A stretch of 64,000 bases of DNA from Halodesulfovibrio aestuarii DSM 17919 = ATCC 29578. GTDB lineage: Bacteria; Desulfobacterota; Desulfovibrionia; Desulfovibrionales; Desulfovibrionaceae. This document shows, one piece after another, positions 1 to 64,000 of the stretch (position 1 is the first letter of the stretch; each line of letters opens with the position of its first letter). Below the pieces are notes generated by a model. The model did no database searches, had not been told where the DNA came from, and saw only the letters and a list, made by a program, of their open reading frames with translations. The stretch covers positions 744,001 through 808,000 of the forward strand of contig NZ_ARQF01000020.1 of NCBI RefSeq assembly GCF_000384815.1, written 5' to 3'. Position numbers and translations under genes: made by a program.

Positions 1-800
1 CAACCGAGCGCCATGTCTGCGGTGATTGCGTTGGAAACAGATGCTTCCGTCACAATATCACGCGGGCGAATGTTCTTTTCAAGCAGTTCCATAACTTTGA
101 AACCGGCTGTTTTTGCAAGACGGATACGTGCAGCAGATGTTGCAGGAGTAGTTCCGTTACCCGGCAAGGCAAGGCCGATGGTCTCAGAGAGACAGTTCAT
201 AGAGTTTGCAGTGAACATACCGGCACAAGAACCGCAGCCCGGACATGCAGTCTCAGAAAGGTCTTCAAGCTCGTCTTCTGTCATTTTGCCAAGTTTTACC
301 TGACCTACGCCTTCAAACACATTGATAAGGTCAGCACCACCGCCGCCTTTGGTTGTTCCTGCCGCCATCGGGCCACCGCTGACAAGTATGGATGGTACGT
401 TCATACGCAGCATAGCCATGAGCATACCCGGAACGGATTTGTCACAGTTTGGAATAAACACAAGAGCGTCAAATGGGTGTGCAGTTGCCATAATCTCAAT
501 AGAATCAGCAATCAGCTCACGACTTGGAAGCGAGAAGCGCATGCCCTCATGGTTCATGGCAAGACCGTCACATACCGCGATAGCAGGAAACTCCATAGGA
601 GTACCGCCAGCAGCCCTAATTCCGGCCTTTACAGCATCCGCAATGGTATCCAGATGAATATGACCGGGAACCACCTCGTTGGCTGCATTAACAACACCCA
701 CAAGCGGGCGGGAAATTTCTTCGCGTGTAAGCCCGAGAGCATACAGTAAGGAGCGATGCGGCGCTTTTTCAAGGCCGCCTGTCATTTTTTTACTACGCAT
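1..800 (-). CDS. ilvD: Dihydroxy-acid dehydratase, N-terminal part (runs off the window)
   Basis: This enzyme dehydrates 2,3-dihydroxy-acids to 2-keto acids, the third common step of valine and isoleucine synthesis in the cytoplasm. Reading the minus strand from the ATG at 798-800 gives [20 protein letters not shown] and then about 266 codons without a stop to the window edge. Family iron-sulfur motifs are visible: CDKSVPGM and later [18 protein letters not shown], preceded by VSGGPMAAG. The C-terminal half lies beyond base 1. It sits 63 bases downstream of ftsX on the same strand and may be read from the same transcript, although no functional link is obvious. Identification is very secure; the gene is partial only because of the window. 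Confidence 0.96.
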
Positions 801-863
801 AGTTAAGCTTCCTGTAGTGTTTCTGGTCAATCAAAATATTTGCTGCTGCAACAGCGCACAGCA

Positions 864-1736
864 TTAGTTACGTACAGCAACCCAGCTACTGATACAACCG
901 ACACACATCGGTATAACCACCAGTAATAATGCTTGGTCAACAGGCAGAAAGTGGAGTTGCCAATAGAGCGGTGCAAAATTAAACGTATCTTTTAAATTCC
1001 ACCATGTTGCATATAACCCAACAACACCGAGCATACCGCCGACACTGCCGAGCAGTGCGCCGCCAACTAACAGCGGAGTTCGAATATACCAGTTTTTGGC
1101 ACCCACCAGTTTGAGAATTTCAATTTCATCTTGTCTACTGATGAGCGAAAGCTTCATGGTGTTCCCCACCGCTATAGAAAGAATCAGCACCAAAAACCCC
1201 AGAACCGGATAGGTTACGGTTCCGGAAATTTTTTTCCAAGCGCGACTTACTTCATCCTTCAAACTGCTGGAACGAACTGTTTCAACATCGGGAAAGCGTC
1301 GCAGCGTAGCCAGCGTGGTATCTTTCCAGCGGGACAACTCACCTGAACGAGGCGCAAACTTGACCACTGCGGTGTACGGCAGAGGGCTTCTGTCTGACAG
1401 CAGCACTCCTGCACTGCCCTGCGGGAACGTGGAACCTAAATCTTTCAACGCTTCTTCCGGCGTATAGGTAAGAACCTCTACCACACCGTCCATGTTGCGT
1501 AATGTCCGCCATGCCTCTTCAACCCGTTTGGGCGAAGCACCTTCCTTCCAGTATATCTGGAAGGCAATCTCACCGCGTGTCACCCTCAACTCATTATCCA
1601 GATTTCCCACACCAAGCAGCATGAGTCCGGCAAGAAAAGTAGTGAACATAACGGCAAGTAACGTCATTACCTGCGCCCATGGATGCAGAGCTATGTCGCG
1701 GACACCTTGGCCGATAAGCTTGAAGAATACACGCAT
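864..1736 (-). CDS. ftsX: Cell division ABC-type membrane protein FtsX
   Basis: FtsX is the membrane half of the FtsEX complex, which couples ATP hydrolysis in the cytoplasm to activation of septal peptidoglycan hydrolases outside. The 290 residues have the family's four membrane segments: one near residues 20-45, then three in the C-terminal half (about 170-195, 220-245, 262-285). A periplasmic domain lies between the first two. The sequence SLISRQDEIEILKLVGA before the third segment is typical of FtsX. The ATG shares a base with the ftsE stop (TAATG), so the pair should be translationally coupled. Length is normal for the family. Confidence 0.95.
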   Translation of the reverse strand: MRVFFKLIGQGVRDIALHPWAQVMTLLAVMFTTFLAGLMLLGVGNLDNELRVTRGEIAFQIYWKEGASPKRVEEAWRTLRNMDGVVEVLTYTPEEALKDLGSTFPQGSAGVLLSDRSPLPYTAVVKFAPRSGELSRWKDTTLATLRRFPDVETVRSSSLKDEVSRAWKKISGTVTYPVLGFLVLILSIAVGNTMKLSLISRQDEIEILKLVGAKNWYIRTPLLVGGALLGSVGGMLGVVGLYATWWNLKDTFNFAPLYWQLHFLPVDQALLLVVIPMCVGCISSWVAVRN

Positions 1737-2443
1737 TATAAGTGTTCCTCCGCGATGCTATCAGAAAAGATTTCCGCTCCGCGCCAATTCGCGGCAGTAA
1801 TTTTCCCATGCTCCAACCGGAGCTGACGTGCTTCAGGATGCATTCGCACAATATTGCTGCTGTGTGTTGCAAGCACAACGGTTGTTCCATGCATGTGGAA
1901 TTTTTTAAAAATATCCATCATACGTGCTGCCAGATCTTCATCCAGATTCCCTGTAGGTTCATCAGCAAGAAGAATCTTCGGGTTTACCACAATGGAGCGG
2001 GCAACAGCTACCCGTTGCTGCTCACCACCGGACAGCTCTCCGCACAGCATATTAATGCTTGACTCAAGCCCTAAACCGCGCACAACAGCGCGTACCCGTC
2101 TATCAATATGAATATTGCTGAGCCCTCGAACCTCAAGAGCCATAGCCACATTCTGAAAAACGGTACGGTAAGGCAGAATTTTAAAATCCTGAAAAACAAC
2201 ACTTACCTGCCGGCGCAGGTTGGGAATCTGCCGCGCGGGTAACGACTTTAAATTGTACCCCGCAACATTTACATTACCGCGCATAACCGGAAGCGAAGCA
2301 TATAACAAACGCAGCAACGTTGTTTTGCCGGCACCGGATGAGCCCGTTAGAAAAAGAAATTCCCCCTTCTTCAATGAAAAAGAACAGTTTTTCAATGCCC
2401 AGTACGGCCCGAAATTATGCGATAGGTTTGTAACGTTAAGCAA
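1736..2443 (-). CDS. ftsE: Cell division ATP-binding protein FtsE
   Basis: FtsE is the cytoplasmic ATPase of FtsEX. The 235 residues contain a complete ABC nucleotide-binding domain: Walker A GSSGAGKTT near residue 35, the Q-loop in VFQDFKILPYRT, the signature LSGGEQQRVAVARS near residue 138, Walker B ILLADEPTGNLD, and the H-loop in VVLATHS. LADEPTGNLD is typical of FtsE/LolD-type ATPases, and the coupled ftsX decides for FtsE. The start is the first ATG of the frame. It is the first gene of the run ftsE-ftsX-ilvD, with 430 bases upstream that hold its promoter and the terminator of the preceding operon. Confidence 0.96.
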   Translation of the reverse strand: MLNVTNLSHNFGPYWALKNCSFSLKKGEFLFLTGSSGAGKTTLLRLLYASLPVMRGNVNVAGYNLKSLPARQIPNLRRQVSVVFQDFKILPYRTVFQNVAMALEVRGLSNIHIDRRVRAVVRGLGLESSINMLCGELSGGEQQRVAVARSIVVNPKILLADEPTGNLDEDLAARMMDIFKKFHMHGTTVVLATHSSNIVRMHPEARQLRLEHGKITAANWRGAEIFSDSIAEEHL

Positions 2444-2873
2444 AACACTCCTGCCTTGTAAGAAGCTGATGGATATTTGTTGTATACAATTATGTAAAAA
2501 TCAACAAAATTTACACACGGACAGAGCAGGATACGCACTAGTCATGTTCTTTTCAAGGAATGACAGTCTGCTAGGATAATACAAAACGAAAAATAAATTA
2601 TCGATTATCCCTTACCAACTCTGACCTGCGCCAACTATTAGTATCTATTGATTTTGTAAAAGCAAAAAAATTTTCTTTATTATCTGTTAAGCACAGTCTG
2701 CAAAGTATACTTTCTGTAGTCTTTCTCAACAACAAAAAAGGCTGTCCTTCATATGAAGGACAGCCTTTTACTTAACAAACAAGATGCATACGCCACGGAA
2801 TAATGAATAACGGGCGCTTTGCGCACAGCAATACGTGTTAACCGCCGGAGGCAGCAACGCTCTATTGTTGTAT
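2444..2873. other. Intergenic stretch with terminator, no gene seen
   Basis: This 430-base, AT-rich stretch lies between the start of ftsE and the end of the TPR gene, both on the minus strand. It holds one strong hairpin terminator (2737-2769) for the TPR operon and presumably the ftsE promoter between there and 2443. No convincing coding sequence or RNA gene was seen. Confidence 0.6.
2737..2769 (-). terminator. Intrinsic terminator, GGCTGTCC family
   Basis: A perfect stem (AAAAGGCTGTCCTTC, loop ATAT, then the complement) is followed on the minus strand by a short T-run, as expected for an intrinsic terminator of the YkgJ-hypothetical-TPR operon. The stem is almost the same as the one at 56086-56119 and is related to those at 8167, 39769 and 50349. 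Confidence 0.85.
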
Positions 2874-3506
2874 TTATGCTTCGCGGTGCGGAGCAAGTTC
2901 AGCGAGGAAGTTAGGATCAACTTCGAAGCCGAGTTCAACAGCTTTATCTACGTTTTCAATTGCAACTGCAAAGTCGCCACGCTCAAGAGCAACGAGGGCG
3001 AGGTTGTTATATGCAGGTGCAAATGCAGGATAGCTGGCAATAGCTTTTTTAGAAACTTTTTCGCTCTCATCAAGTTCGCCGAGCATATAGTGTGCAGAAG
3101 CAATAGTAGCCTGAGCCTGAACAAAGTCAGCATCCCATTTAAGGGCTTTCATAGCGCATTTAATTGCTTCTTCAGCATTACCCTGCTGAAGGTGAACAAA
3201 TGCCATGTTTGCCCAAGGCACAGGGAACTTAGCGCGACACTGTGCAGCTTCTTTGTTGTACTGCATACAACCTTCAAGATCATTGCGCTGCATACAGATA
3301 CCGCCAAGCTGTACGTATGCTTCAGCGAAACGGCTGGAGTTACGCACACACTCAAGAAATGCAGCCTCTGCACCACTCCAGTCACGAGCGGAAAGAAGTG
3401 CTACACCAAGGTTGTAATGGTGGTTAGCACACTCCGGGTTCTCATCAATCTCTTTACGTAAAAATGCAATATATTCTTCGATACTTGCGAAATCTTTAGT
3501 CGTCAT
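2874..3506 (-). CDS. TPR-repeat protein, last gene of a three-gene operon
   Basis: The 210-residue protein is almost entirely tetratricopeptide repeats: repeat cores such as HYNLGVALLSARDW, AYVQLGGICMQRNDL, PWANMAFVHLQQGNAEEA and AYNNLALVALERGDFAVA recur at 34-residue spacing from about residue 28 to 195. There is no signal peptide or membrane segment, so it should be a cytoplasmic scaffold or adaptor. Its first 11 bases overlap the end of the upstream hypothetical gene, implying coupled translation. The partner it binds cannot be told from sequence, but the operon suggests the 129-residue protein or the YkgJ-type protein. TPR assignment is secure; function is unknown. Confidence 0.85.
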   Translation of the reverse strand: MTTKDFASIEEYIAFLRKEIDENPECANHHYNLGVALLSARDWSGAEAAFLECVRNSSRFAEAYVQLGGICMQRNDLEGCMQYNKEAAQCRAKFPVPWANMAFVHLQQGNAEEAIKCAMKALKWDADFVQAQATIASAHYMLGELDESEKVSKKAIASYPAFAPAYNNLALVALERGDFAVAIENVDKAVELGFEVDPNFLAELAPHREA

Positions 3507-3885
3507 GATTTATATGCCCTTCTTCAATCAAGAGGTTGTAATACCAAACGCAGAAATCGAAAACGCCGCGGTACTTCTCATCCTTATTAACAATGCCCAC
3601 AGCTGTTTCTAATGCGCCGCGACCATAGTCATTGGAATACTGGCCTCTATGAGACTGGAGAAACTCGCGAACGAGCTGTTGTGTGGTACGTTTGGAAAGA
3701 TCCATACGTAATTCCATAGGATCGTTCGGTTTCGGGAACGGGTCCCAGTTATCATATCCGATACGGTCAATGAACTTACGGCGACGTGGTGCCATTTGTT
3801 CATACATAAACCGCTTTTGTTCTTCTTCTTCCGGTGTCAACTCATGCTCTGCACCAGTGCGGTACATGCTCGCGGAAATACTCAT
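3496..3885 (-). CDS. Conserved-looking hypothetical protein between YkgJ-type and TPR genes
   Basis: I do not recognise this 129-residue protein. It is charged and soluble, with no signal peptide, membrane helix or cysteine cluster (a single Cys lies in FDFCVWYYNLL). The middle has a WDPFPKPNDP stretch, followed by a predicted helical segment (TTQQLVREFLQSHRGQYS). It is held in place by overlaps on both sides: its ATG shares a base with the YkgJ stop (TAATG), and its last 11 bases overlap the TPR start. That tight packing is good evidence that it is a real gene whose product works with its neighbours. No function is proposed. Confidence 0.8.
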   Translation of the reverse strand: MSISASMYRTGAEHELTPEEEEQKRFMYEQMAPRRRKFIDRIGYDNWDPFPKPNDPMELRMDLSKRTTQQLVREFLQSHRGQYSNDYGRGALETAVGIVNKDEKYRGVFDFCVWYYNLLIEEGHINHDD

Positions 3886-4556
3886 TACGCGCCCTTCTTC
3901 TTTGGCTCTTTAAGGCCAAGATATTCTTCGTCGTAATTGGTAATAAGTGCCATTGACACAGGAACAAATACACCCGGAAGCTCTTTGTAGTTAGATTTGA
4001 TTGCCTTACATAGATCAAGACTGATTTTTGCAAGACGATCCTGAATAATATCTAATGATACAGTAGGATAAGGCTTTCCGGCTTCAAATTTAGAAAGACC
4101 GCAAGTATGTGCTTTGCCGCCGATATTGGTAGGAATACCATACAGACGGCAAGTAATAGGACGAGCATCATACATGGTACATTTGTCTTCGTTGTCCAGC
4201 AGTGGACAACGGATGCGTTCTTTAGCCATTGCCTCAAGCAGTTCACGAGGCTCGGCACCTTTCATGGAGTCGCGGTACAATTGGCGCTTACGCTTATAGA
4301 TCAAACGGTCCGCGGTGTTAGCAGCTTCTACTATGTTAGAACGCACTTCACCAAACGGGAACTGTTCAAGAAATTTGTGATTTATGTACAACGCTTCAAT
4401 CAGGCTTATGTCAAACAGTGCATGACAACAGTCACTACACCCGGAATTACAGCTGACACAGTCACCGTGCATGTCGACTACACGATTAAAAACAGAATCT
4501 ACTTCAGCAACAAGTGCCTCGTATTGTTCAAAAAATTCAGAAAAATCAAGCTTCAT
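3885..4556 (-). CDS. YkgJ-family cysteine cluster protein
   Basis: This 223-residue protein has the cysteine pattern of the YkgJ / zinc- or iron-chelating domain family (PF03692): CVSCNSGCSDCC near residues 33-44, then CPLLDNEDKCTMYDARPITCRLYG near 137-160. The TMYDARPITCRLYG block is a hallmark of the family. Members are thought to bind a metal or an Fe-S cluster; the reaction is not known for most. It opens the operon with the hypothetical and TPR genes. The start is the first ATG of the frame. It has no export signal and so should act in the cytoplasm. Confidence 0.85.
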   Translation of the reverse strand: MKLDFSEFFEQYEALVAEVDSVFNRVVDMHGDCVSCNSGCSDCCHALFDISLIEALYINHKFLEQFPFGEVRSNIVEAANTADRLIYKRKRQLYRDSMKGAEPRELLEAMAKERIRCPLLDNEDKCTMYDARPITCRLYGIPTNIGGKAHTCGLSKFEAGKPYPTVSLDIIQDRLAKISLDLCKAIKSNYKELPGVFVPVSMALITNYDEEYLGLKEPKKKGA

Positions 4557-4932
4557 CAGAAAACTCCCTACCTCAGCAGACTCGTTAGGTGTCCGGATTC
4601 GGTAGCCTTTTTATACATCAATGATTGGAGCAATAAATTTCTAAGTAGTGTTTGAACAGGCACTCGCAACCTTGCACCTGTTTCCAACAAATCATTAGTA
4701 ACGAAATGGCCAACTGGCAAGGGATGAACCGCAGCAGAATATTTTTTTTGTCGCAATGCGTTGAATATCAACGGTTGCAGCAAAAAGTATTTTTTGCTCT
4801 AGCCGATCATTGAACAAGGTAAACTTACTATACGGAGATGTTAGCCCCCCCCCATATATGAAACCGGACAGCGAGATTGCCCCCACTGTCCGGTTCAAAA
4901 ATCAAAGCATGCGAAAAAACGCACTTGTTGAA
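4557..4932. other. Intergenic stretch, promoter of YkgJ operon and ferredoxin terminator
   Basis: This 376-base stretch lies between two minus-strand units. It holds the ferredoxin terminator hairpin at 4862-4895 and a run of nine C at about 4845-4853. Otherwise it holds only sequence that should include the promoter of the YkgJ operon. No gene was seen in any frame. Confidence 0.5.
4862..4895 (-). terminator. Hairpin terminator downstream of ferredoxin gene
   Basis: Ten-base perfect arms (AACCGGACAG and its complement) surround a 14-base loop 38 bases after the ferredoxin stop. The T-run after the stem on the minus strand is short, so termination could be partial. Confidence 0.65.
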
Positions 4933-5121
4933 TTACATTTCTTCAACAGTGATTGCGTCTGCTTCACAAACTTCAACACAGGATTCACAACCGAGACATT
5001 CGTCTGCGTTTGCTGGCTCTGCTTTGCCGTCCTGCATTTCGAAAACTTCAACTGGACATACGTCTACGCATTCTGCGTCGCCTGTACATTTGTCTTTATC
5101 AACAGTAACGTTGTAACCCAT
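4933..5121 (-). CDS. Small ferredoxin with Asp-ligand first cluster motif (D. africanus FdIII type)
   Basis: This 62-residue ferredoxin should carry electrons in the cytoplasm. The second cluster site is canonical (C42xxC45xxC48xxxC52). The first reads C12-T-G-D15-A-E-C18-V-D-V-C22-P, with aspartate where a four-cysteine site has its second cysteine. Seven cysteines plus this Asp match my memory of D. africanus ferredoxin III, whose first cluster interconverts between [3Fe-4S] and Asp-ligated [4Fe-4S] and can take up other metals. The protein is very acidic. The ATG has a strong ribosome site (GGAGG). It is flanked by its own terminator and by inverted repeats at the promoter side, so it is probably monocistronic. 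Confidence 0.93.
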   Translation of the reverse strand: MGYNVTVDKDKCTGDAECVDVCPVEVFEMQDGKAEPANADECLGCESCVEVCEADAITVEEM

Positions 5122-5144
5122 GGTAATCCTCCAAGTTTGATTTT

Positions 5145-5199
5145 GGTTCTTGATGAACCTGTAATTAGAGCACCAACACCTAGTGACTAGGTTTGGTGC
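5145..5199 (-). promoter_or_regulatory. Two inverted repeats upstream of the ferredoxin gene
   Basis: Upstream of the ferredoxin ATG are two dyads. GGTTC-TTGAT-GAACC lies at 5145-5159. A longer, nearly perfect one lies at 5170-5199, with arms GCACCAACACCTAGT and ACTAGGTTTGGTGC around one central base. The longer one has no T-run after it, so an operator or a leader structure is more likely than a terminator of htrA. No regulator is identified. Confidence 0.4.
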
Positions 5200-5333
5200 A
5201 TTAATCTCATCGAAACCTGCAATTAGCCCTGTCCTGTCTTCAGTGTCAAGGGCTGAACAGCATTATCTTCGTGCTTTGGCGTTTTTTTTTAGTGGTTATC
5301 ATACGCCATTCAATATTTCCAGTAATCATAGCA

Positions 5334-6689
5334 TTATATATCCATACGCACACGGTAGCCTTTTCCATCTCTTGCAACAAAAAGAATCAATGATGAATCA
5401 AGCCTGTGCGTAAAAAACGCCTGATATAATGCTTTCATACTTGTTATTTTCTTACCACTGATGTTCACAAGCAGGTCTCCCGCCTGTAATCCCAGCTTTG
5501 CAGCGGGGCTACCTTGTCGTACCGATTCAACAGCTAAATACGTTTTTCCCTTCCGCAGGGTAAGACCCCAGCGATTTTGCAACTGTTTGGCTGCAAGTGC
5601 TTCAGAATACGGGGCAGTTCGCAATGCAGCCGTTACTGGCTCGCCATCACGCATATAGGTAAGAGTTACAGATTCACCCTTTGTCATATTTTTCAACAAC
5701 TGCACATAGTGCCTGTGGTCCGTCACGGCATTGTCATTTATTTCAACGATGGTATCACCGGACTTAATCCCGGCTTTTGCAGCAGGAGTTCCGTCATACA
5801 CCGAAGTGACAAGCAACCCCTTAGTCGATGACAATTGCAACCAGGCGGCAGTATTTTCATCAAGATTCTGACCGGAAAGGCCTAACCATACCGGAACAAT
5901 ATGCCCTGTTTCCAACAACTCCAGTACAGCTCTGCGCGCCTTATCAATGGGAATGGAGAAGCCAATGTTCGCAGCCTGGCGCAACATTGCAGTGTTAATA
6001 CCTACCAATTCACCGGCAAGGTTAATTAACGGCCCCCCGCTGTTTCCAGGGTTAATCGCAGCATCAATCTGGATAAGATCTGTAATCGTTGAATTATCTG
6101 TCTTAATAGAACGATCCAGTGCAGAAACAACGCCAGTTGTCACCGTATGGCTGAATCCAAGGGGATTACCGATAGCGATCACCGTTTCACCCGGCATCAG
6201 ATCATCTGACTGTGCCATAGGTAGCGCCGGTAAATCTGATGCCTTATCAAGTTTCAGGACGGCAAGGTCAAAATCCGGATCAGACCCGAGTAAGGTTGCG
6301 GTAAACATACGACCATCAAGCAAGGTTACGTTAATCTGCGCTGCACCCTGAATAACATGCGCATTCGTTAATACAATTGCTTTCTTGGAATCAATAATCA
6401 CACCGGAGCCAAGAGTTTGCTCTTTTACCTTACGGCGCCCCTGACCTCGTTGAAAAAATTGTTCCAGCAACGGATTACGGGGCAATAAATTAGCAAAAGG
6501 ATTCACAGCACGCTCAACAATTCTGTCTGTACTGATACTTACAACAGCAGGCGCGGCTTTTTGTACTGCCGATACCACAGGAGTTATGCGAACGCTTCCT
6601 TCATTCTTTAATTTTGTATAATTATTCTGGGCAAATGCCATACTTGAACTAAGTATAACTATAAGGATGATTGCGAAGATTCGGCGCAT
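5334..6689 (-). CDS. Periplasmic serine protease of the DegP/HtrA family
   Basis: This HtrA-type protease and chaperone degrades or refolds damaged envelope proteins in the periplasm. A signal peptide spans residues 1-20 (MRRIFAIILIVILSSSMAFA, likely cut after A20). The trypsin-like domain has the full triad: His111 in LTNAHVI, Asp141 in DPDFDLAVLKL and Ser217 in NPGNSGGPL. Two PDZ domains follow, about 265-345 (GLLVTSVYDGTPAAKAGIKSG) and 370-445 (VRQGSPAAKLGLQAGD). The total of 451 residues is normal for the two-PDZ form. Whether it is DegP, DegQ or another paralogue cannot be told here. It is transcribed alone, ahead of the ferredoxin gene on the same strand. Confidence 0.93.
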   Translation of the reverse strand: MRRIFAIILIVILSSSMAFAQNNYTKLKNEGSVRITPVVSAVQKAAPAVVSISTDRIVERAVNPFANLLPRNPLLEQFFQRGQGRRKVKEQTLGSGVIIDSKKAIVLTNAHVIQGAAQINVTLLDGRMFTATLLGSDPDFDLAVLKLDKASDLPALPMAQSDDLMPGETVIAIGNPLGFSHTVTTGVVSALDRSIKTDNSTITDLIQIDAAINPGNSGGPLINLAGELVGINTAMLRQAANIGFSIPIDKARRAVLELLETGHIVPVWLGLSGQNLDENTAAWLQLSSTKGLLVTSVYDGTPAAKAGIKSGDTIVEINDNAVTDHRHYVQLLKNMTKGESVTLTYMRDGEPVTAALRTAPYSEALAAKQLQNRWGLTLRKGKTYLAVESVRQGSPAAKLGLQAGDLLVNISGKKITSMKALYQAFFTHRLDSSLILFVARDGKGYRVRMDI

Positions 6690-6847
6690 CAGATACCTTT
6701 ATCCTGTTCTTGATGGTTAATAGTAGACTGATATTCAGGCAACACTGACTGTAAGTATGTCTGGATAAAAAAGCTATAGCCATCAGACTCAAAGTCAACA
6801 CTACAACATCTTCCGGCTTATCATTTTCCATTATTTTAGGAGATCGT

Positions 6848-7993
6848 ATGACATCGTCTTTGCTGGATCACGCTATCATGGTTGAACCAGTTTCAACCTA
6901 CGAAAACACCGCAGAAAATGAAGCTCTGCTGCGTGATCTTCTACAACGAATCAAGCCGGTTTCTGACACACTGCGCAAAGCAGCAACCCACCGTCTTGAT
7001 AATTTGACAAAGCCCATAGGCAGTCTTGGCAAATTAGAAGAACTAGCCGTACGCATATGCTGTATTCAAAATAAGACACTGAATATTACAACTGACCCGC
7101 TACGTATATACGCAATAGCAGGAGACCACGGCGTAAACGAAGAAGGCGTCTCAGTCTTCACGCAAGACGTTACACGTCAGATGGTGCAAAATTTTTGTGA
7201 TGGTGGTGCAGGAATAAATGTTCTGGCAAACACTGCCGGTGCAGAACTCTACGTTGTCGACCTCGCTTCAAAAGGCGGGAGCTACCCAAATCATCCGACG
7301 CTCATCCAATGTAAGATTGCCCAAGGCACAAACAATATCGCAAAAGCACCAGCGATGAACCGCGAAATGTGCCTACGGGCGCTACTCATAGGTGCCGCTC
7401 TTGCAAACAAAGCGCTTGCTGAAGGATGCCCGGCTATAGGCACCGGAGAGATGGGGGTATCAAACACGACTCCGTCAACAGCTCTTTACTGCGCTTACCT
7501 GAATCTTCTCCCGCAAGATATTACTGGAGCAGGCGGCGGTCTCGACCCCGAAGGTGTTACACGTAAAACCAGTGTTATCGAACGCGCCCTCTCACTACAT
7601 TCAGCCACAATAGAATCCGAAGATCCCATCGACATCCTCGCCGCCCTCGGCGGCTACGAAATAGCGGCCCTCGCAGGACTCATCCTCGGTGGTGCAGCAA
7701 ACAACCAACTCGTACTTCTCGACGGCTTCATCGCAACAGCTGCATACACAGCAGCATGGAAACTCTGCCCAACTGTAAAAGACTACGCATTCTTCTCGCA
7801 CGCATCAGCTGAGGCAGGACACAAACAAATTCTCGCAAAACTCGATATTGACGCACTCCATGACCTCGGCCTGCGACTCGGCGAAGGCAGCGGCGTGCCG
7901 CTTGCCCTCTTCCTCATGCGCTGTGCCTGCAACACCTATAATCAAATGACCACCTACAGCGACGCTGACGTAGAACCTCCTGAAAATCTGTAG
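6848..7993 (+). CDS. cobT: Nicotinate-nucleotide--dimethylbenzimidazole phosphoribosyltransferase
   Basis: CobT makes alpha-ribazole phosphate from nicotinate mononucleotide and 5,6-dimethylbenzimidazole (or another lower base) for the nucleotide loop of cobamides. Family blocks are clear: LTKPIGSLGKLEELA near residue 52, AGDHGVNEEGVS, then TGEMGVSNTTPS and GAGGGLDPEGVTRKTSVI. Near the C-terminus, FFSHASAEAGHK and LRLGEGSGVPLA carry the conserved catalytic-region Glu. At 381 residues it is slightly longer than the usual 350, from an N-terminal extension of about 30 residues. AGGAGAT lies 5-10 bases before the ATG. No cobalamin riboswitch was found in the 158 bases upstream, and no other cob gene is nearby. 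Confidence 0.95.
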   Translation: MTSSLLDHAIMVEPVSTYENTAENEALLRDLLQRIKPVSDTLRKAATHRLDNLTKPIGSLGKLEELAVRICCIQNKTLNITTDPLRIYAIAGDHGVNEEGVSVFTQDVTRQMVQNFCDGGAGINVLANTAGAELYVVDLASKGGSYPNHPTLIQCKIAQGTNNIAKAPAMNREMCLRALLIGAALANKALAEGCPAIGTGEMGVSNTTPSTALYCAYLNLLPQDITGAGGGLDPEGVTRKTSVIERALSLHSATIESEDPIDILAALGGYEIAALAGLILGGAANNQLVLLDGFIATAAYTAAWKLCPTVKDYAFFSHASAEAGHKQILAKLDIDALHDLGLRLGEGSGVPLALFLMRCACNTYNQMTTYSDADVEPPENL

Positions 7994-8375
7994 TGATGAA
8001 TCTGCTACATTCTTTGCCTCCGGCGGGTCTTTGACGAGCCTCCGGCGGCCTAAGAACCTTTCTGTAGAAAGTGTTCTTAGGAATCTCCAAAGACTTTTAC
8101 CTGCGAGACAAATACGTTTTTTTACGTAACCTCGCGGCTTATGCTCCACTACCTTTTTAGAAATTTAAAAGGGCTGTCCCACATATAGAGGACAGCCCTT
8201 TTGTTATTGTTCAAGTCAGTAAAGTTAAGCCGCGTGGGGAAGTTATCTACGGGTGTTCTTCGCATAATAAAAGTTTTAGGAAGGGGGGTCTGGGGGAGAC
8301 AAATAAAAACGCGCCAAAGGCGCCCCACTGACAATCTCCGGCAAAAACAACAGGCACCCATCACGACCATCGGTA
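7994..8375. repeat. Intergenic repeat region (copy 1) ending in a GGCTGTCC terminator
   Basis: This 382-base gap separates convergent cobT and the helicase gene. It holds a GCCTCCGGCGG direct repeat (about 8008-8044) and a hairpin at 8050-8082 (CCTAAGAAC ... GTTCTTAGG). A block from about 8087 to 8240 can be aligned by eye with 39687-39840 and 50290-50390. Shared landmarks, in order, are AATCTCCAAA, GCTCCACTACCTTT, AAAAGGGCTGTCC and its complement, and TTATT. Part of it (8108-8160) recurs reversed at 24663-24713. A short minus-strand frame opens MEHKPRGYVKK in this block, but I do not regard it as a gene. Confidence 0.6.
8167..8202. terminator. Bidirectional terminator, GGCTGTCC family
   Basis: AAAAGGGCTGTCC and its perfect complement flank a 10-base loop, with A-runs and T-runs on both sides. 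It lies between the convergent cobT and helicase genes and can serve both. Confidence 0.8.
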
Positions 8376-11300
8376 CTACCATGCAATAGGCACGCGTACC
8401 TTTTGCTTTGCCTTGTTGGTAAAGAGCAGATAGCCATGCTCTTTACCGTAGAGATAGATATCGCGGGTAATGCGCACGTCTGCCTCGCAATAGGTTGCGA
8501 TTTCTTCAATTTTTCCTTCTTTCCACCACTTGAGCGCCTGTAGACCGTCAGCAGTTTTAGGCGCATTAAGCGTTGCAGAACCGAGATTGTCCAACGATAC
8601 ACGGTAATTCAGCCGCTTGCGAATTTCATCAAGCAGATCAAGCGTCGGTAACGATTTAAGATTGTACTCTGCATAGGCTGAGAGCACCTTATAATCAAAG
8701 CGAATTATGTTGAACCCGATGATGCAGTCAAAATCTTTAAGATGTTCAAGCAGATCGGGCATGTCTTCTTCCATATAATGGATAAACTTGTCTTCCTTGG
8801 AATCGTAGAGCACCGCGACTGATACGCGCATAAGATCAGCGCGATGCCAGCCTCCCACTTCCTGCGCTGAGCGTTGCGTTTCAATGTCGAGCACTGCATA
8901 GCGAGTCGAAGACTCAATATTTTGGGGCTCCGCTTGGATTTCTGGATCAGGAGTTGCTGGATTTGTGTTTTTTTCAGCTTCAACCTTGAGCACCTTCGGC
9001 GCAATGCGTGCAGATGTAGCGAGCTGTTGCGGAAGTGGCTCTACATCAAAGATCTCGTCTGCTGGAGGGGTAAACTCACCCTTAACCATCTCTTCAAGGA
9101 GAAAGATGCTGCCCACTTTATCGATTGGGCGATTGCCGGAACCACACTTTGGAGAATGCACACAGCTTGGGCAACCGAGCTCACAACCACAATCACGGAC
9201 AGCCGCGAGAGTTCGTTCAAAAATTTCCTGCGCCATAGTGAACGCGTGACGTGTCAAACCTGCGCCACCTTCCATGCCGTCGTAAACAAAGACGGCGGGT
9301 TTGCCGACCTGAGCATGCATGGGGGTAGAAATGCCGCCAAGATCGTTGCGGTCTGTAAGTACAAGAATCGGCAGAATCCCAATCATAGCATGTTCAAGGG
9401 CATGGATTGCACCCATGAAGTGTAAAAACTCGTCTTCCACTTTACGCTGTACGCCCAGAGGCACTTCGAACCAGATGCCTTCTGTTTCAAAAACAAGGGG
9501 CGGAAGCTCAAGCGGAGTAATACCGAGTAGCTTACCACCCTGCACGCTGCGTTTTTCAAAACCGCTGATAATCTCTGTAACACGAAGCTTTCCAAAACAA
9601 AGCCGAGTGCCCCATACAATTGTCTGATCAAGAACTTCTAAGATCTCTGTGCTCTTGTTACAACGGGTACGTGTATAGTAGTTCACACGACCTTTTTTTG
9701 CTTTTGCTGTACGAGTACCAAAATCAAGCTCTGTAATTGACCATGTCTGGCCTTTATGCAGATACACGGCACCGGGGTGCGTTTCTTTAAATGCTTTAAC
9801 GCCGTCAACACTCCCGATAATCGTGCCGTCTTCTGATTCTATATGGAAAGTGTTTCCTGCACCGCGAAGGTCAACATGTCGATGCGGACGTTTTTTTGCT
9901 GCAAAAATCGTTGAGCCTTCAGCATCACGCAAAAGTAATCCGCACTGTTCAAGTTCATGCGTTGCTGCAACGACTTCCGACTCCTGCATCCATTCTTCGG
10001 ATATGCGCAGGGTAAGTTCTGCTGCGGCACATTCCAGATGTCGTTTTAAAATCACAGGATTATGCGGATTCAACACAGCGGATTCTGGCGGACGTGAGAA
10101 AAATTCTTTAGGATGCCGCATGAAATATTGATCCAGCGCATCTTCACCTGCCACAAGCACCACTGCGGATTCCTGTTTTTTTCGACCTACACGTCCACCA
10201 CGCTGCATAGTGGACATAATAGACCCCGGATACCCTACAAGAATACATAAATCGAGCGCACCAATGTCGATACCCAACTCTAAAGCGCTTGTTGAGATAA
10301 CAGCGAGCAGTTCACCACTGGACATTTTTTGCTCAATTTCTCTACGTTCTTCCGGCAGAAAACCAGCCCGATATGCGGATATTCTATCCTTGAAAGCGCC
10401 GGATTTTTGTCCAGCCCACATGCTGATAAGCTCTGTCATTTTTCGGGACTGCGTATACACAATAGTTCGCATATTCCGCATCAAAGCAGATTTGAGTAAA
10501 GAAATGGCTGCCGAAGAAGGACTCTGATGCGGGTCCATAAATACAAAATGCCGTTTCCCCTGCGGCGCACCGCTTTCAGTAATAACCGTCGGAACAATGC
10601 CCGTAAGGTTCTCACATAACTCGGCAGGATTTCCAACCGTCGCAGAACAAAAGATAAATGTCGGAGAAATCCCGTACTGTTTGCATACACGGAGCAACCT
10701 GCGAAAAAGTTGTGCCATATGTGAGCCCATAACACCGCGATAGGTATGAACTTCATCAACAACAATAAATTGCAGGGATGCAAGAAATTCAATCCATTGC
10801 TCGTGGTGCGGGAGGATGGAAAGATGTAGCATCTCCGGATTCGTCATCAGCACGGTAGGTGGTTTTGTACGAATTTTTTTTCGAAAATGGGGCGTAGTAT
10901 CGCCATCATAAATTGCGGCTTCAGGTCGTGCGTCTTTAGGCCAATGCGCAGTAAGCGATTGGAACGTCTTTAACTGATCCTGCGCCAGTGCCTTCAGGGG
11001 AAACAGATACAACCCGCGTGAATCAGGGTCTTGTAAAAAACGTTCAATGACGGGCAGGTTGTATACCAGACTTTTTCCGCTTGCCGTCGGCGTCGCCACA
11101 ACAACGTGCCTACCCGCCCGAATATGATCTGTGGCGAGAGTCTGGTGTGCATACAGGTAGGTTATACCCTGCATGGCAAGCATATCTTTGATGGCCTGTG
11201 CCCATGGGCGACGGTTCTCAGCGTACTGCGCATCCACATCCGGCAAGGTTTTGTGATACACCACTTGATCGCCAAGACGTTCCGACTTGCGTAATGCGTC

Positions 11301-11420
11301 TACATATTCCGCTACAATGTCCTTATCCTCTTGCATAAGCCCGACAATGCTGTGCACCCTCCCTAAAGTCAATCTGCAAACTATGAAATGACACCAAAAG
11401 ACAGTCAGACTATCTTTCAT
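8376..11420 (-). CDS. MrfA/YprA-type DNA helicase fused to an MrfB/YprB-type DEDD exonuclease
   Basis: This is probably a DNA-repair helicase with its own nuclease. The superfamily 2 helicase core comes first: TPTASGKS (Walker A) near residue 110, VVDEVHTY (DEAH-like), and QRGGRVGR (motif VI). A DUF1998/MZB region follows with four cysteines in CGCELGCPSCVHSPKCG near residue 745. Residues 841-1014 form an RNase H-fold exonuclease with DEDD residues D845 and E847 (LDIE), D909 (IIRFDY) and D981 (CEADVR). In Bacillus subtilis these are two proteins, MrfA and MrfB, which repair mitomycin damage. Length 1014 from the first ATG; the better start may be the ATG at 11334-11336 (986 residues). An AGGGAGG site lies at 11358-11364, too far for that ATG, so the start is unsettled. 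Confidence 0.88.
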   Translation of the reverse strand: MKDSLTVFWCHFIVCRLTLGRVHSIVGLMQEDKDIVAEYVDALRKSERLGDQVVYHKTLPDVDAQYAENRRPWAQAIKDMLAMQGITYLYAHQTLATDHIRAGRHVVVATPTASGKSLVYNLPVIERFLQDPDSRGLYLFPLKALAQDQLKTFQSLTAHWPKDARPEAAIYDGDTTPHFRKKIRTKPPTVLMTNPEMLHLSILPHHEQWIEFLASLQFIVVDEVHTYRGVMGSHMAQLFRRLLRVCKQYGISPTFIFCSATVGNPAELCENLTGIVPTVITESGAPQGKRHFVFMDPHQSPSSAAISLLKSALMRNMRTIVYTQSRKMTELISMWAGQKSGAFKDRISAYRAGFLPEERREIEQKMSSGELLAVISTSALELGIDIGALDLCILVGYPGSIMSTMQRGGRVGRKKQESAVVLVAGEDALDQYFMRHPKEFFSRPPESAVLNPHNPVILKRHLECAAAELTLRISEEWMQESEVVAATHELEQCGLLLRDAEGSTIFAAKKRPHRHVDLRGAGNTFHIESEDGTIIGSVDGVKAFKETHPGAVYLHKGQTWSITELDFGTRTAKAKKGRVNYYTRTRCNKSTEILEVLDQTIVWGTRLCFGKLRVTEIISGFEKRSVQGGKLLGITPLELPPLVFETEGIWFEVPLGVQRKVEDEFLHFMGAIHALEHAMIGILPILVLTDRNDLGGISTPMHAQVGKPAVFVYDGMEGGAGLTRHAFTMAQEIFERTLAAVRDCGCELGCPSCVHSPKCGSGNRPIDKVGSIFLLEEMVKGEFTPPADEIFDVEPLPQQLATSARIAPKVLKVEAEKNTNPATPDPEIQAEPQNIESSTRYAVLDIETQRSAQEVGGWHRADLMRVSVAVLYDSKEDKFIHYMEEDMPDLLEHLKDFDCIIGFNIIRFDYKVLSAYAEYNLKSLPTLDLLDEIRKRLNYRVSLDNLGSATLNAPKTADGLQALKWWKEGKIEEIATYCEADVRITRDIYLYGKEHGYLLFTNKAKQKVRVPIAW

Positions 11421-11565
11421 GATATTTAAAAGACAAAAAAATGCTGTAACATTTTGATTTAATGCTTACTTTCTCTCTTTCAAAACAGAAAAGACAATGC
11501 TTGCAAAGCATGAGTATTTCTTTTAGGAACTACGCAAAAGAGAGCAATAATCGGGGAGAGTGATT

Positions 11566-13272
11566 ATGAAACTTAGACATTTCTTGCTACTGTTTTCTGC
11601 AGTAGCAATTCTTTTTGTTACCGCACCAGCGTTTGCTGCTGATTCAAGCAAAGGTGCTGCTAACTCACAAATTTTTGGATTATGGACACTGGTTCCGCCG
11701 CTGGTAGCAATCATCCTTGCATTTATCAGCCGTAACGTTGTGTTGTCCTTGTTCCTTGGTGTATTCTCCGGTGCAATGATGCTGGAAACTAAAGGTTTCG
11801 ACATTTACCACGGCATAATTGGTTCTTTCCACCGGGTTTCCAACGAAATCCTTAGTTCCTTAGCAGACCCATGGAACGCCGGTATCGTATTGCAGTGTCT
11901 TGCAATCGGTGGCCTTATTGCAGTTGTATCCAAAATGGGCGGTACTCTTGCAGTAGCAGAAGCACTTGCAAAAAAAGCAAAAGGGCCACGCAGTGCTCAG
12001 TTCTTCACCTGGGTGATGGGACTGGTTATCTTCTTTGATGACTACGCAAACTCATTGACCGTAGGCCCTATCATGCGTCCGGTAACTGACCGTATGCGTG
12101 TATCTCGCGAAAAATTATCATTCATCATTGATGCAACAGCAGCTCCTATTGCCGGTATCGCACTTATTTCCACTTGGGTTGCGTACGAAGTTGGTCTTAT
12201 TAAAGACGGATTCGAACAGATCGGTATCCAGATGAATGCATATGGTGCATTCGTTGAAACCATTCCATACCGCTTCTACAACATCTTTATTCTGTTCTTC
12301 GTACTCGCAGGCATCTTGCTGCTGCGTGAATTCGGACCAATGCTGAAAGCTGAAGAACGTGCACGTAAGCACGGTAAAGTAATTGCCGACAATGCCAACC
12401 CAATGGCTTCCGAGGAAACAACTCAACTCGAACCGGGTGCACATGTTGTTCCTTCCATCTGGAATGCGATCATTCCAATCGGCATTCTTATTGTGGCAGC
12501 ATTTCTTGGTTTCTACTTCAACGGCCTCAGCGGTATTGGTAACGCTGAAGTACTTGCAAAAGTAAACGCTGCTCCATACAGCTTCTATGCTATCCGTCAA
12601 TGCTTCGGGGCTTCCGACGCCTCTGTAGTACTGTTTCAAGCTGCTTTGCTTGCGGGAATCGTTGCCATGGCAATGGGTATCTGCAAAAAAATCTTCAGCA
12701 TCGAAGAAGCAATCACCACATGGATTCTGGGTATCAAATCCATGAACATCACAGCAGTTATCCTGCTTCTTGCTTGGTCTCTTTCCGGTATCATCAAAGA
12801 ACTCGGCACTGCTATGTGGCTCGTAAGCGTGCTGTCTGATACGCTGCCAGCATTCCTGTTGCCTTCCATCATCTTTATTCTCGGTTCTATTATCTCCTTC
12901 GCGACAGGAACCTCATACGGCACAATGGGTATTCTCATGCCGTTGGCAATTCCACTCGCATGGGCAATTAACCCGGATCAGGCATACTTGCTCCTCAACG
13001 TAGGTGCAGTTCTTACCGGTGCTATCTTCGGTGACCATTGCTCACCTATCTCCGATACCACCATCCTGTCCTCCATGGGCTCCGCATGTGACCACATTGA
13101 TCACGTACGTACTCAGCTTACGTATGCAGTAAGCATAGGTATCGTTTCCATTCTCTTTGGCTTCCTGCCAGCAGGTCTCGGTCTCTCCCCGATGATTACC
13201 CTGCCAGTCGGCCTTGCCGCTGTAGTCGGCATGCTCTACCTCTTCGGTAAGAGACTGCCGGACGCAAGCTAA
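11566..13272 (+). CDS. NhaC-like Na+/H+ antiporter family membrane protein
   Basis: This is a polytopic inner-membrane transporter of the NhaC/ArsB-like superfamily, likely exchanging Na+ and H+ (the substrate is inferred from family only). About 11-12 hydrophobic segments are visible. Family blocks include FDDYANSLTVGPIMRPVTDR near residue 160 and SFATGTSYGTMGILMPLAIP and FGDHCSPISDTTILSSMGS in the C-terminal half. The first 26 residues (MKLRHFLLLFSAVAILFVTAPAFA) look like a cleavable signal peptide, unusual for an antiporter. I chose the ATG at 11566 over the in-frame GTG at 11560 because GGGGAG ends seven bases before it. It is monocistronic, with a strong terminator. Confidence 0.88.
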   Translation: MKLRHFLLLFSAVAILFVTAPAFAADSSKGAANSQIFGLWTLVPPLVAIILAFISRNVVLSLFLGVFSGAMMLETKGFDIYHGIIGSFHRVSNEILSSLADPWNAGIVLQCLAIGGLIAVVSKMGGTLAVAEALAKKAKGPRSAQFFTWVMGLVIFFDDYANSLTVGPIMRPVTDRMRVSREKLSFIIDATAAPIAGIALISTWVAYEVGLIKDGFEQIGIQMNAYGAFVETIPYRFYNIFILFFVLAGILLLREFGPMLKAEERARKHGKVIADNANPMASEETTQLEPGAHVVPSIWNAIIPIGILIVAAFLGFYFNGLSGIGNAEVLAKVNAAPYSFYAIRQCFGASDASVVLFQAALLAGIVAMAMGICKKIFSIEEAITTWILGIKSMNITAVILLLAWSLSGIIKELGTAMWLVSVLSDTLPAFLLPSIIFILGSIISFATGTSYGTMGILMPLAIPLAWAINPDQAYLLLNVGAVLTGAIFGDHCSPISDTTILSSMGSACDHIDHVRTQLTYAVSIGIVSILFGFLPAGLGLSPMITLPVGLAAVVGMLYLFGKRLPDAS

Positions 13273-13292
13273 CAGCTTGCCCACTGAATAAT

Positions 13293-13330
13293 AAAAAAAG
13301 CCCTCAGCATTTTTGCTGAGGGCTTTTTTT
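13293..13330. terminator. Bidirectional intrinsic terminator between antiporter gene and hypF
   Basis: AAAAAAAGCCCTCAGCA, a TTTT loop, and the complement followed by seven T form a classic terminator. It serves the antiporter gene on the plus strand and hypF on the minus strand. Confidence 0.92.
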
Positions 13331-13361
13331 ATTTACGATGACCTGCGGTTGAAAACACTCC

Positions 13362-15701
13362 CTACACCTTCTTATTAAGAAGCCACTGCCTGCCATAAGC
13401 AGCTTGCCCGAGCGATATACAACCGTCATTCGGCGGGAGCTGCGTGTGCTGTATAACCGTTAAACCGAGGGCAACAAGAGCTTTGGGTAACTCCGTTCCT
13501 ATAGTAAAGCTTTGCATAACACCACCGGACAACGCGATTGTAGAAATGCCTGTTTCGCTTGCCATGCATGCTACGAGACGGGCGCAGCCTTGGACAAGCC
13601 CAAGATGAAATTTACGAGCTATTATGCCGGTATCTATACCTTGCAGCCAATCCTGATAGCACTGCAAAAACAGATGCACACTGTCTAGTTCAACAATCTC
13701 ACCTGTTTTCTTAAACGGACATTCGTAGGCTTCTGTTACTGTAAGGTCTTGCGCGTCTTCGAGAAGAATGGCGGCTTCGCCTTCGTAGGTGACGGTATGA
13801 CAAATACCAAGCATGGCTGAAACGGCGTCAAATAGCCGTCCGCAAGATGATGTAAGCGGTGTGTTGATGTTACGTTCCAAAAGCTGTGGTAAAAATAGAG
13901 ACTGTTGACTGAATACGCTCTGCCAAGTCCATTCTTTGTCAGATTTTTTGATGCCGGCGTTCCAAAGAATCCCCTGCGCTATCCTCCATGGTTCGTGGAT
14001 TGCGGTCTCACCACCGGGAAGCGGAATATGTGCCAGTCTGCCGAGTCTGCTATGCTCAAGTGTTTCGTTGTTGATGCAAAGCAGCTCGCCACCCCATATA
14101 GTACCATCTTCACCGTATCCGGTTCCGTCCAAACCAAGCCCCAGAGCGGTTCCGGTGAATTTGTTTTCTGCCAGCACACTGAAGATATGCGCGGCATGAT
14201 GCTGAAGCCCGAGCACTGGAATGTTATGCTCTTCTCCGTAATCACGGGCAAATCGGGTTGTCATGTAATCAGGATGCAAATCGTGAACAACTGCTTCGGC
14301 CGTTACTTCCAGAATCTGCGGTAAAAACTCAGCTATCTCTTCGTAGAAGGAGTAAACTTCAAGATTCTGCATATCGCCAATATGCTGCGACACAAAGGCT
14401 TCGTTGTCACGGGTATAACAAAGCGTATTTTTAAGTTCCGGACCTACGCCCAGTACGGACGGCGCGTTGTCTGCCATAAAAACAGGACGCGGCGCAAACC
14501 CTCTGGCACGGCGAAAAAATTGTGGTTTTGCTGTATCTTCTTGTACACGGACAACAGAATCATCCACCCGTACAAGAATATCTCGGTTATGAAGTAAAAA
14601 GACATCTGCAAGAGGGTGCAAGCGCTTAAGTGCTTCGCGGTTACCAAGCGCAATGGGTTCACTGCTCATGTTGCCAGAAGTCATGACAAGCACAGGCAGT
14701 TCACATGTTTGCTGAGCAAAGTATTTGAAAAGAATATGATGCAGTGGTGTATACGGAAGCATTATGCCGACGTACTGCGTGCCCGGATTGAGCGCTTTTG
14801 CAATGGGGGCATCACAACGTTGTCTGCATAAAACAATAGGGCGTTCTTTGGAGAGCAGGAGATGTTCTTCCTCCTCAGTGATATCTGCTATGGCACGGGC
14901 AGTTTCAATGTCCCTTACCATAACGGCTAGCGGCTTGCCCCAACGATTTTTACGTGTACGCAACGTCTCAATGGCCTGCTGCCCCTGAGCACCAGTTGCC
15001 ATACAAACGAGATGGAATCCGCCAAGCCCCTTAACAGCGGCGATACGGCCTGTTGCTAAGGCTTCTGCAGTTTGTATAATAGCTTTTGTGCCCCGACATT
15101 GCTCGACACCATCCTGCGTTGTAAGCCACACGTATGGGCCACAGACATCACATGCATTAGGTTGTGCATGAAAACGCCTGTCCAGCGGGTCTTCATATTC
15201 TGTTTTACAATCAGAACACAACGGGAAGCAAGACATTGAGGTCTTTGCTCTATCATAAGGAATAGATTTGGTGATGGTGTAACGCGGCCCGCAATTGGTA
15301 CAATTAGTAAAAGGGTATTCGAACCTGCGGTTTTCCGGATCGAAAATGTCACGCAAGCAATCATCGCAGGTGGCAACATCTGCACTAATAAGGACTCGAT
15401 TGCCCTTTTTACCTTCACTTGCCAAAATTTTAAACTCTGTTTCCCCGTCTACAATGGGAAGTTCATCCTCTGTTTTAGAGGTGACTTCCGCCAGTGGCGG
15501 CAGTTTGTCTTCCAAGTCGAATGCGAAACCAGCTAGTGTTCTCTCGTCCCCCTGCACTTCAATGAATACTCCATCAGAAGTATTACTAACAGTACCAGTA
15601 ACCTTGTTTTCCAAGGCAATTCGATACACGAATGGACGAAACCCAACACCCTGAACCTGACCAGTAATGATATAGCGCTTGCGGCGTGCACGATGAGTCA
15701 T
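13362..15701 (-). CDS. hypF: Carbamoyltransferase HypF, [NiFe] hydrogenase maturation
   Basis: HypF converts carbamoyl phosphate to a carbamoyl-adenylate and passes the group to HypE, the source of the CN ligands of [NiFe] hydrogenases. The 779 residues show the family's domain order. An acylphosphatase-like domain comes first (GQVQGVGFRPFVYR near residue 14). Two zinc fingers follow (CDDCLRDIF ... CTNCGPRY and CFPLCSDC ... CDVCGP). A YrdC-like domain comes next (about 205-385, AVKGLGGFHLVCMA). Last is a Kae1-like domain with metal ligands in LQHHAAHIFSVLAE. Length is normal. No other hyp or hydrogenase gene lies in the window. No strong ribosome site precedes the ATG. Confidence 0.96.
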   Translation of the reverse strand: MTHRARRKRYIITGQVQGVGFRPFVYRIALENKVTGTVSNTSDGVFIEVQGDERTLAGFAFDLEDKLPPLAEVTSKTEDELPIVDGETEFKILASEGKKGNRVLISADVATCDDCLRDIFDPENRRFEYPFTNCTNCGPRYTITKSIPYDRAKTSMSCFPLCSDCKTEYEDPLDRRFHAQPNACDVCGPYVWLTTQDGVEQCRGTKAIIQTAEALATGRIAAVKGLGGFHLVCMATGAQGQQAIETLRTRKNRWGKPLAVMVRDIETARAIADITEEEEHLLLSKERPIVLCRQRCDAPIAKALNPGTQYVGIMLPYTPLHHILFKYFAQQTCELPVLVMTSGNMSSEPIALGNREALKRLHPLADVFLLHNRDILVRVDDSVVRVQEDTAKPQFFRRARGFAPRPVFMADNAPSVLGVGPELKNTLCYTRDNEAFVSQHIGDMQNLEVYSFYEEIAEFLPQILEVTAEAVVHDLHPDYMTTRFARDYGEEHNIPVLGLQHHAAHIFSVLAENKFTGTALGLGLDGTGYGEDGTIWGGELLCINNETLEHSRLGRLAHIPLPGGETAIHEPWRIAQGILWNAGIKKSDKEWTWQSVFSQQSLFLPQLLERNINTPLTSSCGRLFDAVSAMLGICHTVTYEGEAAILLEDAQDLTVTEAYECPFKKTGEIVELDSVHLFLQCYQDWLQGIDTGIIARKFHLGLVQGCARLVACMASETGISTIALSGGVMQSFTIGTELPKALVALGLTVIQHTQLPPNDGCISLGQAAYGRQWLLNKKV

Positions 15702-15939
15702 GCGAAACTATACCGCAAACATAAGGGAGAGAAAAGAGAAGGCGCTAACCAAATCTAACTATTATAATTTTACCAAAATTGTACTCCTAGTAACATGCTG
15801 CAATAGTTTACAATAGCACTACACCAACAATTGAAAGTAGCGTACAGCTAGAATTGATCACCTCAGAACACTTGAATATTCTTGTAACGTCGGATACCTG
15901 ATAAATCTCTTTTGAACAATTTTGTAGTATGGAGAAACT

Positions 15940-16509
15940 ATGGCGACTGAAAAATTAGGAAATCGCATTCGCAAGTTTAGGGAAGAGCGCGGTTTAAGCC
16001 GTGCTGAACTTGCTGAAAATGCAGATTTAACAGAACTTTTTGTGACAGCATTAGAGGAAGAAGACTTATATCCTTCCATTGCTCCATTACAGAAAATTGC
16101 CCGAGCACTCGGCGTTCGCCTTGGAACGTTCATGGATGATGAAATTTCTGTTGATCCGCTGATAGTACGTAAAGCCTGCCGCGAGGCAGACCTTACCATG
16201 CAAAAAGCTGGTGACAAAAGTCCTAGCTTTCTGTTTCACTCTTTAGGCAAAGGCAAAACTGACCGTAATATGGAACCGTTTTTTGTCCATATTACTCCGG
16301 AAGCAGAAGAAGACCGCAAAATTTCTTCACATCAAGGTGAAGAATTTATCGTTGTCACTTCCGGCAAGCTACTTATACGTTATGGCAAAGAGGAACACAT
16401 TCTCGAAGCCGGCGACAGTGCCTATTTTAACTCCATTGTTCCGCATTACGTAGGTGCAGCTGATGGTGAAGAAGCAGAAATCTACGCAGTAATCTACTAC
16501 CCTGACTAG
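15940..16509 (+). CDS. HTH (XRE) regulator with C-terminal cupin domain
   Basis: This 189-residue transcription regulator has an XRE-type helix-turn-helix at about residues 8-62 (IRKFREERGLSRAELAENAD) and a cupin sensor domain at about 105-185 (HQGEEFIVVTSGKLLIRYG, then YFNSIVPHYVGA). It probably binds a small ligand in the cupin pocket and controls the gene 8 bases downstream, an acyl-CoA ligase, as well as itself. The same architecture controls metabolic genes in many bacteria. The start is the first ATG (AGAAACTATG). The ligand is unknown; a fatty or aromatic acid or its CoA ester is a reasonable guess from the neighbour. Confidence 0.9.
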   Translation: MATEKLGNRIRKFREERGLSRAELAENADLTELFVTALEEEDLYPSIAPLQKIARALGVRLGTFMDDEISVDPLIVRKACREADLTMQKAGDKSPSFLFHSLGKGKTDRNMEPFFVHITPEAEEDRKISSHQGEEFIVVTSGKLLIRYGKEEHILEAGDSAYFNSIVPHYVGAADGEEAEIYAVIYYPD

Positions 16510-16517
16510 GAAATTCC

Positions 16518-18167
16518 ATGCCAGCATTCGAACTTCGCGAAAAGACCCTTGGTCAGATTCTTGATGAAACCATTACAAAGTATCCGGAAAACGATGCTGT
16601 TGTATATGTAGACCGTGACTACAGGCAGACCTACAAAGAATTTGGCAAGGTGGTTGATGATCTGGCGCAAGGGCTTATGGCTCTTGGTGTCCAACGGGGC
16701 GAAAAAGTTGCTGTATGGGCAACAAACGTTCCGTACTGGGTTGCACTACAGTTTGCCACAGCAAAAATTGGTGCCATCCTGCTAACCGTAAATACCAACT
16801 ACCGTAAAAGCGAACTAGAATACCTGCTATCTCAGTCTGAGTGCGAAAACCTGTTCATTATGGACGGCTACCGCGACCATGACTTTGTTCAGACTATCTA
16901 CGACATGGTTCCGGAATTACGCAATCAACCTCGCGGTAAACTTAATGTAGACAAGCTGCCGTTTTTGAAACGCGTGATGTTCCTTGGTGTTGAAAAACAT
17001 CGCGGAATGTACTCCATTCCGGAAATCATGGCGATGAAAGCAATGGTATCCGAAGACGAATATCAGGAGCGGCAGGACTCCCTTTCTCCATACGACGTGG
17101 TGAATATGCAGTACACGTCAGGAACTACAGGGTTCCCTAAAGGGGTTATGCTTACACACGTCGGTATTGGTCTAAACGGCTATTGGATTGGTGCAAACCA
17201 GAACTTTACCCACAAAGACAGACTTTGTCTGCCTGTTCCGCTGTTCCACTGCTTTGGTTGCGTACTCGGCGTTCTCGCCGCCGTAAACCATGGTGCAGCA
17301 CTTGTGATTCTGGAAAACTTTTCACCAATGCACATCATGGCCTCTGTAGATCAGGAACGATGTACCGCACTTTACGGGGTACCGACAATGTTTCTTGCGG
17401 TACTTGAGCACAAGCTGTTCTCCAAGTTCGACTACTCTTCACTCCGCACTGGTATTATGGCTGGTTCCATTTGTCCGGAACCGCTCATGAAACGTGCTAT
17501 CGAAGACATGAACATGACTGAAGTAACTATCTGCTACGGTCTCACAGAAGGGTCTCCGGTAATGACCCAGACTTTACCGCATGACAGCTTTGAGCGCCGC
17601 ACACAGAGTGTCGGCAAAAAAATGCCGGGTATTGAAGTGCGCATTGTTGATCCTGAAACAGGTGAAGAATGTCCACGCGGAACGCAGGGCGAAGTTGTCT
17701 GCCGCGGCTACAACGTAATGAAAGGCTATTACGCACAGCCGGAAGCCACAGCAGCAGCTATCGATAAAGATAACTGGCTGCATTCAGGGGACCTCGGAGT
17801 AATGGATGAAGACGGCTATGTAGTTATCACTGGCCGTATCAAAGACATGATTATCCGTGGCGGCGAGAATATCTACCCGCGTGAGATTGAAGAATTCCTC
17901 TACGGGATGGAAGGAATACTCGACGTACAGGTTGTCGGTGTCCCAAGCCGCAAATACGGTGAAGAAGTTGCCGCCTTTATTATCAATAAAGAAGGCTACG
18001 ATATAGCACCGGAAGATGTACGCGATTACTGCCGTGGACAGATTGCATGGCACAAGGTTCCACGGCACATTGCTTTTGTAAAAGAATATCCGATGACAGC
18101 CTCTGGCAAAATTCAGAAATTCAAACTTCGTGAAGACTCTGAAAAATACTTCGGTGAAATTAAATAA
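16518..18167 (+). CDS. AMP-dependent acyl-CoA synthetase/ligase
   Basis: This enzyme activates a carboxylic acid with ATP to an acyl-adenylate and transfers it to CoA. The 549 residues contain the adenylation signature YTSGTTGFPKGVMLTH near residue 200, CYGLTEGSPV near 340, the hinge HSGDLGVMDEDGYVVITGRIKD near 420, and the catalytic lysine region MTASGKIQKFKLRE at the end. These features fit the medium/long-chain FadD-like group rather than acetyl-CoA synthetase; the exact acid cannot be read from sequence. It forms a two-gene operon with the cupin regulator. A strong terminator follows. Confidence 0.9.
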   Translation: MPAFELREKTLGQILDETITKYPENDAVVYVDRDYRQTYKEFGKVVDDLAQGLMALGVQRGEKVAVWATNVPYWVALQFATAKIGAILLTVNTNYRKSELEYLLSQSECENLFIMDGYRDHDFVQTIYDMVPELRNQPRGKLNVDKLPFLKRVMFLGVEKHRGMYSIPEIMAMKAMVSEDEYQERQDSLSPYDVVNMQYTSGTTGFPKGVMLTHVGIGLNGYWIGANQNFTHKDRLCLPVPLFHCFGCVLGVLAAVNHGAALVILENFSPMHIMASVDQERCTALYGVPTMFLAVLEHKLFSKFDYSSLRTGIMAGSICPEPLMKRAIEDMNMTEVTICYGLTEGSPVMTQTLPHDSFERRTQSVGKKMPGIEVRIVDPETGEECPRGTQGEVVCRGYNVMKGYYAQPEATAAAIDKDNWLHSGDLGVMDEDGYVVITGRIKDMIIRGGENIYPREIEEFLYGMEGILDVQVVGVPSRKYGEEVAAFIINKEGYDIAPEDVRDYCRGQIAWHKVPRHIAFVKEYPMTASGKIQKFKLREDSEKYFGEIK

Positions 18168-18180
18168 CGTTACCTATGAA

Positions 18181-18213
18181 AAAGGGTGGAGCACATGCTC
18201 CACCTTTTTTTTT
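18181..18213 (+). terminator. Intrinsic terminator after acyl-CoA ligase gene
   Basis: The stem AAAGGGTGGAGC / GCTCCACCTTT has a four-base loop and is followed by a run of T. The run of A on the other side could also terminate the opposite gene, which ends at 18241. Confidence 0.92.
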
Positions 18214-18240
18214 TATGTACTACGTCAGAGGCAACTCTTA

Positions 18241-20874
18241 TTATTTTTCAATAATCGGATGATGCGCTGAGTCATATTTACTCATTTCCATAGTATGGCA
18301 TACACAATTGTCTTCGGCGCCAAGCGGTGCTGCATACTTCTGATACTGCAGCGGTGTTATGTTATTCAGAGATTCACCGTAGCCGTTGTCTGCCTGATAA
18401 AGAGCATGCGTCGAACCATGACATGCTTCACACATCACAGCTTCCATGTCATCCTTTCTGTTTTTAAAAAGCCCCTGCGGATCCTTCGTCCATCCGTTAA
18501 CAGCCGAGGCATCACTATCCGGTGACTCAAAATAGGAATGGCATACGCCACAATCCGGTTCATTCACCCAAGCCTCGCGCGGAACCACGTCATCTAATTT
18601 TGCGGATGCGCGCGGGATCAAATTCGCCATAAGCTGTTTTGCTTGTGGCTTACCCTTTTCTTTTTCCGCCTTGAGCAAACTTAACGCGTGATCTTCAATT
18701 GTTCCATGGCAATTTATACAGGTTATCTCACGATCAACGTGCAGCCCGCGCATTCCCTGTGTATTTGTGTTGTGTCCGGCTGGATGACAACTTTCACATG
18801 TTATGTCATCACGATCCGCTAAGTAGTTTGCATGCCAGCCGTGCATAGCCGCTGAAAATCCTAGAACCTGTTTCTTACCGGCATCGCCTGTGCGAGTGGA
18901 TCCGTGACAGGATTGACACTTAGGCGGGGCGCCTCGGTCACTGTCTTCTACCAGTCTGGTTCCGTTAATCTTATCGTGCGCAACAAGAATGTTGTCTGCA
19001 GTTTTATTGGAAATACCTGCAGTCTCAGCTACACGCCATGGTCCGTCATGGCACTTACGGCAGCCCCATTCTGTTGAAACTGGAACAGCCACTCTGGTTG
19101 CAGCAAGCAGTTTTCCGTCAGCAGTCCGCGCTTCGACGTTTAACAATGGGTACGGGTTTACTATGCCATCATCAGAATATGGAAAGACTGGCAACGAACA
19201 AGCAATGAAGGCTCTGTTTTCCTCGTCGAGCTTAAAAGTACCAATGAGATTTGTTTCGCAGATGCCAGTGTCTGACGGCAAGTCTTTGCCTGTAAGTTGC
19301 TTTGCATAATTCCAGAAGGTCACGTGCTCTGCCGGTGTGGAGAATGCTTTCTCTATTCTGTAGGTAAGTGTCACACCTTCTGTGACAATTTCTGGAACTT
19401 CATCCCGCAGAAACAGCTGAGCACGGATGGTTGAGCCGGGAATCTGCATAGTAAATTTTGTATAATTGTCGGAAATGGTATTCATACCTTCTGTTGCCCA
19501 TGCCACAAGCACATACTCAGCTTCTTCCGGATTAAACTCAGGTAAGACCACACCTTCTTCATGCGGCAGTTTAGCTGGCGCCTCTTCAAGCGGCTTGCCC
19601 ATAACCGAGGCGAGATATGCTGCTACCGCTTTTTGTTCGGCATCATTTCCAAGAAACGGCGACATAAATCCACGCAGCTTCCCCTGACCGTTGAACTGCG
19701 AAACTAAGCCATAACGGGTGAGCCCTGCTGCCTCTTTTTTTATAGCAAGCATGGGCCCATTCAGACTGTGGCACGTCATACATTGCACCCGGTAAAGTTC
19801 TTCACCCGCTTTTAACAGATTTTCATCTGTAATTTCTTTAGTACCAATCCACTTTGCATAAGAAAGCATCCCGTTTTCACGGATGGCGTCTGTCTGTGCA
19901 ACATGCACAGAGTTTGACCACATATATTCATGAATAATATACGGACGTCGTCCTGCTTCACGAATCCATTCGAAGGTGCCAATCTGTCCTATGCCAATAA
20001 CAAGAAGCACTCCGAGGAGTGCAGGACGCACAGCCTGTGGCGTGACGAAGACAAAAACCAGAACACCTATGAGAAGGACGGCTGAGAGTGGAAGAAATAT
20101 TTTTACCAGCTGCGGAGTCTGCGCAGATTTGGTTAACACCATGGTAAACTGTGCTGCCGGAAGTGCGACAATGTACCAGACGGCACAAGCGATGAGCAAA
20201 GCAAACGGGAACGCAACAAATCGTACGGCGTAACGGAGCATCTGCTCGCGCGTTTCTACCTCTGTAATACGATATGCCGTTATCAAGGCAAACAGTCCGG
20301 CGAGCATGAGACAGATGGCAAAACGCAATCCGAGAGACGGCCAGAACGTAGGATTCCAGAAACCGTCCCAGAACGATTGTGTCTCAAGCCATTTCCCCGG
20401 AGTCAGCATCATGGAGATAATACCGTTGACGACAACCAGAGATAAGAACGCAAATAACGCGTAAAACCAGCCGACAATCTGATGATCGCGGCGAGACATT
20501 TTGCCAAACCGGTAATGATAGATAAGCAGAGCAACAATTTCACAAAGGAAAAACACCCATTCTGTTGCCCAGCCAAAACTGAATTTATGCACCAGCACAG
20601 ATGTTGCAGCCGGCGAAAGCAGCGCGATAGTGACCCAAATCCCTACACCTGTCATGCCGCCCGCGACCATGGTCAGTATAAGAAAAAACTTTGTATGACG
20701 CTTGACGTACTCAATAATCTGCGGGTTTTCTTCTGCATAGCCTTTGCGTTCTGCCAGTATGAGGAAGAATCCTCCACCAACGGCAAAATGAGCAATAAAC
20801 ACGTGAAAAATTGACATGCACGCAATGAGCAATCCGCCAGAAAAAAACGGAAGCCACCAGACTGGATATTCCAT
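18241..20874 (-). CDS. CydA-like membrane protein fused to a multihaem cytochrome c domain
   Basis: The N-terminal 305 residues are a cytochrome bd subunit I relative with about eight membrane segments. Landmarks are SIFHVFIAHFAVGG (first-helix His, haem b595 region), TEWVFFLCEIV (paired Glu) and EAGRRPYII (the GRQPW region). The loop between segments six and seven is short, so there is no Q-loop, and the fifth segment (GLRFAICLMLAG) has no histidine. After the membrane part come haem sites CMTCH (about residue 365), CRKCH, CQSCH, CESCH, CINCH, CGVCH and CEACH (about 605-815), plus an aberrant CVCH near 857. This suggests the cytochrome-c-bearing branch of the bd superfamily. I chose the ATG at 20874, with GGGGAGG seven bases before it, over one ten codons upstream. 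Confidence 0.85.
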   Translation of the reverse strand: MEYPVWWLPFFSGGLLIACMSIFHVFIAHFAVGGGFFLILAERKGYAEENPQIIEYVKRHTKFFLILTMVAGGMTGVGIWVTIALLSPAATSVLVHKFSFGWATEWVFFLCEIVALLIYHYRFGKMSRRDHQIVGWFYALFAFLSLVVVNGIISMMLTPGKWLETQSFWDGFWNPTFWPSLGLRFAICLMLAGLFALITAYRITEVETREQMLRYAVRFVAFPFALLIACAVWYIVALPAAQFTMVLTKSAQTPQLVKIFLPLSAVLLIGVLVFVFVTPQAVRPALLGVLLVIGIGQIGTFEWIREAGRRPYIIHEYMWSNSVHVAQTDAIRENGMLSYAKWIGTKEITDENLLKAGEELYRVQCMTCHSLNGPMLAIKKEAAGLTRYGLVSQFNGQGKLRGFMSPFLGNDAEQKAVAAYLASVMGKPLEEAPAKLPHEEGVVLPEFNPEEAEYVLVAWATEGMNTISDNYTKFTMQIPGSTIRAQLFLRDEVPEIVTEGVTLTYRIEKAFSTPAEHVTFWNYAKQLTGKDLPSDTGICETNLIGTFKLDEENRAFIACSLPVFPYSDDGIVNPYPLLNVEARTADGKLLAATRVAVPVSTEWGCRKCHDGPWRVAETAGISNKTADNILVAHDKINGTRLVEDSDRGAPPKCQSCHGSTRTGDAGKKQVLGFSAAMHGWHANYLADRDDITCESCHPAGHNTNTQGMRGLHVDREITCINCHGTIEDHALSLLKAEKEKGKPQAKQLMANLIPRASAKLDDVVPREAWVNEPDCGVCHSYFESPDSDASAVNGWTKDPQGLFKNRKDDMEAVMCEACHGSTHALYQADNGYGESLNNITPLQYQKYAAPLGAEDNCVCHTMEMSKYDSAHHPIIEK

Positions 20875-20875
20875 G

Positions 20876-21937
20876 CTATGCCTCCCCGTTGCTACGCATT
20901 GCAAGTTTAATCATATACGCAATAGCAATAAGCCCAAGAACAAGAGAAATAATAAACATCAGGAAAGGAGAATACTCCGCTTGAACTGGAAGAGCTGCGA
21001 TGCCACCGTAAGGATCGAGCATGGCTTTGCGGACAAGAGCCCGTAAACTTGCCATCACAAGAACGGTGACGAGTAGCGCGCTAATGGTGCCGTACAGATT
21101 CCGTGATGCAGCCTCAAAGAGGAGCAGAGCAACAATGGCCAAACCGACTAAAAGTGCACCTGTGTAAAATTCCGACCCACCGGAAAAAAGCCAACGCACT
21201 GGCTCCGGTAAGGCAAAAAACAGAGTTACGCCGACCATGAGTTGCGCCAGCGTGGCGATCAGGAAAATATTCAGCCCCAGCCGTTCTTCACTGATAGCCA
21301 ATTCCTGAGATTCTCTTACAATTATATGGCGAGCAACAATGGCCAAGACAAGCCCGCCTACAGCGATGGATGCAACCACAACATGCAGGTATCGCAACCA
21401 GACCGTTGGGTCGCCAAAGTTAAGGAGCGTCCCATCGGGGGAGGAAAAATAAGCAGCCCACACATCAGGGCGAAGCATTAGTGTCATATTATTTGAAAAG
21501 ACAAGCCCGACACAGAGCATAGCAACAGTACTTATAAAAATAGATGCGGAAAATTTTGTATGTCTCCCGTATCGCGCGGCAAAAAAATACAGAGCAGAAT
21601 AAGCAATAATCGCCAGAAAAACGATGCTCAGCCAATACACAGCCATTAGAATAGAACTTGGGTACACGAATTGCCCATAAAGCATCTGGATAAACAAGAG
21701 AGGCGCAACGCCTAAGTTGACCGCAAAGGCAAAGATTGAAGGCAATACCTTTGCTATTTTTTTTATTGAAAGACTTTTTTTATTCACAACACTGCGGACA
21801 GAGCAGACAAAGGCCCCTCCAAGGACTGCACTCATTAGAAGAATATGCAAGGCGAACGTTATTATCAGAAGTCCTTCCAGCCAACCGGCAGCTACTGGAA
21901 TGGACTCTGGAGCAGGAATAAGAGCAGAAGCTTGCAT
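20876..21937 (-). CDS. Membrane partner subunit of the CydA-like multihaem protein
   Basis: This 353-residue integral membrane protein has about nine hydrophobic segments. Its stop is one base from the start of the CydA-like gene, so the two are surely co-translated and probably form one complex. The first helix, ITFALHILLMSAVLGGAF, echoes the first helix of its neighbour, and a later one reads YLHVVVASIAVGG. Both carry a histidine that could hold a haem. It could be a CydB equivalent or a CydA-derived second subunit as in archaeal CydAA-prime; sequence alone does not settle this. It has no CxxCH motif. Confidence 0.75.
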   Translation of the reverse strand: MQASALIPAPESIPVAAGWLEGLLIITFALHILLMSAVLGGAFVCSVRSVVNKKSLSIKKIAKVLPSIFAFAVNLGVAPLLFIQMLYGQFVYPSSILMAVYWLSIVFLAIIAYSALYFFAARYGRHTKFSASIFISTVAMLCVGLVFSNNMTLMLRPDVWAAYFSSPDGTLLNFGDPTVWLRYLHVVVASIAVGGLVLAIVARHIIVRESQELAISEERLGLNIFLIATLAQLMVGVTLFFALPEPVRWLFSGGSEFYTGALLVGLAIVALLLFEAASRNLYGTISALLVTVLVMASLRALVRKAMLDPYGGIAALPVQAEYSPFLMFIISLVLGLIAIAYMIKLAMRSNGEA

Positions 21938-22373
21938 TAATTCTCCTTACAAAATGTGCTGCAAAAAAATTGTAAACAGTTTCATGCAGCTTTATTTGTT
22001 TTTTCTCTTTTTTGTTCTCTTGTTTTATTCTATCAAAGAGGGTACGTGCCGCTACAGCACAAGTCGTTGGCGCAGTAGAGTGCATGGCAAGACCATGTAT
22101 AAACATTGGTGCAGTGGACTGAAAAACACACAGCACGTTTGCCAACGAAACAACGCATGCACATTAGTCTGTATGCGTATTATGCGCGGTTTCTAATAAT
22201 ATGAGGATACCGCACTGTATACTACTATGTATTGTCTGTATTCAGATGAAATCTGAATATAAAATTCTGGTAGTAAGCGAGTTATACATGGCAAAATATT
22301 TTTTGTTTTGTTCAATAGATGTTCAAAAACTCTTGATTGCATGCTCAGGCGTTGAGATTCAACCAGAGGAAAT
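21938..22373. other. Divergent promoter region between the cytochrome operon and coaX
   Basis: This 436-base AT-rich stretch separates two divergent units. It contains the perfect inverted repeat at 22239-22259, and the coaX ribosome site AGAGGAAAT at its right end. No gene or RNA was seen. Confidence 0.5.
22239..22259. promoter_or_regulatory. Perfect 9-base inverted repeat, possible operator
   Basis: TATTCAGAT-GAA-ATCTGAATA lies about 115 bases upstream of the coaX start and about 300 upstream of the cytochrome operon. There is no T-run, so a terminator is unlikely. It may be an operator; the regulator is unknown. Confidence 0.35.
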
Positions 22374-24529
<2,156 letters not shown>

Positions 24530-24554
24530 TCGTCGCTCCGAACAGCACAGCATT

Positions 24555-24587
24555 AAAGCCGGAACGCATAGCGTTCCGGCTTTTTTT
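24555..24587 (+). terminator. Intrinsic terminator after eno
   Basis: The stem AAAGCCGGAACGC / GCGTTCCGGCTTT has a four-base ATAG loop and is followed by a run of T, 26 bases after the enolase stop. Confidence 0.93.
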
Positions 24588-24591
24588 GTTT

Positions 24592-24713
24592 ACCTCCGAC
24601 GGGCAAAGGTTCTGGCCTGCCCCTCTTGCCCCATTACAGTTTATTCTGGAACGGGGCACATGAAAGGTAGTGGAACATAAACCACAAGATCACATAAAAA
24701 ACATATATAAATT
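24592..24713 (-). repeat. Partial copy of the intergenic repeat, inverted
   Basis: Between eno and the flavodiiron gene, 24663-24713 (AAAGGTAGTGGAACATAAAC onward) matches the reverse complement of 8108-8160 (AAAGGTAGTGGAGCATAAGC onward) with few changes. The left part begins CCTCCGACGGGC, like the CCTCCGGCGGG of copy 1. An imperfect hairpin (TGCCCC ... GGGGCA) lies at about 24620-24656. The in-frame ATG at 24670 is inside this repeat and is not the start of the flavodiiron gene. Confidence 0.55.
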
Positions 24714-24771
24714 AACCCACGTGACAACCATGCTACACTCTCTTGGAATTGCAGATAAGCAGGAGAAATTC

Positions 24772-25962
24772 ATGCGTAAAAAAATAGTCGAGGGCGTTTC
24801 ATGGGTCGGAAAAATAGACTGGGAAATCCGCACTACACACGGAATAGAGTATTCCACGCACAAAGGAACATCATACAATGCGTACCTCATTGAAGATAAG
24901 AAAACAGCTTTAGTGGATACTGTATGGGAACCCTATGCAAAGGAGTTTGTCGACAACCTCAAGCTTGAAATAGACTTAGAGCAGATAGATTACATCATCT
25001 GCAATCACGCAGAACCAGACCATAGCGGCGCGTTACCGGCCTTGATGGAATGTATCCCCGACACACCTATTTACTGCACCAAACAGGCTACCATGTCGCT
25101 TCCGGGGCACTATCACCAAAATTGGGATTTTCGTCCTGTCAACACTGGCGACACTCTAAGCCTCGGACAGAACACACTCACCTTTCATCCCATTCCCATG
25201 GTGCACTGGCCGGATTCAATGATGACACACCTTTCCGGTAAAAACATTCTCTTCTCCAACGACGCCTTTGGACAACACTACGCTCATGAACTGCTTTTCA
25301 ATGACCTGGCAGACCAATGCACTCTATATGAAGAGGCAATCAAGTACTTTGCGAATATCCTTACCCCGTTCAGCTCCATTATAAAAAGCCGCATTGAAGA
25401 CTTCCTTGCAACCTCACTCCCCGTTGAGCTGATTGCAACAAGCCATGGTATACTCTGGCACAAAAATCCGGAGCAGATTATCGAACAGTATCTGCAATGG
25501 TGTGATGCGTATCAGGAAGACCAGATCACGATTATTTATGATTCAATGTACAATTCGACAAAAGTAATCGCAGAAACTATTGCGCACGGAATTTTACAGC
25601 ACAGTCCTGCAACACGAGTAAAACTTTTTCATGCAGGTAAAGCGGATAAAAACGATATAATTACAGAAGTATTCCGTTCTAAAGCCGTGCTGCTAGGCTC
25701 GCCAACATTCAACAAAGGGCCTCTATCAAGCCTGTCTGCACTGATTGAAGATTTTCATGGTTTAAAATTTATGGGTAAAAAAGCAAACGCATTTACGTCG
25801 TATGGATGGAGCGGTGAAGCTGCAAAACTGATGCTTGCACAACTTATGGATGCAGGTTTTGAAATTACCGGCGACGGGTTTCGTGTAAACTGGAGAATGG
25901 ATGCCGAAGAACGCCATGCAGCACTGCAATTCGGAGTCGATTTTGCCGCGGCAACATTCTAA
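24772..25962 (+). CDS. roo: Flavodiiron protein, rubredoxin:oxygen oxidoreductase type
   Basis: This cytoplasmic flavodiiron protein reduces O2 to water, and in some members NO to N2O, with electrons from rubredoxin. The beta-lactamase-like diiron domain carries the ligands in NHAEPDHSG, PMVHWPDSM, SNDAFGQHYAHE and ATSHGILW. A flavodoxin-like FMN domain fills the C-terminal 150 residues (IIYDSMYNSTKVIAE, AVLLGSPTFNKGP, AFTSYGWSGEAAK). I chose the ATG at 24772 because AGGAG stands six bases before it; the protein is then 396 residues, close to Desulfovibrio ROO. No rubredoxin gene is adjacent. It is followed after 128 bases by a haem lipoprotein gene on the same strand. Confidence 0.93.
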   Translation: MRKKIVEGVSWVGKIDWEIRTTHGIEYSTHKGTSYNAYLIEDKKTALVDTVWEPYAKEFVDNLKLEIDLEQIDYIICNHAEPDHSGALPALMECIPDTPIYCTKQATMSLPGHYHQNWDFRPVNTGDTLSLGQNTLTFHPIPMVHWPDSMMTHLSGKNILFSNDAFGQHYAHELLFNDLADQCTLYEEAIKYFANILTPFSSIIKSRIEDFLATSLPVELIATSHGILWHKNPEQIIEQYLQWCDAYQEDQITIIYDSMYNSTKVIAETIAHGILQHSPATRVKLFHAGKADKNDIITEVFRSKAVLLGSPTFNKGPLSSLSALIEDFHGLKFMGKKANAFTSYGWSGEAAKLMLAQLMDAGFEITGDGFRVNWRMDAEERHAALQFGVDFAAATF

Positions 25963-26090
25963 AAAGAACATATTATAAAAAATACGCATTATATAATAAA
26001 TATAAAACAAAAATCAACAAGTAATAACACACATTGCATAATTGTTACTATATACAACAACTAGTTTATTTGACGACGCGGAGGATTATC

Positions 26091-26579
26091 ATGAAACGAT
26101 GTCTTATGGTTGCCTGCTTCATCATCTCCCTAAGCTTGTTCACTGCATGTTCATTATTTCAACCTGCCAACATTAAAAAACCTCCGATGACAACGGCCTC
26201 CGCACTTTGGCAGTACATAACCATAACAGATCCCTACACAGAATGGGAACAGTTCGACGACACGGCAGGCATGCAGATCGGCGCACCACCCCACGGACCT
26301 CGGATTCAGATATATCCCAATAAAATTGCATCGCGCTCAGTATACAAAGCGAATGAGGGTTCCATCATTGTAATGGAAAACTATAATAAAGACGAAAAGA
26401 CACTCCTTACCATAAATCTCATGCAAAAACGCCCAAACTACGCCCCTTCCGCTGGAAATTGGTTTTGGGCTGCGTATGAACCGGACGGAACGGTCATTGA
26501 GGAAGGTAAAATCAAACGATGTGTTGAATGTCACGTAAGCATGGCGTTTGATGATTACACGTTTATTCACCAATGGTGA
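26091..26579 (+). CDS. Lipoprotein with cytochrome P460-type haem domain
   Basis: This 162-residue protein begins MKRCLMVACFIISLSLFTAC, a lipoprotein signal with the lipobox LFTAC, so it should be anchored in the periplasm. The body resembles the cytochrome P460 domain family: GSIIVMENYNKDEKTLL, NWFWAAYEPDGTV, then a single haem c site CVECH near the C-terminus followed by the family-like DDYTFIHQW. P460 proteins oxidise hydroxylamine or bind NO in some bacteria. Many anaerobes carry relatives with no known role. The start at 26091 (GAGGATTATCATG) is favoured over an upstream in-frame ATG with no ribosome site. Function is not assigned. Confidence 0.8.
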   Translation: MKRCLMVACFIISLSLFTACSLFQPANIKKPPMTTASALWQYITITDPYTEWEQFDDTAGMQIGAPPHGPRIQIYPNKIASRSVYKANEGSIIVMENYNKDEKTLLTINLMQKRPNYAPSAGNWFWAAYEPDGTVIEEGKIKRCVECHVSMAFDDYTFIHQW

Positions 26580-26689
26580 TTACGCATAAACGGAATCCTC
26601 TCTCCTACTTTCCGTTAAACCTGCTCTAACCTCCCATCCAGAGCAGTGCAAACTCCGCGTTTGCTGTGGCGTAGGTCGACACAGTAAAC

Positions 26690-26733
26690 AAAAAGGCAGA
26701 AGCGTCGATGCATCACGACGCTCCTGCCTTTTT
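26690..26733. terminator. Bidirectional terminator between the P460-type gene and aspS
   Basis: An 18-base arm (AAAAAGGCAGAAGCGTCG) pairs, with one mismatch, with CGACGCTCCTGCCTTTTT across an eight-base loop. It lies between the convergent lipoprotein gene and aspS. Confidence 0.88.
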
Positions 26734-26800
26734 ATTTTCATTTTCTATACCTGACAAATGCAGATACAGAACTGCTTGGACAGAGGGAAAGCTCAGTCTG

Positions 26801-28630
26801 CTATTCAGCAGCTTCTGTTTTAATTTCACGTAAACGCAAGCTTAAGTCGCGCAACTGGTTATTGGAAACAGCAGAAGGAGCTTTGGTAAGTAAACAGGTG
26901 CCCTTCTGAGTTTTAGGGAAAGCAATAACGTCACGAATGGAAGGGGAGTTAGTCAAGATCATAACAAGACGATCAAGACCGAACGCGATACCACCGTGTG
27001 GAGGCGCACCGTACTCAAATGCTTCCATAAGGAAGCCGAACTGCTCTTCAGCTTCTTCTTTAGAGAAACCGAGTGCGGAAAACATTTCTTCCTGACGCTG
27101 ACGGTTATGCATACGGATAGAACCGCCGCCGACTTCGCTGCCGTTAAGTACGAGGTCGTACGCACGCGCTTTAGCGTTAGCAGGGTCTGTTACCATTACA
27201 TTCTCTTCGCCGTCCTGAGCTGAGGTAAACGGGTGGTGACATGCCACATACCGTTTTTCATCTGCATCATATTCGAAGAGAGGGAAGTCTGTAACCCAGA
27301 GGAAGTTGTAGGTGTTCTCAGGGATAAGGTCGAAACGTTTTGCAACTTCAATACGAAGGTATCCAAGAGCGTTATTAACCATATCCGCAGGACCAGCCTG
27401 GAAGAACACGATGTCGCCAACTTCAAGACCGAGTTCTTCGGTAAGTCCCTTACGCTCGTCATCAGAGAGGAACTTGGCAATAGGGGACTGCCATTCGTCT
27501 TCTTTAATCTTGATCCATGCAAGACCTTGCGCGCCGTAAATTTTTACGAAGTCAGTGTACTGATCGATTTCCTTACGGGAAAGAACAGCACCGCCCGGCA
27601 CACGCATGGCTTTAACAAGCTCTGCACTAGAGAAAAGACGGAAGCCTGAGTCTTTTACAACATGGCTTACGTTTTTAAGACGCAGGTCAAAACGTGTATC
27701 AGGTTTATCAAGACCGTAATCCGCAATAGCCTGATCGTAGGTCATGCGGGGGAAGGTGCTTGGAATCTCAACATCGAGACACTCTTTAAACACACGCCCG
27801 ACAAGACCTTCTGCCATGCCCTGAATCTGCTGCTCATCAGCAAAGCTCATTTCAATATCAACCTGAGTAAATTCAGGCTGACGGTCGGCACGGAGATCTT
27901 CGTCACGGAAACAACGAACGATCTGGTAATATTTATCCATGCCCGCAGTCATAAGCAGCTGTTTAAAAATCTGTGGCGACTGAGGAAGTGCATAGAACTC
28001 ACCCTGATTTGTACGACTCGGTACGAGGAAGTCACGTGCGCCTTCAGGGGTAGATTTTGTCAGGAACGGAGTTTCGACTTCAAGGAAGTCCAGTTCGTCA
28101 AGATAACGGCGAATTGCCTGAGCAGCTCGGTTACGGATGATGAAGTTTTTTGCAAGCTTAGGTCGACGAAGGTCGAGGTAACGGTATTCAAGACGAAGGT
28201 TCTCGGATGCGTCCACACGGTCTTCAATCTGGAACGGAGTAGTTTTGGCAGTGTTGAGCAGTTTCCACTCGGTTACGTAAATTTCAACTTCACCGGTCAC
28301 CATGCTGGTATTGGTCATACCTTCAGGGCGATGACGGACTTCACCTTTAATTGCGACAACATATTCAGTACGCAGAATGTGTGCGAGCCTGTGAGCTTCC
28401 TGATTCACGTCCGGGCTGAATACTACCTGGGTAAGGCCTCTGCGGTCACGAAGGTCGATAAAAATCAGGCCACCATGATCGCGACGAAACTGCACCCAAC
28501 CCATCAGGCATACTTCAGAGCCGATATTATTGGCATTCAGCTCGCAGCAATTATGGGTGCGAACCCACCCGTTAAGAGGCTCGATATACTGCTGATGGTC
28601 CTGCTGAATATCCAGATTTTGATCGCTCAT
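26801..28630 (-). CDS. aspS: Aspartate--tRNA ligase
   Basis: AspS charges tRNA-Asp with aspartate. The 609 residues (from the ATG at 28630, with AAAGGAAAC eight bases before it) have the bacterial layout. An OB-fold anticodon-binding domain comes first ([23 protein letters not shown]). The class II catalytic domain follows ([29 protein letters not shown]), with the bacterial GAD insertion and the final motif 3 region [13 protein letters not shown]. An in-frame ATG 12 codons upstream lacks a ribosome site. It follows hisS on the same strand with a 143-base spacer. That spacer holds a short hairpin (CGGCAC-CATGCT-GTGCCG). Confidence 0.97.
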
Positions 28631-28773
28631 TCTCGTTTCCTTTAAAAAATACATTAAAGACAGCAATGCTGCCCAAAGGTTAGGGGTTCTACACGAATGG
28701 TGTTCTCAGACGGCGGAAAAAGTCAGGCGGCACCATGCTGTGCCGTCCGTCAGTTACTGCTTCTGATGTATAA

Positions 28774-30012
28774 TTATATATGCTCAATAAGTTCAGACTG
28801 TGAAACAGTGATCTGCTCACCAGTTTCCATATCTTTTACAACAACGGTGCTAGCCGCAAGCTCATCCCCGCCAAGAATAAGCGCCTTACGAACACCCTTT
28901 TTACCAGCCTGACGCATCTGTGCTTTCATAGACTTGGAAGCAAAGCTGACATCACCTTTCTTACCTGCAAGACGCAAGGTCTGTGCAAGCATAAGGCCAT
29001 CTTCAAGACCGTTCTCATCGAGAACCGCAATATAGAAATCAGGCTGCTCAACCTCACGCTCACCAAGCATAAGAGCAAGACGTTCCATGCCGCACGCAAA
29101 ACCGATACCCGGAACATCTGCACCACCAAGCTGCTTGATAAGCCCGTCATAGCGACCGCCACCAGCAACAGAGCTTTGGGATCCGATCGCGTTGGACACA
29201 ACTTCAAAGGTAGTACGGTTGTAGTAATCAAGGCCGCGTACAAGGCGGTCATTCTGTATAAATGGTACATCTGCGGCACGTAAAGTGGAAAGCACCTTGT
29301 CGTGGTGAATTCGGCACTCGTCACAGGTATGCTCAATAATTGTCGGAGCATTTTCAGTTAATGCCTTACAGGCAGGAACCTTACAGTCAAGCACGCGAAG
29401 CGGGTTCGTATCCATACGGCGACGACAGTCTTCGCACAACTCTTCTTTATTGAGATTTGCAAGGAAGGTACGCAGTGCTTCATTGTACTTCGGACGACAT
29501 TCACGGCAACCAAGGGAGTTAACCTCAAGAACAAGCTCTTTCAGACCAATCTTTGTAAGAAAGGTCATAAGCATGAGGATTACTTCTGCATCCGCATGCG
29601 GCTCATCAGGGCCGAGACATTCACAGTTAATCTGATGGAACTGGCGCATACGCCCTTTCTGAGGACGTTCATACCGGAACATAGGGCCGAAGGTGAAAAG
29701 TTTAGAAACCTGCTCAGAGGCATTCACATTGCCCTCAATATAGGCACGCATAACACCTGCAGTTGCTTCCGGACGCATGGTAAGCGAACGACCTTTACGA
29801 TCATCAAAAGTGTACATTTCTTTCTGTACAACGTCTGTTTCATCGCCAATAGAACGTTTAAAAAGCTCGGTACGCTCTATAACAGGCGTACGCAATTCTT
29901 TATAACCAAATCGACCAAAGACATCGCGTGCAACAGTTTCCATAAAGGTGAAGGTATCGCTCTCCGGAGAGAACATATCTGCAAAACCTTTAATTCTTTT
30001 TACTTTACTCAT
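28774..30012 (-). CDS. hisS: Histidine--tRNA ligase
   Basis: HisS charges tRNA-His. The 412 residues from the ATG at 30012 (AGGAACCGGC before it) begin MSKVKRIKGFADMFSPESDTF. The class II core shows RTPVIERTELFKRSIGDETD, TLRPEATAGVMRAY, MFRYERPQKGRMRQFHQINCE, the histidine-specific LVRGLDYYNRTTFE, and GGGRYDGLIKQLGG. A C-terminal anticodon-binding domain of about 90 residues follows. Upstream in-frame codons to 30111 lie across the end of a terminator and are not coding. It is the gene upstream of aspS. Confidence 0.97.
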   Translation of the reverse strand: MSKVKRIKGFADMFSPESDTFTFMETVARDVFGRFGYKELRTPVIERTELFKRSIGDETDVVQKEMYTFDDRKGRSLTMRPEATAGVMRAYIEGNVNASEQVSKLFTFGPMFRYERPQKGRMRQFHQINCECLGPDEPHADAEVILMLMTFLTKIGLKELVLEVNSLGCRECRPKYNEALRTFLANLNKEELCEDCRRRMDTNPLRVLDCKVPACKALTENAPTIIEHTCDECRIHHDKVLSTLRAADVPFIQNDRLVRGLDYYNRTTFEVVSNAIGSQSSVAGGGRYDGLIKQLGGADVPGIGFACGMERLALMLGEREVEQPDFYIAVLDENGLEDGLMLAQTLRLAGKKGDVSFASKSMKAQMRQAGKKGVRKALILGGDELAASTVVVKDMETGEQITVSQSELIEHI

Positions 30013-30091
30013 GCCGGTTCCTAAAAAATTGTAATTTTTTCCATGTGCTACAACATAAACCAGTAGCAAATATGCGGTGCTGTTCGCACAC

Positions 30092-30131
30092 AAAAAAAGC
30101 TGTATCGACAAAATTGTGTCGAAACAGCTTT
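30092..30131 (-). terminator. Intrinsic terminator after the methyltransferase gene
   Basis: AAAGCTGTATCGACA pairs with TGTCGAAACAGCTTT (one mismatch), followed on the minus strand by a run of T. It separates the methyltransferase gene from hisS. Confidence 0.88.
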
Positions 30132-30148
30132 GGGTAGTCTAAAGCTGC

Positions 30149-30940
30149 CTATTTGTCAAAAGTAGAAGTGGGATTTCGCGCGGCTAAATTTGTCCGACAG
30201 GCATTCAAAATCGCAGGTTTTGCCCTGCGTTTCTGTATTCTGAGGGGAATAGTCATTTTTGTATCATTTTTATCGACACATATACCTGAAAGAGCACCAA
30301 GTCCGTACGGCATAATTCTGGAGTTTATCCAACCGAGCAAAGGAGTCTCTTTCCATGTACAAACCGGACCAAGTAAAATCGAACGACGCGTAAGCTCACC
30401 GGTATCGACCTGTTCGCGAATCATTTTATCTACAGTTACGGGGCTCAACCACCGCCTGTTTTCCACACATCCACCCCCGCTACGACTGCGCAGCAAGTAA
30501 TGAAATGACCATTTGGAGTAGACTGTCACAATCACACCGCAGGAGGCAACCCGAAGCGCTTCTGCAAGAACAGCCTCAGGCTCTTCCACAAATTCAAGCA
30601 CTGAACCGACACTGACATAATCAAACTGATTGTCATCAAACGGAAGATGTTCTGCTCTTCCTAAAAAAAACTCCGCACGCCTTCCCAACAGCTCCCGCGC
30701 TTCTGCAAGCATCAATGGCGAACAATCCAGCCCGGTCACATCAAATCCGGCATGATAAAACATCTCTGTCATCAATCCCGTAGCGCATCCCACTTCGAGA
30801 AAACGACGCCCACGACGAGGCCATCCCGAAATCAGATCCACAATGAGTTTCTTTTTAGACTGCAAAGCCAAGGAGCCAGCCGGAGACTCAACCCATCGCC
30901 TGTATTCATCTACAATATTTTCATTAGCCCAAATAGTCAT
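30149..30940 (-). CDS. SAM-dependent class I methyltransferase, substrate unknown
   Basis: The protein is a Rossmann-fold methyltransferase of the Methyltransf_11 type. Motif I is FLEVGCATGLMTEMFYHAG near residue 48, followed by VTGLDCSPLMLAEAREL (acidic residue binding the ribose) and FDYVSVGSVLEFVEEPEAVL (motif IV). It has 263 residues from the ATG at 30940, which AAAGG precedes; an upstream in-frame ATG at 31000 lacks a site. The C-terminal 90 residues are basic and Cys-poor. It may act on a quinone precursor, lipid or small molecule; nothing nearby decides this. It is monocistronic. Confidence 0.82.
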   Translation of the reverse strand: MTIWANENIVDEYRRWVESPAGSLALQSKKKLIVDLISGWPRRGRRFLEVGCATGLMTEMFYHAGFDVTGLDCSPLMLAEARELLGRRAEFFLGRAEHLPFDDNQFDYVSVGSVLEFVEEPEAVLAEALRVASCGVIVTVYSKWSFHYLLRSRSGGGCVENRRWLSPVTVDKMIREQVDTGELTRRSILLGPVCTWKETPLLGWINSRIMPYGLGALSGICVDKNDTKMTIPLRIQKRRAKPAILNACRTNLAARNPTSTFDK

Positions 30941-31457
30941 TATCGAGTACCTTTTCACAAAGAACATAAGGTATATATATAAGCCAAGCCTGCATAACAC
31001 TTATTCTACAGACTTCACGAAAACAATACTCAATCAGCTGTTATACAATCATTAACTAGCGTCTTTTACACATGATATCAAATATAATTCTTCTCTATTA
31101 ATAAACAGAAACCATGCTTAAAACACGTAACAACGACTTGACACACACATCCCTGTTACCTGCTGACACAGTCAAAACGACTAGCACCAAGCACCAAGCA
31201 AAAACAACACATTCAGGACAGTTACCATGCTATGCGCTTTCATTCTCTACTAAAACCGGAACATATCGTTCCCTTAAGCATCATAATAGATAAAGATAAC
31301 AGGACGACTTACACATAGGCACTACAGATTTTCTTGCTTATTCCATCGTTCAACATTATGACATTACTTAGAAAATAACACAAAACCAAGTAGATGTATT
31401 GCCGCAAGGTACAAAGAAAGATATAGACCACCAGTTATTTTAGGCGAGGAAGACTAT
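30941..31457. other. AT-rich intergenic stretch, divergent promoters
   Basis: These 517 bases lie between the divergent methyltransferase and thioesterase genes. The sequence is very AT-rich with no strong hairpin, no plausible frame over 70 codons with a ribosome site, and no RNA signature that I recognise. A short duplication, CACCAAGCACCAAGC, occurs near 31185. Confidence 0.5.
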
Positions 31458-31988
31458 ATGATAGGACGTAGCGTTACGAGCAGCGAAACGTTTATGACAC
31501 ACCGTGCACTTCCGGGTGACACGAATGCCGCAGGCAATGTTCATGGCGGCGTCATCCTCAAGCATATCGACCTTGCAGGAGCTGTCTGCGCCATGCGACA
31601 TGCAAGAGGGTGCTCTGTTGTCACTGCTTCTATCGACCGCATGGAATTCAAAGCACCAGTCCATGTAGGCGAACTGATGATGCTTAAATCGAGCGTCAAC
31701 TTTGTCGGCTCTAAATCTATGGAAGTTGGGGTACGAGTAGAGTCAGAAGACTTATTTACTGGCAACATCAGGCATGTTGCATCTGCCTACCTTACCTTTG
31801 TTGCAATGAATGCAGAAAAGAAGGCCACCTCTATTCCGCCGCTTGTTGTCGAATCAAAAACGCAAGAGCGAAGACTACAGGAAGCAACGTTGCGCCGCGC
31901 AGCAAGACAAGCCGAACGCAAGAGGGAAAAGCAGACTCAAGACGAGATGGAGCAAAGTTCTATCTACAGCCCGGAAGAATTATTTTAA
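31458..31988 (+). CDS. Acyl-CoA thioesterase, hotdog fold
   Basis: This protein hydrolyses acyl-CoA to free acid and CoA. The N-terminal 120 residues fit the YciA/ACOT hotdog family: LPGDTNAAGNVHGGVILKHID near residue 18 contains the active-site Asn/Asp region, and VTASIDRMEFKAPVHVGEL follows. After residue 120 comes a basic, coiled-coil-like tail (ERRLQEATLRRAARQAERKR) of about 50 residues. Classical YciA lacks this tail; it may mediate oligomerisation. GAGGAAG precedes the ATG. It stands alone on the strand. Confidence 0.88.
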   Translation: MIGRSVTSSETFMTHRALPGDTNAAGNVHGGVILKHIDLAGAVCAMRHARGCSVVTASIDRMEFKAPVHVGELMMLKSSVNFVGSKSMEVGVRVESEDLFTGNIRHVASAYLTFVAMNAEKKATSIPPLVVESKTQERRLQEATLRRAARQAERKREKQTQDEMEQSSIYSPEELF

Positions 31989-32399
31989 GTTCTCAAAACA
32001 ACCTACGCATGGGCAGAACTCTCAAAACATCCATGCGTACCGCAAATATGTATTTACACATTGTTAGCAGGGCAAAATCGCCGCTTTGCTAAAGGGGGCT
32101 TTGGGTTATTAAGCTACGCTTTTTTTGTGCATTTATACCCAGATTCAGCAGATCCCTACCCTGCAGAATAAGATCATGCACTAAAAGCATTTCCCCCCTT
32201 CTATAGCTTATTCCCCATTGCCCCCAAGTATTTCTAATCGACAGGCATTCTTCTAACTTTAAATATTTACAGATGTTATCGCTTTCTGAAAAAGATTCAC
32301 AAGTTGCCCTCAAACCCGCACTAAACAATCACAAGCCCAACTGAAACAATTTTAGGCCAATCACAACAGACGGCAACAAAAACTACCTGCGCAGACAAT

Positions 32400-32431
32400 A
32401 AAAAAGACGAACAGAATTGTTCGTCTTTTTT
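32400..32431. terminator. Bidirectional hairpin terminator
   Basis: AAAAAAGACGAACA pairs with TGTTCGTCTTTTTT across a four-base loop, with A and T runs on both sides. It can stop transcription from the thioesterase side and from the regulator side. Confidence 0.85.
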
Positions 32432-32445
32432 GTAGGTACACAAAA

Positions 32446-32475
32446 GAAGGGTAGATGATTCATCACCTACCCTTC
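32446..32475 (-). terminator. Hairpin just after the PerR-like gene
   Basis: GAAGGGTAGATGAT and ATCACCTACCCTTC form a nearly perfect 14-base stem ten bases after the stop codon, followed on the minus strand by CTTTT. It is probably the first terminator of the regulator gene. Confidence 0.7.
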
Positions 32476-32484
32476 GAACAGGCA

Positions 32485-32874
32485 CTAATTATGTGTCTGA
32501 CAATCGTCACACACACCTTCAAACTCGACATATGCTGCATGAATAGTAAATCCGGGAGCGACTGCCCCCTGAGAAGAAGCAATGTACTCTACGTTCATCA
32601 CGTCCCCTACTTTACCACAAATACTGCACCGGACATGAGCATGAGGATTTGTATTGCCATCAAATCTCTTCTGTGAACCTGCATGTTCAAGCTTCAGAAC
32701 ATCCCCGCTCTCTGCCAGTACATCAAGGTTACGATACACGGTTCCCAGACTAATGCGCGGCAAGCGCTGTCTGACCATGTCGTACACCTCATCTGCTGTC
32801 GGGTGAGTAGTGACCTTGCAAAGCTCTTCTAAAATAACTTTGCGCTGTTTGGTCATACGAGTCTGTACAGCCAT
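32485..32874 (-). CDS. perR: Fur-family regulator, PerR-like
   Basis: This metal-dependent repressor probably senses peroxide by iron-catalysed histidine oxidation. The 129 residues have the Fur winged helix (TKQRKVILEELCKVTTHPTADEVY, ISLGTVYRNLDVLAESGDV), metal-site residues in the HAHVRC segment, and two CxxC pairs, CSIC and CDDC, for the structural zinc. The short length and the motif order fit PerR better than Fur, but Fur or Zur cannot be ruled out. GGGGG stands before the ATG. An inverted repeat 18-37 bases upstream is probably its own operator. Confidence 0.85.
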   Translation of the reverse strand: MAVQTRMTKQRKVILEELCKVTTHPTADEVYDMVRQRLPRISLGTVYRNLDVLAESGDVLKLEHAGSQKRFDGNTNPHAHVRCSICGKVGDVMNVEYIASSQGAVAPGFTIHAAYVEFEGVCDDCQTHN

Positions 32875-32891
32875 ATATGCACCCCCTGTTA

Positions 32892-32911
32892 ATAGTAATA
32901 GTTTTTACTAT
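32892..32911. promoter_or_regulatory. Probable PerR operator upstream of the regulator gene
   Basis: The sequence ATAGTA followed by ATAGT-TTTT-ACTAT gives a perfect five-base inverted repeat (32898-32911) plus an extra direct half-site, 18-37 bases before the ATG. AT-rich dyads of this kind are typical of PerR/Fur operators. Autoregulation is inferred. Confidence 0.5.
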
Positions 32912-32975
32912 CGGGTAATCAACAGGATGTCAACTATCATTAACATCTCACCTACCAGACTAATATATAAAGAAA

Positions 32976-33002
32976 AAGCCCTTGCATATCTGCAAGGGCT
33001 TT
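32976..33002 (-). terminator. Intrinsic terminator after moaC
   Basis: AAAGCCCTTGCA pairs with TGCAAGGGCTTT, followed on the minus strand by TTTC. It ends the DUF4340-rpoZ-dnaJ-moaC run. Confidence 0.85.
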
Positions 33003-33028
33003 AACTCTTTGTCCTGTGTCCAGTACAA

Positions 33029-33511
33029 TTATTCGGCCTGAAACACACCACTCTTGCCTCCAGCCTTGTATACAAGACGGCAATCGCGGATGATAATATC
33101 TTTTTGCACAGCTTTACACATATCATAAATTGTCATGGCAGCAGTCTGAGCAGCCATAAGTGCTTCCATCTCCACACCGGTCTGTGACGTAGTGCGAGCT
33201 TCAGCCTCAATATTAATGGAATTCTGTGCCTCATCAATTTCAAAGCGTATATCAACATAGCTCAAAAAAAGCGGATGACACAAAGGAATAAGCTCCCATG
33301 TGCGTTTTGCAGCCTGAATTCCGGCCACCTTGGCAGTTGTCAGAACATCACCTTTAGGCAACGCCTGACGAAGAAGCAAATCAAGGGTATTCGAAGAGAC
33401 TTCTACCACAGTCCGGACAATTGCGGTCCGGCGGGTGTCGTCTTTATCCCCAACATCCACCATTGTAATCGAACCGTCTGTATCCATGTGGGAAAAACTC
33501 TTCTCTTCCAT
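33029..33511 (-). CDS. moaC: Cyclic pyranopterin monophosphate synthase MoaC
   Basis: MoaC works after MoaA to form cyclic pyranopterin monophosphate, the first stable intermediate of molybdenum cofactor. The 160 residues contain the family blocks MVDVGDKDDTRRTAIV near residue 17, KVAGIQAAKRTWELIPLCHPLFLSYV near 60-85, and GVEMEALMAAQTAAMTIYDMCKAVQKD near 110-137. The ATG shares a base with the dnaJ stop (TAATG), an unexpected partner; the other moa genes are not in the window. Confidence 0.96.
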   Translation of the reverse strand: MEEKSFSHMDTDGSITMVDVGDKDDTRRTAIVRTVVEVSSNTLDLLLRQALPKGDVLTTAKVAGIQAAKRTWELIPLCHPLFLSYVDIRFEIDEAQNSINIEAEARTTSQTGVEMEALMAAQTAAMTIYDMCKAVQKDIIIRDCRLVYKAGGKSGVFQAE

Positions 33512-34632
33512 TAATCAACTCCCATTGCTTTCCCGGCTTTTTTAAACATTTTCTTTACTTTGGAAAAAGGCTTCTCATCTTCAAGGGCAGCGAATTCATG
33601 AAGCAATTCTTCCTGACGCTTTGAGAGCTTAGTCGGGGTTTTCACAATGATTTCCACCATCAGATCACCCTGTTGAGCACCATAACCAAGGTTAGGCAAC
33701 CCATACCCCTTCATGCGGAAGACTTCACCACTCTGGGTTCCTTTAGGAATATCCATAGTGATAGGCTCATCAAGAGTAGGCACTTCAATTTTGTCGCCCA
33801 GAGCAGCCTGAACAAAAGAAATTTCTCGGTGGAGAATCAGGTGCTGCCCCTGACGTTCAAAAGTCTTATCTTCTTCCACAGTAAGGACGACATACAGGTC
33901 ACCCGGAGGGCCGCCATGAATGCCCGGTTCACCTTCTCCGCGCAAGCGCAGACGGTTGCCAGTATCCACACCGGCAGGAACTTTTACCTGCAGTTCTTTC
34001 GTTTCTTTAACAATGCCCACGCCGCGACACTTAGGACACGGATTAGGAATAATCTGTCCCGAACCGCCACATACCGGGCAAGGTCGAGAAATAGAGAATG
34101 GCCCTTGACTCTGACGAACCTGACCAGACCCGTGACAGTGATTGCACGTCTCGGCAGAAGAGCCCGGCGCAGCACCGGAACCGTCACATTCATCGCAAAT
34201 AACATTTTTAGGAATCTTCAGCGTAACTTCGTCACCATGTGCAGCCTGACGAAAAGAAACCGTCAAATTATAGCGCAAATCTGCACCAGCTTGAGCACGA
34301 GGACCGCGAGAGCCACCGCCCATGTTGAAGCCGAAGAAATCACCAAAAATATCTCCGAAAGATCCGAAGATGTCTTCTGCATTATTGAAGCCACCAAAAC
34401 CATTGCCATCTACACCAGCATGACCAAACTGATCATAACGGCCGCGCTTTTCAGCATCATGCAAAACTTCGTAAGCCTGTGAAGCTTCCTTAAAGTTCTG
34501 CTCAGCTTCTGGATTATCCGGATTTCTGTCCGGATGGAATTCCATAGCTTTTTTGCGGTAAGCGCGTTTGATTTCATCTGCAGAGGCAGATCGGGAAACC
34601 CCGAGCACCTCATAATAATCTCTCTGGCTCAT
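33511..34632 (-). CDS. dnaJ: Chaperone DnaJ (Hsp40)
   Basis: DnaJ delivers unfolded proteins to DnaK and stimulates its ATPase. The 373 residues carry the complete type I layout: a J domain with HPD ([12 protein letters not shown], residues 30-40), a G/F-rich region (about 75-115), and four CxxCxGxG zinc repeats. These start at [24 protein letters not shown] and CPKCRGVG (about 145-200). A substrate-binding C-terminal domain follows. dnaK and grpE are not in the window. The gene begins five bases after rpoZ. Confidence 0.96.
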
Positions 34633-34637
34633 AATAA

Positions 34638-34862
34638 CTATTCAGCGTCTTCCTGTTCGTAACCAATCTTCATATCAACACCATCTGCAAGCACTTTGCC
34701 GGCAGCGATTTCACGAAGAGCAGTTACAACTTCTTTATTCTTACTATCTACGAGAGGCTCGTAGCCTTCACGGAACTGATGAACACGTTTAATTGCCATC
34801 TGAACAAGAAGGAAACGGTTATCTACACGTTCCTGACAGTCTTCTACTGTAATGCGGGCCAT
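34638..34862 (-). CDS. rpoZ: RNA polymerase omega subunit
   Basis: The 74-residue omega subunit stabilises the beta-prime subunit of RNA polymerase. It begins [20 protein letters not shown], the family's N-terminal signature, followed by [17 protein letters not shown] with the conserved helix. Length is typical. The start is a clear ATG with AAGGAG a few bases before it. It leads the compact run rpoZ-dnaJ-moaC, with 50 bases separating it from the DUF4340 gene upstream. Confidence 0.93.
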
Positions 34863-34912
34863 TGAGGACTCCTTATGTATGAATGCGGCTAAGCCGTTTT
34901 TTCAACAAAATG

Positions 34913-36226
34913 TTACTGATTAAAGGGGAGACGTGCCCGCAGGTCTAGCAACAGCTTGCTGGACACGGGGTACCACACACTTTCCCTTTGCAACCGTACC
35001 CAGCAAACTCCTTCTGGAAGTTCCGGGTCAGTATAAAAATACAATTCAACAAGCGGAACGCCTTCCGCTGCATAAATATTCCAACTGAGCGAGAGCAGCG
35101 CGGTCTCCGGTCTATTACGAACCGGAAGACTTACATACTGCATGTCACTAAGTCGCCAAATAAATAAATCCATCCCTGTAAGCTCTTGGTTGGTCAGGTC
35201 ATCCACCCAGCCTTCCATTGTCTTCGCGATGGTAATATTTCGAACTTCCTTCCCGTCAATACGAGTAAGCGTCTGCTTAACAGCCTCACCGACATTCACG
35301 TTAAAAATAGGCTTTTCTTGTAATGCAAAGGCGGTGACTTTCAACTGTTTCACCAACTGTGATGAAAGCTCTACAGGATCAGGTTGACGGCTGTCCTTTG
35401 CTTTGTATCCCCCTTCACCATCTTCACGCTTGAAGATTACAAGAGTGGTAGGATCAGAGGAACCATCCTGCCATACAGAGATAGAAAAATCGGCAACGGC
35501 TCCCACCAACTCTTCAGTTGATTCGCAGGATGCCCCGCCGTTTACGAGCGTATGAATAAATAGCTCTGCTGAATTTTGATTTACAGCGTGCATCACAAGC
35601 GTTTCAGGATACGAAAAACGAAATCCATCATCAGAACGCGTAATTTCCCATGTACCTGTACCTTCCCCCTGCATCCGGATTCTGGTGATCTGGCTTGAAG
35701 GAATAGCAATAACACGGGAATCAATAAATGTAGCAACAGGTTGATCAAGCATGGTGACAACGTCCGGAGTTACCAAGCATACCTGACCATCGCCCTTTCG
35801 GGCATAAAAAACTTCGCCGCTCACAGCTGAACGTCCAATACCGAGATGCCAAAGAGCCTTTCCTGATAAAGTAATCCGAATTTTCGGGTTGTCCAGACCG
35901 TAATCAAGTATCTTTTCAGGCTCTACTTCCGCACAGTTTTGTGGTGGCATTTCACGCAGTTTCGTAAACAACTTCTCAATAACATCTTGCCGTGCAAGAC
36001 ATTTTTTTCCACTAAACAAAACAAACCAGCGTCCCTTTTCCCGTATAAAAGAAAAATGGCCGCTGTTATTTATTAACTCAATCTTCTTCACAGCCTCTGA
36101 CGGCTGTGTAAACCAAGAAGCATTGCTCACGCGCGACGAACTCGTACGCTGATATGTTTGAACTCCTGCTACAACTCCGGCAGAAAGGAGAAGCAGAGCA
36201 ATTGCTGCTAGTAGTATTTTTTTCAT
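34913..36226 (-). CDS. DUF4340-family exported or membrane-anchored protein
   Basis: This 437-residue protein has an N-terminal membrane segment or signal (MKKILLAAIALLLLSAGVVAGV) and then a periplasmic beta-rich region. It shows repeated DUF4340 features: VKKIELINNSGHFSFIREKGRWF, YGLDNPKIRITLSG, FIDSRVIAIPSSQITRIRMQ. DUF4340 proteins often stand beside gliding-type ABC transporters; no such genes are here. The ATG at 36226 is preferred to an in-frame TTG at 36232. No clear ribosome site is visible, and a small hairpin (AACCGTT-C-AACGGTT) lies directly upstream. The role is unknown. Confidence 0.78.
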   Translation of the reverse strand: MKKILLAAIALLLLSAGVVAGVQTYQRTSSSRVSNASWFTQPSEAVKKIELINNSGHFSFIREKGRWFVLFSGKKCLARQDVIEKLFTKLREMPPQNCAEVEPEKILDYGLDNPKIRITLSGKALWHLGIGRSAVSGEVFYARKGDGQVCLVTPDVVTMLDQPVATFIDSRVIAIPSSQITRIRMQGEGTGTWEITRSDDGFRFSYPETLVMHAVNQNSAELFIHTLVNGGASCESTEELVGAVADFSISVWQDGSSDPTTLVIFKREDGEGGYKAKDSRQPDPVELSSQLVKQLKVTAFALQEKPIFNVNVGEAVKQTLTRIDGKEVRNITIAKTMEGWVDDLTNQELTGMDLFIWRLSDMQYVSLPVRNRPETALLSLSWNIYAAEGVPLVELYFYTDPELPEGVCWVRLQRESVWYPVSSKLLLDLRARLPFNQ

Positions 36227-36675
36227 AAACAACCGTTCAACGGTTTAGTTAATGATAACGTCGGACTTCATCGCCATCATCCTCAAAATAAGCCTGCCTG
36301 CGTTTGCAGGGGTTCCTGCTGAACTTAGCAATAAAAAAAACGCAGACTATCCGGCAAGCTTTGCAGTATACTCCCCCACGCGATACCTGTCAACAAAACC
36401 ATAGCATTTTACACTCTCTCCAGATACCCGCCCGCCATCACATGTCATTTTGACAAACGCCCTCACCGTCCAACGATTCCGCCTAAATCCTGCTTGCCTG
36501 ACACTGCCCTCCCTGCTAATGCCTCTACACCCCTACTCGCTCCGCCATCATTATATCGGACACGGTAGGCTCAAATATCGCACGAACAGACCAGCTCGCA
36601 CAACAGGGCTCTTGCGCTTGCCTTGATGCAGCGCAAAAACAAACAAGCCAGCCGAAAGCCGGGTCAGGAGCATAT
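36227..36675. other. Intergenic stretch between divergent genes
   Basis: These 449 bases separate the DUF4340 gene (minus) from the TtcA-like gene (plus). A small dyad (AACCGTTCAACGGTT, 36231-36245) overlaps the DUF4340 start region, and the TtcA-like ribosome site AGGAG lies at the right end. No gene, riboswitch or repeat was recognised. Confidence 0.5.
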
Positions 36676-37428
36676 ATGGCAAAAGAAAAATTAAGCTACA
36701 TTCAAAAACAATGCATCGGCAGCGCCGGAAAGCTGATGCAGCAGACAGAAATGATTCACCCCGGCGCACGGATCGGCGTGGCCATGTCAGGCGGCATGGA
36801 CAGCTGGGTACTCATGCGCACCCTCCTCTATCGCAAAAAAATCGTGCCCTTCACATTTGAGATGATGGCACTGCATATCAACCCGGGATTTGACAACACG
36901 AGTCATGCACCGCTCACCCCATGGCTCGTTGAACACGGCATTCCGTATCATATTGAAACCACAACAGACGGTCCGAATGCACATTCCGAGGTAAACCGTA
37001 ACAATTCTCCATGCTTTTATTGTGCAATGAAACGCCGCACACGCCTTTTTGAATTGTGCAAACAGTACAACCTCACTCACCTTGCTTTCGGTCACAACGC
37101 AGACGACCTTGTCGGAACATTCCTGATGAACCTGTATGAGGGAGGGAGCGTCCGCGGCATGTCAATTAAAGAAGATTTCTTTAGTGGCGATCTTACTGTT
37201 ATCCGACCATTACTTATGGTCAAAAAAGACATCATTCGAAAATGCGTCAAGCAATGGGAATTACCCTTATGGGATAACCCATGCCCTTCTGCATTTGATT
37301 CACGCCGTAAAGACGTGATGGACGATTTCTGGGAACTTGCAGGAAAATACAAGAACCTAAAACAAAACGTTTTTAACGGCCTCACCAGATGGCAGCTCGG
37401 CTTGACACTTGAGTCTAAAGAGAAGTAA
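36676..37428 (+). CDS. TtcA-family tRNA-thiolation PP-loop protein
   Basis: This PP-loop ATPase resembles TtcA, which makes 2-thiocytidine at position 32 of tRNA using an Fe-S cluster. The 250 residues contain the pyrophosphatase loop AMSGGMDSW near residue 36 (Met in place of the common Lys), CFYC near 113, a PCPSA motif near 210 for the third cysteine, and LAFGHNADDLVGTFLMNL. The length and the lack of terminal zinc fingers set it apart from the TtuA-like protein at 55121. CAGGAG lies upstream of the ATG. Confidence 0.85.
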   Translation: MAKEKLSYIQKQCIGSAGKLMQQTEMIHPGARIGVAMSGGMDSWVLMRTLLYRKKIVPFTFEMMALHINPGFDNTSHAPLTPWLVEHGIPYHIETTTDGPNAHSEVNRNNSPCFYCAMKRRTRLFELCKQYNLTHLAFGHNADDLVGTFLMNLYEGGSVRGMSIKEDFFSGDLTVIRPLLMVKKDIIRKCVKQWELPLWDNPCPSAFDSRRKDVMDDFWELAGKYKNLKQNVFNGLTRWQLGLTLESKEK

Positions 37429-37479
37429 CCTCGAAAATTATTTTTTTCACCCCTAACATCTGAGTATCTGAAAGATAAT

Positions 37480-38385
37480 ATGCTGTTCAATCGCTACCAC
37501 GTTGTTGTCTTCAAGGACAATCAGGGGCATTGCAAAAAGATAAGCCTGCACGGCTGGTTTTTTGCAAGCATCCTCTTTCTTATCTTCTCATTATCTGCGG
37601 GGAACATTTTCCTGTGGAAATACTACCATCAATCTCAGACATTAGCACAAAATCTGGCAGACTCAGAAAAAACAATTTTCGAACAAAACAGCCAGATTTT
37701 AAGCATGGTGGACAAACTACGTATTGTTCAAAAAGATTTACAACGCGTACAGCAGTTTGACACAAAACTGCGTGTCATGATCAATCTCGACAAAGATCAA
37801 GGCGAGACCACTTCTGCCATCGGCGGAGCAAAAACTAAAGATTTTGCAGACAATTATCTGCCGATACACAGACAGGAACTGCTGGCCCGTAAAATTCACA
37901 GTTTTCTGAAAGACCTTAACACTGAGGTTCGTCTGGAAGAAGTGAGCCAACAAGAGCTGATTCAGACTTTCCGTAAAAACCAACGGCTGCTTGCAGCAAC
38001 TCCATCCATCTGGCCTACAGAAGGATGGGTGGCATCCCCATTCGGTTCTCGCATTTCTCCATTTACAGGCCGTAAAGACTTCCATAAAGGCATCGATATC
38101 GCCAACCGCATCGGCACACCAATTTACGCCACAGCAAACGGTCGCGTCTCTTTTGCCGGCACAGGTGGAGGCTATGGTGTAAACTTGATTATCAACCATG
38201 GTGCCGGCGTCCTTACACGCTATGGGCACATGAACCGGTATATCGTCAAAAGAGGCCAAAAGGTAAAACGTGGAGAGTTGATAGGCTATATGGGCAACAC
38301 TGGTCGCTCGACCGGCCCCCACCTTCACTACGAAGTGAAGCTAAACGGTGTAGCACTGAATCCAAAGAAATTTATCTTAAATTAA
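37480..38385 (+). CDS. Membrane-anchored M23-family peptidase (LytM domain)
   Basis: This is probably a peptidoglycan endopeptidase or an activator of amidases. A single membrane segment at residues 25-45 anchors it, with the body in the periplasm. A coiled-coil stretch follows (about 50-90). The LytM domain in the C-terminal 130 residues keeps the zinc ligands: FHKGIDIANRIG (His and Asp) and GPHLHYEVKLNG (HxH), with RYGHMNRY between them. If the metal site is intact, as it appears, it should be an active enzyme. It follows the TtcA-like gene by 51 bases. Confidence 0.88.
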   Translation: MLFNRYHVVVFKDNQGHCKKISLHGWFFASILFLIFSLSAGNIFLWKYYHQSQTLAQNLADSEKTIFEQNSQILSMVDKLRIVQKDLQRVQQFDTKLRVMINLDKDQGETTSAIGGAKTKDFADNYLPIHRQELLARKIHSFLKDLNTEVRLEEVSQQELIQTFRKNQRLLAATPSIWPTEGWVASPFGSRISPFTGRKDFHKGIDIANRIGTPIYATANGRVSFAGTGGGYGVNLIINHGAGVLTRYGHMNRYIVKRGQKVKRGELIGYMGNTGRSTGPHLHYEVKLNGVALNPKKFILN

Positions 38386-38489
38386 ATGAAAGACGACAAA
38401 GGGGTAATAGACATATTGCCCCTTTGCCATATCTAACGTCAGCCTAATTTCTCTTCACTTCATTTAACTTTTTAGAGTACATTACCATT

Positions 38490-39617
38490 ATGAAACGTAC
38501 TATCTTAATCGCATCGCAAAACATTCTTGGTAACACCGGCTCTTCAAGAATTATTCTTGCAAACATTAAATACCTGACTAAAGCAGGGCACACCGTCTGG
38601 ACCATCAGTGAAAAATGCGACAAAGAACTCGTCGCAGAGGCTGGCGGCAAAGCTATTACGGTTCCTACAATTAAGCTAAGTAAATATTCCAGACGTGTTA
38701 TCTTTTCAAAATTCGTTGATATTGCAGCTAAATTTTTGAAACCAGACATCGTATGGGGACAGGGCGAAAACTTGAACTCAGACATTGTCAGCATGCACAA
38801 CTGCGTCCATCTGGCATCTGAACTGCTCGACGGTTCAAATTCCAAGGAAGGCAGCGTGCATCGCCTTCATGCAAACTTTCTTTTCGAGCAAAAGTTCAAG
38901 TTCATCATAGCCAACTCTCAGCTTATGCGAAACGATCTAATCAAGCGCTATGGAATTTCACCAGACAAAATCACAGTCATCTACCCCGGCTACTCTTCCG
39001 ATCAATTTTCCCTTGAACATAGAAAGGAACACAGAGCGGCACTACGCAAACAACTCAATATTTCGGACGACAAAAAAGTTATCGGACTCATCACCTCTGG
39101 AGATTTTAAAAAGCGTGGAATTACAACACTTCTCAAAGCAATCTCCCTTGTCCCTCAAGAGTCACGCGACAAAATCTCAATTGTTATCGTAGGAAAAGAG
39201 AAGAACAAAAAGCAATACGCAGCCGAAGCCGAAAAACTCGGTCTTGCAGAACAGACTCACATCCTCCCTGCAACGCAGGAAGTCCATAAGCTCTACCATG
39301 GGCTTGATCTTATGGTTCACGCAGGGCCTATTGAAGAGTTTGGACTTATCATCCTTGAAGCTGTAGTTTGCGGCACTCCTGTTCTCGCCAGCAAAGGCGT
39401 TGGCGCAATGGAACTTGCAGATACAACCAGCAGCGATTTCGTAATTCCGGAACAACCGGATGCACAAATCTTCGCAAACGAACTCGAACGCTTTGTTAAT
39501 GACCCTAATTACGCCACCCGCTGGCTGGCTCTTAATAGAGATCGCTTTGTAGAGTGCACAGATAACAAGCACTTTAGAGAAACCATACGATTCCTCGATG
39601 AGCAAGTGTTTGCATAA
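38490..39617 (+). CDS. Glycosyltransferase family 4 protein
   Basis: This 375-residue enzyme probably transfers a sugar from a nucleotide sugar to an envelope glycan or lipid. It has a GT-B fold: an N-terminal Rossmann half, VIYPGYSSDQFSLEHR at the linker, and the GT4 donor-site motif EEFGLIILEAVVCGTPVLAS in the C-terminal half, with the E-x7-E pair. The acceptor cannot be predicted. It has no membrane segment. It stands 104 bases after the M23 gene. Terminators are not obvious until the repeat at 39769. Confidence 0.88.
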   Translation: MKRTILIASQNILGNTGSSRIILANIKYLTKAGHTVWTISEKCDKELVAEAGGKAITVPTIKLSKYSRRVIFSKFVDIAAKFLKPDIVWGQGENLNSDIVSMHNCVHLASELLDGSNSKEGSVHRLHANFLFEQKFKFIIANSQLMRNDLIKRYGISPDKITVIYPGYSSDQFSLEHRKEHRAALRKQLNISDDKKVIGLITSGDFKKRGITTLLKAISLVPQESRDKISIVIVGKEKNKKQYAAEAEKLGLAEQTHILPATQEVHKLYHGLDLMVHAGPIEEFGLIILEAVVCGTPVLASKGVGAMELADTTSSDFVIPEQPDAQIFANELERFVNDPNYATRWLALNRDRFVECTDNKHFRETIRFLDEQVFA

Positions 39618-40023
39618 CCGCAGAGAGCTCTCTCCGACGACACTTGTCAGCGAGATCTTAAAAACCATTTAAATAAGATTTTTAAAAATCTCCAAAAGTT
39701 CTGGCTAGAAGGCAACACTCTTTTTAGACATTCTCGCTGTTTTTTGCTCCACCACCTTTCAATAAATGAAAAAGGGCATCCCCATCTATGTAGGGTAGCC
39801 CTTTTTTTATTATTCGTGTCAATGAGGTATCACGCGCGAAGAAACATACTTAATGAGCTGACCGCCTATAAAATATTTTGGAGAACCCAAAGCATTTTTC
39901 AAAACGGTAGCAATTCTCGAAGAATAAGAAATTACAAGCAGCGACAGTAAAACAAGATTCTCTGACCGCCAAAAGCAAACATCACAACACCACTAAAAAC
40001 AAAAAAATCGCAACTAAATAAGC
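39618..40023. repeat. Intergenic repeat region (copy 2) with GGCTGTCC-type terminator
   Basis: This 406-base gap separates the convergent glycosyltransferase and holB genes. The block 39687-39840 aligns by eye with 8087-8240 (copy 1): AATCTCCAAAA, GCTCCACCACCTTT, AAAAAGGGC, TTTTTATTATT and a CGCGCG end appear in the same order. The rest (39840-40023) shows no gene. Confidence 0.6.
39769..39808. terminator. Terminator of the repeat family, between glycosyltransferase and holB
   Basis: AAAAAGGGC-ATCCCC pairs imperfectly with GGGTAGCCCTTTTT across a nine-base loop, with a T-run on the plus strand and an A-run on the other. It is a diverged form of the GGCTGTCC hairpins. Confidence 0.75.
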
Positions 40024-40983
40024 TTATCGGATAGGTCGCCCACTCGATTTAGCAGCGACTTTAGCGAGAAGATACAACTTTGTTCCCAGCCAATCGATAA
40101 CGAGCGGCGGAGACACAAGTGCATTTAAAGACTCCTGACACTCACTGAGCACTTCATCCAGTTTGCGTTGACGACCAATGTCAAGCTGCGCAAAAAGACG
40201 CGCAAGCTCTCCGGCCTTTCTGCCGGTTATGGCACTGAGAAGTTCGTGCTGACAATGGACGATGAGCTGTACCGCAAGCGTTGCGTCCAATGCACCACGT
40301 ACCCCTGTTTTGGTGAGAAGCGCTGTGCCCTCCACCATAAAAGTCGCGAGCAAGTCAGACCATTCGCGAACTTCGTCTGAAAGCGCAGAAGAAGTTTCGC
40401 CTATCGGCCATGCAAGGGTTACAACCCAACTTCTTGAAACAAGTGTCGGCAACAGGCGCTCACGTTGAGGAGCAAGGAGAAGAAAGCTTGTATTCGGACG
40501 CGGTTCCTCAAGCGATTTGAGCAAGGCATTTGCCGAGGCAACGCTTAATGACTGAGCTTCGAAAAGAACAACAACGCGTTTTTTTTCAGACCGTGGCGGC
40601 TCTCCCAAGATTGAGCGAAGCTCTCGAATCCATTCTATTTTAATGGTCCCCGTATTGTTGGGTTCACCATCAAAACCGATAGACCCGGCACGTCCGTCGA
40701 AAAAAAACAAGTCGCGTGATGATTTAGTAATCATCTGCCTACAGGCACTACATTCCAAACAAGGCGCGGGGGAGTTGACGCAATTAATGCGCGCAGCCCA
40801 ATAGAGCGCCACAGCTTCACGCTCTTCGGCGGTTCCACCTTCGAACAGAATAACTTGTGGCGGATCTTCTGCGAGCTGCTCAATAAAGCCCCGCACTCTG
40901 GCATGACGGGCAGCCAAAGACGGGGCTATAATATCATGAGGCTCCAGAGCGGACTGGGTTAATTGGTCTTTTGACGTACCCAA
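40024..40983 (-). CDS. holB: DNA polymerase III delta-prime subunit
   Basis: Delta-prime is part of the clamp-loader complex that places the sliding clamp on DNA. The 319 residues have an AAA+ fold with the degenerate, non-ATP-binding P-loop usual for delta-prime (LFEGGTAEEREAVALYWA). A zinc-binding region follows (CLECSACRQM), then KKRVVVLFEAQSLSVASANALLKSLEEPRPNTSFLL. SRSW lies at the sensor region where active loaders have an SRC motif. The C-terminal helical domain is typical. purA begins 20 bases upstream of its start on the same strand. Confidence 0.92.
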   Translation of the reverse strand: MGTSKDQLTQSALEPHDIIAPSLAARHARVRGFIEQLAEDPPQVILFEGGTAEEREAVALYWAARINCVNSPAPCLECSACRQMITKSSRDLFFFDGRAGSIGFDGEPNNTGTIKIEWIRELRSILGEPPRSEKKRVVVLFEAQSLSVASANALLKSLEEPRPNTSFLLLAPQRERLLPTLVSRSWVVTLAWPIGETSSALSDEVREWSDLLATFMVEGTALLTKTGVRGALDATLAVQLIVHCQHELLSAITGRKAGELARLFAQLDIGRQRKLDEVLSECQESLNALVSPPLVIDWLGTKLYLLAKVAAKSSGRPIR

Positions 40984-41002
40984 ACCGTTACCTCCGGGAT
41001 TT

Positions 41003-42358
<1,356 letters not shown>

Positions 42359-42492
42359 TTAATATACTCTTTGCACCCCCGTCAATTGATTCAAAGAGAA
42401 AAATTCACTAGCGACCTGTTAGATTATTGTTATAATGCCGCTACGATGAAAAAATATATAGGTGCGGTTTGTTACCTTGCCTCGGAGATTCT

Positions 42493-44097
42493 ATGAAGAG
42501 ACGTTTTTTCACCTCATGGGAAGCAGTTTTACTGCTCTTTCTTATAGCAGCGCAGGCAATGTTTATGGTAGGCTCAGAAGTTATGTCCTACCTTTACCGC
42601 CTTCCTCCGGTGCGCGTTGTTGTGCCCAATGTCTCCCAATTTTCCTCTCTTGTTTCTCCATACGGCCTTGGTGTAGACGGCGAACTTTTAAGCAGATTTG
42701 CCAAGGAAAAAGACTACACAATCACTATCATCAGAGTAAAAAGTGCAGACGAAGCATGGAAACTAATTTCTAACGATGAAGCAGACTTGCTTGTCGGTTT
42801 CGGCGGTGAAATCCCTGAAGAATACGCCAGAAAAATTACTGCCGGCCCTGCGTACGACGACTATCAGTCTGTAACCATCAAAGACACTACACAAGTCGAC
42901 AACAAAGAACTTCAAGCCCTTTGCCGCAGTCTTTTGGATACAGTTCCTGAAGGCGTAGATGAAGAAATTTACACCGCAAACGACTCTCTTATTTCTTCTC
43001 TTGTGGATGCTTTTCCCCAGATGGTTTCGTCTCGGGAAGACAGTGAACCTTCCGGTCAAACCCAGTATGCCAGAAAAAAACTAAGCCCACCTGCCTCTGA
43101 AAATTCGACACAAGGTGAAGAACCCGCTGTAAACGTTGCGTCTGAAGATCAAGAAGTTCTTGAAGATGGCGACTGCGTCGATTTTGACCAATTCCACATG
43201 TACAATCTCATATCTTTCGATAGCGATGAGGGGGGCATTGCACAAATTGATGTTCGTAATTTTACAATGCTGCACCCCTTCTTCCTTGACGTTGTGCCTG
43301 ATTCACAAATCAATGAAGAAGGCTCATATCGCTGGTTCTGGCGTAACAAGTTCTTTGCGGAGGCCGGATTACAAAAAGACCTTAGGGACTTCTGGGACTC
43401 CGTTAAATCAAAAGATACCATCGCCGCGTTAAAAGAAAAGAATTACGGATTCTTCCCCAAGAAACTGAACTATTACGTTATCAGAAAACTAAAAAATGCA
43501 TTGCGTAAAAAAGTTCCCAGATATTCAAAAACAATGGAAGAGGCGAGCAAGAAATATGGCATTGACCCACTACTGCTTGCAGCAATAATTTTTCAAGAAT
43601 CGCATTTCGACAACAGTGCTCGCAGTAGAACTGGCGTACGCGGATTGATGCAGATAACCCAAGCGACAGCAAAAGACCTTGGAATCAACAGACTTGACCC
43701 GCAACAATCAATCATGGGCGGGGCAATATATTTACGTAAACTGTGGGATAAATTCGAAGGCCAGAACCTTGCTGAATGGGACAGGTGGTTCTTCACTCTT
43801 GCAGCATACAACCAAGGATATGCTCATATTCTTGACGCAATTAAACTTACAAAAAAGCGCGGTGGCACAGGCAAAACCTGGCGGGAATTGAAAGAAACCC
43901 TGCCGCTTCTGGCCTGGAAGCGTTACTACTCTCAGACCAGACACGGCTATTGTCGCGGCTATGAAGCCGTTACATACGTAGAAAATATCCGGTACTACTT
44001 TTATCTCATTAACGGGTTAGTCGCTCTTTCGAGGCCGGAAGGCGAGAACCTTGCCAAGCTTAGGAGCAGTTTGAACTCCCTGGCTCCCGATGCCTGA
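42493..44097 (+). CDS. MltF-like lytic transglycosylase with extracytoplasmic substrate-binding domain
   Basis: This is a peptidoglycan-cleaving enzyme of the MltF type. A membrane or signal segment lies at residues 10-32 (WEAVLLLFLIAAQAMFMVG). Then comes a region resembling periplasmic solute-binding proteins (about 40-260, LLSRFAKEKDYTITIIRVKSADEAWKLI). It is interrupted by an acidic linker rich in Ser and Glu (about 170-225). The C-terminal SLT domain (about 335-480) carries the catalytic glutamate in LLAAIIFQESHFD and the motif TGVRGLMQIT. A CGGAGATTCT site precedes the ATG at 42493. Its last 81 bases overlap the convergent hypothetical gene. Confidence 0.88.
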   Translation: MKRRFFTSWEAVLLLFLIAAQAMFMVGSEVMSYLYRLPPVRVVVPNVSQFSSLVSPYGLGVDGELLSRFAKEKDYTITIIRVKSADEAWKLISNDEADLLVGFGGEIPEEYARKITAGPAYDDYQSVTIKDTTQVDNKELQALCRSLLDTVPEGVDEEIYTANDSLISSLVDAFPQMVSSREDSEPSGQTQYARKKLSPPASENSTQGEEPAVNVASEDQEVLEDGDCVDFDQFHMYNLISFDSDEGGIAQIDVRNFTMLHPFFLDVVPDSQINEEGSYRWFWRNKFFAEAGLQKDLRDFWDSVKSKDTIAALKEKNYGFFPKKLNYYVIRKLKNALRKKVPRYSKTMEEASKKYGIDPLLLAAIIFQESHFDNSARSRTGVRGLMQITQATAKDLGINRLDPQQSIMGGAIYLRKLWDKFEGQNLAEWDRWFFTLAAYNQGYAHILDAIKLTKKRGGTGKTWRELKETLPLLAWKRYYSQTRHGYCRGYEAVTYVENIRYYFYLINGLVALSRPEGENLAKLRSSLNSLAPDA

Positions 44098-44520
44098 TTG
44101 AACATTGCCCCCAGCGTCCCGTTTCACCATGTCAAAAGCTGCCTGTGGAGGCAGATTGCGCATATGCCCCTGCTCTGATTCTGCCCAGTGATGATTGAAC
44201 AATTGATTCTTCCAGCGCACAGCCTGAATCAATGAAAAAATCAACGCAGACTCTTCCCATTCCCGACTTGGTTCAAACGTTTCAGTCTTTGCTGCATATT
44301 TTTCCCACAAATCCATGAGGGATGCTTCATCGTATCCATTCAGCTGTGCGGCTAATTTTCGAAGGGCGCGTTCCATAGCAGTAAATTGCTCCTTTCTACA
44401 TGTGAATAATGGTGGTACCGAATCTCTACTGCAATCTGCCATTGCCTTCAAATGAAAATTGCCCCCCGTGCTACTGTATGATACCTTCTTGCCCCTCTGG
44501 GGGTGTTGTTGCCGAGACAT
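44017..44520 (-). CDS. Hypothetical protein, overlaps end of lytic transglycosylase gene
   Basis: I do not recognise this protein. It is up to 167 residues; the start is uncertain. ATGs at codons 1, 27 and 49 are in frame; the one at codon 49 (44376) has AAAGGAGC 14 bases upstream and gives 119 residues. The middle is a well-formed helical block (MERALRKLAAQLNGYDEASL, then LMDLWEKYAAKTETFEPSRE and ESALIFSLIQAVRWKNQLFN), the composition of a real protein. It has no signal peptide or membrane helix. Its 3' end overlaps the transglycosylase by 81 bases on the opposite strand. Function is unknown. Confidence 0.6.
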   Translation of the reverse strand: MSRQQHPQRGKKVSYSSTGGNFHLKAMADCSRDSVPPLFTCRKEQFTAMERALRKLAAQLNGYDEASLMDLWEKYAAKTETFEPSREWEESALIFSLIQAVRWKNQLFNHHWAESEQGHMRNLPPQAAFDMVKRDAGGNVQSGIGSQGVQTAPKLGKVLAFRPRKSD

Positions 44521-44597
44521 GGCAACTAAACTCGGCGATACACCACATGTTTGTGTTTTATTTGGGCTATTAACATAACAAGCGGAGTCAAAACCTC

Positions 44598-45872
44598 ATG
44601 AGCGACTTGAAGAATATGTACAAAACCATTCTCGGAGATCCATTTCCGTCCGAGATGAAAGTTCAGTTGGGCGATCAAGAGCTTGTGTATCGCAAGCGCA
44701 CGTGGGAAATTGACGGGGAAGAAAAAGGGCTGCGCTACGGCGAGAACCCTGACCAGCCAGCAGCAGTGTACGAGTTGGCTGAAGGCTCCCTTACTCTCGG
44801 TGGTGTGGAGTTTCGTGGACCGGGCAAAGGACTTGTTTCTGCCTTGACTGAAGAAAATATGATTCAGGCAGGCAAACATCCTGGTAAAACCAACCTGACA
44901 GATGTTGATAACGCCATTAACATGTTGCAGTACCTCACTGCAAAACCGGCTGCCCTCATCTTAAAGCACAACAATCCTTGCGGTGCCGCATGGTCCGACA
45001 AGGGTGTTGCAGATGCGCTTGATAAAGCCTTCTGGAGTGACCGCATTGCTGCTTTCGGCGGCGCGGTAGTGGTAAACCGCCCTATGACGTTAGAGTGCGC
45101 CAAAATTATTAACAGCGCATACTTTGAAGTAGTAGCAGCACCTGCATTTGAAGAAGGTGTTGTTGACGAACTGAAAAAACGCAAGAACCTGCGTATACTC
45201 GAAATTCCGGGAATGGCACATCTTGAAGAACTGGTAAACGTACCGGTGCTTGACTTCAAGAGCCTGATCGACGGCGGTATTGTAATGCAGCAGTCCTTCC
45301 GCAACCGCATTCTCACGGCAGATGACTTTATCCCTGCCACAGCAGAAAAAGACGGTGTAGAAGTAGCAGCACGTAAGCCGACAGCACAGGAAGCGGACGA
45401 TCTCCTCTTTGCATGGGCTGTTGAGGCCGGTGTTACCTCAAACTCAATTATCTTTGCACGCAACGGCGCTACCGTTTCTATCGGCACCGGCGAGCAGGAC
45501 AGAGTAGGCTGCGTTGAACTTACTATCCACAAAGCGTACACCAAATTTGCTGACATGCTGGCATTTAAGGAACAGGGCATTTCTTTGTACGAACTTAAGC
45601 TTAAAGCGCTTAAAGACAAAGAAGCACAGGCAATTCTGGACGACATTGAAGCCCGCACCCGCGCAGAAAAAGGTGGACTCATGGGAACCGCTATGGTTTC
45701 TGATGGATTCTTCCCATTCCGCGATGGTGTCGATGCAGCGCTTGCACACGGTGTAGCTGCAATCGCACAGCCGGGCGGCTCTATTCGTGACTATGAAGTT
45801 ATCGAAGCAGTGAACGAGGCTTCACCGCAGGTAGCGATGGTCTTTACCGCGCAGCGTTCCTTCAAGCATTAA
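44598..45872 (+). CDS. purH: AICAR formyltransferase, stand-alone PurH C-terminal domain
   Basis: This enzyme adds a formyl group from 10-formyl-THF to AICAR, the penultimate step of IMP synthesis. The 424 residues correspond to the AICAR transformylase half of PurH: GLRYGENPDQPAAVYEL near residue 43, LKHNNPCGAAW near 124, AFGGAVVVNRP near 150, SNSIIFARNGATVSIGTGEQ near 285, and the end SDGFFPFRDG ... IAQPGGSIRD. The N-terminal MGS-like IMP cyclohydrolase domain is absent, so cyclisation needs another protein (perhaps PurO-like) that is not in this window. The ATG follows GCGGAG. Confidence 0.9.
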   Translation: MSDLKNMYKTILGDPFPSEMKVQLGDQELVYRKRTWEIDGEEKGLRYGENPDQPAAVYELAEGSLTLGGVEFRGPGKGLVSALTEENMIQAGKHPGKTNLTDVDNAINMLQYLTAKPAALILKHNNPCGAAWSDKGVADALDKAFWSDRIAAFGGAVVVNRPMTLECAKIINSAYFEVVAAPAFEEGVVDELKKRKNLRILEIPGMAHLEELVNVPVLDFKSLIDGGIVMQQSFRNRILTADDFIPATAEKDGVEVAARKPTAQEADDLLFAWAVEAGVTSNSIIFARNGATVSIGTGEQDRVGCVELTIHKAYTKFADMLAFKEQGISLYELKLKALKDKEAQAILDDIEARTRAEKGGLMGTAMVSDGFFPFRDGVDAALAHGVAAIAQPGGSIRDYEVIEAVNEASPQVAMVFTAQRSFKH

Positions 45873-45880
45873 TTAAAGAC

Positions 45881-45914
45881 ACTTCCCGCAGGCGGTAACT
45901 CGCCTGCGGGAAAG
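45881..45914 (+). terminator. Strong hairpin after purH, no T-run
   Basis: ACTTCCCGCAGGCG pairs with CGCCTGCGGGAAAGT across GTAACT, ten bases after the purH stop. Without a following T-run it may stabilise mRNA or attenuate rather than terminate. Confidence 0.55.
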
Positions 45915-46042
45915 TCATATATACTGCCACCAATAAATTTTGCCTCCTTCCCGGAGGCACCCCGAAAAATACCCGGTGAGAGACACACCGCATAGATACG
46001 AATGAATACCGGCAGAAGCCGGTTCCAAATAAAGCAGGTAAT

Positions 46043-48121
46043 ATGAGTGCTTCTTCTCTGGTTCGGTATCCCGGACCGGGCTGTGTTGTAGAATTCATGC
46101 ACGGAAACAAGGCTCAGCAAGGCTGGGTACTTGACGAACAGGGTGGAAAACTACGGATTCTGACAATCAATAAACGCGAGATGAAACTGGCTTCATCACG
46201 CGTTCTTCCTTGGGCAGGCCCGTCATACAGCGGTGAACGTTCCCGTCAGGAAATCGGTGAGCTCTTAGAAGAGCATCGGGCGAAACGTGACGCCATTAGT
46301 GCTGAACTTGATGCACTTGAATTATGGGATTTTGCACAGGGTGAAGTGGACAAAGAATCCATCCAGTGGTTTGCTGAACTGTTATGGGAAGAACCGGCCA
46401 TTGACCAGCTTGCTGCACTTGGCAGCGCAATGCTTGCATGCAAGACTCACTTTAAATTCCAACCACCGGAATTTGAAATTTATCCTGCCGAAAAAGTCGA
46501 CAAGCGCCTTGAAGAAGACCGCAAGCGTCAGGAACGTGAAGCACTCGTTACGCAGGGAGTAGGCTTTTTCCGTACCCTCTGGGAAAAACATTCCAAAGGT
46601 CGGGCTCTTGGTAAGGTTCCGGATGAAAGTGTCGCAACCCAGCTTAAAGAAATTATCTTAAGCCGGATGAGCGACCCTGACAGCCATGAAGTAGATCAAG
46701 TCTGGAAACAACTGGCTAAAGGCTTGCCAGATGATCAACACATGGCTCTGCACCTTGCCCGTGCATGGGATTTGGTGCCGCCGCACCACAACTTCTGGCT
46801 CGACCGCGCAGATTATGATTGCTCCAACAATTGGGCAGACGTATTTTCCGCCGAAGTTCAGGAAATCAAAGAGAAGTGTCTTTCTGTCCGTCAAGAACCG
46901 GAAGAACGTACCTATATTTCTATCGATTCCGCCACCACCAAAGATATTGATGACGCTTTCCACATCGAACGTCGTGGTGACGGCGGCTATCGCCTCCGCA
47001 TCTCTCTTGCCTGTCCGGCTGTTGCGTGGCCGTTCGGCAGTCATTTCGATAAAGAAGTGCTCCGCCGAGCCACCAGCGTATACCTTCCGGAAGGTGACTG
47101 TCACATGATGCCGACAGCACTTGGTACAGACTTTTTCAGTCTGCATGCACAAGAAGACCGTCCATCACTGATTCTTGACATGGAGTGCAGCAGCACAGGC
47201 GAGTTGGAGCGTTGTACTCCGGTTCCTGTATGGGTCAATCTAGCTGCCAACCTGACCTACATCGATTCTGAAGCCGTCATTAACGGCGGCGGAGAAGCCA
47301 CTCCTGCTGCCGAGTTTGCGGAACAAATTAAACTTGGCGCAGAACTCAGCGATAAACTTCAGGAACAGCGCATTGCTAATGGTGCGGTTATCATTGAGCG
47401 CAACGATCCTAAGGTACTACTTTCCGGCGAAGGAAATGAAACCAAGGTAGAAATTGTTCCCGCGGATGACACCCCAAAAGCTATGAAGCTGGTAAGCGAG
47501 ATGATGATTCTTGCGAACTCCGGCGTAGCATTGTGGGCAAAAGAGCACGGTATCACCCTGCTTCACAGAACACAGGATGTGGCAGTACCCAAAGAGTACG
47601 TAGGAGTCTGGAGCGCACCGCATGACATTGCGCGTGTTGTAAAAGCTCTTTCTTCTGCTATTCTGGAAACAACGCCGAGACCGCACAGGGGGATCGGGGT
47701 AGATGCGTACAGTCCGATTACTTCTCCACTGAGACGCTACCCAGACCTTGTCAACGTGGCACAAGTAATACACTATACCGCAACTGGCGAAGCACAGTGG
47801 TCCAATGAAGAAATTACCACAATGCTCCCGCTCCTGAACGCCCGCCTTGACTCTGTGGGTCAAATCCAGCGTTTCCGCCCTCGCTACTGGAAGCTTTTAT
47901 ACTTCAAGCAACAGGGTGACAAAGTATGGCGTGAGGCAATTGTTACAGAAGAAAACGATGCCTTTGTAACGGTTTCTTTACCGAATGAGCAAATTTTTGT
48001 ACGTGGCAGACGTAAGTCTTTTGGCGATAAGGTGAATCCGGGGCAACTTTTTATGGTTCGCATCGGCAAAGTTCACCCTTTGAATAACGAAATCCAAATT
48101 CTGGATGCAATGGAAAGTTAA
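46043..48121 (+). CDS. RNB-domain exoribonuclease (RNase II/R family)
   Basis: This 692-residue 3'-5' exoribonuclease degrades RNA processively. The RNB domain (about 285-600) holds the catalytic aspartates in YISIDSATTKDIDDAFHIE and the C-terminal arginine block GVDAYSPITSPLRRYPDLVNVAQ. The N-terminal half has a short nucleic-acid-binding part (GCVVEFMHGNKAQQGWVLDE) and a region with little similarity to E. coli RNase II. A final basic S1-like region ends the protein. It leads the run ribonuclease-plsY-thrC. Whether it equals RNase II or R functionally is not settled by sequence. Confidence 0.87.
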   Translation: MSASSLVRYPGPGCVVEFMHGNKAQQGWVLDEQGGKLRILTINKREMKLASSRVLPWAGPSYSGERSRQEIGELLEEHRAKRDAISAELDALELWDFAQGEVDKESIQWFAELLWEEPAIDQLAALGSAMLACKTHFKFQPPEFEIYPAEKVDKRLEEDRKRQEREALVTQGVGFFRTLWEKHSKGRALGKVPDESVATQLKEIILSRMSDPDSHEVDQVWKQLAKGLPDDQHMALHLARAWDLVPPHHNFWLDRADYDCSNNWADVFSAEVQEIKEKCLSVRQEPEERTYISIDSATTKDIDDAFHIERRGDGGYRLRISLACPAVAWPFGSHFDKEVLRRATSVYLPEGDCHMMPTALGTDFFSLHAQEDRPSLILDMECSSTGELERCTPVPVWVNLAANLTYIDSEAVINGGGEATPAAEFAEQIKLGAELSDKLQEQRIANGAVIIERNDPKVLLSGEGNETKVEIVPADDTPKAMKLVSEMMILANSGVALWAKEHGITLLHRTQDVAVPKEYVGVWSAPHDIARVVKALSSAILETTPRPHRGIGVDAYSPITSPLRRYPDLVNVAQVIHYTATGEAQWSNEEITTMLPLLNARLDSVGQIQRFRPRYWKLLYFKQQGDKVWREAIVTEENDAFVTVSLPNEQIFVRGRRKSFGDKVNPGQLFMVRIGKVHPLNNEIQILDAMES

Positions 48122-48197
48122 CATCCTGTTCCAAGTCTATGCTCAATTGTAGACACCACCGGACAGATATTGATGAACTATCGCAAGGAGAGTGAAC

Positions 48198-48803
48198 ATG
48201 CTGGCTAAACTTCTCTGGCTTGGTATCGCATACGTTATGGGCTCCATTCCGTTCGGTCTGCTTATCGCTAAAGCTACCTGCGGAATCGACCCACGTCTCG
48301 ACGGCAGTAAAAATGTCGGCGCAACCAACGTAGCCCGTCTTTGTGGCTTTAAATATGGCGTTGCAACACTGCTCTGCGACCTTCTTAAAGGCGCAGTCCC
48401 CGTCGCAATTGCTTTTACCATCAGCCATAACTGGCTATTTATAAGCCTTGTTGCGCTTGCTGCGCTTATGGGGCACGTGCGTTCCTGCTTCCTCGGTTTT
48501 GAGGGAGGCAAAGCGGTAGCAACAACTGTTGGTGTGTTTATCCCGCTGGCATTTTACCCTATTCTTTTTAGCTGTATCGCTACTGCACTCGTCATCTGGC
48601 GCTCCGGTTACGTGTCCATGGGATCACTGACTCTTGTTGTAACCCTTCCGGTGTTCCTGTTCCTGTCCGGTCATTGGTCTTTTATCCCTTTGGCTCTCGT
48701 AGTGCTCGCACTTGTATTCTGGACTCATAGAGAAAACATCGGCCGCCTTGCACGTGGTGAAGAAAAATCTTGGCTTAAGAAGAAGCACGAGGAACAAGCA
48801 TAA
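48198..48803 (+). CDS. plsY: Glycerol-3-phosphate acyltransferase PlsY
   Basis: PlsY transfers acyl groups from acyl-phosphate to glycerol 3-phosphate, starting phospholipid synthesis in the inner membrane. The 201 residues have five hydrophobic segments and the family motifs [12 protein letters not shown] near residue 13, [13 protein letters not shown] near 36, and [21 protein letters not shown] near 94. The ATG at 48198 has AAGGAG seven bases before it, better than the in-frame GTG at 48192. The stop shares a base with the thrC ATG (TAATG). Confidence 0.94.
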
Positions 48804-50254
48804 TGAAAAAAGCATCAGTATTCCCCGAATACCGGGGAAATATGGAATACTACTGTCTTGGTTGCGGAAAACGTTTCGGCATCGACGAACTTTTATACAC
48901 CTGCCCAGAATGTGGTGGTGTATTCATGCTCGACAATCTCGACTTTAAAAAACTTTCCGAACGTACCGGCAAAGAATGGCGTGAGCTATTCGATACCCGT
49001 GCGGCTTCAAAGAACACCGCATTACGCGGTATCTTCCGTTTTTACGAATTGATGGCACCTGTTCTGGAAGAGGAAGACATCGTCTACTTAGGCGAAGGTA
49101 ACACCCCTATCATTGAAGCTAACGATCACCTTGCCGAAAAAGCAGGTGTCCGCTTTGCCTTCAAAAACGATGGGCAGAACCCGAGCGCTTCTTTTAAAGA
49201 CCGTGGTATGGCGTGTGCTTTTTCTTATCTCAAAGCACTGGTACGCAAACACGGATGGGACGAAGTCCTCACCGTATGTGCATCCACTGGTGACACTTCG
49301 GCTGCAGCAGCACTGTATGCTTCATACATCGGCTCCCCGCTCAAATCTGTAGTGCTTCTGCCACACGGCAAAGTGACTCCGCAGCAGTTGTCCCAGCCTC
49401 TCGGCTCCGGTGCGACCGTGCTGGAAATTCCGGGCGTATTTGATGACTGCATGAAGGTTGTAGAAAACCTTGCAGAAAACTACCGTGTAGCCCTGCTCAA
49501 CTCCAAAAACAGCTGGCGTATTCTCGGTCAGGAATCTTACGCATTTGAGGTTGCACAGTGGTGTGACTGGGATCTTAAAGGCAAATGCGTATTCGTACCA
49601 GTGGGTAACGCAGGTAACATCACCGCTGTTATGGGTGGATTCCTTAAGTTACATCGCCTTGGCATCATCAGCGAACTTCCGCGCGTATTCGGAGTACAGT
49701 CTCACCACGCCGACCCTGTATATCAGTACTACAGCGTAGAAGATCCGGCAAAACGCGTATACAAGCCGGTTACAGTCACCCCTTCCGTTGCTCAGGCAGC
49801 AATGATTGGTAACCCTGTATCGTTCCCGCGTGTAAAGCATTTTGCAGAACAGTTTGAAGCCATCGGCGGCAAAGGCTCTTTCCAAGTATTACAGGTGACA
49901 GAACAGTCGATTATGGATTCCATGATCGAAGCAAACATGAACGGCCACATCGCATGTACTCAGGGTGGAGAGTGCTACGCAGGTCTCAAGCGTGCAAAAG
50001 AACTTGGCCTGATCGCTGAAGATGAATTTGCAATCCTTGACGCAACTGCGCATGCGCTAAAATTTTCAGGGTTCCAGGACATGTACTTCAGCAACAGTTT
50101 CCCTCCGCAATTCGGCGTGCAGCCGGATACGGCTCTTGCCAACGCACCAGAACTGGTCATTGAAGAATCTGCAAAAGCAGAACTGGCACCGGAAGCATTC
50201 ACCGAAGCTGCTGCAAAAACTATTGCAGATAAGCTGGGACTTCAGAGCAAATAA
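48803..50254 (+). CDS. thrC: Threonine synthase
   Basis: ThrC converts O-phosphohomoserine to threonine with pyridoxal phosphate. The 483 residues start with a zinc-ribbon-like region (YYCLGCGKRFG ... CPECGGVF, about residues 13-35), common in this longer class. The PLP-binding lysine is in NPSASFKDRGMACAF near residue 133, and the phosphate-binding loop is in VPVGNAGNITAV near 263. ACTQGGECYAGLKRAKELG near 386 is typical of the catalytic core. Translational coupling to plsY is shown by the TAATG overlap; no shared pathway is obvious. Confidence 0.95.
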   Translation: MKKASVFPEYRGNMEYYCLGCGKRFGIDELLYTCPECGGVFMLDNLDFKKLSERTGKEWRELFDTRAASKNTALRGIFRFYELMAPVLEEEDIVYLGEGNTPIIEANDHLAEKAGVRFAFKNDGQNPSASFKDRGMACAFSYLKALVRKHGWDEVLTVCASTGDTSAAAALYASYIGSPLKSVVLLPHGKVTPQQLSQPLGSGATVLEIPGVFDDCMKVVENLAENYRVALLNSKNSWRILGQESYAFEVAQWCDWDLKGKCVFVPVGNAGNITAVMGGFLKLHRLGIISELPRVFGVQSHHADPVYQYYSVEDPAKRVYKPVTVTPSVAQAAMIGNPVSFPRVKHFAEQFEAIGGKGSFQVLQVTEQSIMDSMIEANMNGHIACTQGGECYAGLKRAKELGLIAEDEFAILDATAHALKFSGFQDMYFSNSFPPQFGVQPDTALANAPELVIEESAKAELAPEAFTEAAAKTIADKLGLQSK

Positions 50255-50633
50255 TTTGTAGCGAAACGCCTTCGGTAACGCTACGAAGCTTTGTATCTAC
50301 GACGTTTGCCACCGGCGGCTTATACTTCGCCCTCTTTCATAAAATAAGAAAAGGCTGTTCCATAATTATGGGGCAGCCTTTTTTACTTGCCGGACAACAT
50401 GACACTCCCCGAACCATACGCTGTTTCAACTATTTTTATGTACGGCAGCAGGCTGAGCATCTTTGAATCATACCAACATTACATTGAAATAATGAGTTTT
50501 TCTTTCTAAAAAAATTAAATGAAACTAAAGCCCAAATCATCCCTCTGTTGTAATGTACATTTTTTTGCATTACCTTTTAATCACAAATTTGTAATTAACC
50601 ATCAAAGTGGCTAGAATTGGGGATTTTCAGAAC
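50255..50633. repeat. Intergenic stretch with third repeat copy and terminator
   Basis: From about 50290 to 50390 the sequence follows the same order as 8120-8205: CGGCGGCTTATACTTCGCCC parallels GCGGCTTATGCTCCACTACC, then a GGCTGTTCC hairpin. The remaining 240 bases up to comEC are AT-rich and hold the comEC promoter. No gene was seen. Confidence 0.55.
50349..50384 (+). terminator. Terminator of GGCTGTCC family after thrC
   Basis: AAAAGGCTGTTCC pairs with GGGGCAGCCTTTTT across an eight-base AT-rich loop (one G-T pair), with a T-run. It lies about 95 bases after thrC. Confidence 0.8.
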
Positions 50634-53501
50634 ATGGAAGGCACTGCACCACACGATTCAATCTCGTACCCTTCACTGCTTATGTGGCACTGGTACTTCC
50701 TTGCATGGGCAACAGGTCTATGGGGAGCTCGCTATTTTGTGCCTTCCCTTGCAGCTCTTGGTGCTCTCATCTTTTTCTACGTACTTACGCGCCTTCTTGC
50801 GCGTCAATGCCCAGAACAGTATCTTCCATCGCCCCCAAATAGCGCCTCAAATGTGGTACGTCTTTGCATTGTTTTTGCCATCTTCGTTTTAGGATTGCAG
50901 ACAGGCACGGCAACACTTGCTAACCGACCTTTTGACATAACCAATCCGGATACGCTTCCTCAGTTTGTTCTTGATAAAAAATATGTGCAGGTTACCGGAA
51001 CCGTGCGCGAAGTGCTCACCTCTCCCGACAGGCGAATAAAATTCATTCTGACAGATGCAAGCTACACACTGAATGACACGAACGCCCCGATTACCGGCGA
51101 TTTAGTCTGGACATGGGCAAACCGTAAAGACGCATGGGACAGGCAGCAAAAAGCAATTCAAGTGTTGAATGAAGGGAAAAACGGAAAAGTTTCAATAGCA
51201 CAAGTCCTCCCGGCAGCATCAAGCCAGCCTGCAATCGCACGACTACGCCCTATGGTCGGTGAAACTGTTTCAATTCGTGCAAAACTACTTCCCATCGTCG
51301 GATTCCGTAACAAAGGGGCATGGAACAGCGGTGCCTACTGGCAGAATCAAGGGGTCTTCTGGCGCATATGGACATGGGGGGATAAAGCAATCCCAACCCG
51401 CACTGGTAATGTGTCTCTCCTGACATTATGGCGTGAAAAAATGCGCTTTACAGTCTCCAAGCAGCTTGAAGACCTTGTTCACACAAGAGTGGTACAAAAG
51501 CTCTCTTCAGTACTGGGAGAGACGGCATATGGTGATGCCTTAGACGTTCTCCCAGCTCTGCTTTTTGGAGATAAATACAATTTCCCAAGCAAGCGTTATA
51601 CACAGCTTTCGCATGCATCGCTTTCGCATTCTTTCGCACTCTCTGGAATGCATTTAGCGATTGTGGCCTTGAGTATCTCTTTTCTCTTTACACTCGTTAT
51701 ACGCCGCGCCAGCGTGTACGAAACAATCAGCCGTCCTAAACTCCTTGCTCTGGGAATCCTTCCTGCGGCTTCAGTGTATGTCTGGATTGGTGGAGGCTCA
51801 CCGTCACTTGTACGGGCTTTTATTATGCTTTGTTGCTGGTGCATCCTGCTGTTATTCAACCGTCCTCGCGTTTTTATGGACGGGTTGTTCTGGGCACTTG
51901 CAGTAATGACGATAATCAACCCGCTCATCGTATTTGATTTACGGCTTCAACTTTCTGCACTGGCAATCGTCGCTATGATCATTGCGCTGCCGATACTTTC
52001 CGTCGTTAAAGCATATCTGCTGCCAAAGGATACCACGCGCTTTCAACGCATAAAACGTGCGGCATTTGATATTCTGTTTCTATCTACTGCAATCCAGTTT
52101 GTTTTACTTCCGTTGATTATCTGGAACTTTAACGAGCTGTCCCTATGGAATATTCTAAATATTCTTTGGTTGCCGATTCTAGGTATGGTCATCATGCCAC
52201 TGCTGTTTCTCGGGCTTCTTGCCGCCTGTTTCAGTATGGTATTACCATCCCTTACTCCTCTCTCCGAAACACTATTTACGATTGCAGCAACCCCCGTCGC
52301 AACCCTGTTTTCCTTTCTTGACGATATGGATAAGGCAGGTTTTTTGGATCCAGTCATTATGAATCGCCCGCATTGGATCGAAATATTTGCATGGTACGGT
52401 TGCATCATTTCAGCCCTAATATGGTGGAAAACCGAGGGAAACGATGTCATTTCAGAACTGTACAATTCTCTGAGTGAAGGCGCTCCAACTTGGGAAAACA
52501 AACTATTTACGGCAGTAGGACTACCGCTTGTTGGAGATGACATAGAGCGGACAGAAAAAGATCAGCCTAACAGGCTACGCAGCGCAGTACCCCCAGATAG
52601 CAATACAGAAAAAGGCATCACCCGCCCTGCGAATAAACTGAACAGTGGATCTTCCCGCTGGATGGCCCGCATAGCCTTTTTATGCTTTGTCCTGCTTCTT
52701 TTCGTACCGGATGCACTGCGTACATACGGCACAGAAAGCAAAACTCGATTACATGTTCTGGATGTAGGACAGGGCCAATCTTTGCTACTGACCTTTCCTA
52801 ACGACAAGCGGATGCTCATTGATGGGGGAGGATTCTCCTCACGTTCTTTTGACGTAGGCCGCGCAATCATTATGCCTTGCATAACACGTCAGCATGATGC
52901 GTCGTTGCAATGGATTATTTCGACCCATCCAGATACTGATCACCTTCGTGGGCTTTTCTATCCAATCGCGAATGCAAACGTAGGAAATTATCTTGCAAGC
53001 AACGCAACACCACATGGATGGAACAAAAAACAGCTCCGGCAGGCATTAAGAAAGGCGGGATTAACGAAACGTATTCTTTCGGCTGGAGACGTTCTGACAA
53101 TCTCAGAAAATTTAGAACTGGAAGTATTGCACCCGCCGAAAAACTCTACTCTCGAAGGAAACAATAACTCGCTGGTGCTTCGCCTCGTTCAACACAATGG
53201 TACAGAACGCAAAGGACTACTTTTAGTTACAGGGGATATTGAACTGAAAGGAATTCGAGAACTCATGGATACAAAAGCAGACCTTAGCGCAGAAGTACTT
53301 ATTCTTCCACATCACGGCTCTGTATCCAGTTTTTCTCCGGAATTTTATAACGCTGTGAACCCGAAGGTAGCAATTGCTTCATGTGGATTTCTGAATAAAT
53401 TCAAGTTCCCGTCACCAAATGTCATGAAAGAACTTCACCGTAGAGGAATTCAAGCAATCACGACAGCATCACAGGGAGAAGTGGCGCTCTATCTTGAATG
53501 A
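50634..53501 (+). CDS. comEC: DNA internalization protein ComEC/Rec2
   Basis: ComEC forms the inner-membrane channel through which single-stranded DNA enters in natural transformation. The 955 residues (from the ATG at 50634) have an N-terminal DUF4131 region with two early hydrophobic segments. Next comes the Competence domain with multiple membrane helices (about 290-620), including HASLSHSFALSGMHLAIVALS. The C-terminal metallo-beta-lactamase-like domain (about 690-950) shows HVLDVGQGQSLLL, STHPDTDHLRGL and LPHHGSVSS. A GTG nine codons upstream is less likely, as GGGGAT lies ten bases before the ATG. No other competence gene is close. Confidence 0.92.
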   Translation: MEGTAPHDSISYPSLLMWHWYFLAWATGLWGARYFVPSLAALGALIFFYVLTRLLARQCPEQYLPSPPNSASNVVRLCIVFAIFVLGLQTGTATLANRPFDITNPDTLPQFVLDKKYVQVTGTVREVLTSPDRRIKFILTDASYTLNDTNAPITGDLVWTWANRKDAWDRQQKAIQVLNEGKNGKVSIAQVLPAASSQPAIARLRPMVGETVSIRAKLLPIVGFRNKGAWNSGAYWQNQGVFWRIWTWGDKAIPTRTGNVSLLTLWREKMRFTVSKQLEDLVHTRVVQKLSSVLGETAYGDALDVLPALLFGDKYNFPSKRYTQLSHASLSHSFALSGMHLAIVALSISFLFTLVIRRASVYETISRPKLLALGILPAASVYVWIGGGSPSLVRAFIMLCCWCILLLFNRPRVFMDGLFWALAVMTIINPLIVFDLRLQLSALAIVAMIIALPILSVVKAYLLPKDTTRFQRIKRAAFDILFLSTAIQFVLLPLIIWNFNELSLWNILNILWLPILGMVIMPLLFLGLLAACFSMVLPSLTPLSETLFTIAATPVATLFSFLDDMDKAGFLDPVIMNRPHWIEIFAWYGCIISALIWWKTEGNDVISELYNSLSEGAPTWENKLFTAVGLPLVGDDIERTEKDQPNRLRSAVPPDSNTEKGITRPANKLNSGSSRWMARIAFLCFVLLLFVPDALRTYGTESKTRLHVLDVGQGQSLLLTFPNDKRMLIDGGGFSSRSFDVGRAIIMPCITRQHDASLQWIISTHPDTDHLRGLFYPIANANVGNYLASNATPHGWNKKQLRQALRKAGLTKRILSAGDVLTISENLELEVLHPPKNSTLEGNNNSLVLRLVQHNGTERKGLLLVTGDIELKGIRELMDTKADLSAEVLILPHHGSVSSFSPEFYNAVNPKVAIASCGFLNKFKFPSPNVMKELHRRGIQAITTASQGEVALYLE

Positions 53502-53600
53502 GTGGATCTATTAGAACAAAATTATTTTTAGATTATAGTACATTAGATTGCATTAGATTAATTATTTTTCACCAAATAACATCAAAATCACTTGTAGAAT

Positions 53601-53789
53601 ATGGAGGATGTGGTAGGAAAATAGAAAGCATACTGGCAGGTTGGTGAGAAACCGAAAACTACCCCTTCGAAATTATCAGCTGTTCAGATGCTGCAGGTAA
53701 GAGCTTCGGTAAACTTCCGGACATGCGGCGGCCCCATTCCGCTTAAAAAACAGGGCCGCTACACACATTATCCTGATGCTGAAGAGTGA
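53601..53789 (+). pseudogene. Possible small decayed gene with an in-frame TAG
   Basis: From ATG 53601, MEDVVGK is followed by a TAG at 53622-53624 and then 54 codons to a TGA. The second part includes VRASVNFRTCGGPIPLKKQG and ends HYPDAEE. Its amino-acid composition is protein-like, but there is no good ribosome site and no recognised family. The other strand here also has a short frame (MCVAALFFKRNGAAACPEVY), so coding is uncertain. It could be a remnant of a larger gene. Confidence 0.25.
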
Positions 53790-53844
53790 CCAACTCTAGC
53801 AGCAAGTCCCCTGAAGGATGACCCCCTTCAAGAGACAATATCTC

Positions 53845-53874
53845 AAAAAGGGCACGCAGAAGCGTGTCCTTTTT
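53845..53874. terminator. Terminator after response regulator gene
   Basis: AAAAAGGGCACGC pairs with GCGTGTCCTTTTT across AGAA, with A and T runs on both sides. It lies 21 bases after the stop of the minus-strand regulator gene. Confidence 0.85.
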
Positions 53875-53894
53875 AGTTCTCACTAAAAATAATG

Positions 53895-54254
53895 CTATTC
53901 GAAGAAACTTGCAACCTTCGCTTTCAATTCTGTTAAATCAACAGATTTTACTACATAACAATCTGCCGCAATTGACTTCATGTCATGCTGAAAGCTGTCG
54001 TAAGCTGTACTTAGAATAACAGGCAATGTCGAATTCGTAGTTCGGATATCCTGCAACAAATCCAAGCCGGTAACCTTTTGATTCAGCCTGATATCCAAAA
54101 CAACAACATCGGGATGTTCACGATTAAGCACGTCTATTATGGGTTCAGATCCATCGGAGAGGGCAACGGTGTAGCCATCCTCTTCAAATGCGTCCTTATA
54201 TATGAGCCTAACGTTCTCTTCATCGTCCACAATTAGCACTTTCTTATCAGCCAT
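53895..54254 (-). CDS. Single-domain response regulator (CheY-like)
   Basis: This is a stand-alone receiver domain, phosphorylated on aspartate by a histidine kinase. The 119 residues from the ATG at 54254 (GGGGGG before it) carry the acidic pair in VLIVDDEENVRLI, the phospho-acceptor Asp in PDVVVLDIRLNQ, the switch Ser/Thr in VILSTAYDSF, and Lys in YVVKSVDLTEL. There is no output domain and no kinase gene next to it, so its partner is elsewhere. It could serve in a phosphorelay, chemotaxis or development; that remains open. Confidence 0.9.
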   Translation of the reverse strand: MADKKVLIVDDEENVRLIYKDAFEEDGYTVALSDGSEPIIDVLNREHPDVVVLDIRLNQKVTGLDLLQDIRTTNSTLPVILSTAYDSFQHDMKSIAADCYVVKSVDLTELKAKVASFFE

Positions 54255-54771
54255 CTTATTCCCCCCCAAAATGGAAAAAAGAAGAATTCTCTACATGTTA
54301 ATCGCGCGTAGAGGCTGATTATGCAATGATTAAAACATTGCAGAGCTATTAATTATGAATGTTGAAAAGATGACTTCGTCCCCATGATTAATACCGCGTA
54401 TACTTGGCATACCCTGCAAGCAAATGCAACGAGATTCATAACCCCCTTATTAGAATGTACAAACATAAAAAAAAGTCAAAGTAGTGCATTACTCAACACA
54501 ACACATCCACACCAAGCATAACGCATTGATATAAATGAATAACAAAAACAGACTGTGACATCACATACTATACTAACAGCATCAGCAACCACTTACTGTA
54601 CAGATTCTTGTCATGTTGTAAAAAATGAGTATGGTATGCACTGACTGTCGTAAGACTGTTTTGTAGCGTCGTATTCGTTACGACAGGTGTCTCGCGACAC
54701 TCTTGACTTAATGCAAACTTCTGCCCCGGCTCAAAAGAGACAGAAGGCATTTAAAACCTCTACGTACACGG
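54255..54771. other. Intergenic stretch between divergent genes, nothing recognised
   Basis: These 517 AT-rich bases lie between the response regulator and the sulfur-carrier gene. A short dyad (GTGTC-TCGC-GACAC) stands near 54686-54699. No gene or RNA was recognised; promoters for both flanking genes should be here. Confidence 0.5.
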
Positions 54772-55011
54772 ATGCCCATAATGCAAGAAGATAAGGTTGT
54801 TTACACAAAACCATATGGAGTTACAGTTACACTCCAGCCACAAAACGAGACCCGCACACTTAAAGCTCGTTCCGTGCGCCAACTTTTAAACATTATTAAA
54901 GCAAGTCCAGCAACAGTGCTTGTTATCCGCAATAACGAACTACTTACCTCAGACAGAAAACTCTCTCACGGTGACGAAATTATCGTTCGCACCGTTGTAT
55001 CCAGCGGCTAA
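54772..55011 (+). CDS. MoaD/ThiS-like sulfur-carrier protein
   Basis: This 79-residue protein has the ubiquitin-like pattern of MoaD/ThiS sulfur carriers: a beta-rich N-terminal half (VTVTLQPQNETRTLKA), a central helix (VRQLLNIIKASP), and the C-terminal LSHGDEIIVRTVVSSG. In carriers of this type a terminal Gly-Gly is thiocarboxylated; here the end is Ser-Gly. It lies 109 bases before the TtuA-like gene on the same strand, so the natural partner is that thiolase, as in the Thermus TtuB-TtuA pair. The assignment rests on size, fold pattern and context. Confidence 0.75.
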   Translation: MPIMQEDKVVYTKPYGVTVTLQPQNETRTLKARSVRQLLNIIKASPATVLVIRNNELLTSDRKLSHGDEIIVRTVVSSG

Positions 55012-55120
55012 CAACAACGTCTCGCTGACAACCAAATTTATAGTGCAGGCTCCCATTTTGACTTCGGGCTTCGGCGTCGGTTCTCCAAGACGCCGCATAC
55101 ATCTATTAGGAAAACACAGA

Positions 55121-56026
55121 ATGAAATGTAAAGTATGTAAAGCAACTGCAGTTGTTTCACTTCCTAGTCACAACACCGGATTTTGTGCTGACTGTTTTAT
55201 GTCGTTCTACGAGCGCTCTGTAGAACGCAGTATCCGTCGCCAAAAACTGTTCACATTTGAAGATAAAATTCTCATCGCACTCTCTGGCGGTAAGGACTCC
55301 CTTGCTTGTGCGCTTGTACTCAAGAAACTTGGCTACAATGTGCATGGATTACATATAGATCTCGCCATTCCAGACAGTTCAGCTGCCGCACGCGGTGTAG
55401 TAGAACGCTTCTGCGATTCTCACGATATCCCACTCATCATTAAAAAGATGGAAGAGGAAGGCTTACAGATTCCACGCGTTAAAAAAGTTCTCTCCCGCTC
55501 CGTTTGCTCTGCGTGCGGTCGTATTAAACGTTACTTTTTCAACAAAGTTGCCATTGATGAAGGATTTACAGTTCTTGCCACCGGTCACAACCTTGATGAC
55601 GAAATAGCACGACTTTTCTCCAACACACTGCGTTGGGACATTCCTCATCTAAGTGATCAGGGGCCACTACTGGAAGCAGAAAACGGCTTTGCGCGCAAAG
55701 TCCGCCCTCTCTTCCGACTTACTGAATTTGAAAACGCTAACTATGCCTTCCTGAACGATCTTGAATACCACTACGCACCATGCCCGTATTCTCCAGGTGC
55801 TACTTCCACTGCATACAAAAAGCTCTGGAACCAGCTTGAAGAAGAGATGCCGGGACGCAAACTCGCGTTCTACACCGCATTCCTCGCGCATGGACGTGAA
55901 CCGTTCCGTCAATTCGAAAAAGAAGAAGGTACAAAGCCCGTCCCATGCGAACGCTGCGGGTATCCTACGTCCGTTGGAATCTGTGGCGTCTGTCGCACTC
56001 GAGATGCTGTAGCCGCCGACGAATAG
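55121..56026 (+). CDS. TtuA/Ncs6-like tRNA thiolation enzyme
   Basis: This 301-residue PP-loop protein is probably a tRNA sulfurtransferase. It has an N-terminal zinc finger (C3, C6, C22, C25), the pyrophosphatase loop LSGGKDS at 54-60, and Fe-S cluster candidates C129 and C132 (CSACGRIKRY) and C221 (APCPYS). ATGHNLDDEIARL precedes the substrate region, and a C-terminal zinc finger follows (C276, C279, C288, C291). The two-finger layout matches TtuA, which makes 2-thioribothymidine at position 54 of tRNA, more than TtcA. The start at 55121 has AGG 11 bases before it; longer upstream reading overlaps the carrier gene and is not used. Confidence 0.85.
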   Translation: MKCKVCKATAVVSLPSHNTGFCADCFMSFYERSVERSIRRQKLFTFEDKILIALSGGKDSLACALVLKKLGYNVHGLHIDLAIPDSSAAARGVVERFCDSHDIPLIIKKMEEEGLQIPRVKKVLSRSVCSACGRIKRYFFNKVAIDEGFTVLATGHNLDDEIARLFSNTLRWDIPHLSDQGPLLEAENGFARKVRPLFRLTEFENANYAFLNDLEYHYAPCPYSPGATSTAYKKLWNQLEEEMPGRKLAFYTAFLAHGREPFRQFEKEEGTKPVPCERCGYPTSVGICGVCRTRDAVAADE

Positions 56027-56085
56027 TGACTTCTTAATTTCATATCAGCAGAAAGTTTCTAAGAAACCCTGTTGCAATAGTAAAA

Positions 56086-56119
56086 AAAGGGCTGTCCTTC
56101 GTATGAAGGACAGCCCTTT
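56086..56119 (+). terminator. GGCTGTCC-family terminator after the TtuA-like gene
   Basis: AAAGGGCTGTCCTTC, loop GTAT, then its perfect complement. It is nearly identical to the terminator at 2737-2769. The T-run after it on the plus strand is short (TTTCC), but the stem is strong. It also has an A-run before it, so it can act on the minus strand. Confidence 0.8.
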
Positions 56120-56311
56120 CCTGTTCATCTTATTGGAATTACGCCTCGTAACAATAGCTCACCGGGCGCATCGCATCATAGTTGTTTTTCGAGCCTGTTA
56201 TCGAGCATTAAGCCGTTCTCAAAATACAAGAGATTGCGAACAACTGCAGCTGAACAAAGACGTAGATTATACAGACAGGTACCGTCAGAGCCAGCACTGC
56301 CAACGTACAAC

Positions 56312-58021
56312 CTAGATTTTAGCGTTCAGTTTTTTCTGAGCGCCCATGCCGCCAGCAGATGCTTTAATATTTTCAATACCGAGCTCGCTGGCAAGGAGCA
56401 TTGCTTCATAAGAGCGCAGACCGGTATTGCAGATCATTACAACCTGTTTGTCTTTAGGAATTTCGTTAATTCGTGCACTAATTTCTTCGTTTGGAATATT
56501 GTGCCAATGCTCTGGATATGCTTCGCACATATCTTTTGCACCACCGGCGAGACGGGTATCAATGAAGTAGTACTCACCGCAATCACGTTCAGCCCAGCAT
56601 TTTTCGAACTGTGCAGGATCCATGTACTTGTTCTGACCGGAAAGAACGTTGTCTGCTACGTTAGCAACAGCATTAACGATATCCATCGCAGAGGAGAACG
56701 GTGGAGAGTACACAACTTCGAGGTTGGATACGTCATCGATGGTTGCGTGGGAAGTAATGAGCGGCACAACTGCGTTAATACGCGCAGTAAGTGCATCACC
56801 GAATTCGTTCATACCCTGCATACCGAGAATACGGCGGGTTGGGCGGTCTACAACAATCTGGAGAGACATAAGCGCTTTTTCAGGGAAGAAGTGAGCTCTG
56901 TCCATCTGTTCAACGTGAACGGAGATTGCATCGAAGTCATTAGCAAGAGCCTGCTCAAGAGTAAGACCAGCACCACTGCAGGACATGTCGAACAATTTTA
57001 CACACCAGCTACCGATACCACCGGCCATGCTGGCATCACCACCGGCAAGGTTAGTACCGATAATACGCCCCTGACGGTTAGCCATGGAACCAAGCGGGTA
57101 GTAGCCGAGTTTGCCGGTTACGAGGTTTGGAATAGTTACGCAGTCACCACCGGAGTAGATGGATGGATCAGAAGTCTGGAAATGATCGTTAACGAGAATC
57201 GCACCGCGTTTATCGCATTCAATACCAGCTTTAACAGCAATGTCAGTATTAGGAGAAACACCGACAGCAAGAATGACAAGATCTGCTTCGATTTCACGCT
57301 TGTTGGTAATAACTTTAGTAACTTTGCCGTCAACACCTTCAAAACGAACAACAGACTCTTCGAGGTACACATTTACGTCATGATTTTCGAGGTCAGCCTG
57401 TGCCATTTTTGCTAAGGACTCAGGCATGAAGCCTGGAAGTACCTGACTCTGAAGTTCTACAACACTGGTGTTGATGCCCCACATATCTGCGAAAGCAACT
57501 GCCATTTCAAGACCGATAAAACCGGCACCAACAACAACGGCATTGCTAACGTCACCGCCTGCTATAGCATTTTTGATAATTTCAGCTTCTTCGAGGTTCG
57601 TTGCAGGAGTAATACCTTTGAGGTTAATTCCCTCAAACGGAGGCATGTTCGGTTTAGAACCGGTTGCGATTACGAGTTCATCGTAAGAAAGCACTTCTTT
57701 TTCGCCAGTCAAAACGTTTTCGATAGAAACAGTTTTAGCTTCGCGATCAATAGAAGTTGCGCGGGTATTAATAAGAACGTCTACGTCTTTGTTTGTTTTG
57801 AAAAACGCAGCGTCACGAACGATGTGGTACGGAGTAGACTGGAGGTCTACAACGGTGTTTACTTCACCGGAAACAAAGTAAGGAATGCCGCAACCACCGT
57901 AAGAAATACGAGGAGCCTGATCAATCATGGTTACTTTTGCGTCTGGACAAAGACGTTTGTAACGACAGGCAGCTTTTGGGCCAAGGGCAACAGCACCAAT
58001 AACAATTACGTGCTTAGACAT
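56312..58021 (-). CDS. FAD-dependent CoA-disulfide/persulfide reductase with rhodanese domain
   Basis: The protein resembles CoA-disulfide reductase fused to a rhodanese (CoADR-RHD, Npsr), which uses NAD(P)H to reduce polysulfide, persulfide or CoA disulfide. Residues 1-450 form the pyridine nucleotide-disulfide reductase fold: the FAD motif VIGAVALGPKA at the N-terminus (GxVAxG, not GxGxxG), the redox cysteine in ISYGGCGIPYF near residue 44, and NAD site VVVGAGFIGLEMAV near 165. FAD closure is at YSGGDCVTIPN. The C-terminal 110 residues are a rhodanese domain with active Cys in VMICNTGLRSYEA. Length 569 fits the fused form. It is monocistronic, with 741 bases upstream. Confidence 0.9.
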   Translation of the reverse strand: MSKHVIVIGAVALGPKAACRYKRLCPDAKVTMIDQAPRISYGGCGIPYFVSGEVNTVVDLQSTPYHIVRDAAFFKTNKDVDVLINTRATSIDREAKTVSIENVLTGEKEVLSYDELVIATGSKPNMPPFEGINLKGITPATNLEEAEIIKNAIAGGDVSNAVVVGAGFIGLEMAVAFADMWGINTSVVELQSQVLPGFMPESLAKMAQADLENHDVNVYLEESVVRFEGVDGKVTKVITNKREIEADLVILAVGVSPNTDIAVKAGIECDKRGAILVNDHFQTSDPSIYSGGDCVTIPNLVTGKLGYYPLGSMANRQGRIIGTNLAGGDASMAGGIGSWCVKLFDMSCSGAGLTLEQALANDFDAISVHVEQMDRAHFFPEKALMSLQIVVDRPTRRILGMQGMNEFGDALTARINAVVPLITSHATIDDVSNLEVVYSPPFSSAMDIVNAVANVADNVLSGQNKYMDPAQFEKCWAERDCGEYYFIDTRLAGGAKDMCEAYPEHWHNIPNEEISARINEIPKDKQVVMICNTGLRSYEAMLLASELGIENIKASAGGMGAQKKLNAKI

Positions 58022-58476
58022 AAGACATCCTCCGCAAAAGATGTGTAAGTCGGCGGCAGGCTCGCTCTCACATGAACTGTCTGTCGCACAATTTACTATA
58101 AAATAAAAAGAAACAAATCAGTTAATGCGTGCTCGCTAATACAGCTGAACACCCATGTAGCAGCAGGTTAGTAAAAAGCTAATTAGTAACCGCTGGCGCA
58201 ATCAATCAATTATTCACCTCTATAACCAAAGAGGCGCAGCTACCAGTCTGTATATGCTCACATTTTAGGTAGGTACCAGTTATACAAACACATACGACCA
58301 AGCTGTATCACGTGAGGGTAGGACTAGCATGTTTGGCTATTTTTGCAAGTAGTGATTACAGGTTGTTATACACTACCGGCGCGGTAGGGTATCTACCAAT
58401 ACCATTGATACTCATACACTTACAGAAACACAACTTGACTGATTCCAAACGCTACGCCACCAAGCTTACCTTTTCA

Positions 58477-58490
58477 TTGATGCATATCAA
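58477..58490. promoter_or_regulatory. FNR/CRP-type inverted repeat
   Basis: TTGAT-GCAT-ATCAA is a perfect match to the classical FNR consensus, with the right spacing. It is 456 bases upstream of the CoA-disulfide reductase start, which is far for direct control unless a promoter or small gene lies closer. The binding regulator is inferred only from the sequence. Confidence 0.4.
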
Positions 58491-58704
58491 GTCTTATATT
58501 CCGGCTTACCAAGTAGAGATAAAAAATTGAACGGCAAACCATTAATAGCTTCTGTTCTTTTTCGCCTCTACAGAGTTCAGTTTCGAACTATTAGCGTCTA
58601 ATTTTATTGATTTATTCCTAATATCGTAAGCACAATTCGTAACCACAATTACTGTGATATCTTAGAATACTGTGCTTTATGTATCCCCTAACAAACAAAG
58701 CGCA

Positions 58705-58740
58705 AAAAAATGCCAGCCTGCAATGCAGACTGGCATTTTT
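58705..58740 (-). terminator. Terminator after apbE, end of the rnf cluster
   Basis: AAAAATGCCAGCCTGC pairs with GCAGACTGGCATTTTT (one mismatch) across AAT, with a run of T on the minus strand. It ends the rnf-apbE run 23 bases after the stop. Confidence 0.92.
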
Positions 58741-58762
58741 ACTTTAGTATCTACTATAAGAA

Positions 58763-59773
58763 CTATCCGAACTGAGGTGTACTCAGCTTCATGCCATCCT
58801 TTGTCACGATAAGGGCTTCACATCCATTAAGTGATTCAATGAACTGAAGGCCGCGACGAGACTGCATAATAAACGTAGCTGTTGCAAGAGCATCAGCTTC
58901 CATTACACTTGGAGCCATGACAGATACAGACGCCACGTTGTTAGGGCTCATACCGGACTGCGGGTTCACCAGATGGTTATACATATGGTTCTTGTCGTAG
59001 AAAACCTCATAACCACCGGAAGTTGCAATTGCACCTGTGGTCATCTGAATCACCGCAGGGTAGTTGCCTTTCTTTTCCGGATCCTGCACAGCAACAACCC
59101 AAGGCTTTCTGCCAGCTTTTTCACCCATGGTGCGGATGTCACCGCCAGCATTAATCATATGGTTTTTAGCACCGTACGCAGCAAGCACTGCGGAAGCCTT
59201 GTCCACGATGTAGCCTTTTGCAATGCCATCCAGCGTAATGCCCATTCCTTCGCGGTTAAGGCGAATAGAATCGCGTTTCTGAATAAGAGAGTCAGCATCT
59301 ACAAGAGACAGTGCTTCCTCAAATTCTGCTTTTGAAAGCACCATTTCGCCATTCAGATTGGCTTTTTCACCATAGAGATCAATCACAGGCTTAATGGTTA
59401 CATCAAACGCCTTATCAGAAAGCTTGCTGATCAAACGCGCGCTGCGCACGACTTCTGCAAGTTCCTGAGGAATGCCGGAAAGGCGTCCGTCTCTGTTTAA
59501 CACAGAGACAGGGGAAGCACTCTGGTAACGGCTGAGAAGCGCCTCAAGGCGTGTTATCTCTTCAAAACTGCGACCAATTGCTTCCTCTCCAAGCTGTCTG
59601 GAAGGATGCAACGCAGTAATGGTTACCACGGTTCCCATCATAAAACGGGTTTCCTGCACTTTATATTCGTCACCCACACGGGCGGCAGAGGCTACTGCTG
59701 GCACGCCGGTTACAGCGGCACCAAGACCGAGCACACCGCAAGCCTGCAGGAACTGTCGACGAGAAGTAGTCAT
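58763..59773 (-). CDS. apbE: FAD:protein FMN transferase ApbE
   Basis: ApbE splits FAD and attaches FMN to threonine in RnfG and RnfD, completing the Rnf complex in the periplasm. The 336 residues begin with a twin-arginine-type signal (TTSRRQFLQACGVLGLGAA). The ApbE core shows FMMGTVVTITALHPSRQ near residue 44, LDGIAKGYIVDKASAVL near 195, HMINAGGDIRTMG near 222, and GAIATSGGYEVFYD, with the VMEADALATATFIM block near 300. It closes the rnf cluster. RBS TAGGAGCGAAG lies before the ATG, and the rnfB frame reads across its first 104 bases. Confidence 0.94.
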   Translation of the reverse strand: MTTSRRQFLQACGVLGLGAAVTGVPAVASAARVGDEYKVQETRFMMGTVVTITALHPSRQLGEEAIGRSFEEITRLEALLSRYQSASPVSVLNRDGRLSGIPQELAEVVRSARLISKLSDKAFDVTIKPVIDLYGEKANLNGEMVLSKAEFEEALSLVDADSLIQKRDSIRLNREGMGITLDGIAKGYIVDKASAVLAAYGAKNHMINAGGDIRTMGEKAGRKPWVVAVQDPEKKGNYPAVIQMTTGAIATSGGYEVFYDKNHMYNHLVNPQSGMSPNNVASVSVMAPSVMEADALATATFIMQSRRGLQFIESLNGCEALIVTKDGMKLSTPQFG

Positions 59774-60689
59774 AGTCTTCGCTCCTATTAGGCGTTTGCC
59801 TGTGGTTTTCTGCTTCTGCGGCTTTAGCAGCTTCTGCAGCTTGTTTAGCCGCTGCTGTTTCCTGAGCCTTAGCGGTAATACCTACAGGACACATGAGACG
59901 CAAGATATCGCGCGGACATGCATCAACGCAGGCTTCTTCACAGTCAGGGCCGTAGGCAAGACAAGCAGCCTGATCAATTCTAATCTGACCGTTAACGTGA
60001 GAAATAACGTTTGCAGGACATTTTTTCACGCACTTCATGCAATTAATACAACCGGCCTCACACACATCCATAACAGCTTTCATTTTATCCTGAGTAGAAC
60101 AGAAAACCTGTACACGTGCACGACGCGGAATCATCTCGAGAACCTTATTCGGACAAACGTTGATACATGCGCCACAAGCCACGCACTTATCAGGGTCAAT
60201 CACAACCAGATCATTCTCAAGGTACATGGCATCAAACGGACATGCTTTTACACAGTCGCCGTAGCCAAGACAGGAGTATTTACAAGCATCAGAACCGTCT
60301 TGCAGCAGACCGGCTGCTGTACATGACTGCACACCCTGATACTCAAATTTCTTTTGAACCTTGCCTTCATCCTTCACGCAACGGCGGAAGGAAATTTCCG
60401 GATCATCGCTACCGGCAGACTTGCCGGAGAGTTCAGCGACTGCAATGGCCACGTCTGCACCACCGGCACAACACAGGCCGGCAGATACATCGGGATCGGT
60501 AATTACGGCAATTGCGTAGGCCTCACAGCCTGCATAGCCACAACCACCGCAGTTAGCACCCGGAAGCGCTTCGCAGACAGCCTCTACTCTTGGATCTTCT
60601 TCCACATAGAAGACACGGGATGCTGCAGAGAGCACAACCGCGCAGAAAAAGCCCAGAGCTAGCAATGAAAGGACAGATGTCAAAACCAT
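59670..60689 (-). CDS. rnfB: Rnf complex subunit RnfB, extended by a probable frameshift
   Basis: RnfB is the ferredoxin-domain entry subunit of the Rnf ion-pumping complex. It has an N-terminal membrane anchor (VLSLLALGFFCAVVLSAAS), a [4Fe-4S] motif CEALPGANCGGCGYAGCEAYA near 38-58, CPFDAMYL, and four-cysteine clusters CVACGACINVCP, CINCMKCVKKCP and a final CxxxC...CP group. The 339-residue reading ends with 39 residues out of frame with apbE. A natural end (EKPQANA then TAA at 59788-59790) would follow if a run of four T at 59806-59809 were five, giving about 300 residues. A sequencing error or a true mutation are both possible. Confidence 0.85.
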   Translation of the reverse strand: MVLTSVLSLLALGFFCAVVLSAASRVFYVEEDPRVEAVCEALPGANCGGCGYAGCEAYAIAVITDPDVSAGLCCAGGADVAIAVAELSGKSAGSDDPEISFRRCVKDEGKVQKKFEYQGVQSCTAAGLLQDGSDACKYSCLGYGDCVKACPFDAMYLENDLVVIDPDKCVACGACINVCPNKVLEMIPRRARVQVFCSTQDKMKAVMDVCEAGCINCMKCVKKCPANVISHVNGQIRIDQAACLAYGPDCEEACVDACPRDILRLMCPVGITAKAQETAAAKQAAEAAKAAEAENHRQTPNRSEDYDYFSSTVPAGLRCARSWCRCNRRASSSLCRPCG

Positions 60690-60746
60690 AATGCTATCCT
60701 TATTGGTTTATCCCGCAAGGGGAGTCACATGCATATAACCCTGCGC

Positions 60747-61322
60747 CTAAGAGATCATGCCCTTAAAGGCCATGAAGGACAGAGACATGATACCAGCCAT
60801 CACCAACGCCGCAGGAACACCCTTCATTGACTTTGGTAGATGGGTAACTTCCAGTCGTTCGCGAATAGCGGCAAGCAGTACGAGAGCGAGCAAAAAACCT
60901 AAGCCTGAAGCGAATGAATAGAAGATGGAAAGGCCGAGATCAAATTCTTTACGCTGAACGAGAATTGCAACACCAAGCACCGCGCAGTTAGTTGTAATGA
61001 GCGGAAGGAAAATACCGAGCGCATTGTAAAGCGGCGGGATAGATTTCTTCAGGAACAACTCAACAAGCTGCACAAGCGAAGCGATGACAAGAATAAACAT
61101 AATGGTCTGCAAATACCCGAGATCAAGCGGCAGGAGCACATATTCCTGAATAAGCCATGTAAGCGGGGTTGCAATAACCATAACAAAGATAACTGCGCCG
61201 CCCATACCAAGAGACACACCCTTTTCCTTGGAACAACCAAGATACGGGCACTGCCCCAGATACTGGGCAAGAACGATGTTGTTAACAAAGATCGCGGAGA
61301 TAAAAATCAGGAAATAATCCAT
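60747..61322 (-). CDS. rnfA: Rnf complex subunit RnfA
   Basis: RnfA is one of the paired membrane subunits of Rnf, with RnfE, which hold a [2Fe-2S] cluster between them and form the ion path. The 191 residues have six hydrophobic helices. They begin MDYFLIFISAIFVNNIVLAQ; the conserved cysteine lies in QYLGQCPYLGCSKE and another in TTNCAVLGVAIL. Length is normal. The gene lies 57 bases upstream of rnfB and 16 bases downstream of rnfE on the same strand. Confidence 0.96.
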   Translation of the reverse strand: MDYFLIFISAIFVNNIVLAQYLGQCPYLGCSKEKGVSLGMGGAVIFVMVIATPLTWLIQEYVLLPLDLGYLQTIMFILVIASLVQLVELFLKKSIPPLYNALGIFLPLITTNCAVLGVAILVQRKEFDLGLSIFYSFASGLGFLLALVLLAAIRERLEVTHLPKSMKGVPAALVMAGIMSLSFMAFKGMIS

Positions 61323-61338
61323 ACTGTACTACCTCCAG

Positions 61339-62010
61339 TTACTTATGGCCTGCACAGGCACGGCATGCGTGGCAACCTGTGGATGGGTTTTCCGGAGCAG
61401 GCTCACCACGACGTTTAGCCTGAACAATACTCAGATAGTTCATGCCTGCGAGAATAAGCCCAAGAGCAATAAATGCACCCGGTGCAGCAACCATGAATTT
61501 AACCGGCTGGAATGATCCGCTCAGCACCTGAACACTGAACACATAGCCGGTACCAAGTAATTCACGAATCGCGCCAAGGAAAGTAAGCGACAATGTAAAA
61601 CCAAGACCAATGCCAAGACCGTCTGCAACAGCAAGATGCACAGGGTTTTTACCCGCAAAGGCTTCCGCCCTGCCAAGAATCAGGCAGTTAACAACAATAA
61701 GTGGCACAAAGATACCAAGCTGCTGATATAATGAATATGCATATGCCTGCATCAGCAATTCCACAGCAACAACAAGAGATGCAGCAATGGTAATATAACA
61801 AGCAATACGAACTTTTTTAGGAATAATCTTACGGATCAATGAGACAAGGAAACTGGACAGGGTAAGAACAAACACTACCGCTATCCCCATGCCAAAACCG
61901 TTTTCCGCCTTGGTGGTGACCGCTAGAGTCGGACACAAGCCCAACAGGAGTCGAAACGGTGGCAATTCTGCCCATAGGCCCTTGGAAAACTCTTTCCACA
62001 TGCTGGCCAT
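61339..62010 (-). CDS. rnfE: Rnf complex subunit RnfE with Cys-rich tail
   Basis: RnfE pairs with RnfA in the membrane. The 223 residues have six hydrophobic helices; family landmarks are LGLCPTLAVTTKAENGFGMG near residue 24, with the conserved cysteine, and VNCLILGRAEAFAGKNP near 108. The C-terminus adds GCHACRACAGHK, three cysteines and two histidines after the last membrane segment. I do not recall this tail in well-known RnfE sequences, and it could bind a metal. The start ATG (AGGAGAAAAGT before it) is clear. It is followed by rnfA after 16 bases. Confidence 0.95.
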   Translation of the reverse strand: MASMWKEFSKGLWAELPPFRLLLGLCPTLAVTTKAENGFGMGIAVVFVLTLSSFLVSLIRKIIPKKVRIACYITIAASLVVAVELLMQAYAYSLYQQLGIFVPLIVVNCLILGRAEAFAGKNPVHLAVADGLGIGLGFTLSLTFLGAIRELLGTGYVFSVQVLSGSFQPVKFMVAAPGAFIALGLILAGMNYLSIVQAKRRGEPAPENPSTGCHACRACAGHK

Positions 62011-62063
62011 ACTTTTCTCCTCACAGCGCGCATTACCGCGCGTTCACGTTATTCTTCCAGTGC

Positions 62064-62645
62064 CTATTTAAAGGCTTGAAGAATCTCTTCTTTCAAAGCG
62101 CTGTATATTTTACCAGCATCTTGAACCGCTACCACAGCACCAGTGGAGGAAATGGTTGCGCCGGAAAGGGCGTCAATCACACCACCTTGAGACTTCAACT
62201 TAGCTTCGGATTCAGAAAGCCCTGGAAACCGTTTAAGAAAGTCCGGCTCAGCAATACGTGACCCGATCCCCGGAGTCTCTTTCATTGTGGTAATACCGAT
62301 GCCAACAAGCTTATTGTTTTCAGGGTCAAAACCGACCATTACACCAATATTGTCACCGTAACCACCGCCAAAGCCTTCGATAGCAACAGCTTTAAGCTGC
62401 CCATCTACTTTAAGCGGAAATACGTTAACAAGCTTGTTGGTAAGAGGATTAGTGAATTTTTTACGTTCCTTCACAGGGTCGTTTGTATAGTCAGGTAATA
62501 CCTGCTTCAAGGACGGTCCCTGTACAAAGGTAAGCAACTGCAACTCAATGGTCGGTGCGGTCATCTGTTTAAGTGAAGATAACGCAAAACCGGAAATACC
62601 ACTGATTAAGGTCAACACAACGATCATCTTTAAGATTTCACGCAT
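62064..62645 (-). CDS. rnfG: Rnf complex subunit RnfG with FMN-linked threonine
   Basis: RnfG is a periplasm-facing flavoprotein subunit anchored by one N-terminal helix (ILKMIVVLTLISGISGFAL). The covalent FMN site is the family motif DALSGATISSTG near residues 160-171, with the ApbE-modified threonine in SGAT. Other blocks are AVAIEGFGGGYGDNIGVMVGF and GIGITTMKETPGIGSRI. The 193 residues are normal. apbE at the end of the cluster supplies the modification. The gene starts three bases after rnfD ends. Confidence 0.95.
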   Translation of the reverse strand: MREILKMIVVLTLISGISGFALSSLKQMTAPTIELQLLTFVQGPSLKQVLPDYTNDPVKERKKFTNPLTNKLVNVFPLKVDGQLKAVAIEGFGGGYGDNIGVMVGFDPENNKLVGIGITTMKETPGIGSRIAEPDFLKRFPGLSESEAKLKSQGGVIDALSGATISSTGAVVAVQDAGKIYSALKEEILQAFK

Positions 62646-62648
62646 AGC

Positions 62649-63608
62649 TTACCTCGCTCCAAATGGTTTAGGCTTAATCATATCACATAGTGGTGTGATC
62701 ATGTTTGCAAGTAAAACTGCAAACAAAGCACCATCAGGGTACTGACCGTATGTGCGAATGAGTATGATAAGGAAGCCAGCTACAAGTCCGAATACGATTT
62801 TGCCGCCGCGTGTATTTGGCGAAGAGGTAAAATCTGTCAGCAAGAAGAAAATCGCAAGCATGCTAGAGCCTGTGAACAAATGGAACAACGGATTAGCGTA
62901 AAGTTCCGGATCAATCACATAGTAGATACCGCCAACAACTAAAACTGATACAATGGTTGCAACAGGAATTTCCCATGTAATGATACGGCGGGCGAGCAAA
63001 ATAAGTCCGCCAAGCAGTATTGCACCAATCTGGACAGCGCCAAGGGCGCCGAGCTGATTACCCATGAGGTAGTCATACATTGAAGTATCTGCGATATAAT
63101 CGATACCAAAGTACTTAAGCTGGGAAAGCGGGTTCACCAGAGTAGTATTCAGCATGGTTGCATCGACGTTCATTTGAACCGGCCATGATACAGTACAAAA
63201 CGCCCAGCCAACCGCGATAGCACAAATAGGTGCGCCACCATAGTTACCCCAGAGCATTTTACCAAGGATCATTGTTACGGCAGAGCCTGACACAACAAGC
63301 CACCATTCGGCACCAGCTGGCAGGATAAACGCAAAAAGTAAACCGGTTACGACTGCGTGCAAATCGTCTACACGCACTTCCTTTTCCATAATTTTTGAGC
63401 AAAGCGCTTCAACAATAACCGCCGTTGCGATGGAAAGCGCCATAACACGCAGAGCTTCCATGCCATACCAGTATACTGCGCCGACAACTGCCGGAAGTAA
63501 CGCTACCAAAATTGTGCTCATCATTCCCTTGATGGATGCACCACAATGCAAATGCGGTGCGGAGGCAACCTTCAGGAATGGAGCGGTGGGCAATGATTGT
63601 TTCGCCAT
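62649..63608 (-). CDS. rnfD: Rnf complex subunit RnfD
   Basis: RnfD is the large membrane flavoprotein of Rnf, related to NqrB. The 319 residues have about ten hydrophobic segments. Landmarks are SAPHLHCGASIKGMMSTIL at the N-terminus, TGLLFAFILPAGAEWWLVV, and FFLLTDFTSSPNTRGGKIVF near 255. The place where RnfD usually has the flavinylated threonine in a D-x-x-T-x-A-T-P stretch reads VDATMLNTTLVNPLSQLK, which keeps a threonine but not the usual spacing. It lies between rnfC (9 bases upstream) and rnfG (3 bases downstream). Confidence 0.94.
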   Translation of the reverse strand: MAKQSLPTAPFLKVASAPHLHCGASIKGMMSTILVALLPAVVGAVYWYGMEALRVMALSIATAVIVEALCSKIMEKEVRVDDLHAVVTGLLFAFILPAGAEWWLVVSGSAVTMILGKMLWGNYGGAPICAIAVGWAFCTVSWPVQMNVDATMLNTTLVNPLSQLKYFGIDYIADTSMYDYLMGNQLGALGAVQIGAILLGGLILLARRIITWEIPVATIVSVLVVGGIYYVIDPELYANPLFHLFTGSSMLAIFFLLTDFTSSPNTRGGKIVFGLVAGFLIILIRTYGQYPDGALFAVLLANMITPLCDMIKPKPFGAR

Positions 63609-63617
63609 AGTATCCCC

Positions 63618-64000
63618 CTACTCTTCAACCTGCAGAGCACAAGCGGTAACCTGTGTTTCTTCAAGGGTTATTTTATGTTTTCCGAGACGGATCAACTGAA
63701 GCATAGGCCGACGAGCCGGACAGTAGTATGTACACAGTCCGCATTCCATACATGCATTAATGTTTTCCTGACGACAGAAATCAAGCTCATTGAATTCAAC
63801 ATAACGTGAAATCATGTTCGGCTGGATGCGTGACGGACAATGCTGAATACATGCGCCACAGCTAAAACAGGCATAGTCGGAAACCGGTGTGGTTGTTCCG
63901 GCGGGTACTACAAACACTGCATTGGTATTTTTACCAATACCTGTGCTTAGATTGCCTGTGGCTTCACCACGCATAGGACCACCCAAAAGTACAGTGTCGC
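63618..64000 (-). CDS. rnfC: Rnf complex subunit RnfC, C-terminal part (runs off the window)
   Basis: RnfC is the NADH-binding peripheral subunit, homologous to the Nuo51 kind, with two [4Fe-4S] clusters. Only the last 127 residues are inside the window. The frame enters as DTVLLGGPMRGEATG and shows two cluster motifs, CFSCGACIQHCPSRIQP and CMECGLCTYYCPARRPM, ending TACALQVEE. The rest, with the NADH and FMN sites, lies past base 64000, together with any upstream cytochrome gene. It opens the visible part of the cluster rnfC-D-G-E-A-B-apbE. Confidence 0.95.
   Translation of the reverse strand, partial: DTVLLGGPMRGEATGNLSTGIGKNTNAVFVVPAGTTTPVSDYACFSCGACIQHCPSRIQPNMISRYVEFNELDFCRQENINACMECGLCTYYCPARRPMLQLIRLGKHKITLEETQVTACALQVEE

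Follow-up and report, generated by a model that had tools for sequence, protein, structure and literature searches.

Among the branches of the cytochrome bd superfamily is one, OR-C, which was reportedly described by Murali, Gennis and Hemp in 2021 and which we take to be defined by a CydA-type core with a c-type haem and without a quinol site. The name of this branch and its citation appear in passages of PMC13189123, PMC11707229 and PMC10839748. A section of the last of these concerns the OR-N CydAA' proteins of Nitrospinota and Nitrospirota, in which two CydA paralogs are thought to associate and cytochrome c is the likely electron donor. It is not settled by what route sulfate reducers and cable bacteria pass electrons from the periplasm to O2; part of PMC13047784 refers to reduction of O2 in the periplasm by Desulfovibrio and gives a CydA homologue of cable bacteria as one candidate. 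This homologue is the closest system in print to the gene pair considered here: as far as the published description extends, it has a CydA-type core with a periplasmic c domain and no CydB, within the Desulfobulbaceae, and the same holds for the layout of our gene A.

The pair, genes A and B, was found in the anaerobic sulfate reducer Halodesulfovibrio aestuarii DSM 17919. All coordinates are those of the window, the whole 64-kb stretch of DNA that was analysed, and the features are as follows:

18241..20874, minus strand: gene A, a CydA-type membrane core with a class-I c-haem and a multihaem tail (877 amino acids; full-length relatives found)
19885..20874, minus strand: CydA-type core, A residues 1-330 (PF01654, A4 profile, ligand alignment and hydropathy)
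19600..19830, minus strand: class-I c-type domain, A residues about 349-425 (CMTCH at 365-369; M404 invariant)
19075..19587, minus strand: haem-free stretch, A residues about 430-600 (no Pfam match of its own above cut-off)
18244..19074, minus strand: multihaem tail, A residues 601-877 (CxxCH six times, CxCH once)
18295..18306, minus strand: eighth haem site, CVCH, A residues 857-860 (relatives have one residue more)
20881..20887, minus strand: GGGGAGG, resembling a ribosome-binding site for A and lying inside the 3' end of B (from the sequence)
20876..21937, minus strand: gene B, a 353-residue CydA paralog (CydA'-like) with H31 and H185 (profile comparison, hydropathy and alignment)
24670..25962, plus strand: flavodiiron protein (FprA type), a divergent neighbour and not part of the pair (2.7 kb beyond the start of B, with coaX and eno between)

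Gene A is a single uninterrupted frame of 877 codons from the ATG at 20874. The stop codon of B ends at 20876, one base away, and the GGGGAGG motif six bases ahead of the ATG makes a longer TTG start less likely. The C-terminal haem region is a separate gene in some other genomes, but here it shares one frame with the core, so that the fusion proposed in the first-pass annotation is borne out. Pfam family PF01654 matches residues 17-230 (E 7.6e-8, 31.8 bits against a cut-off of 26.2), a cbb3-type c domain matches residues 354-421 at 22.9 bits, under its cut-off of 27, and Cytochrom_c3_2 and Cytochrome_C7 exceed their cut-offs downstream of this domain. Hydropathy, with one short raw segment merged, predicts eight helices in the core with both ends outside, and this N-out, C-out topology would place the c-haems in the periplasm.

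The seven CxxCH sites already reported for A were counted at residues 365, 605, 653, 693, 719, 775 and 815, and CVCH adds an eighth site to them. This eighth site is CxxCH in all 20 non-Halodesulfovibrio loci of a first list and in 75/80 of a second, the two lists overlapping in some species; the five exceptions are three Halodesulfovibrio loci, L081 (at a contig end) and L102 (with a broken A frame). It is CxCH in every Halodesulfovibrio locus examined (10/10). Since relatives outside Halodesulfovibrio have CxxCH here, the ancestral haem number of A was probably eight, and seven as the ancestral state was dropped. Catalysis of the kind known from octahaem tetrathionate reductase, a type with a CxxCK active-site haem, was ruled out for the tail, because A contains no CxxCK and has enough invariant spare histidines (633, 678, 681, 712, 823, 871 and 872) for a bis-His wire.

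The core shares with canonical CydAB (E. coli K-12; Geobacillus 5doq) the N-terminal helices and the places of His19, Glu99, Glu107, Glu445 and GRxPW/Y (E. coli numbering), but differs from it in its added haem tail and in lacking the Q-loop, His186, Met393 and a CydB partner. The A profile matched canonical CydA at E 1.5e-7, and among solved structures the A4 profile of the core matched 5doq_A at E 2e-7; with the core as a single sequence, no bd chain was among the matches to these structures. The His19, Glu99, Glu107, Glu445 and Arg448 places are kept in all 53 rows of the A4 alignment and in 32/32 A-type cores of four layouts, and His at the His186 place occurs in none of these 53 rows or 32 cores. 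The corresponding residues of note in A are H24, E105, E112, E306 and GRRPY, the last standing where E. coli CydA has GRQPW. The E. coli residues comprise active-site haem ligands, proton-path glutamates and the b558 ligands. As judged from homology and conserved ligand places, A is a member of the cytochrome bd superfamily. The alignment confirms the earlier observations that the GRQPW-like and paired-Glu motifs remain while the Q-loop and the His at the His186 place are absent; an intact quinol site with all b-haem ligands, named at the time as contrary evidence, is not what it indicates, as the b558 ligands His186 and Met393 are both missing along with the Q-loop. The seven-residue spacing of the glutamates fits the Geobacillus type without an inserted Leu101, as described in part of PMC8951039.

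The second subunit had been called unusual, and the comparisons go beyond this in identifying B, which has no CydB match, as itself a CydA paralog at the level of sequence profiles. A profile built from 28 diverse B sequences matched CydA at E 6.7e-8 (probability 94.6) and CydB at E 0.23. With a first, shallower profile the match to CydA was not significant (E 0.04, or E 0.13 with one sequence; the CydA set held 20 of 21 sequences, L131 being left out) and CydB gave E 0.12. B as a CydB was rejected on the CydB values of both comparisons. Pfam gave no family match for B itself and touched one of 53 B rows (E 6e-4), and comparison of B with solved structures gave chance matches only. Nine helices are predicted by hydropathy, short raw segments having been merged. 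The profile alignment puts H31 on His19 and H185 on His186; H31 is kept in 53/53 B rows and H185 in 52/53, and the B of L086 carries Lys at 185. B has no Glu at the places where A keeps the CydA glutamates.

Genomic distribution ties the two genes closely together. Across 247 Desulfobacterota genomes, B accompanies every A core (49/49), and A is present in 49/50 genomes that have B. Where A is not next to B, one B was found elsewhere in each of the eight genomes, and the idea that B is missing where A stands alone was rejected. Three lone CydA-c homologues (L247-L249) all have His at the 186 place, and a profile search at E 1 found B in none of their genomes; with one c-haem and Leu at the 107 place they are unlike A-B, and as a guess from layout and from genomes that belong to one family with it they are likely counterparts of the cable-bacteria CydA homologue. 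Alignment A3, which served the B-elsewhere, L247-L249, pairing and Pfam searches, contained the L093 row in a wrong frame, and residue and pairing counts are given with L093 in the right frame. No constant third partner of A was found around the loci: only B recurs widely, the next commonest neighbours being response regulators (16 loci), a purF-like gene (11), efflux genes (9) and flavodiiron genes (8).

Like the members of OR-N CydAA', A and B are CydA paralogs, here seen as paralogy and genomic pairing, and they would also share the likely cytochrome c donor. The OR-N-like proteins of Nitrospirota differ from A, with His at the 186 place in 11/11, no Glu at either the 99 or the 445 place and no c-haem. 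A-type cores form a clade of their own (100/99) in the tree, outside that of the Nitrospirota set labelled OR-N-like in this analysis. A c-type haem on the CydA chain, presumably a defining trait of OR-C, is also present in A, and the pair is probably of the OR-C kind.

Gene neighbourhoods are informative in some lineages. One strand of L221 carries, in order, rubrerythrin, desulfoferrodoxin, flavodoxin, cydA, cydB, a c3-type cytochrome, an FMN-reductase family protein, a flavodiiron protein, a HEAT protein, B and A. B lies in an oxygen-defence cluster in several Desulfobacterales and, without A, in such clusters in L259, L263, L264 and partly L262; four of the eight A-free B loci have no cluster, some of them lying at contig ends. 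A P460-type cytochrome adjoins the flavodiiron gene both in the window and in L032.

On balance we favour the view that A and B, both CydA-type paralogs, assemble in the membrane as a heterodimer and that periplasmic cytochromes supply it with the electrons for O2 reduction. The earlier suggestion of a c-haem-fed O2 reductase therefore stands as the best-supported reading, although O2 reduction itself is something we infer. It draws on the conserved active-site places in A, the His of B at the His186 place, the A-B pairing, the oxygen-defence clusters, the predicted periplasmic position of the c-haems and the retention of His in L247-L249, whose genomes gave no B. Canonical CydA in 15/16 long-A genomes, against 95/231 others, was counted in its favour, in a comparison whose statistics take no account of kinship between genomes. 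Counted against it were the absence from A of a Met393 counterpart, the conjectural sixth ligand in B, the Lys at 185 in L086, the non-significant first profile of B, the divergent orientation of the flavodiiron gene in the window, the A-free B loci that show no cluster, the occurrence of canonical CydA in 15/27 short-A genomes, no commoner than in others, and the minority status of the cluster, a flavodiiron gene being near A in 8/80 loci, seven of them from Desulfobacterales relatives. A soluble periplasmic cytochrome, probably c3, would reduce the multihaem tail, from which electrons could pass through the class-I c-haem of A to a putative low-spin haem b in B (H185, perhaps M295) and on to the O2 site of A with its two proposed haems (H24, E105, E306), with proton uptake via E112. 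For an anaerobe, such a path would serve mainly to dispose of O2. We propose more tentatively, as a possibility held with somewhat less than even confidence, that the haem set is divided between the two paralogs, A having given up the low-spin site and B keeping only that site, while through the octahaem arm periplasmic cytochromes would pass electrons to O2 directly, bypassing quinone.

It could be that B is haem-free and a structural partner like CydB, the c-haem of A feeding the active-site haems directly, which concerns mechanism and is compatible with O2 reduction. The missing CydA glutamates of B, a sixth ligand for the His186-type haem that is a guess, and the Lys in L086 are in keeping with this, but H31 and H185 are kept in 28/28 and 27/28 deep B homologues, and A lacks a His at the His186 place precisely in those cases that have B, whereas lone homologues retain it; we regard a haem-free B as doubtful. 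A quinol/cytochrome c oxidoreductase, moving electrons between menaquinol (at a site in B or the A-B interface) and the periplasmic haem tail with no O2 chemistry, would suit the long haem wire as a means of electron export and the frequency of the A family in anaerobes, and part of PMC12093952 proposes the cable-bacteria CydA homologue without CydB as an electron route to the periplasm. We consider this unlikely, given that A has no Q-loop, that oxygen-defence genes are nearby, and that 53/53 rows retain the ligands of the O2 site and the Glu107 place, needless for mere electron transfer. The real substrate might also be NO (or peroxide), the pair then being a cytochrome-fed NO-removing enzyme; flavodiiron proteins can reduce either NO or O2 (Roo/NorV, in a portion of PMC11451228), and the P460-type cytochrome beside the flavodiiron gene is suggestive. 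However, cydAB, desulfoferrodoxin, rubrerythrin and rubredoxin are found in the clusters too, a set of genes that indicates O2 and its products, and we consider an NO or peroxide substrate improbable.

The A-B pair is widespread, its B half is without a Pfam family, and its reading as an O2 reductase makes sharp, testable predictions. If the more tentative reading with a divided haem set is true, sulfate reducers and other anaerobes from several phyla would have in this pair an O2 reductase driven by periplasmic electrons. If the haem ligands are indeed shared between the paralogs, it would also provide an example of a single-chain enzyme that became divided after gene duplication.

Genes A and B and the modified haem site of A lie in the window as follows.

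20876-21937, minus strand: gene B, 353 aa, preceding A
18241-20874, minus strand: gene A, 877 aa, downstream of B with one base between
18295-18306: eighth haem site of A, with CxCH replacing CxxCH

In A, a match to PF01654 covers residues 17-230 and is followed by a class-I cytochrome c domain (approximately residues 349-425); a stretch without haem sites then separates this domain from the multihaem tail. The seven CxxCH motifs reported in the first-pass annotation were counted again in the sequence, together with one CxCH. The top named matches in a search for relatives were Halodesulfovibrio records, with 82, 76 and 59% identity.

The core of A was aligned with E. coli K-12 CydA and the canonical CydA of relatives, using E. 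coli residue numbers and roles. A residues H24, E105, E112, E306 and R309 align with His19, Glu99, Glu107, Glu445 and Arg448, and all five places are retained in the 53 rows of A4, the alignment of A relatives, and likewise in each of the 32 A-type cores, drawn from four layouts. The paired glutamates were correctly recognised at the outset, as was the loss of the Q-loop and of the histidine at the 186 place. Met393 is likewise missing from A; the 186 place holds Phe in 49 rows of A4 and Leu in four, is His in none of the 32 cores, and is followed by an invariant Arg. The best solved-structure match of the A4 profile was 5doq_A (E 2e-7), the Geobacillus enzyme. The two glutamates are spaced by seven in A as against eight in E. 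coli, and PMC8951039 describes a Geobacillus enzyme without the inserted Leu101 between them; section 2.4 of that paper supplied the haem arrangement of cytochrome bd used for comparison. Eight helices are predicted for the core from hydropathy and loop charges, with one short segment merged, and both ends are placed outside, so that the c-haems would be periplasmic. On these alignments A probably retains the equipment with which CydA binds and reduces O2, but not that with which it draws electrons from quinol.

The second subunit had been called unusual. It probably partners A, and the analysis goes further in identifying it as a paralog of CydA and not CydB. No Pfam family was found for the window's B; PF01654 touched 1 of 53 B proteins (E 6e-4), and a PF01654 search of the genome touched the window's B at E 8.7e-4 (profile 170-230). 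Comparison of B with the A core gave E 4.5e-8 and 9.2e-10, and deeper sets brought it to 1.7e-12. Against canonical CydA the first attempts were non-significant (E 0.13 with E. coli alone, 0.04 with the first profile); with 28 diverse B proteins in the profile the match reached E 6.7e-8 (probability 94.6), and the CydB control gave E 0.12 and 0.23. The profile alignment places B H31 on His19 and H185 on His186; the Glu107 place is not occupied by Glu in B, and no residue of B is aligned to Glu99. Conservation over 53 rows is 53 for H31, 52 for H185, 53 for M295 and 53 for R299, and in the 28 deeper proteins H31 is retained in 28 and H185 in 27. The residue patterns of both alignments therefore point to O2-site residues without the b558 histidine in A, and to the b558 histidine without those glutamates in B.

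The two genes nearly always occur in the same genomes. A4 matched 60 of the 247 Desulfobacterota genomes searched. Of these, 49 contain the core (long A in 16, short A in 27, a third type in five and a fragment in one), and 11 match by the C-terminal part alone. B was found in 50 of the 247, including all 49 with an A core; the remaining genome, G274, has B without A, near a contig end. Among 80 GTDB loci, the best 80 of 433 relatives, 70 have B ending no more than 227 bases from A, and three start at A. In the other seven, B was not found in the 1 to 8 kb of upstream sequence visible; each of these genomes, and G341, has exactly one B elsewhere. A tree of 62 rows separates A-type and B-type clades with mirrored branching; support is good for 34 of its 59 inner branches, while it leaves 12 forks open and includes three long rows. 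Three genomes of one Desulfobulbaceae family carry lone homologues with a CydA-type core and c-haem (L247 5692-6963, L248 5051-6319, L249 4738-6006), in which the 186 place is occupied by His and the 107 place by Leu. No B was detected in these genomes at E 1 with the query that matched in 50 of the 247. These homologues may be the CydAh of cable bacteria.

Matches to A, some of them partial, occur in 62 of 99 genomes related to that of the window. In one Desulfobulbaceae family 35 of 73 genomes have a match to A, and B matched in 14 of 80 Nitrospirota genomes. By their titles, the best 80 of 433 relatives include, in addition to Desulfobacterota, loci, mainly from MAGs, of Calditrichaeota, KSB1, CSSED10-310, Bacteroidetes, Nitrospiraceae, Ignavibacteria, Kapabacteria, Verrucomicrobia and Cloacimonadota. 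In a third layout (L132 5192-8994; L216, L217, L224) a dihaem cytochrome gene accompanies an A with one c-haem and a B with two C-terminal c-haems. Matches to the C-terminal part of A also detected stand-alone modules with eight (L135 5603-7522), six (L136 5297-6565) and nine CxxCH (L138 5965-7857), the first of which also touches the MtrC/MtrF domain family.

The eighth haem site is CxCH in 10 of 10 Halodesulfovibrio loci and CxxCH in 20 of 20 loci outside the genus. In the GTDB set, which shares some species with this 30-locus comparison, eight CxxCH are present in 75 of 80 loci; the other five are three Halodesulfovibrio loci, one cut by a contig end and one with a broken frame. Since both cysteines and the histidine are retained in all 10 genus loci, the putative site appears to be still in use, and it is possible that it is a natural CxCH haem site. 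A search of open-licence literature returned no report of CxCH in connection with heme and cytochrome c maturation.

A flavodiiron gene lies within approximately 5.1 kb of A in eight of the 80 loci, seven of them from Desulfobacterales relatives. Chance would give about 0.3 (25 strong matches in 20 genomes of ~74 Mb; 898 kb of flanks), but eight of the 20 genomes had been selected for having flavodiiron near A. One cluster, on contig L221, reads on one strand rubrerythrin, desulfoferrodoxin, flavodoxin, cydA, cydB, c3-type cytochrome, FMN-reductase-family protein, flavodiiron, HEAT protein, B and A; on the opposite strand another rubrerythrin gene adjoins (labels from Pfam, some taken from homologues in L264). 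A HEAT-repeat protein is encoded directly upstream of B in Desulfobacterales clusters (L264 6822-7481, L221 7297-8031, L041 6007-6699). Where A is elsewhere, B still lies in a cluster of the oxygen-defence type in L264, L263 and L259 and partly in L262; none is visible around the A-free B of L258, L260, L261 and L265, short contigs among them. Most remaining loci of the 80 have no such genes near A. In the window a divergent flavodiiron gene lies 2.7 kb beyond B, with coaX and eno between, and then a P460-type cytochrome (26034-26579), which adjoins the flavodiiron gene in a second Halodesulfovibrio genome (L032 2295-2780). Canonical CydA is present in the window's own genome. Of the 16 long-A genomes 15 carry it, compared with 95 of the other 231 (Fisher 3e-5, a value too good because kinship is ignored); it is also in five of five with third-type A, but in 15 of 27 with short A, not above the level elsewhere.

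Among the matches listed in open-licence literature, largely titles and the starts of abstracts, no report was found in which a CydA-multihaem fusion is paired with a CydA-like subunit. The periplasmic multihaem arm would be the obvious electron input to A, and B, nearly always present, would supply the low-spin haem site that A is missing. We propose, from anatomy, conservation, pairing and neighbourhood, that electrons probably pass from a periplasmic cytochrome to the multihaem arm, the class-I haem, haem b in B and the haem pair in A, and from there to O2.
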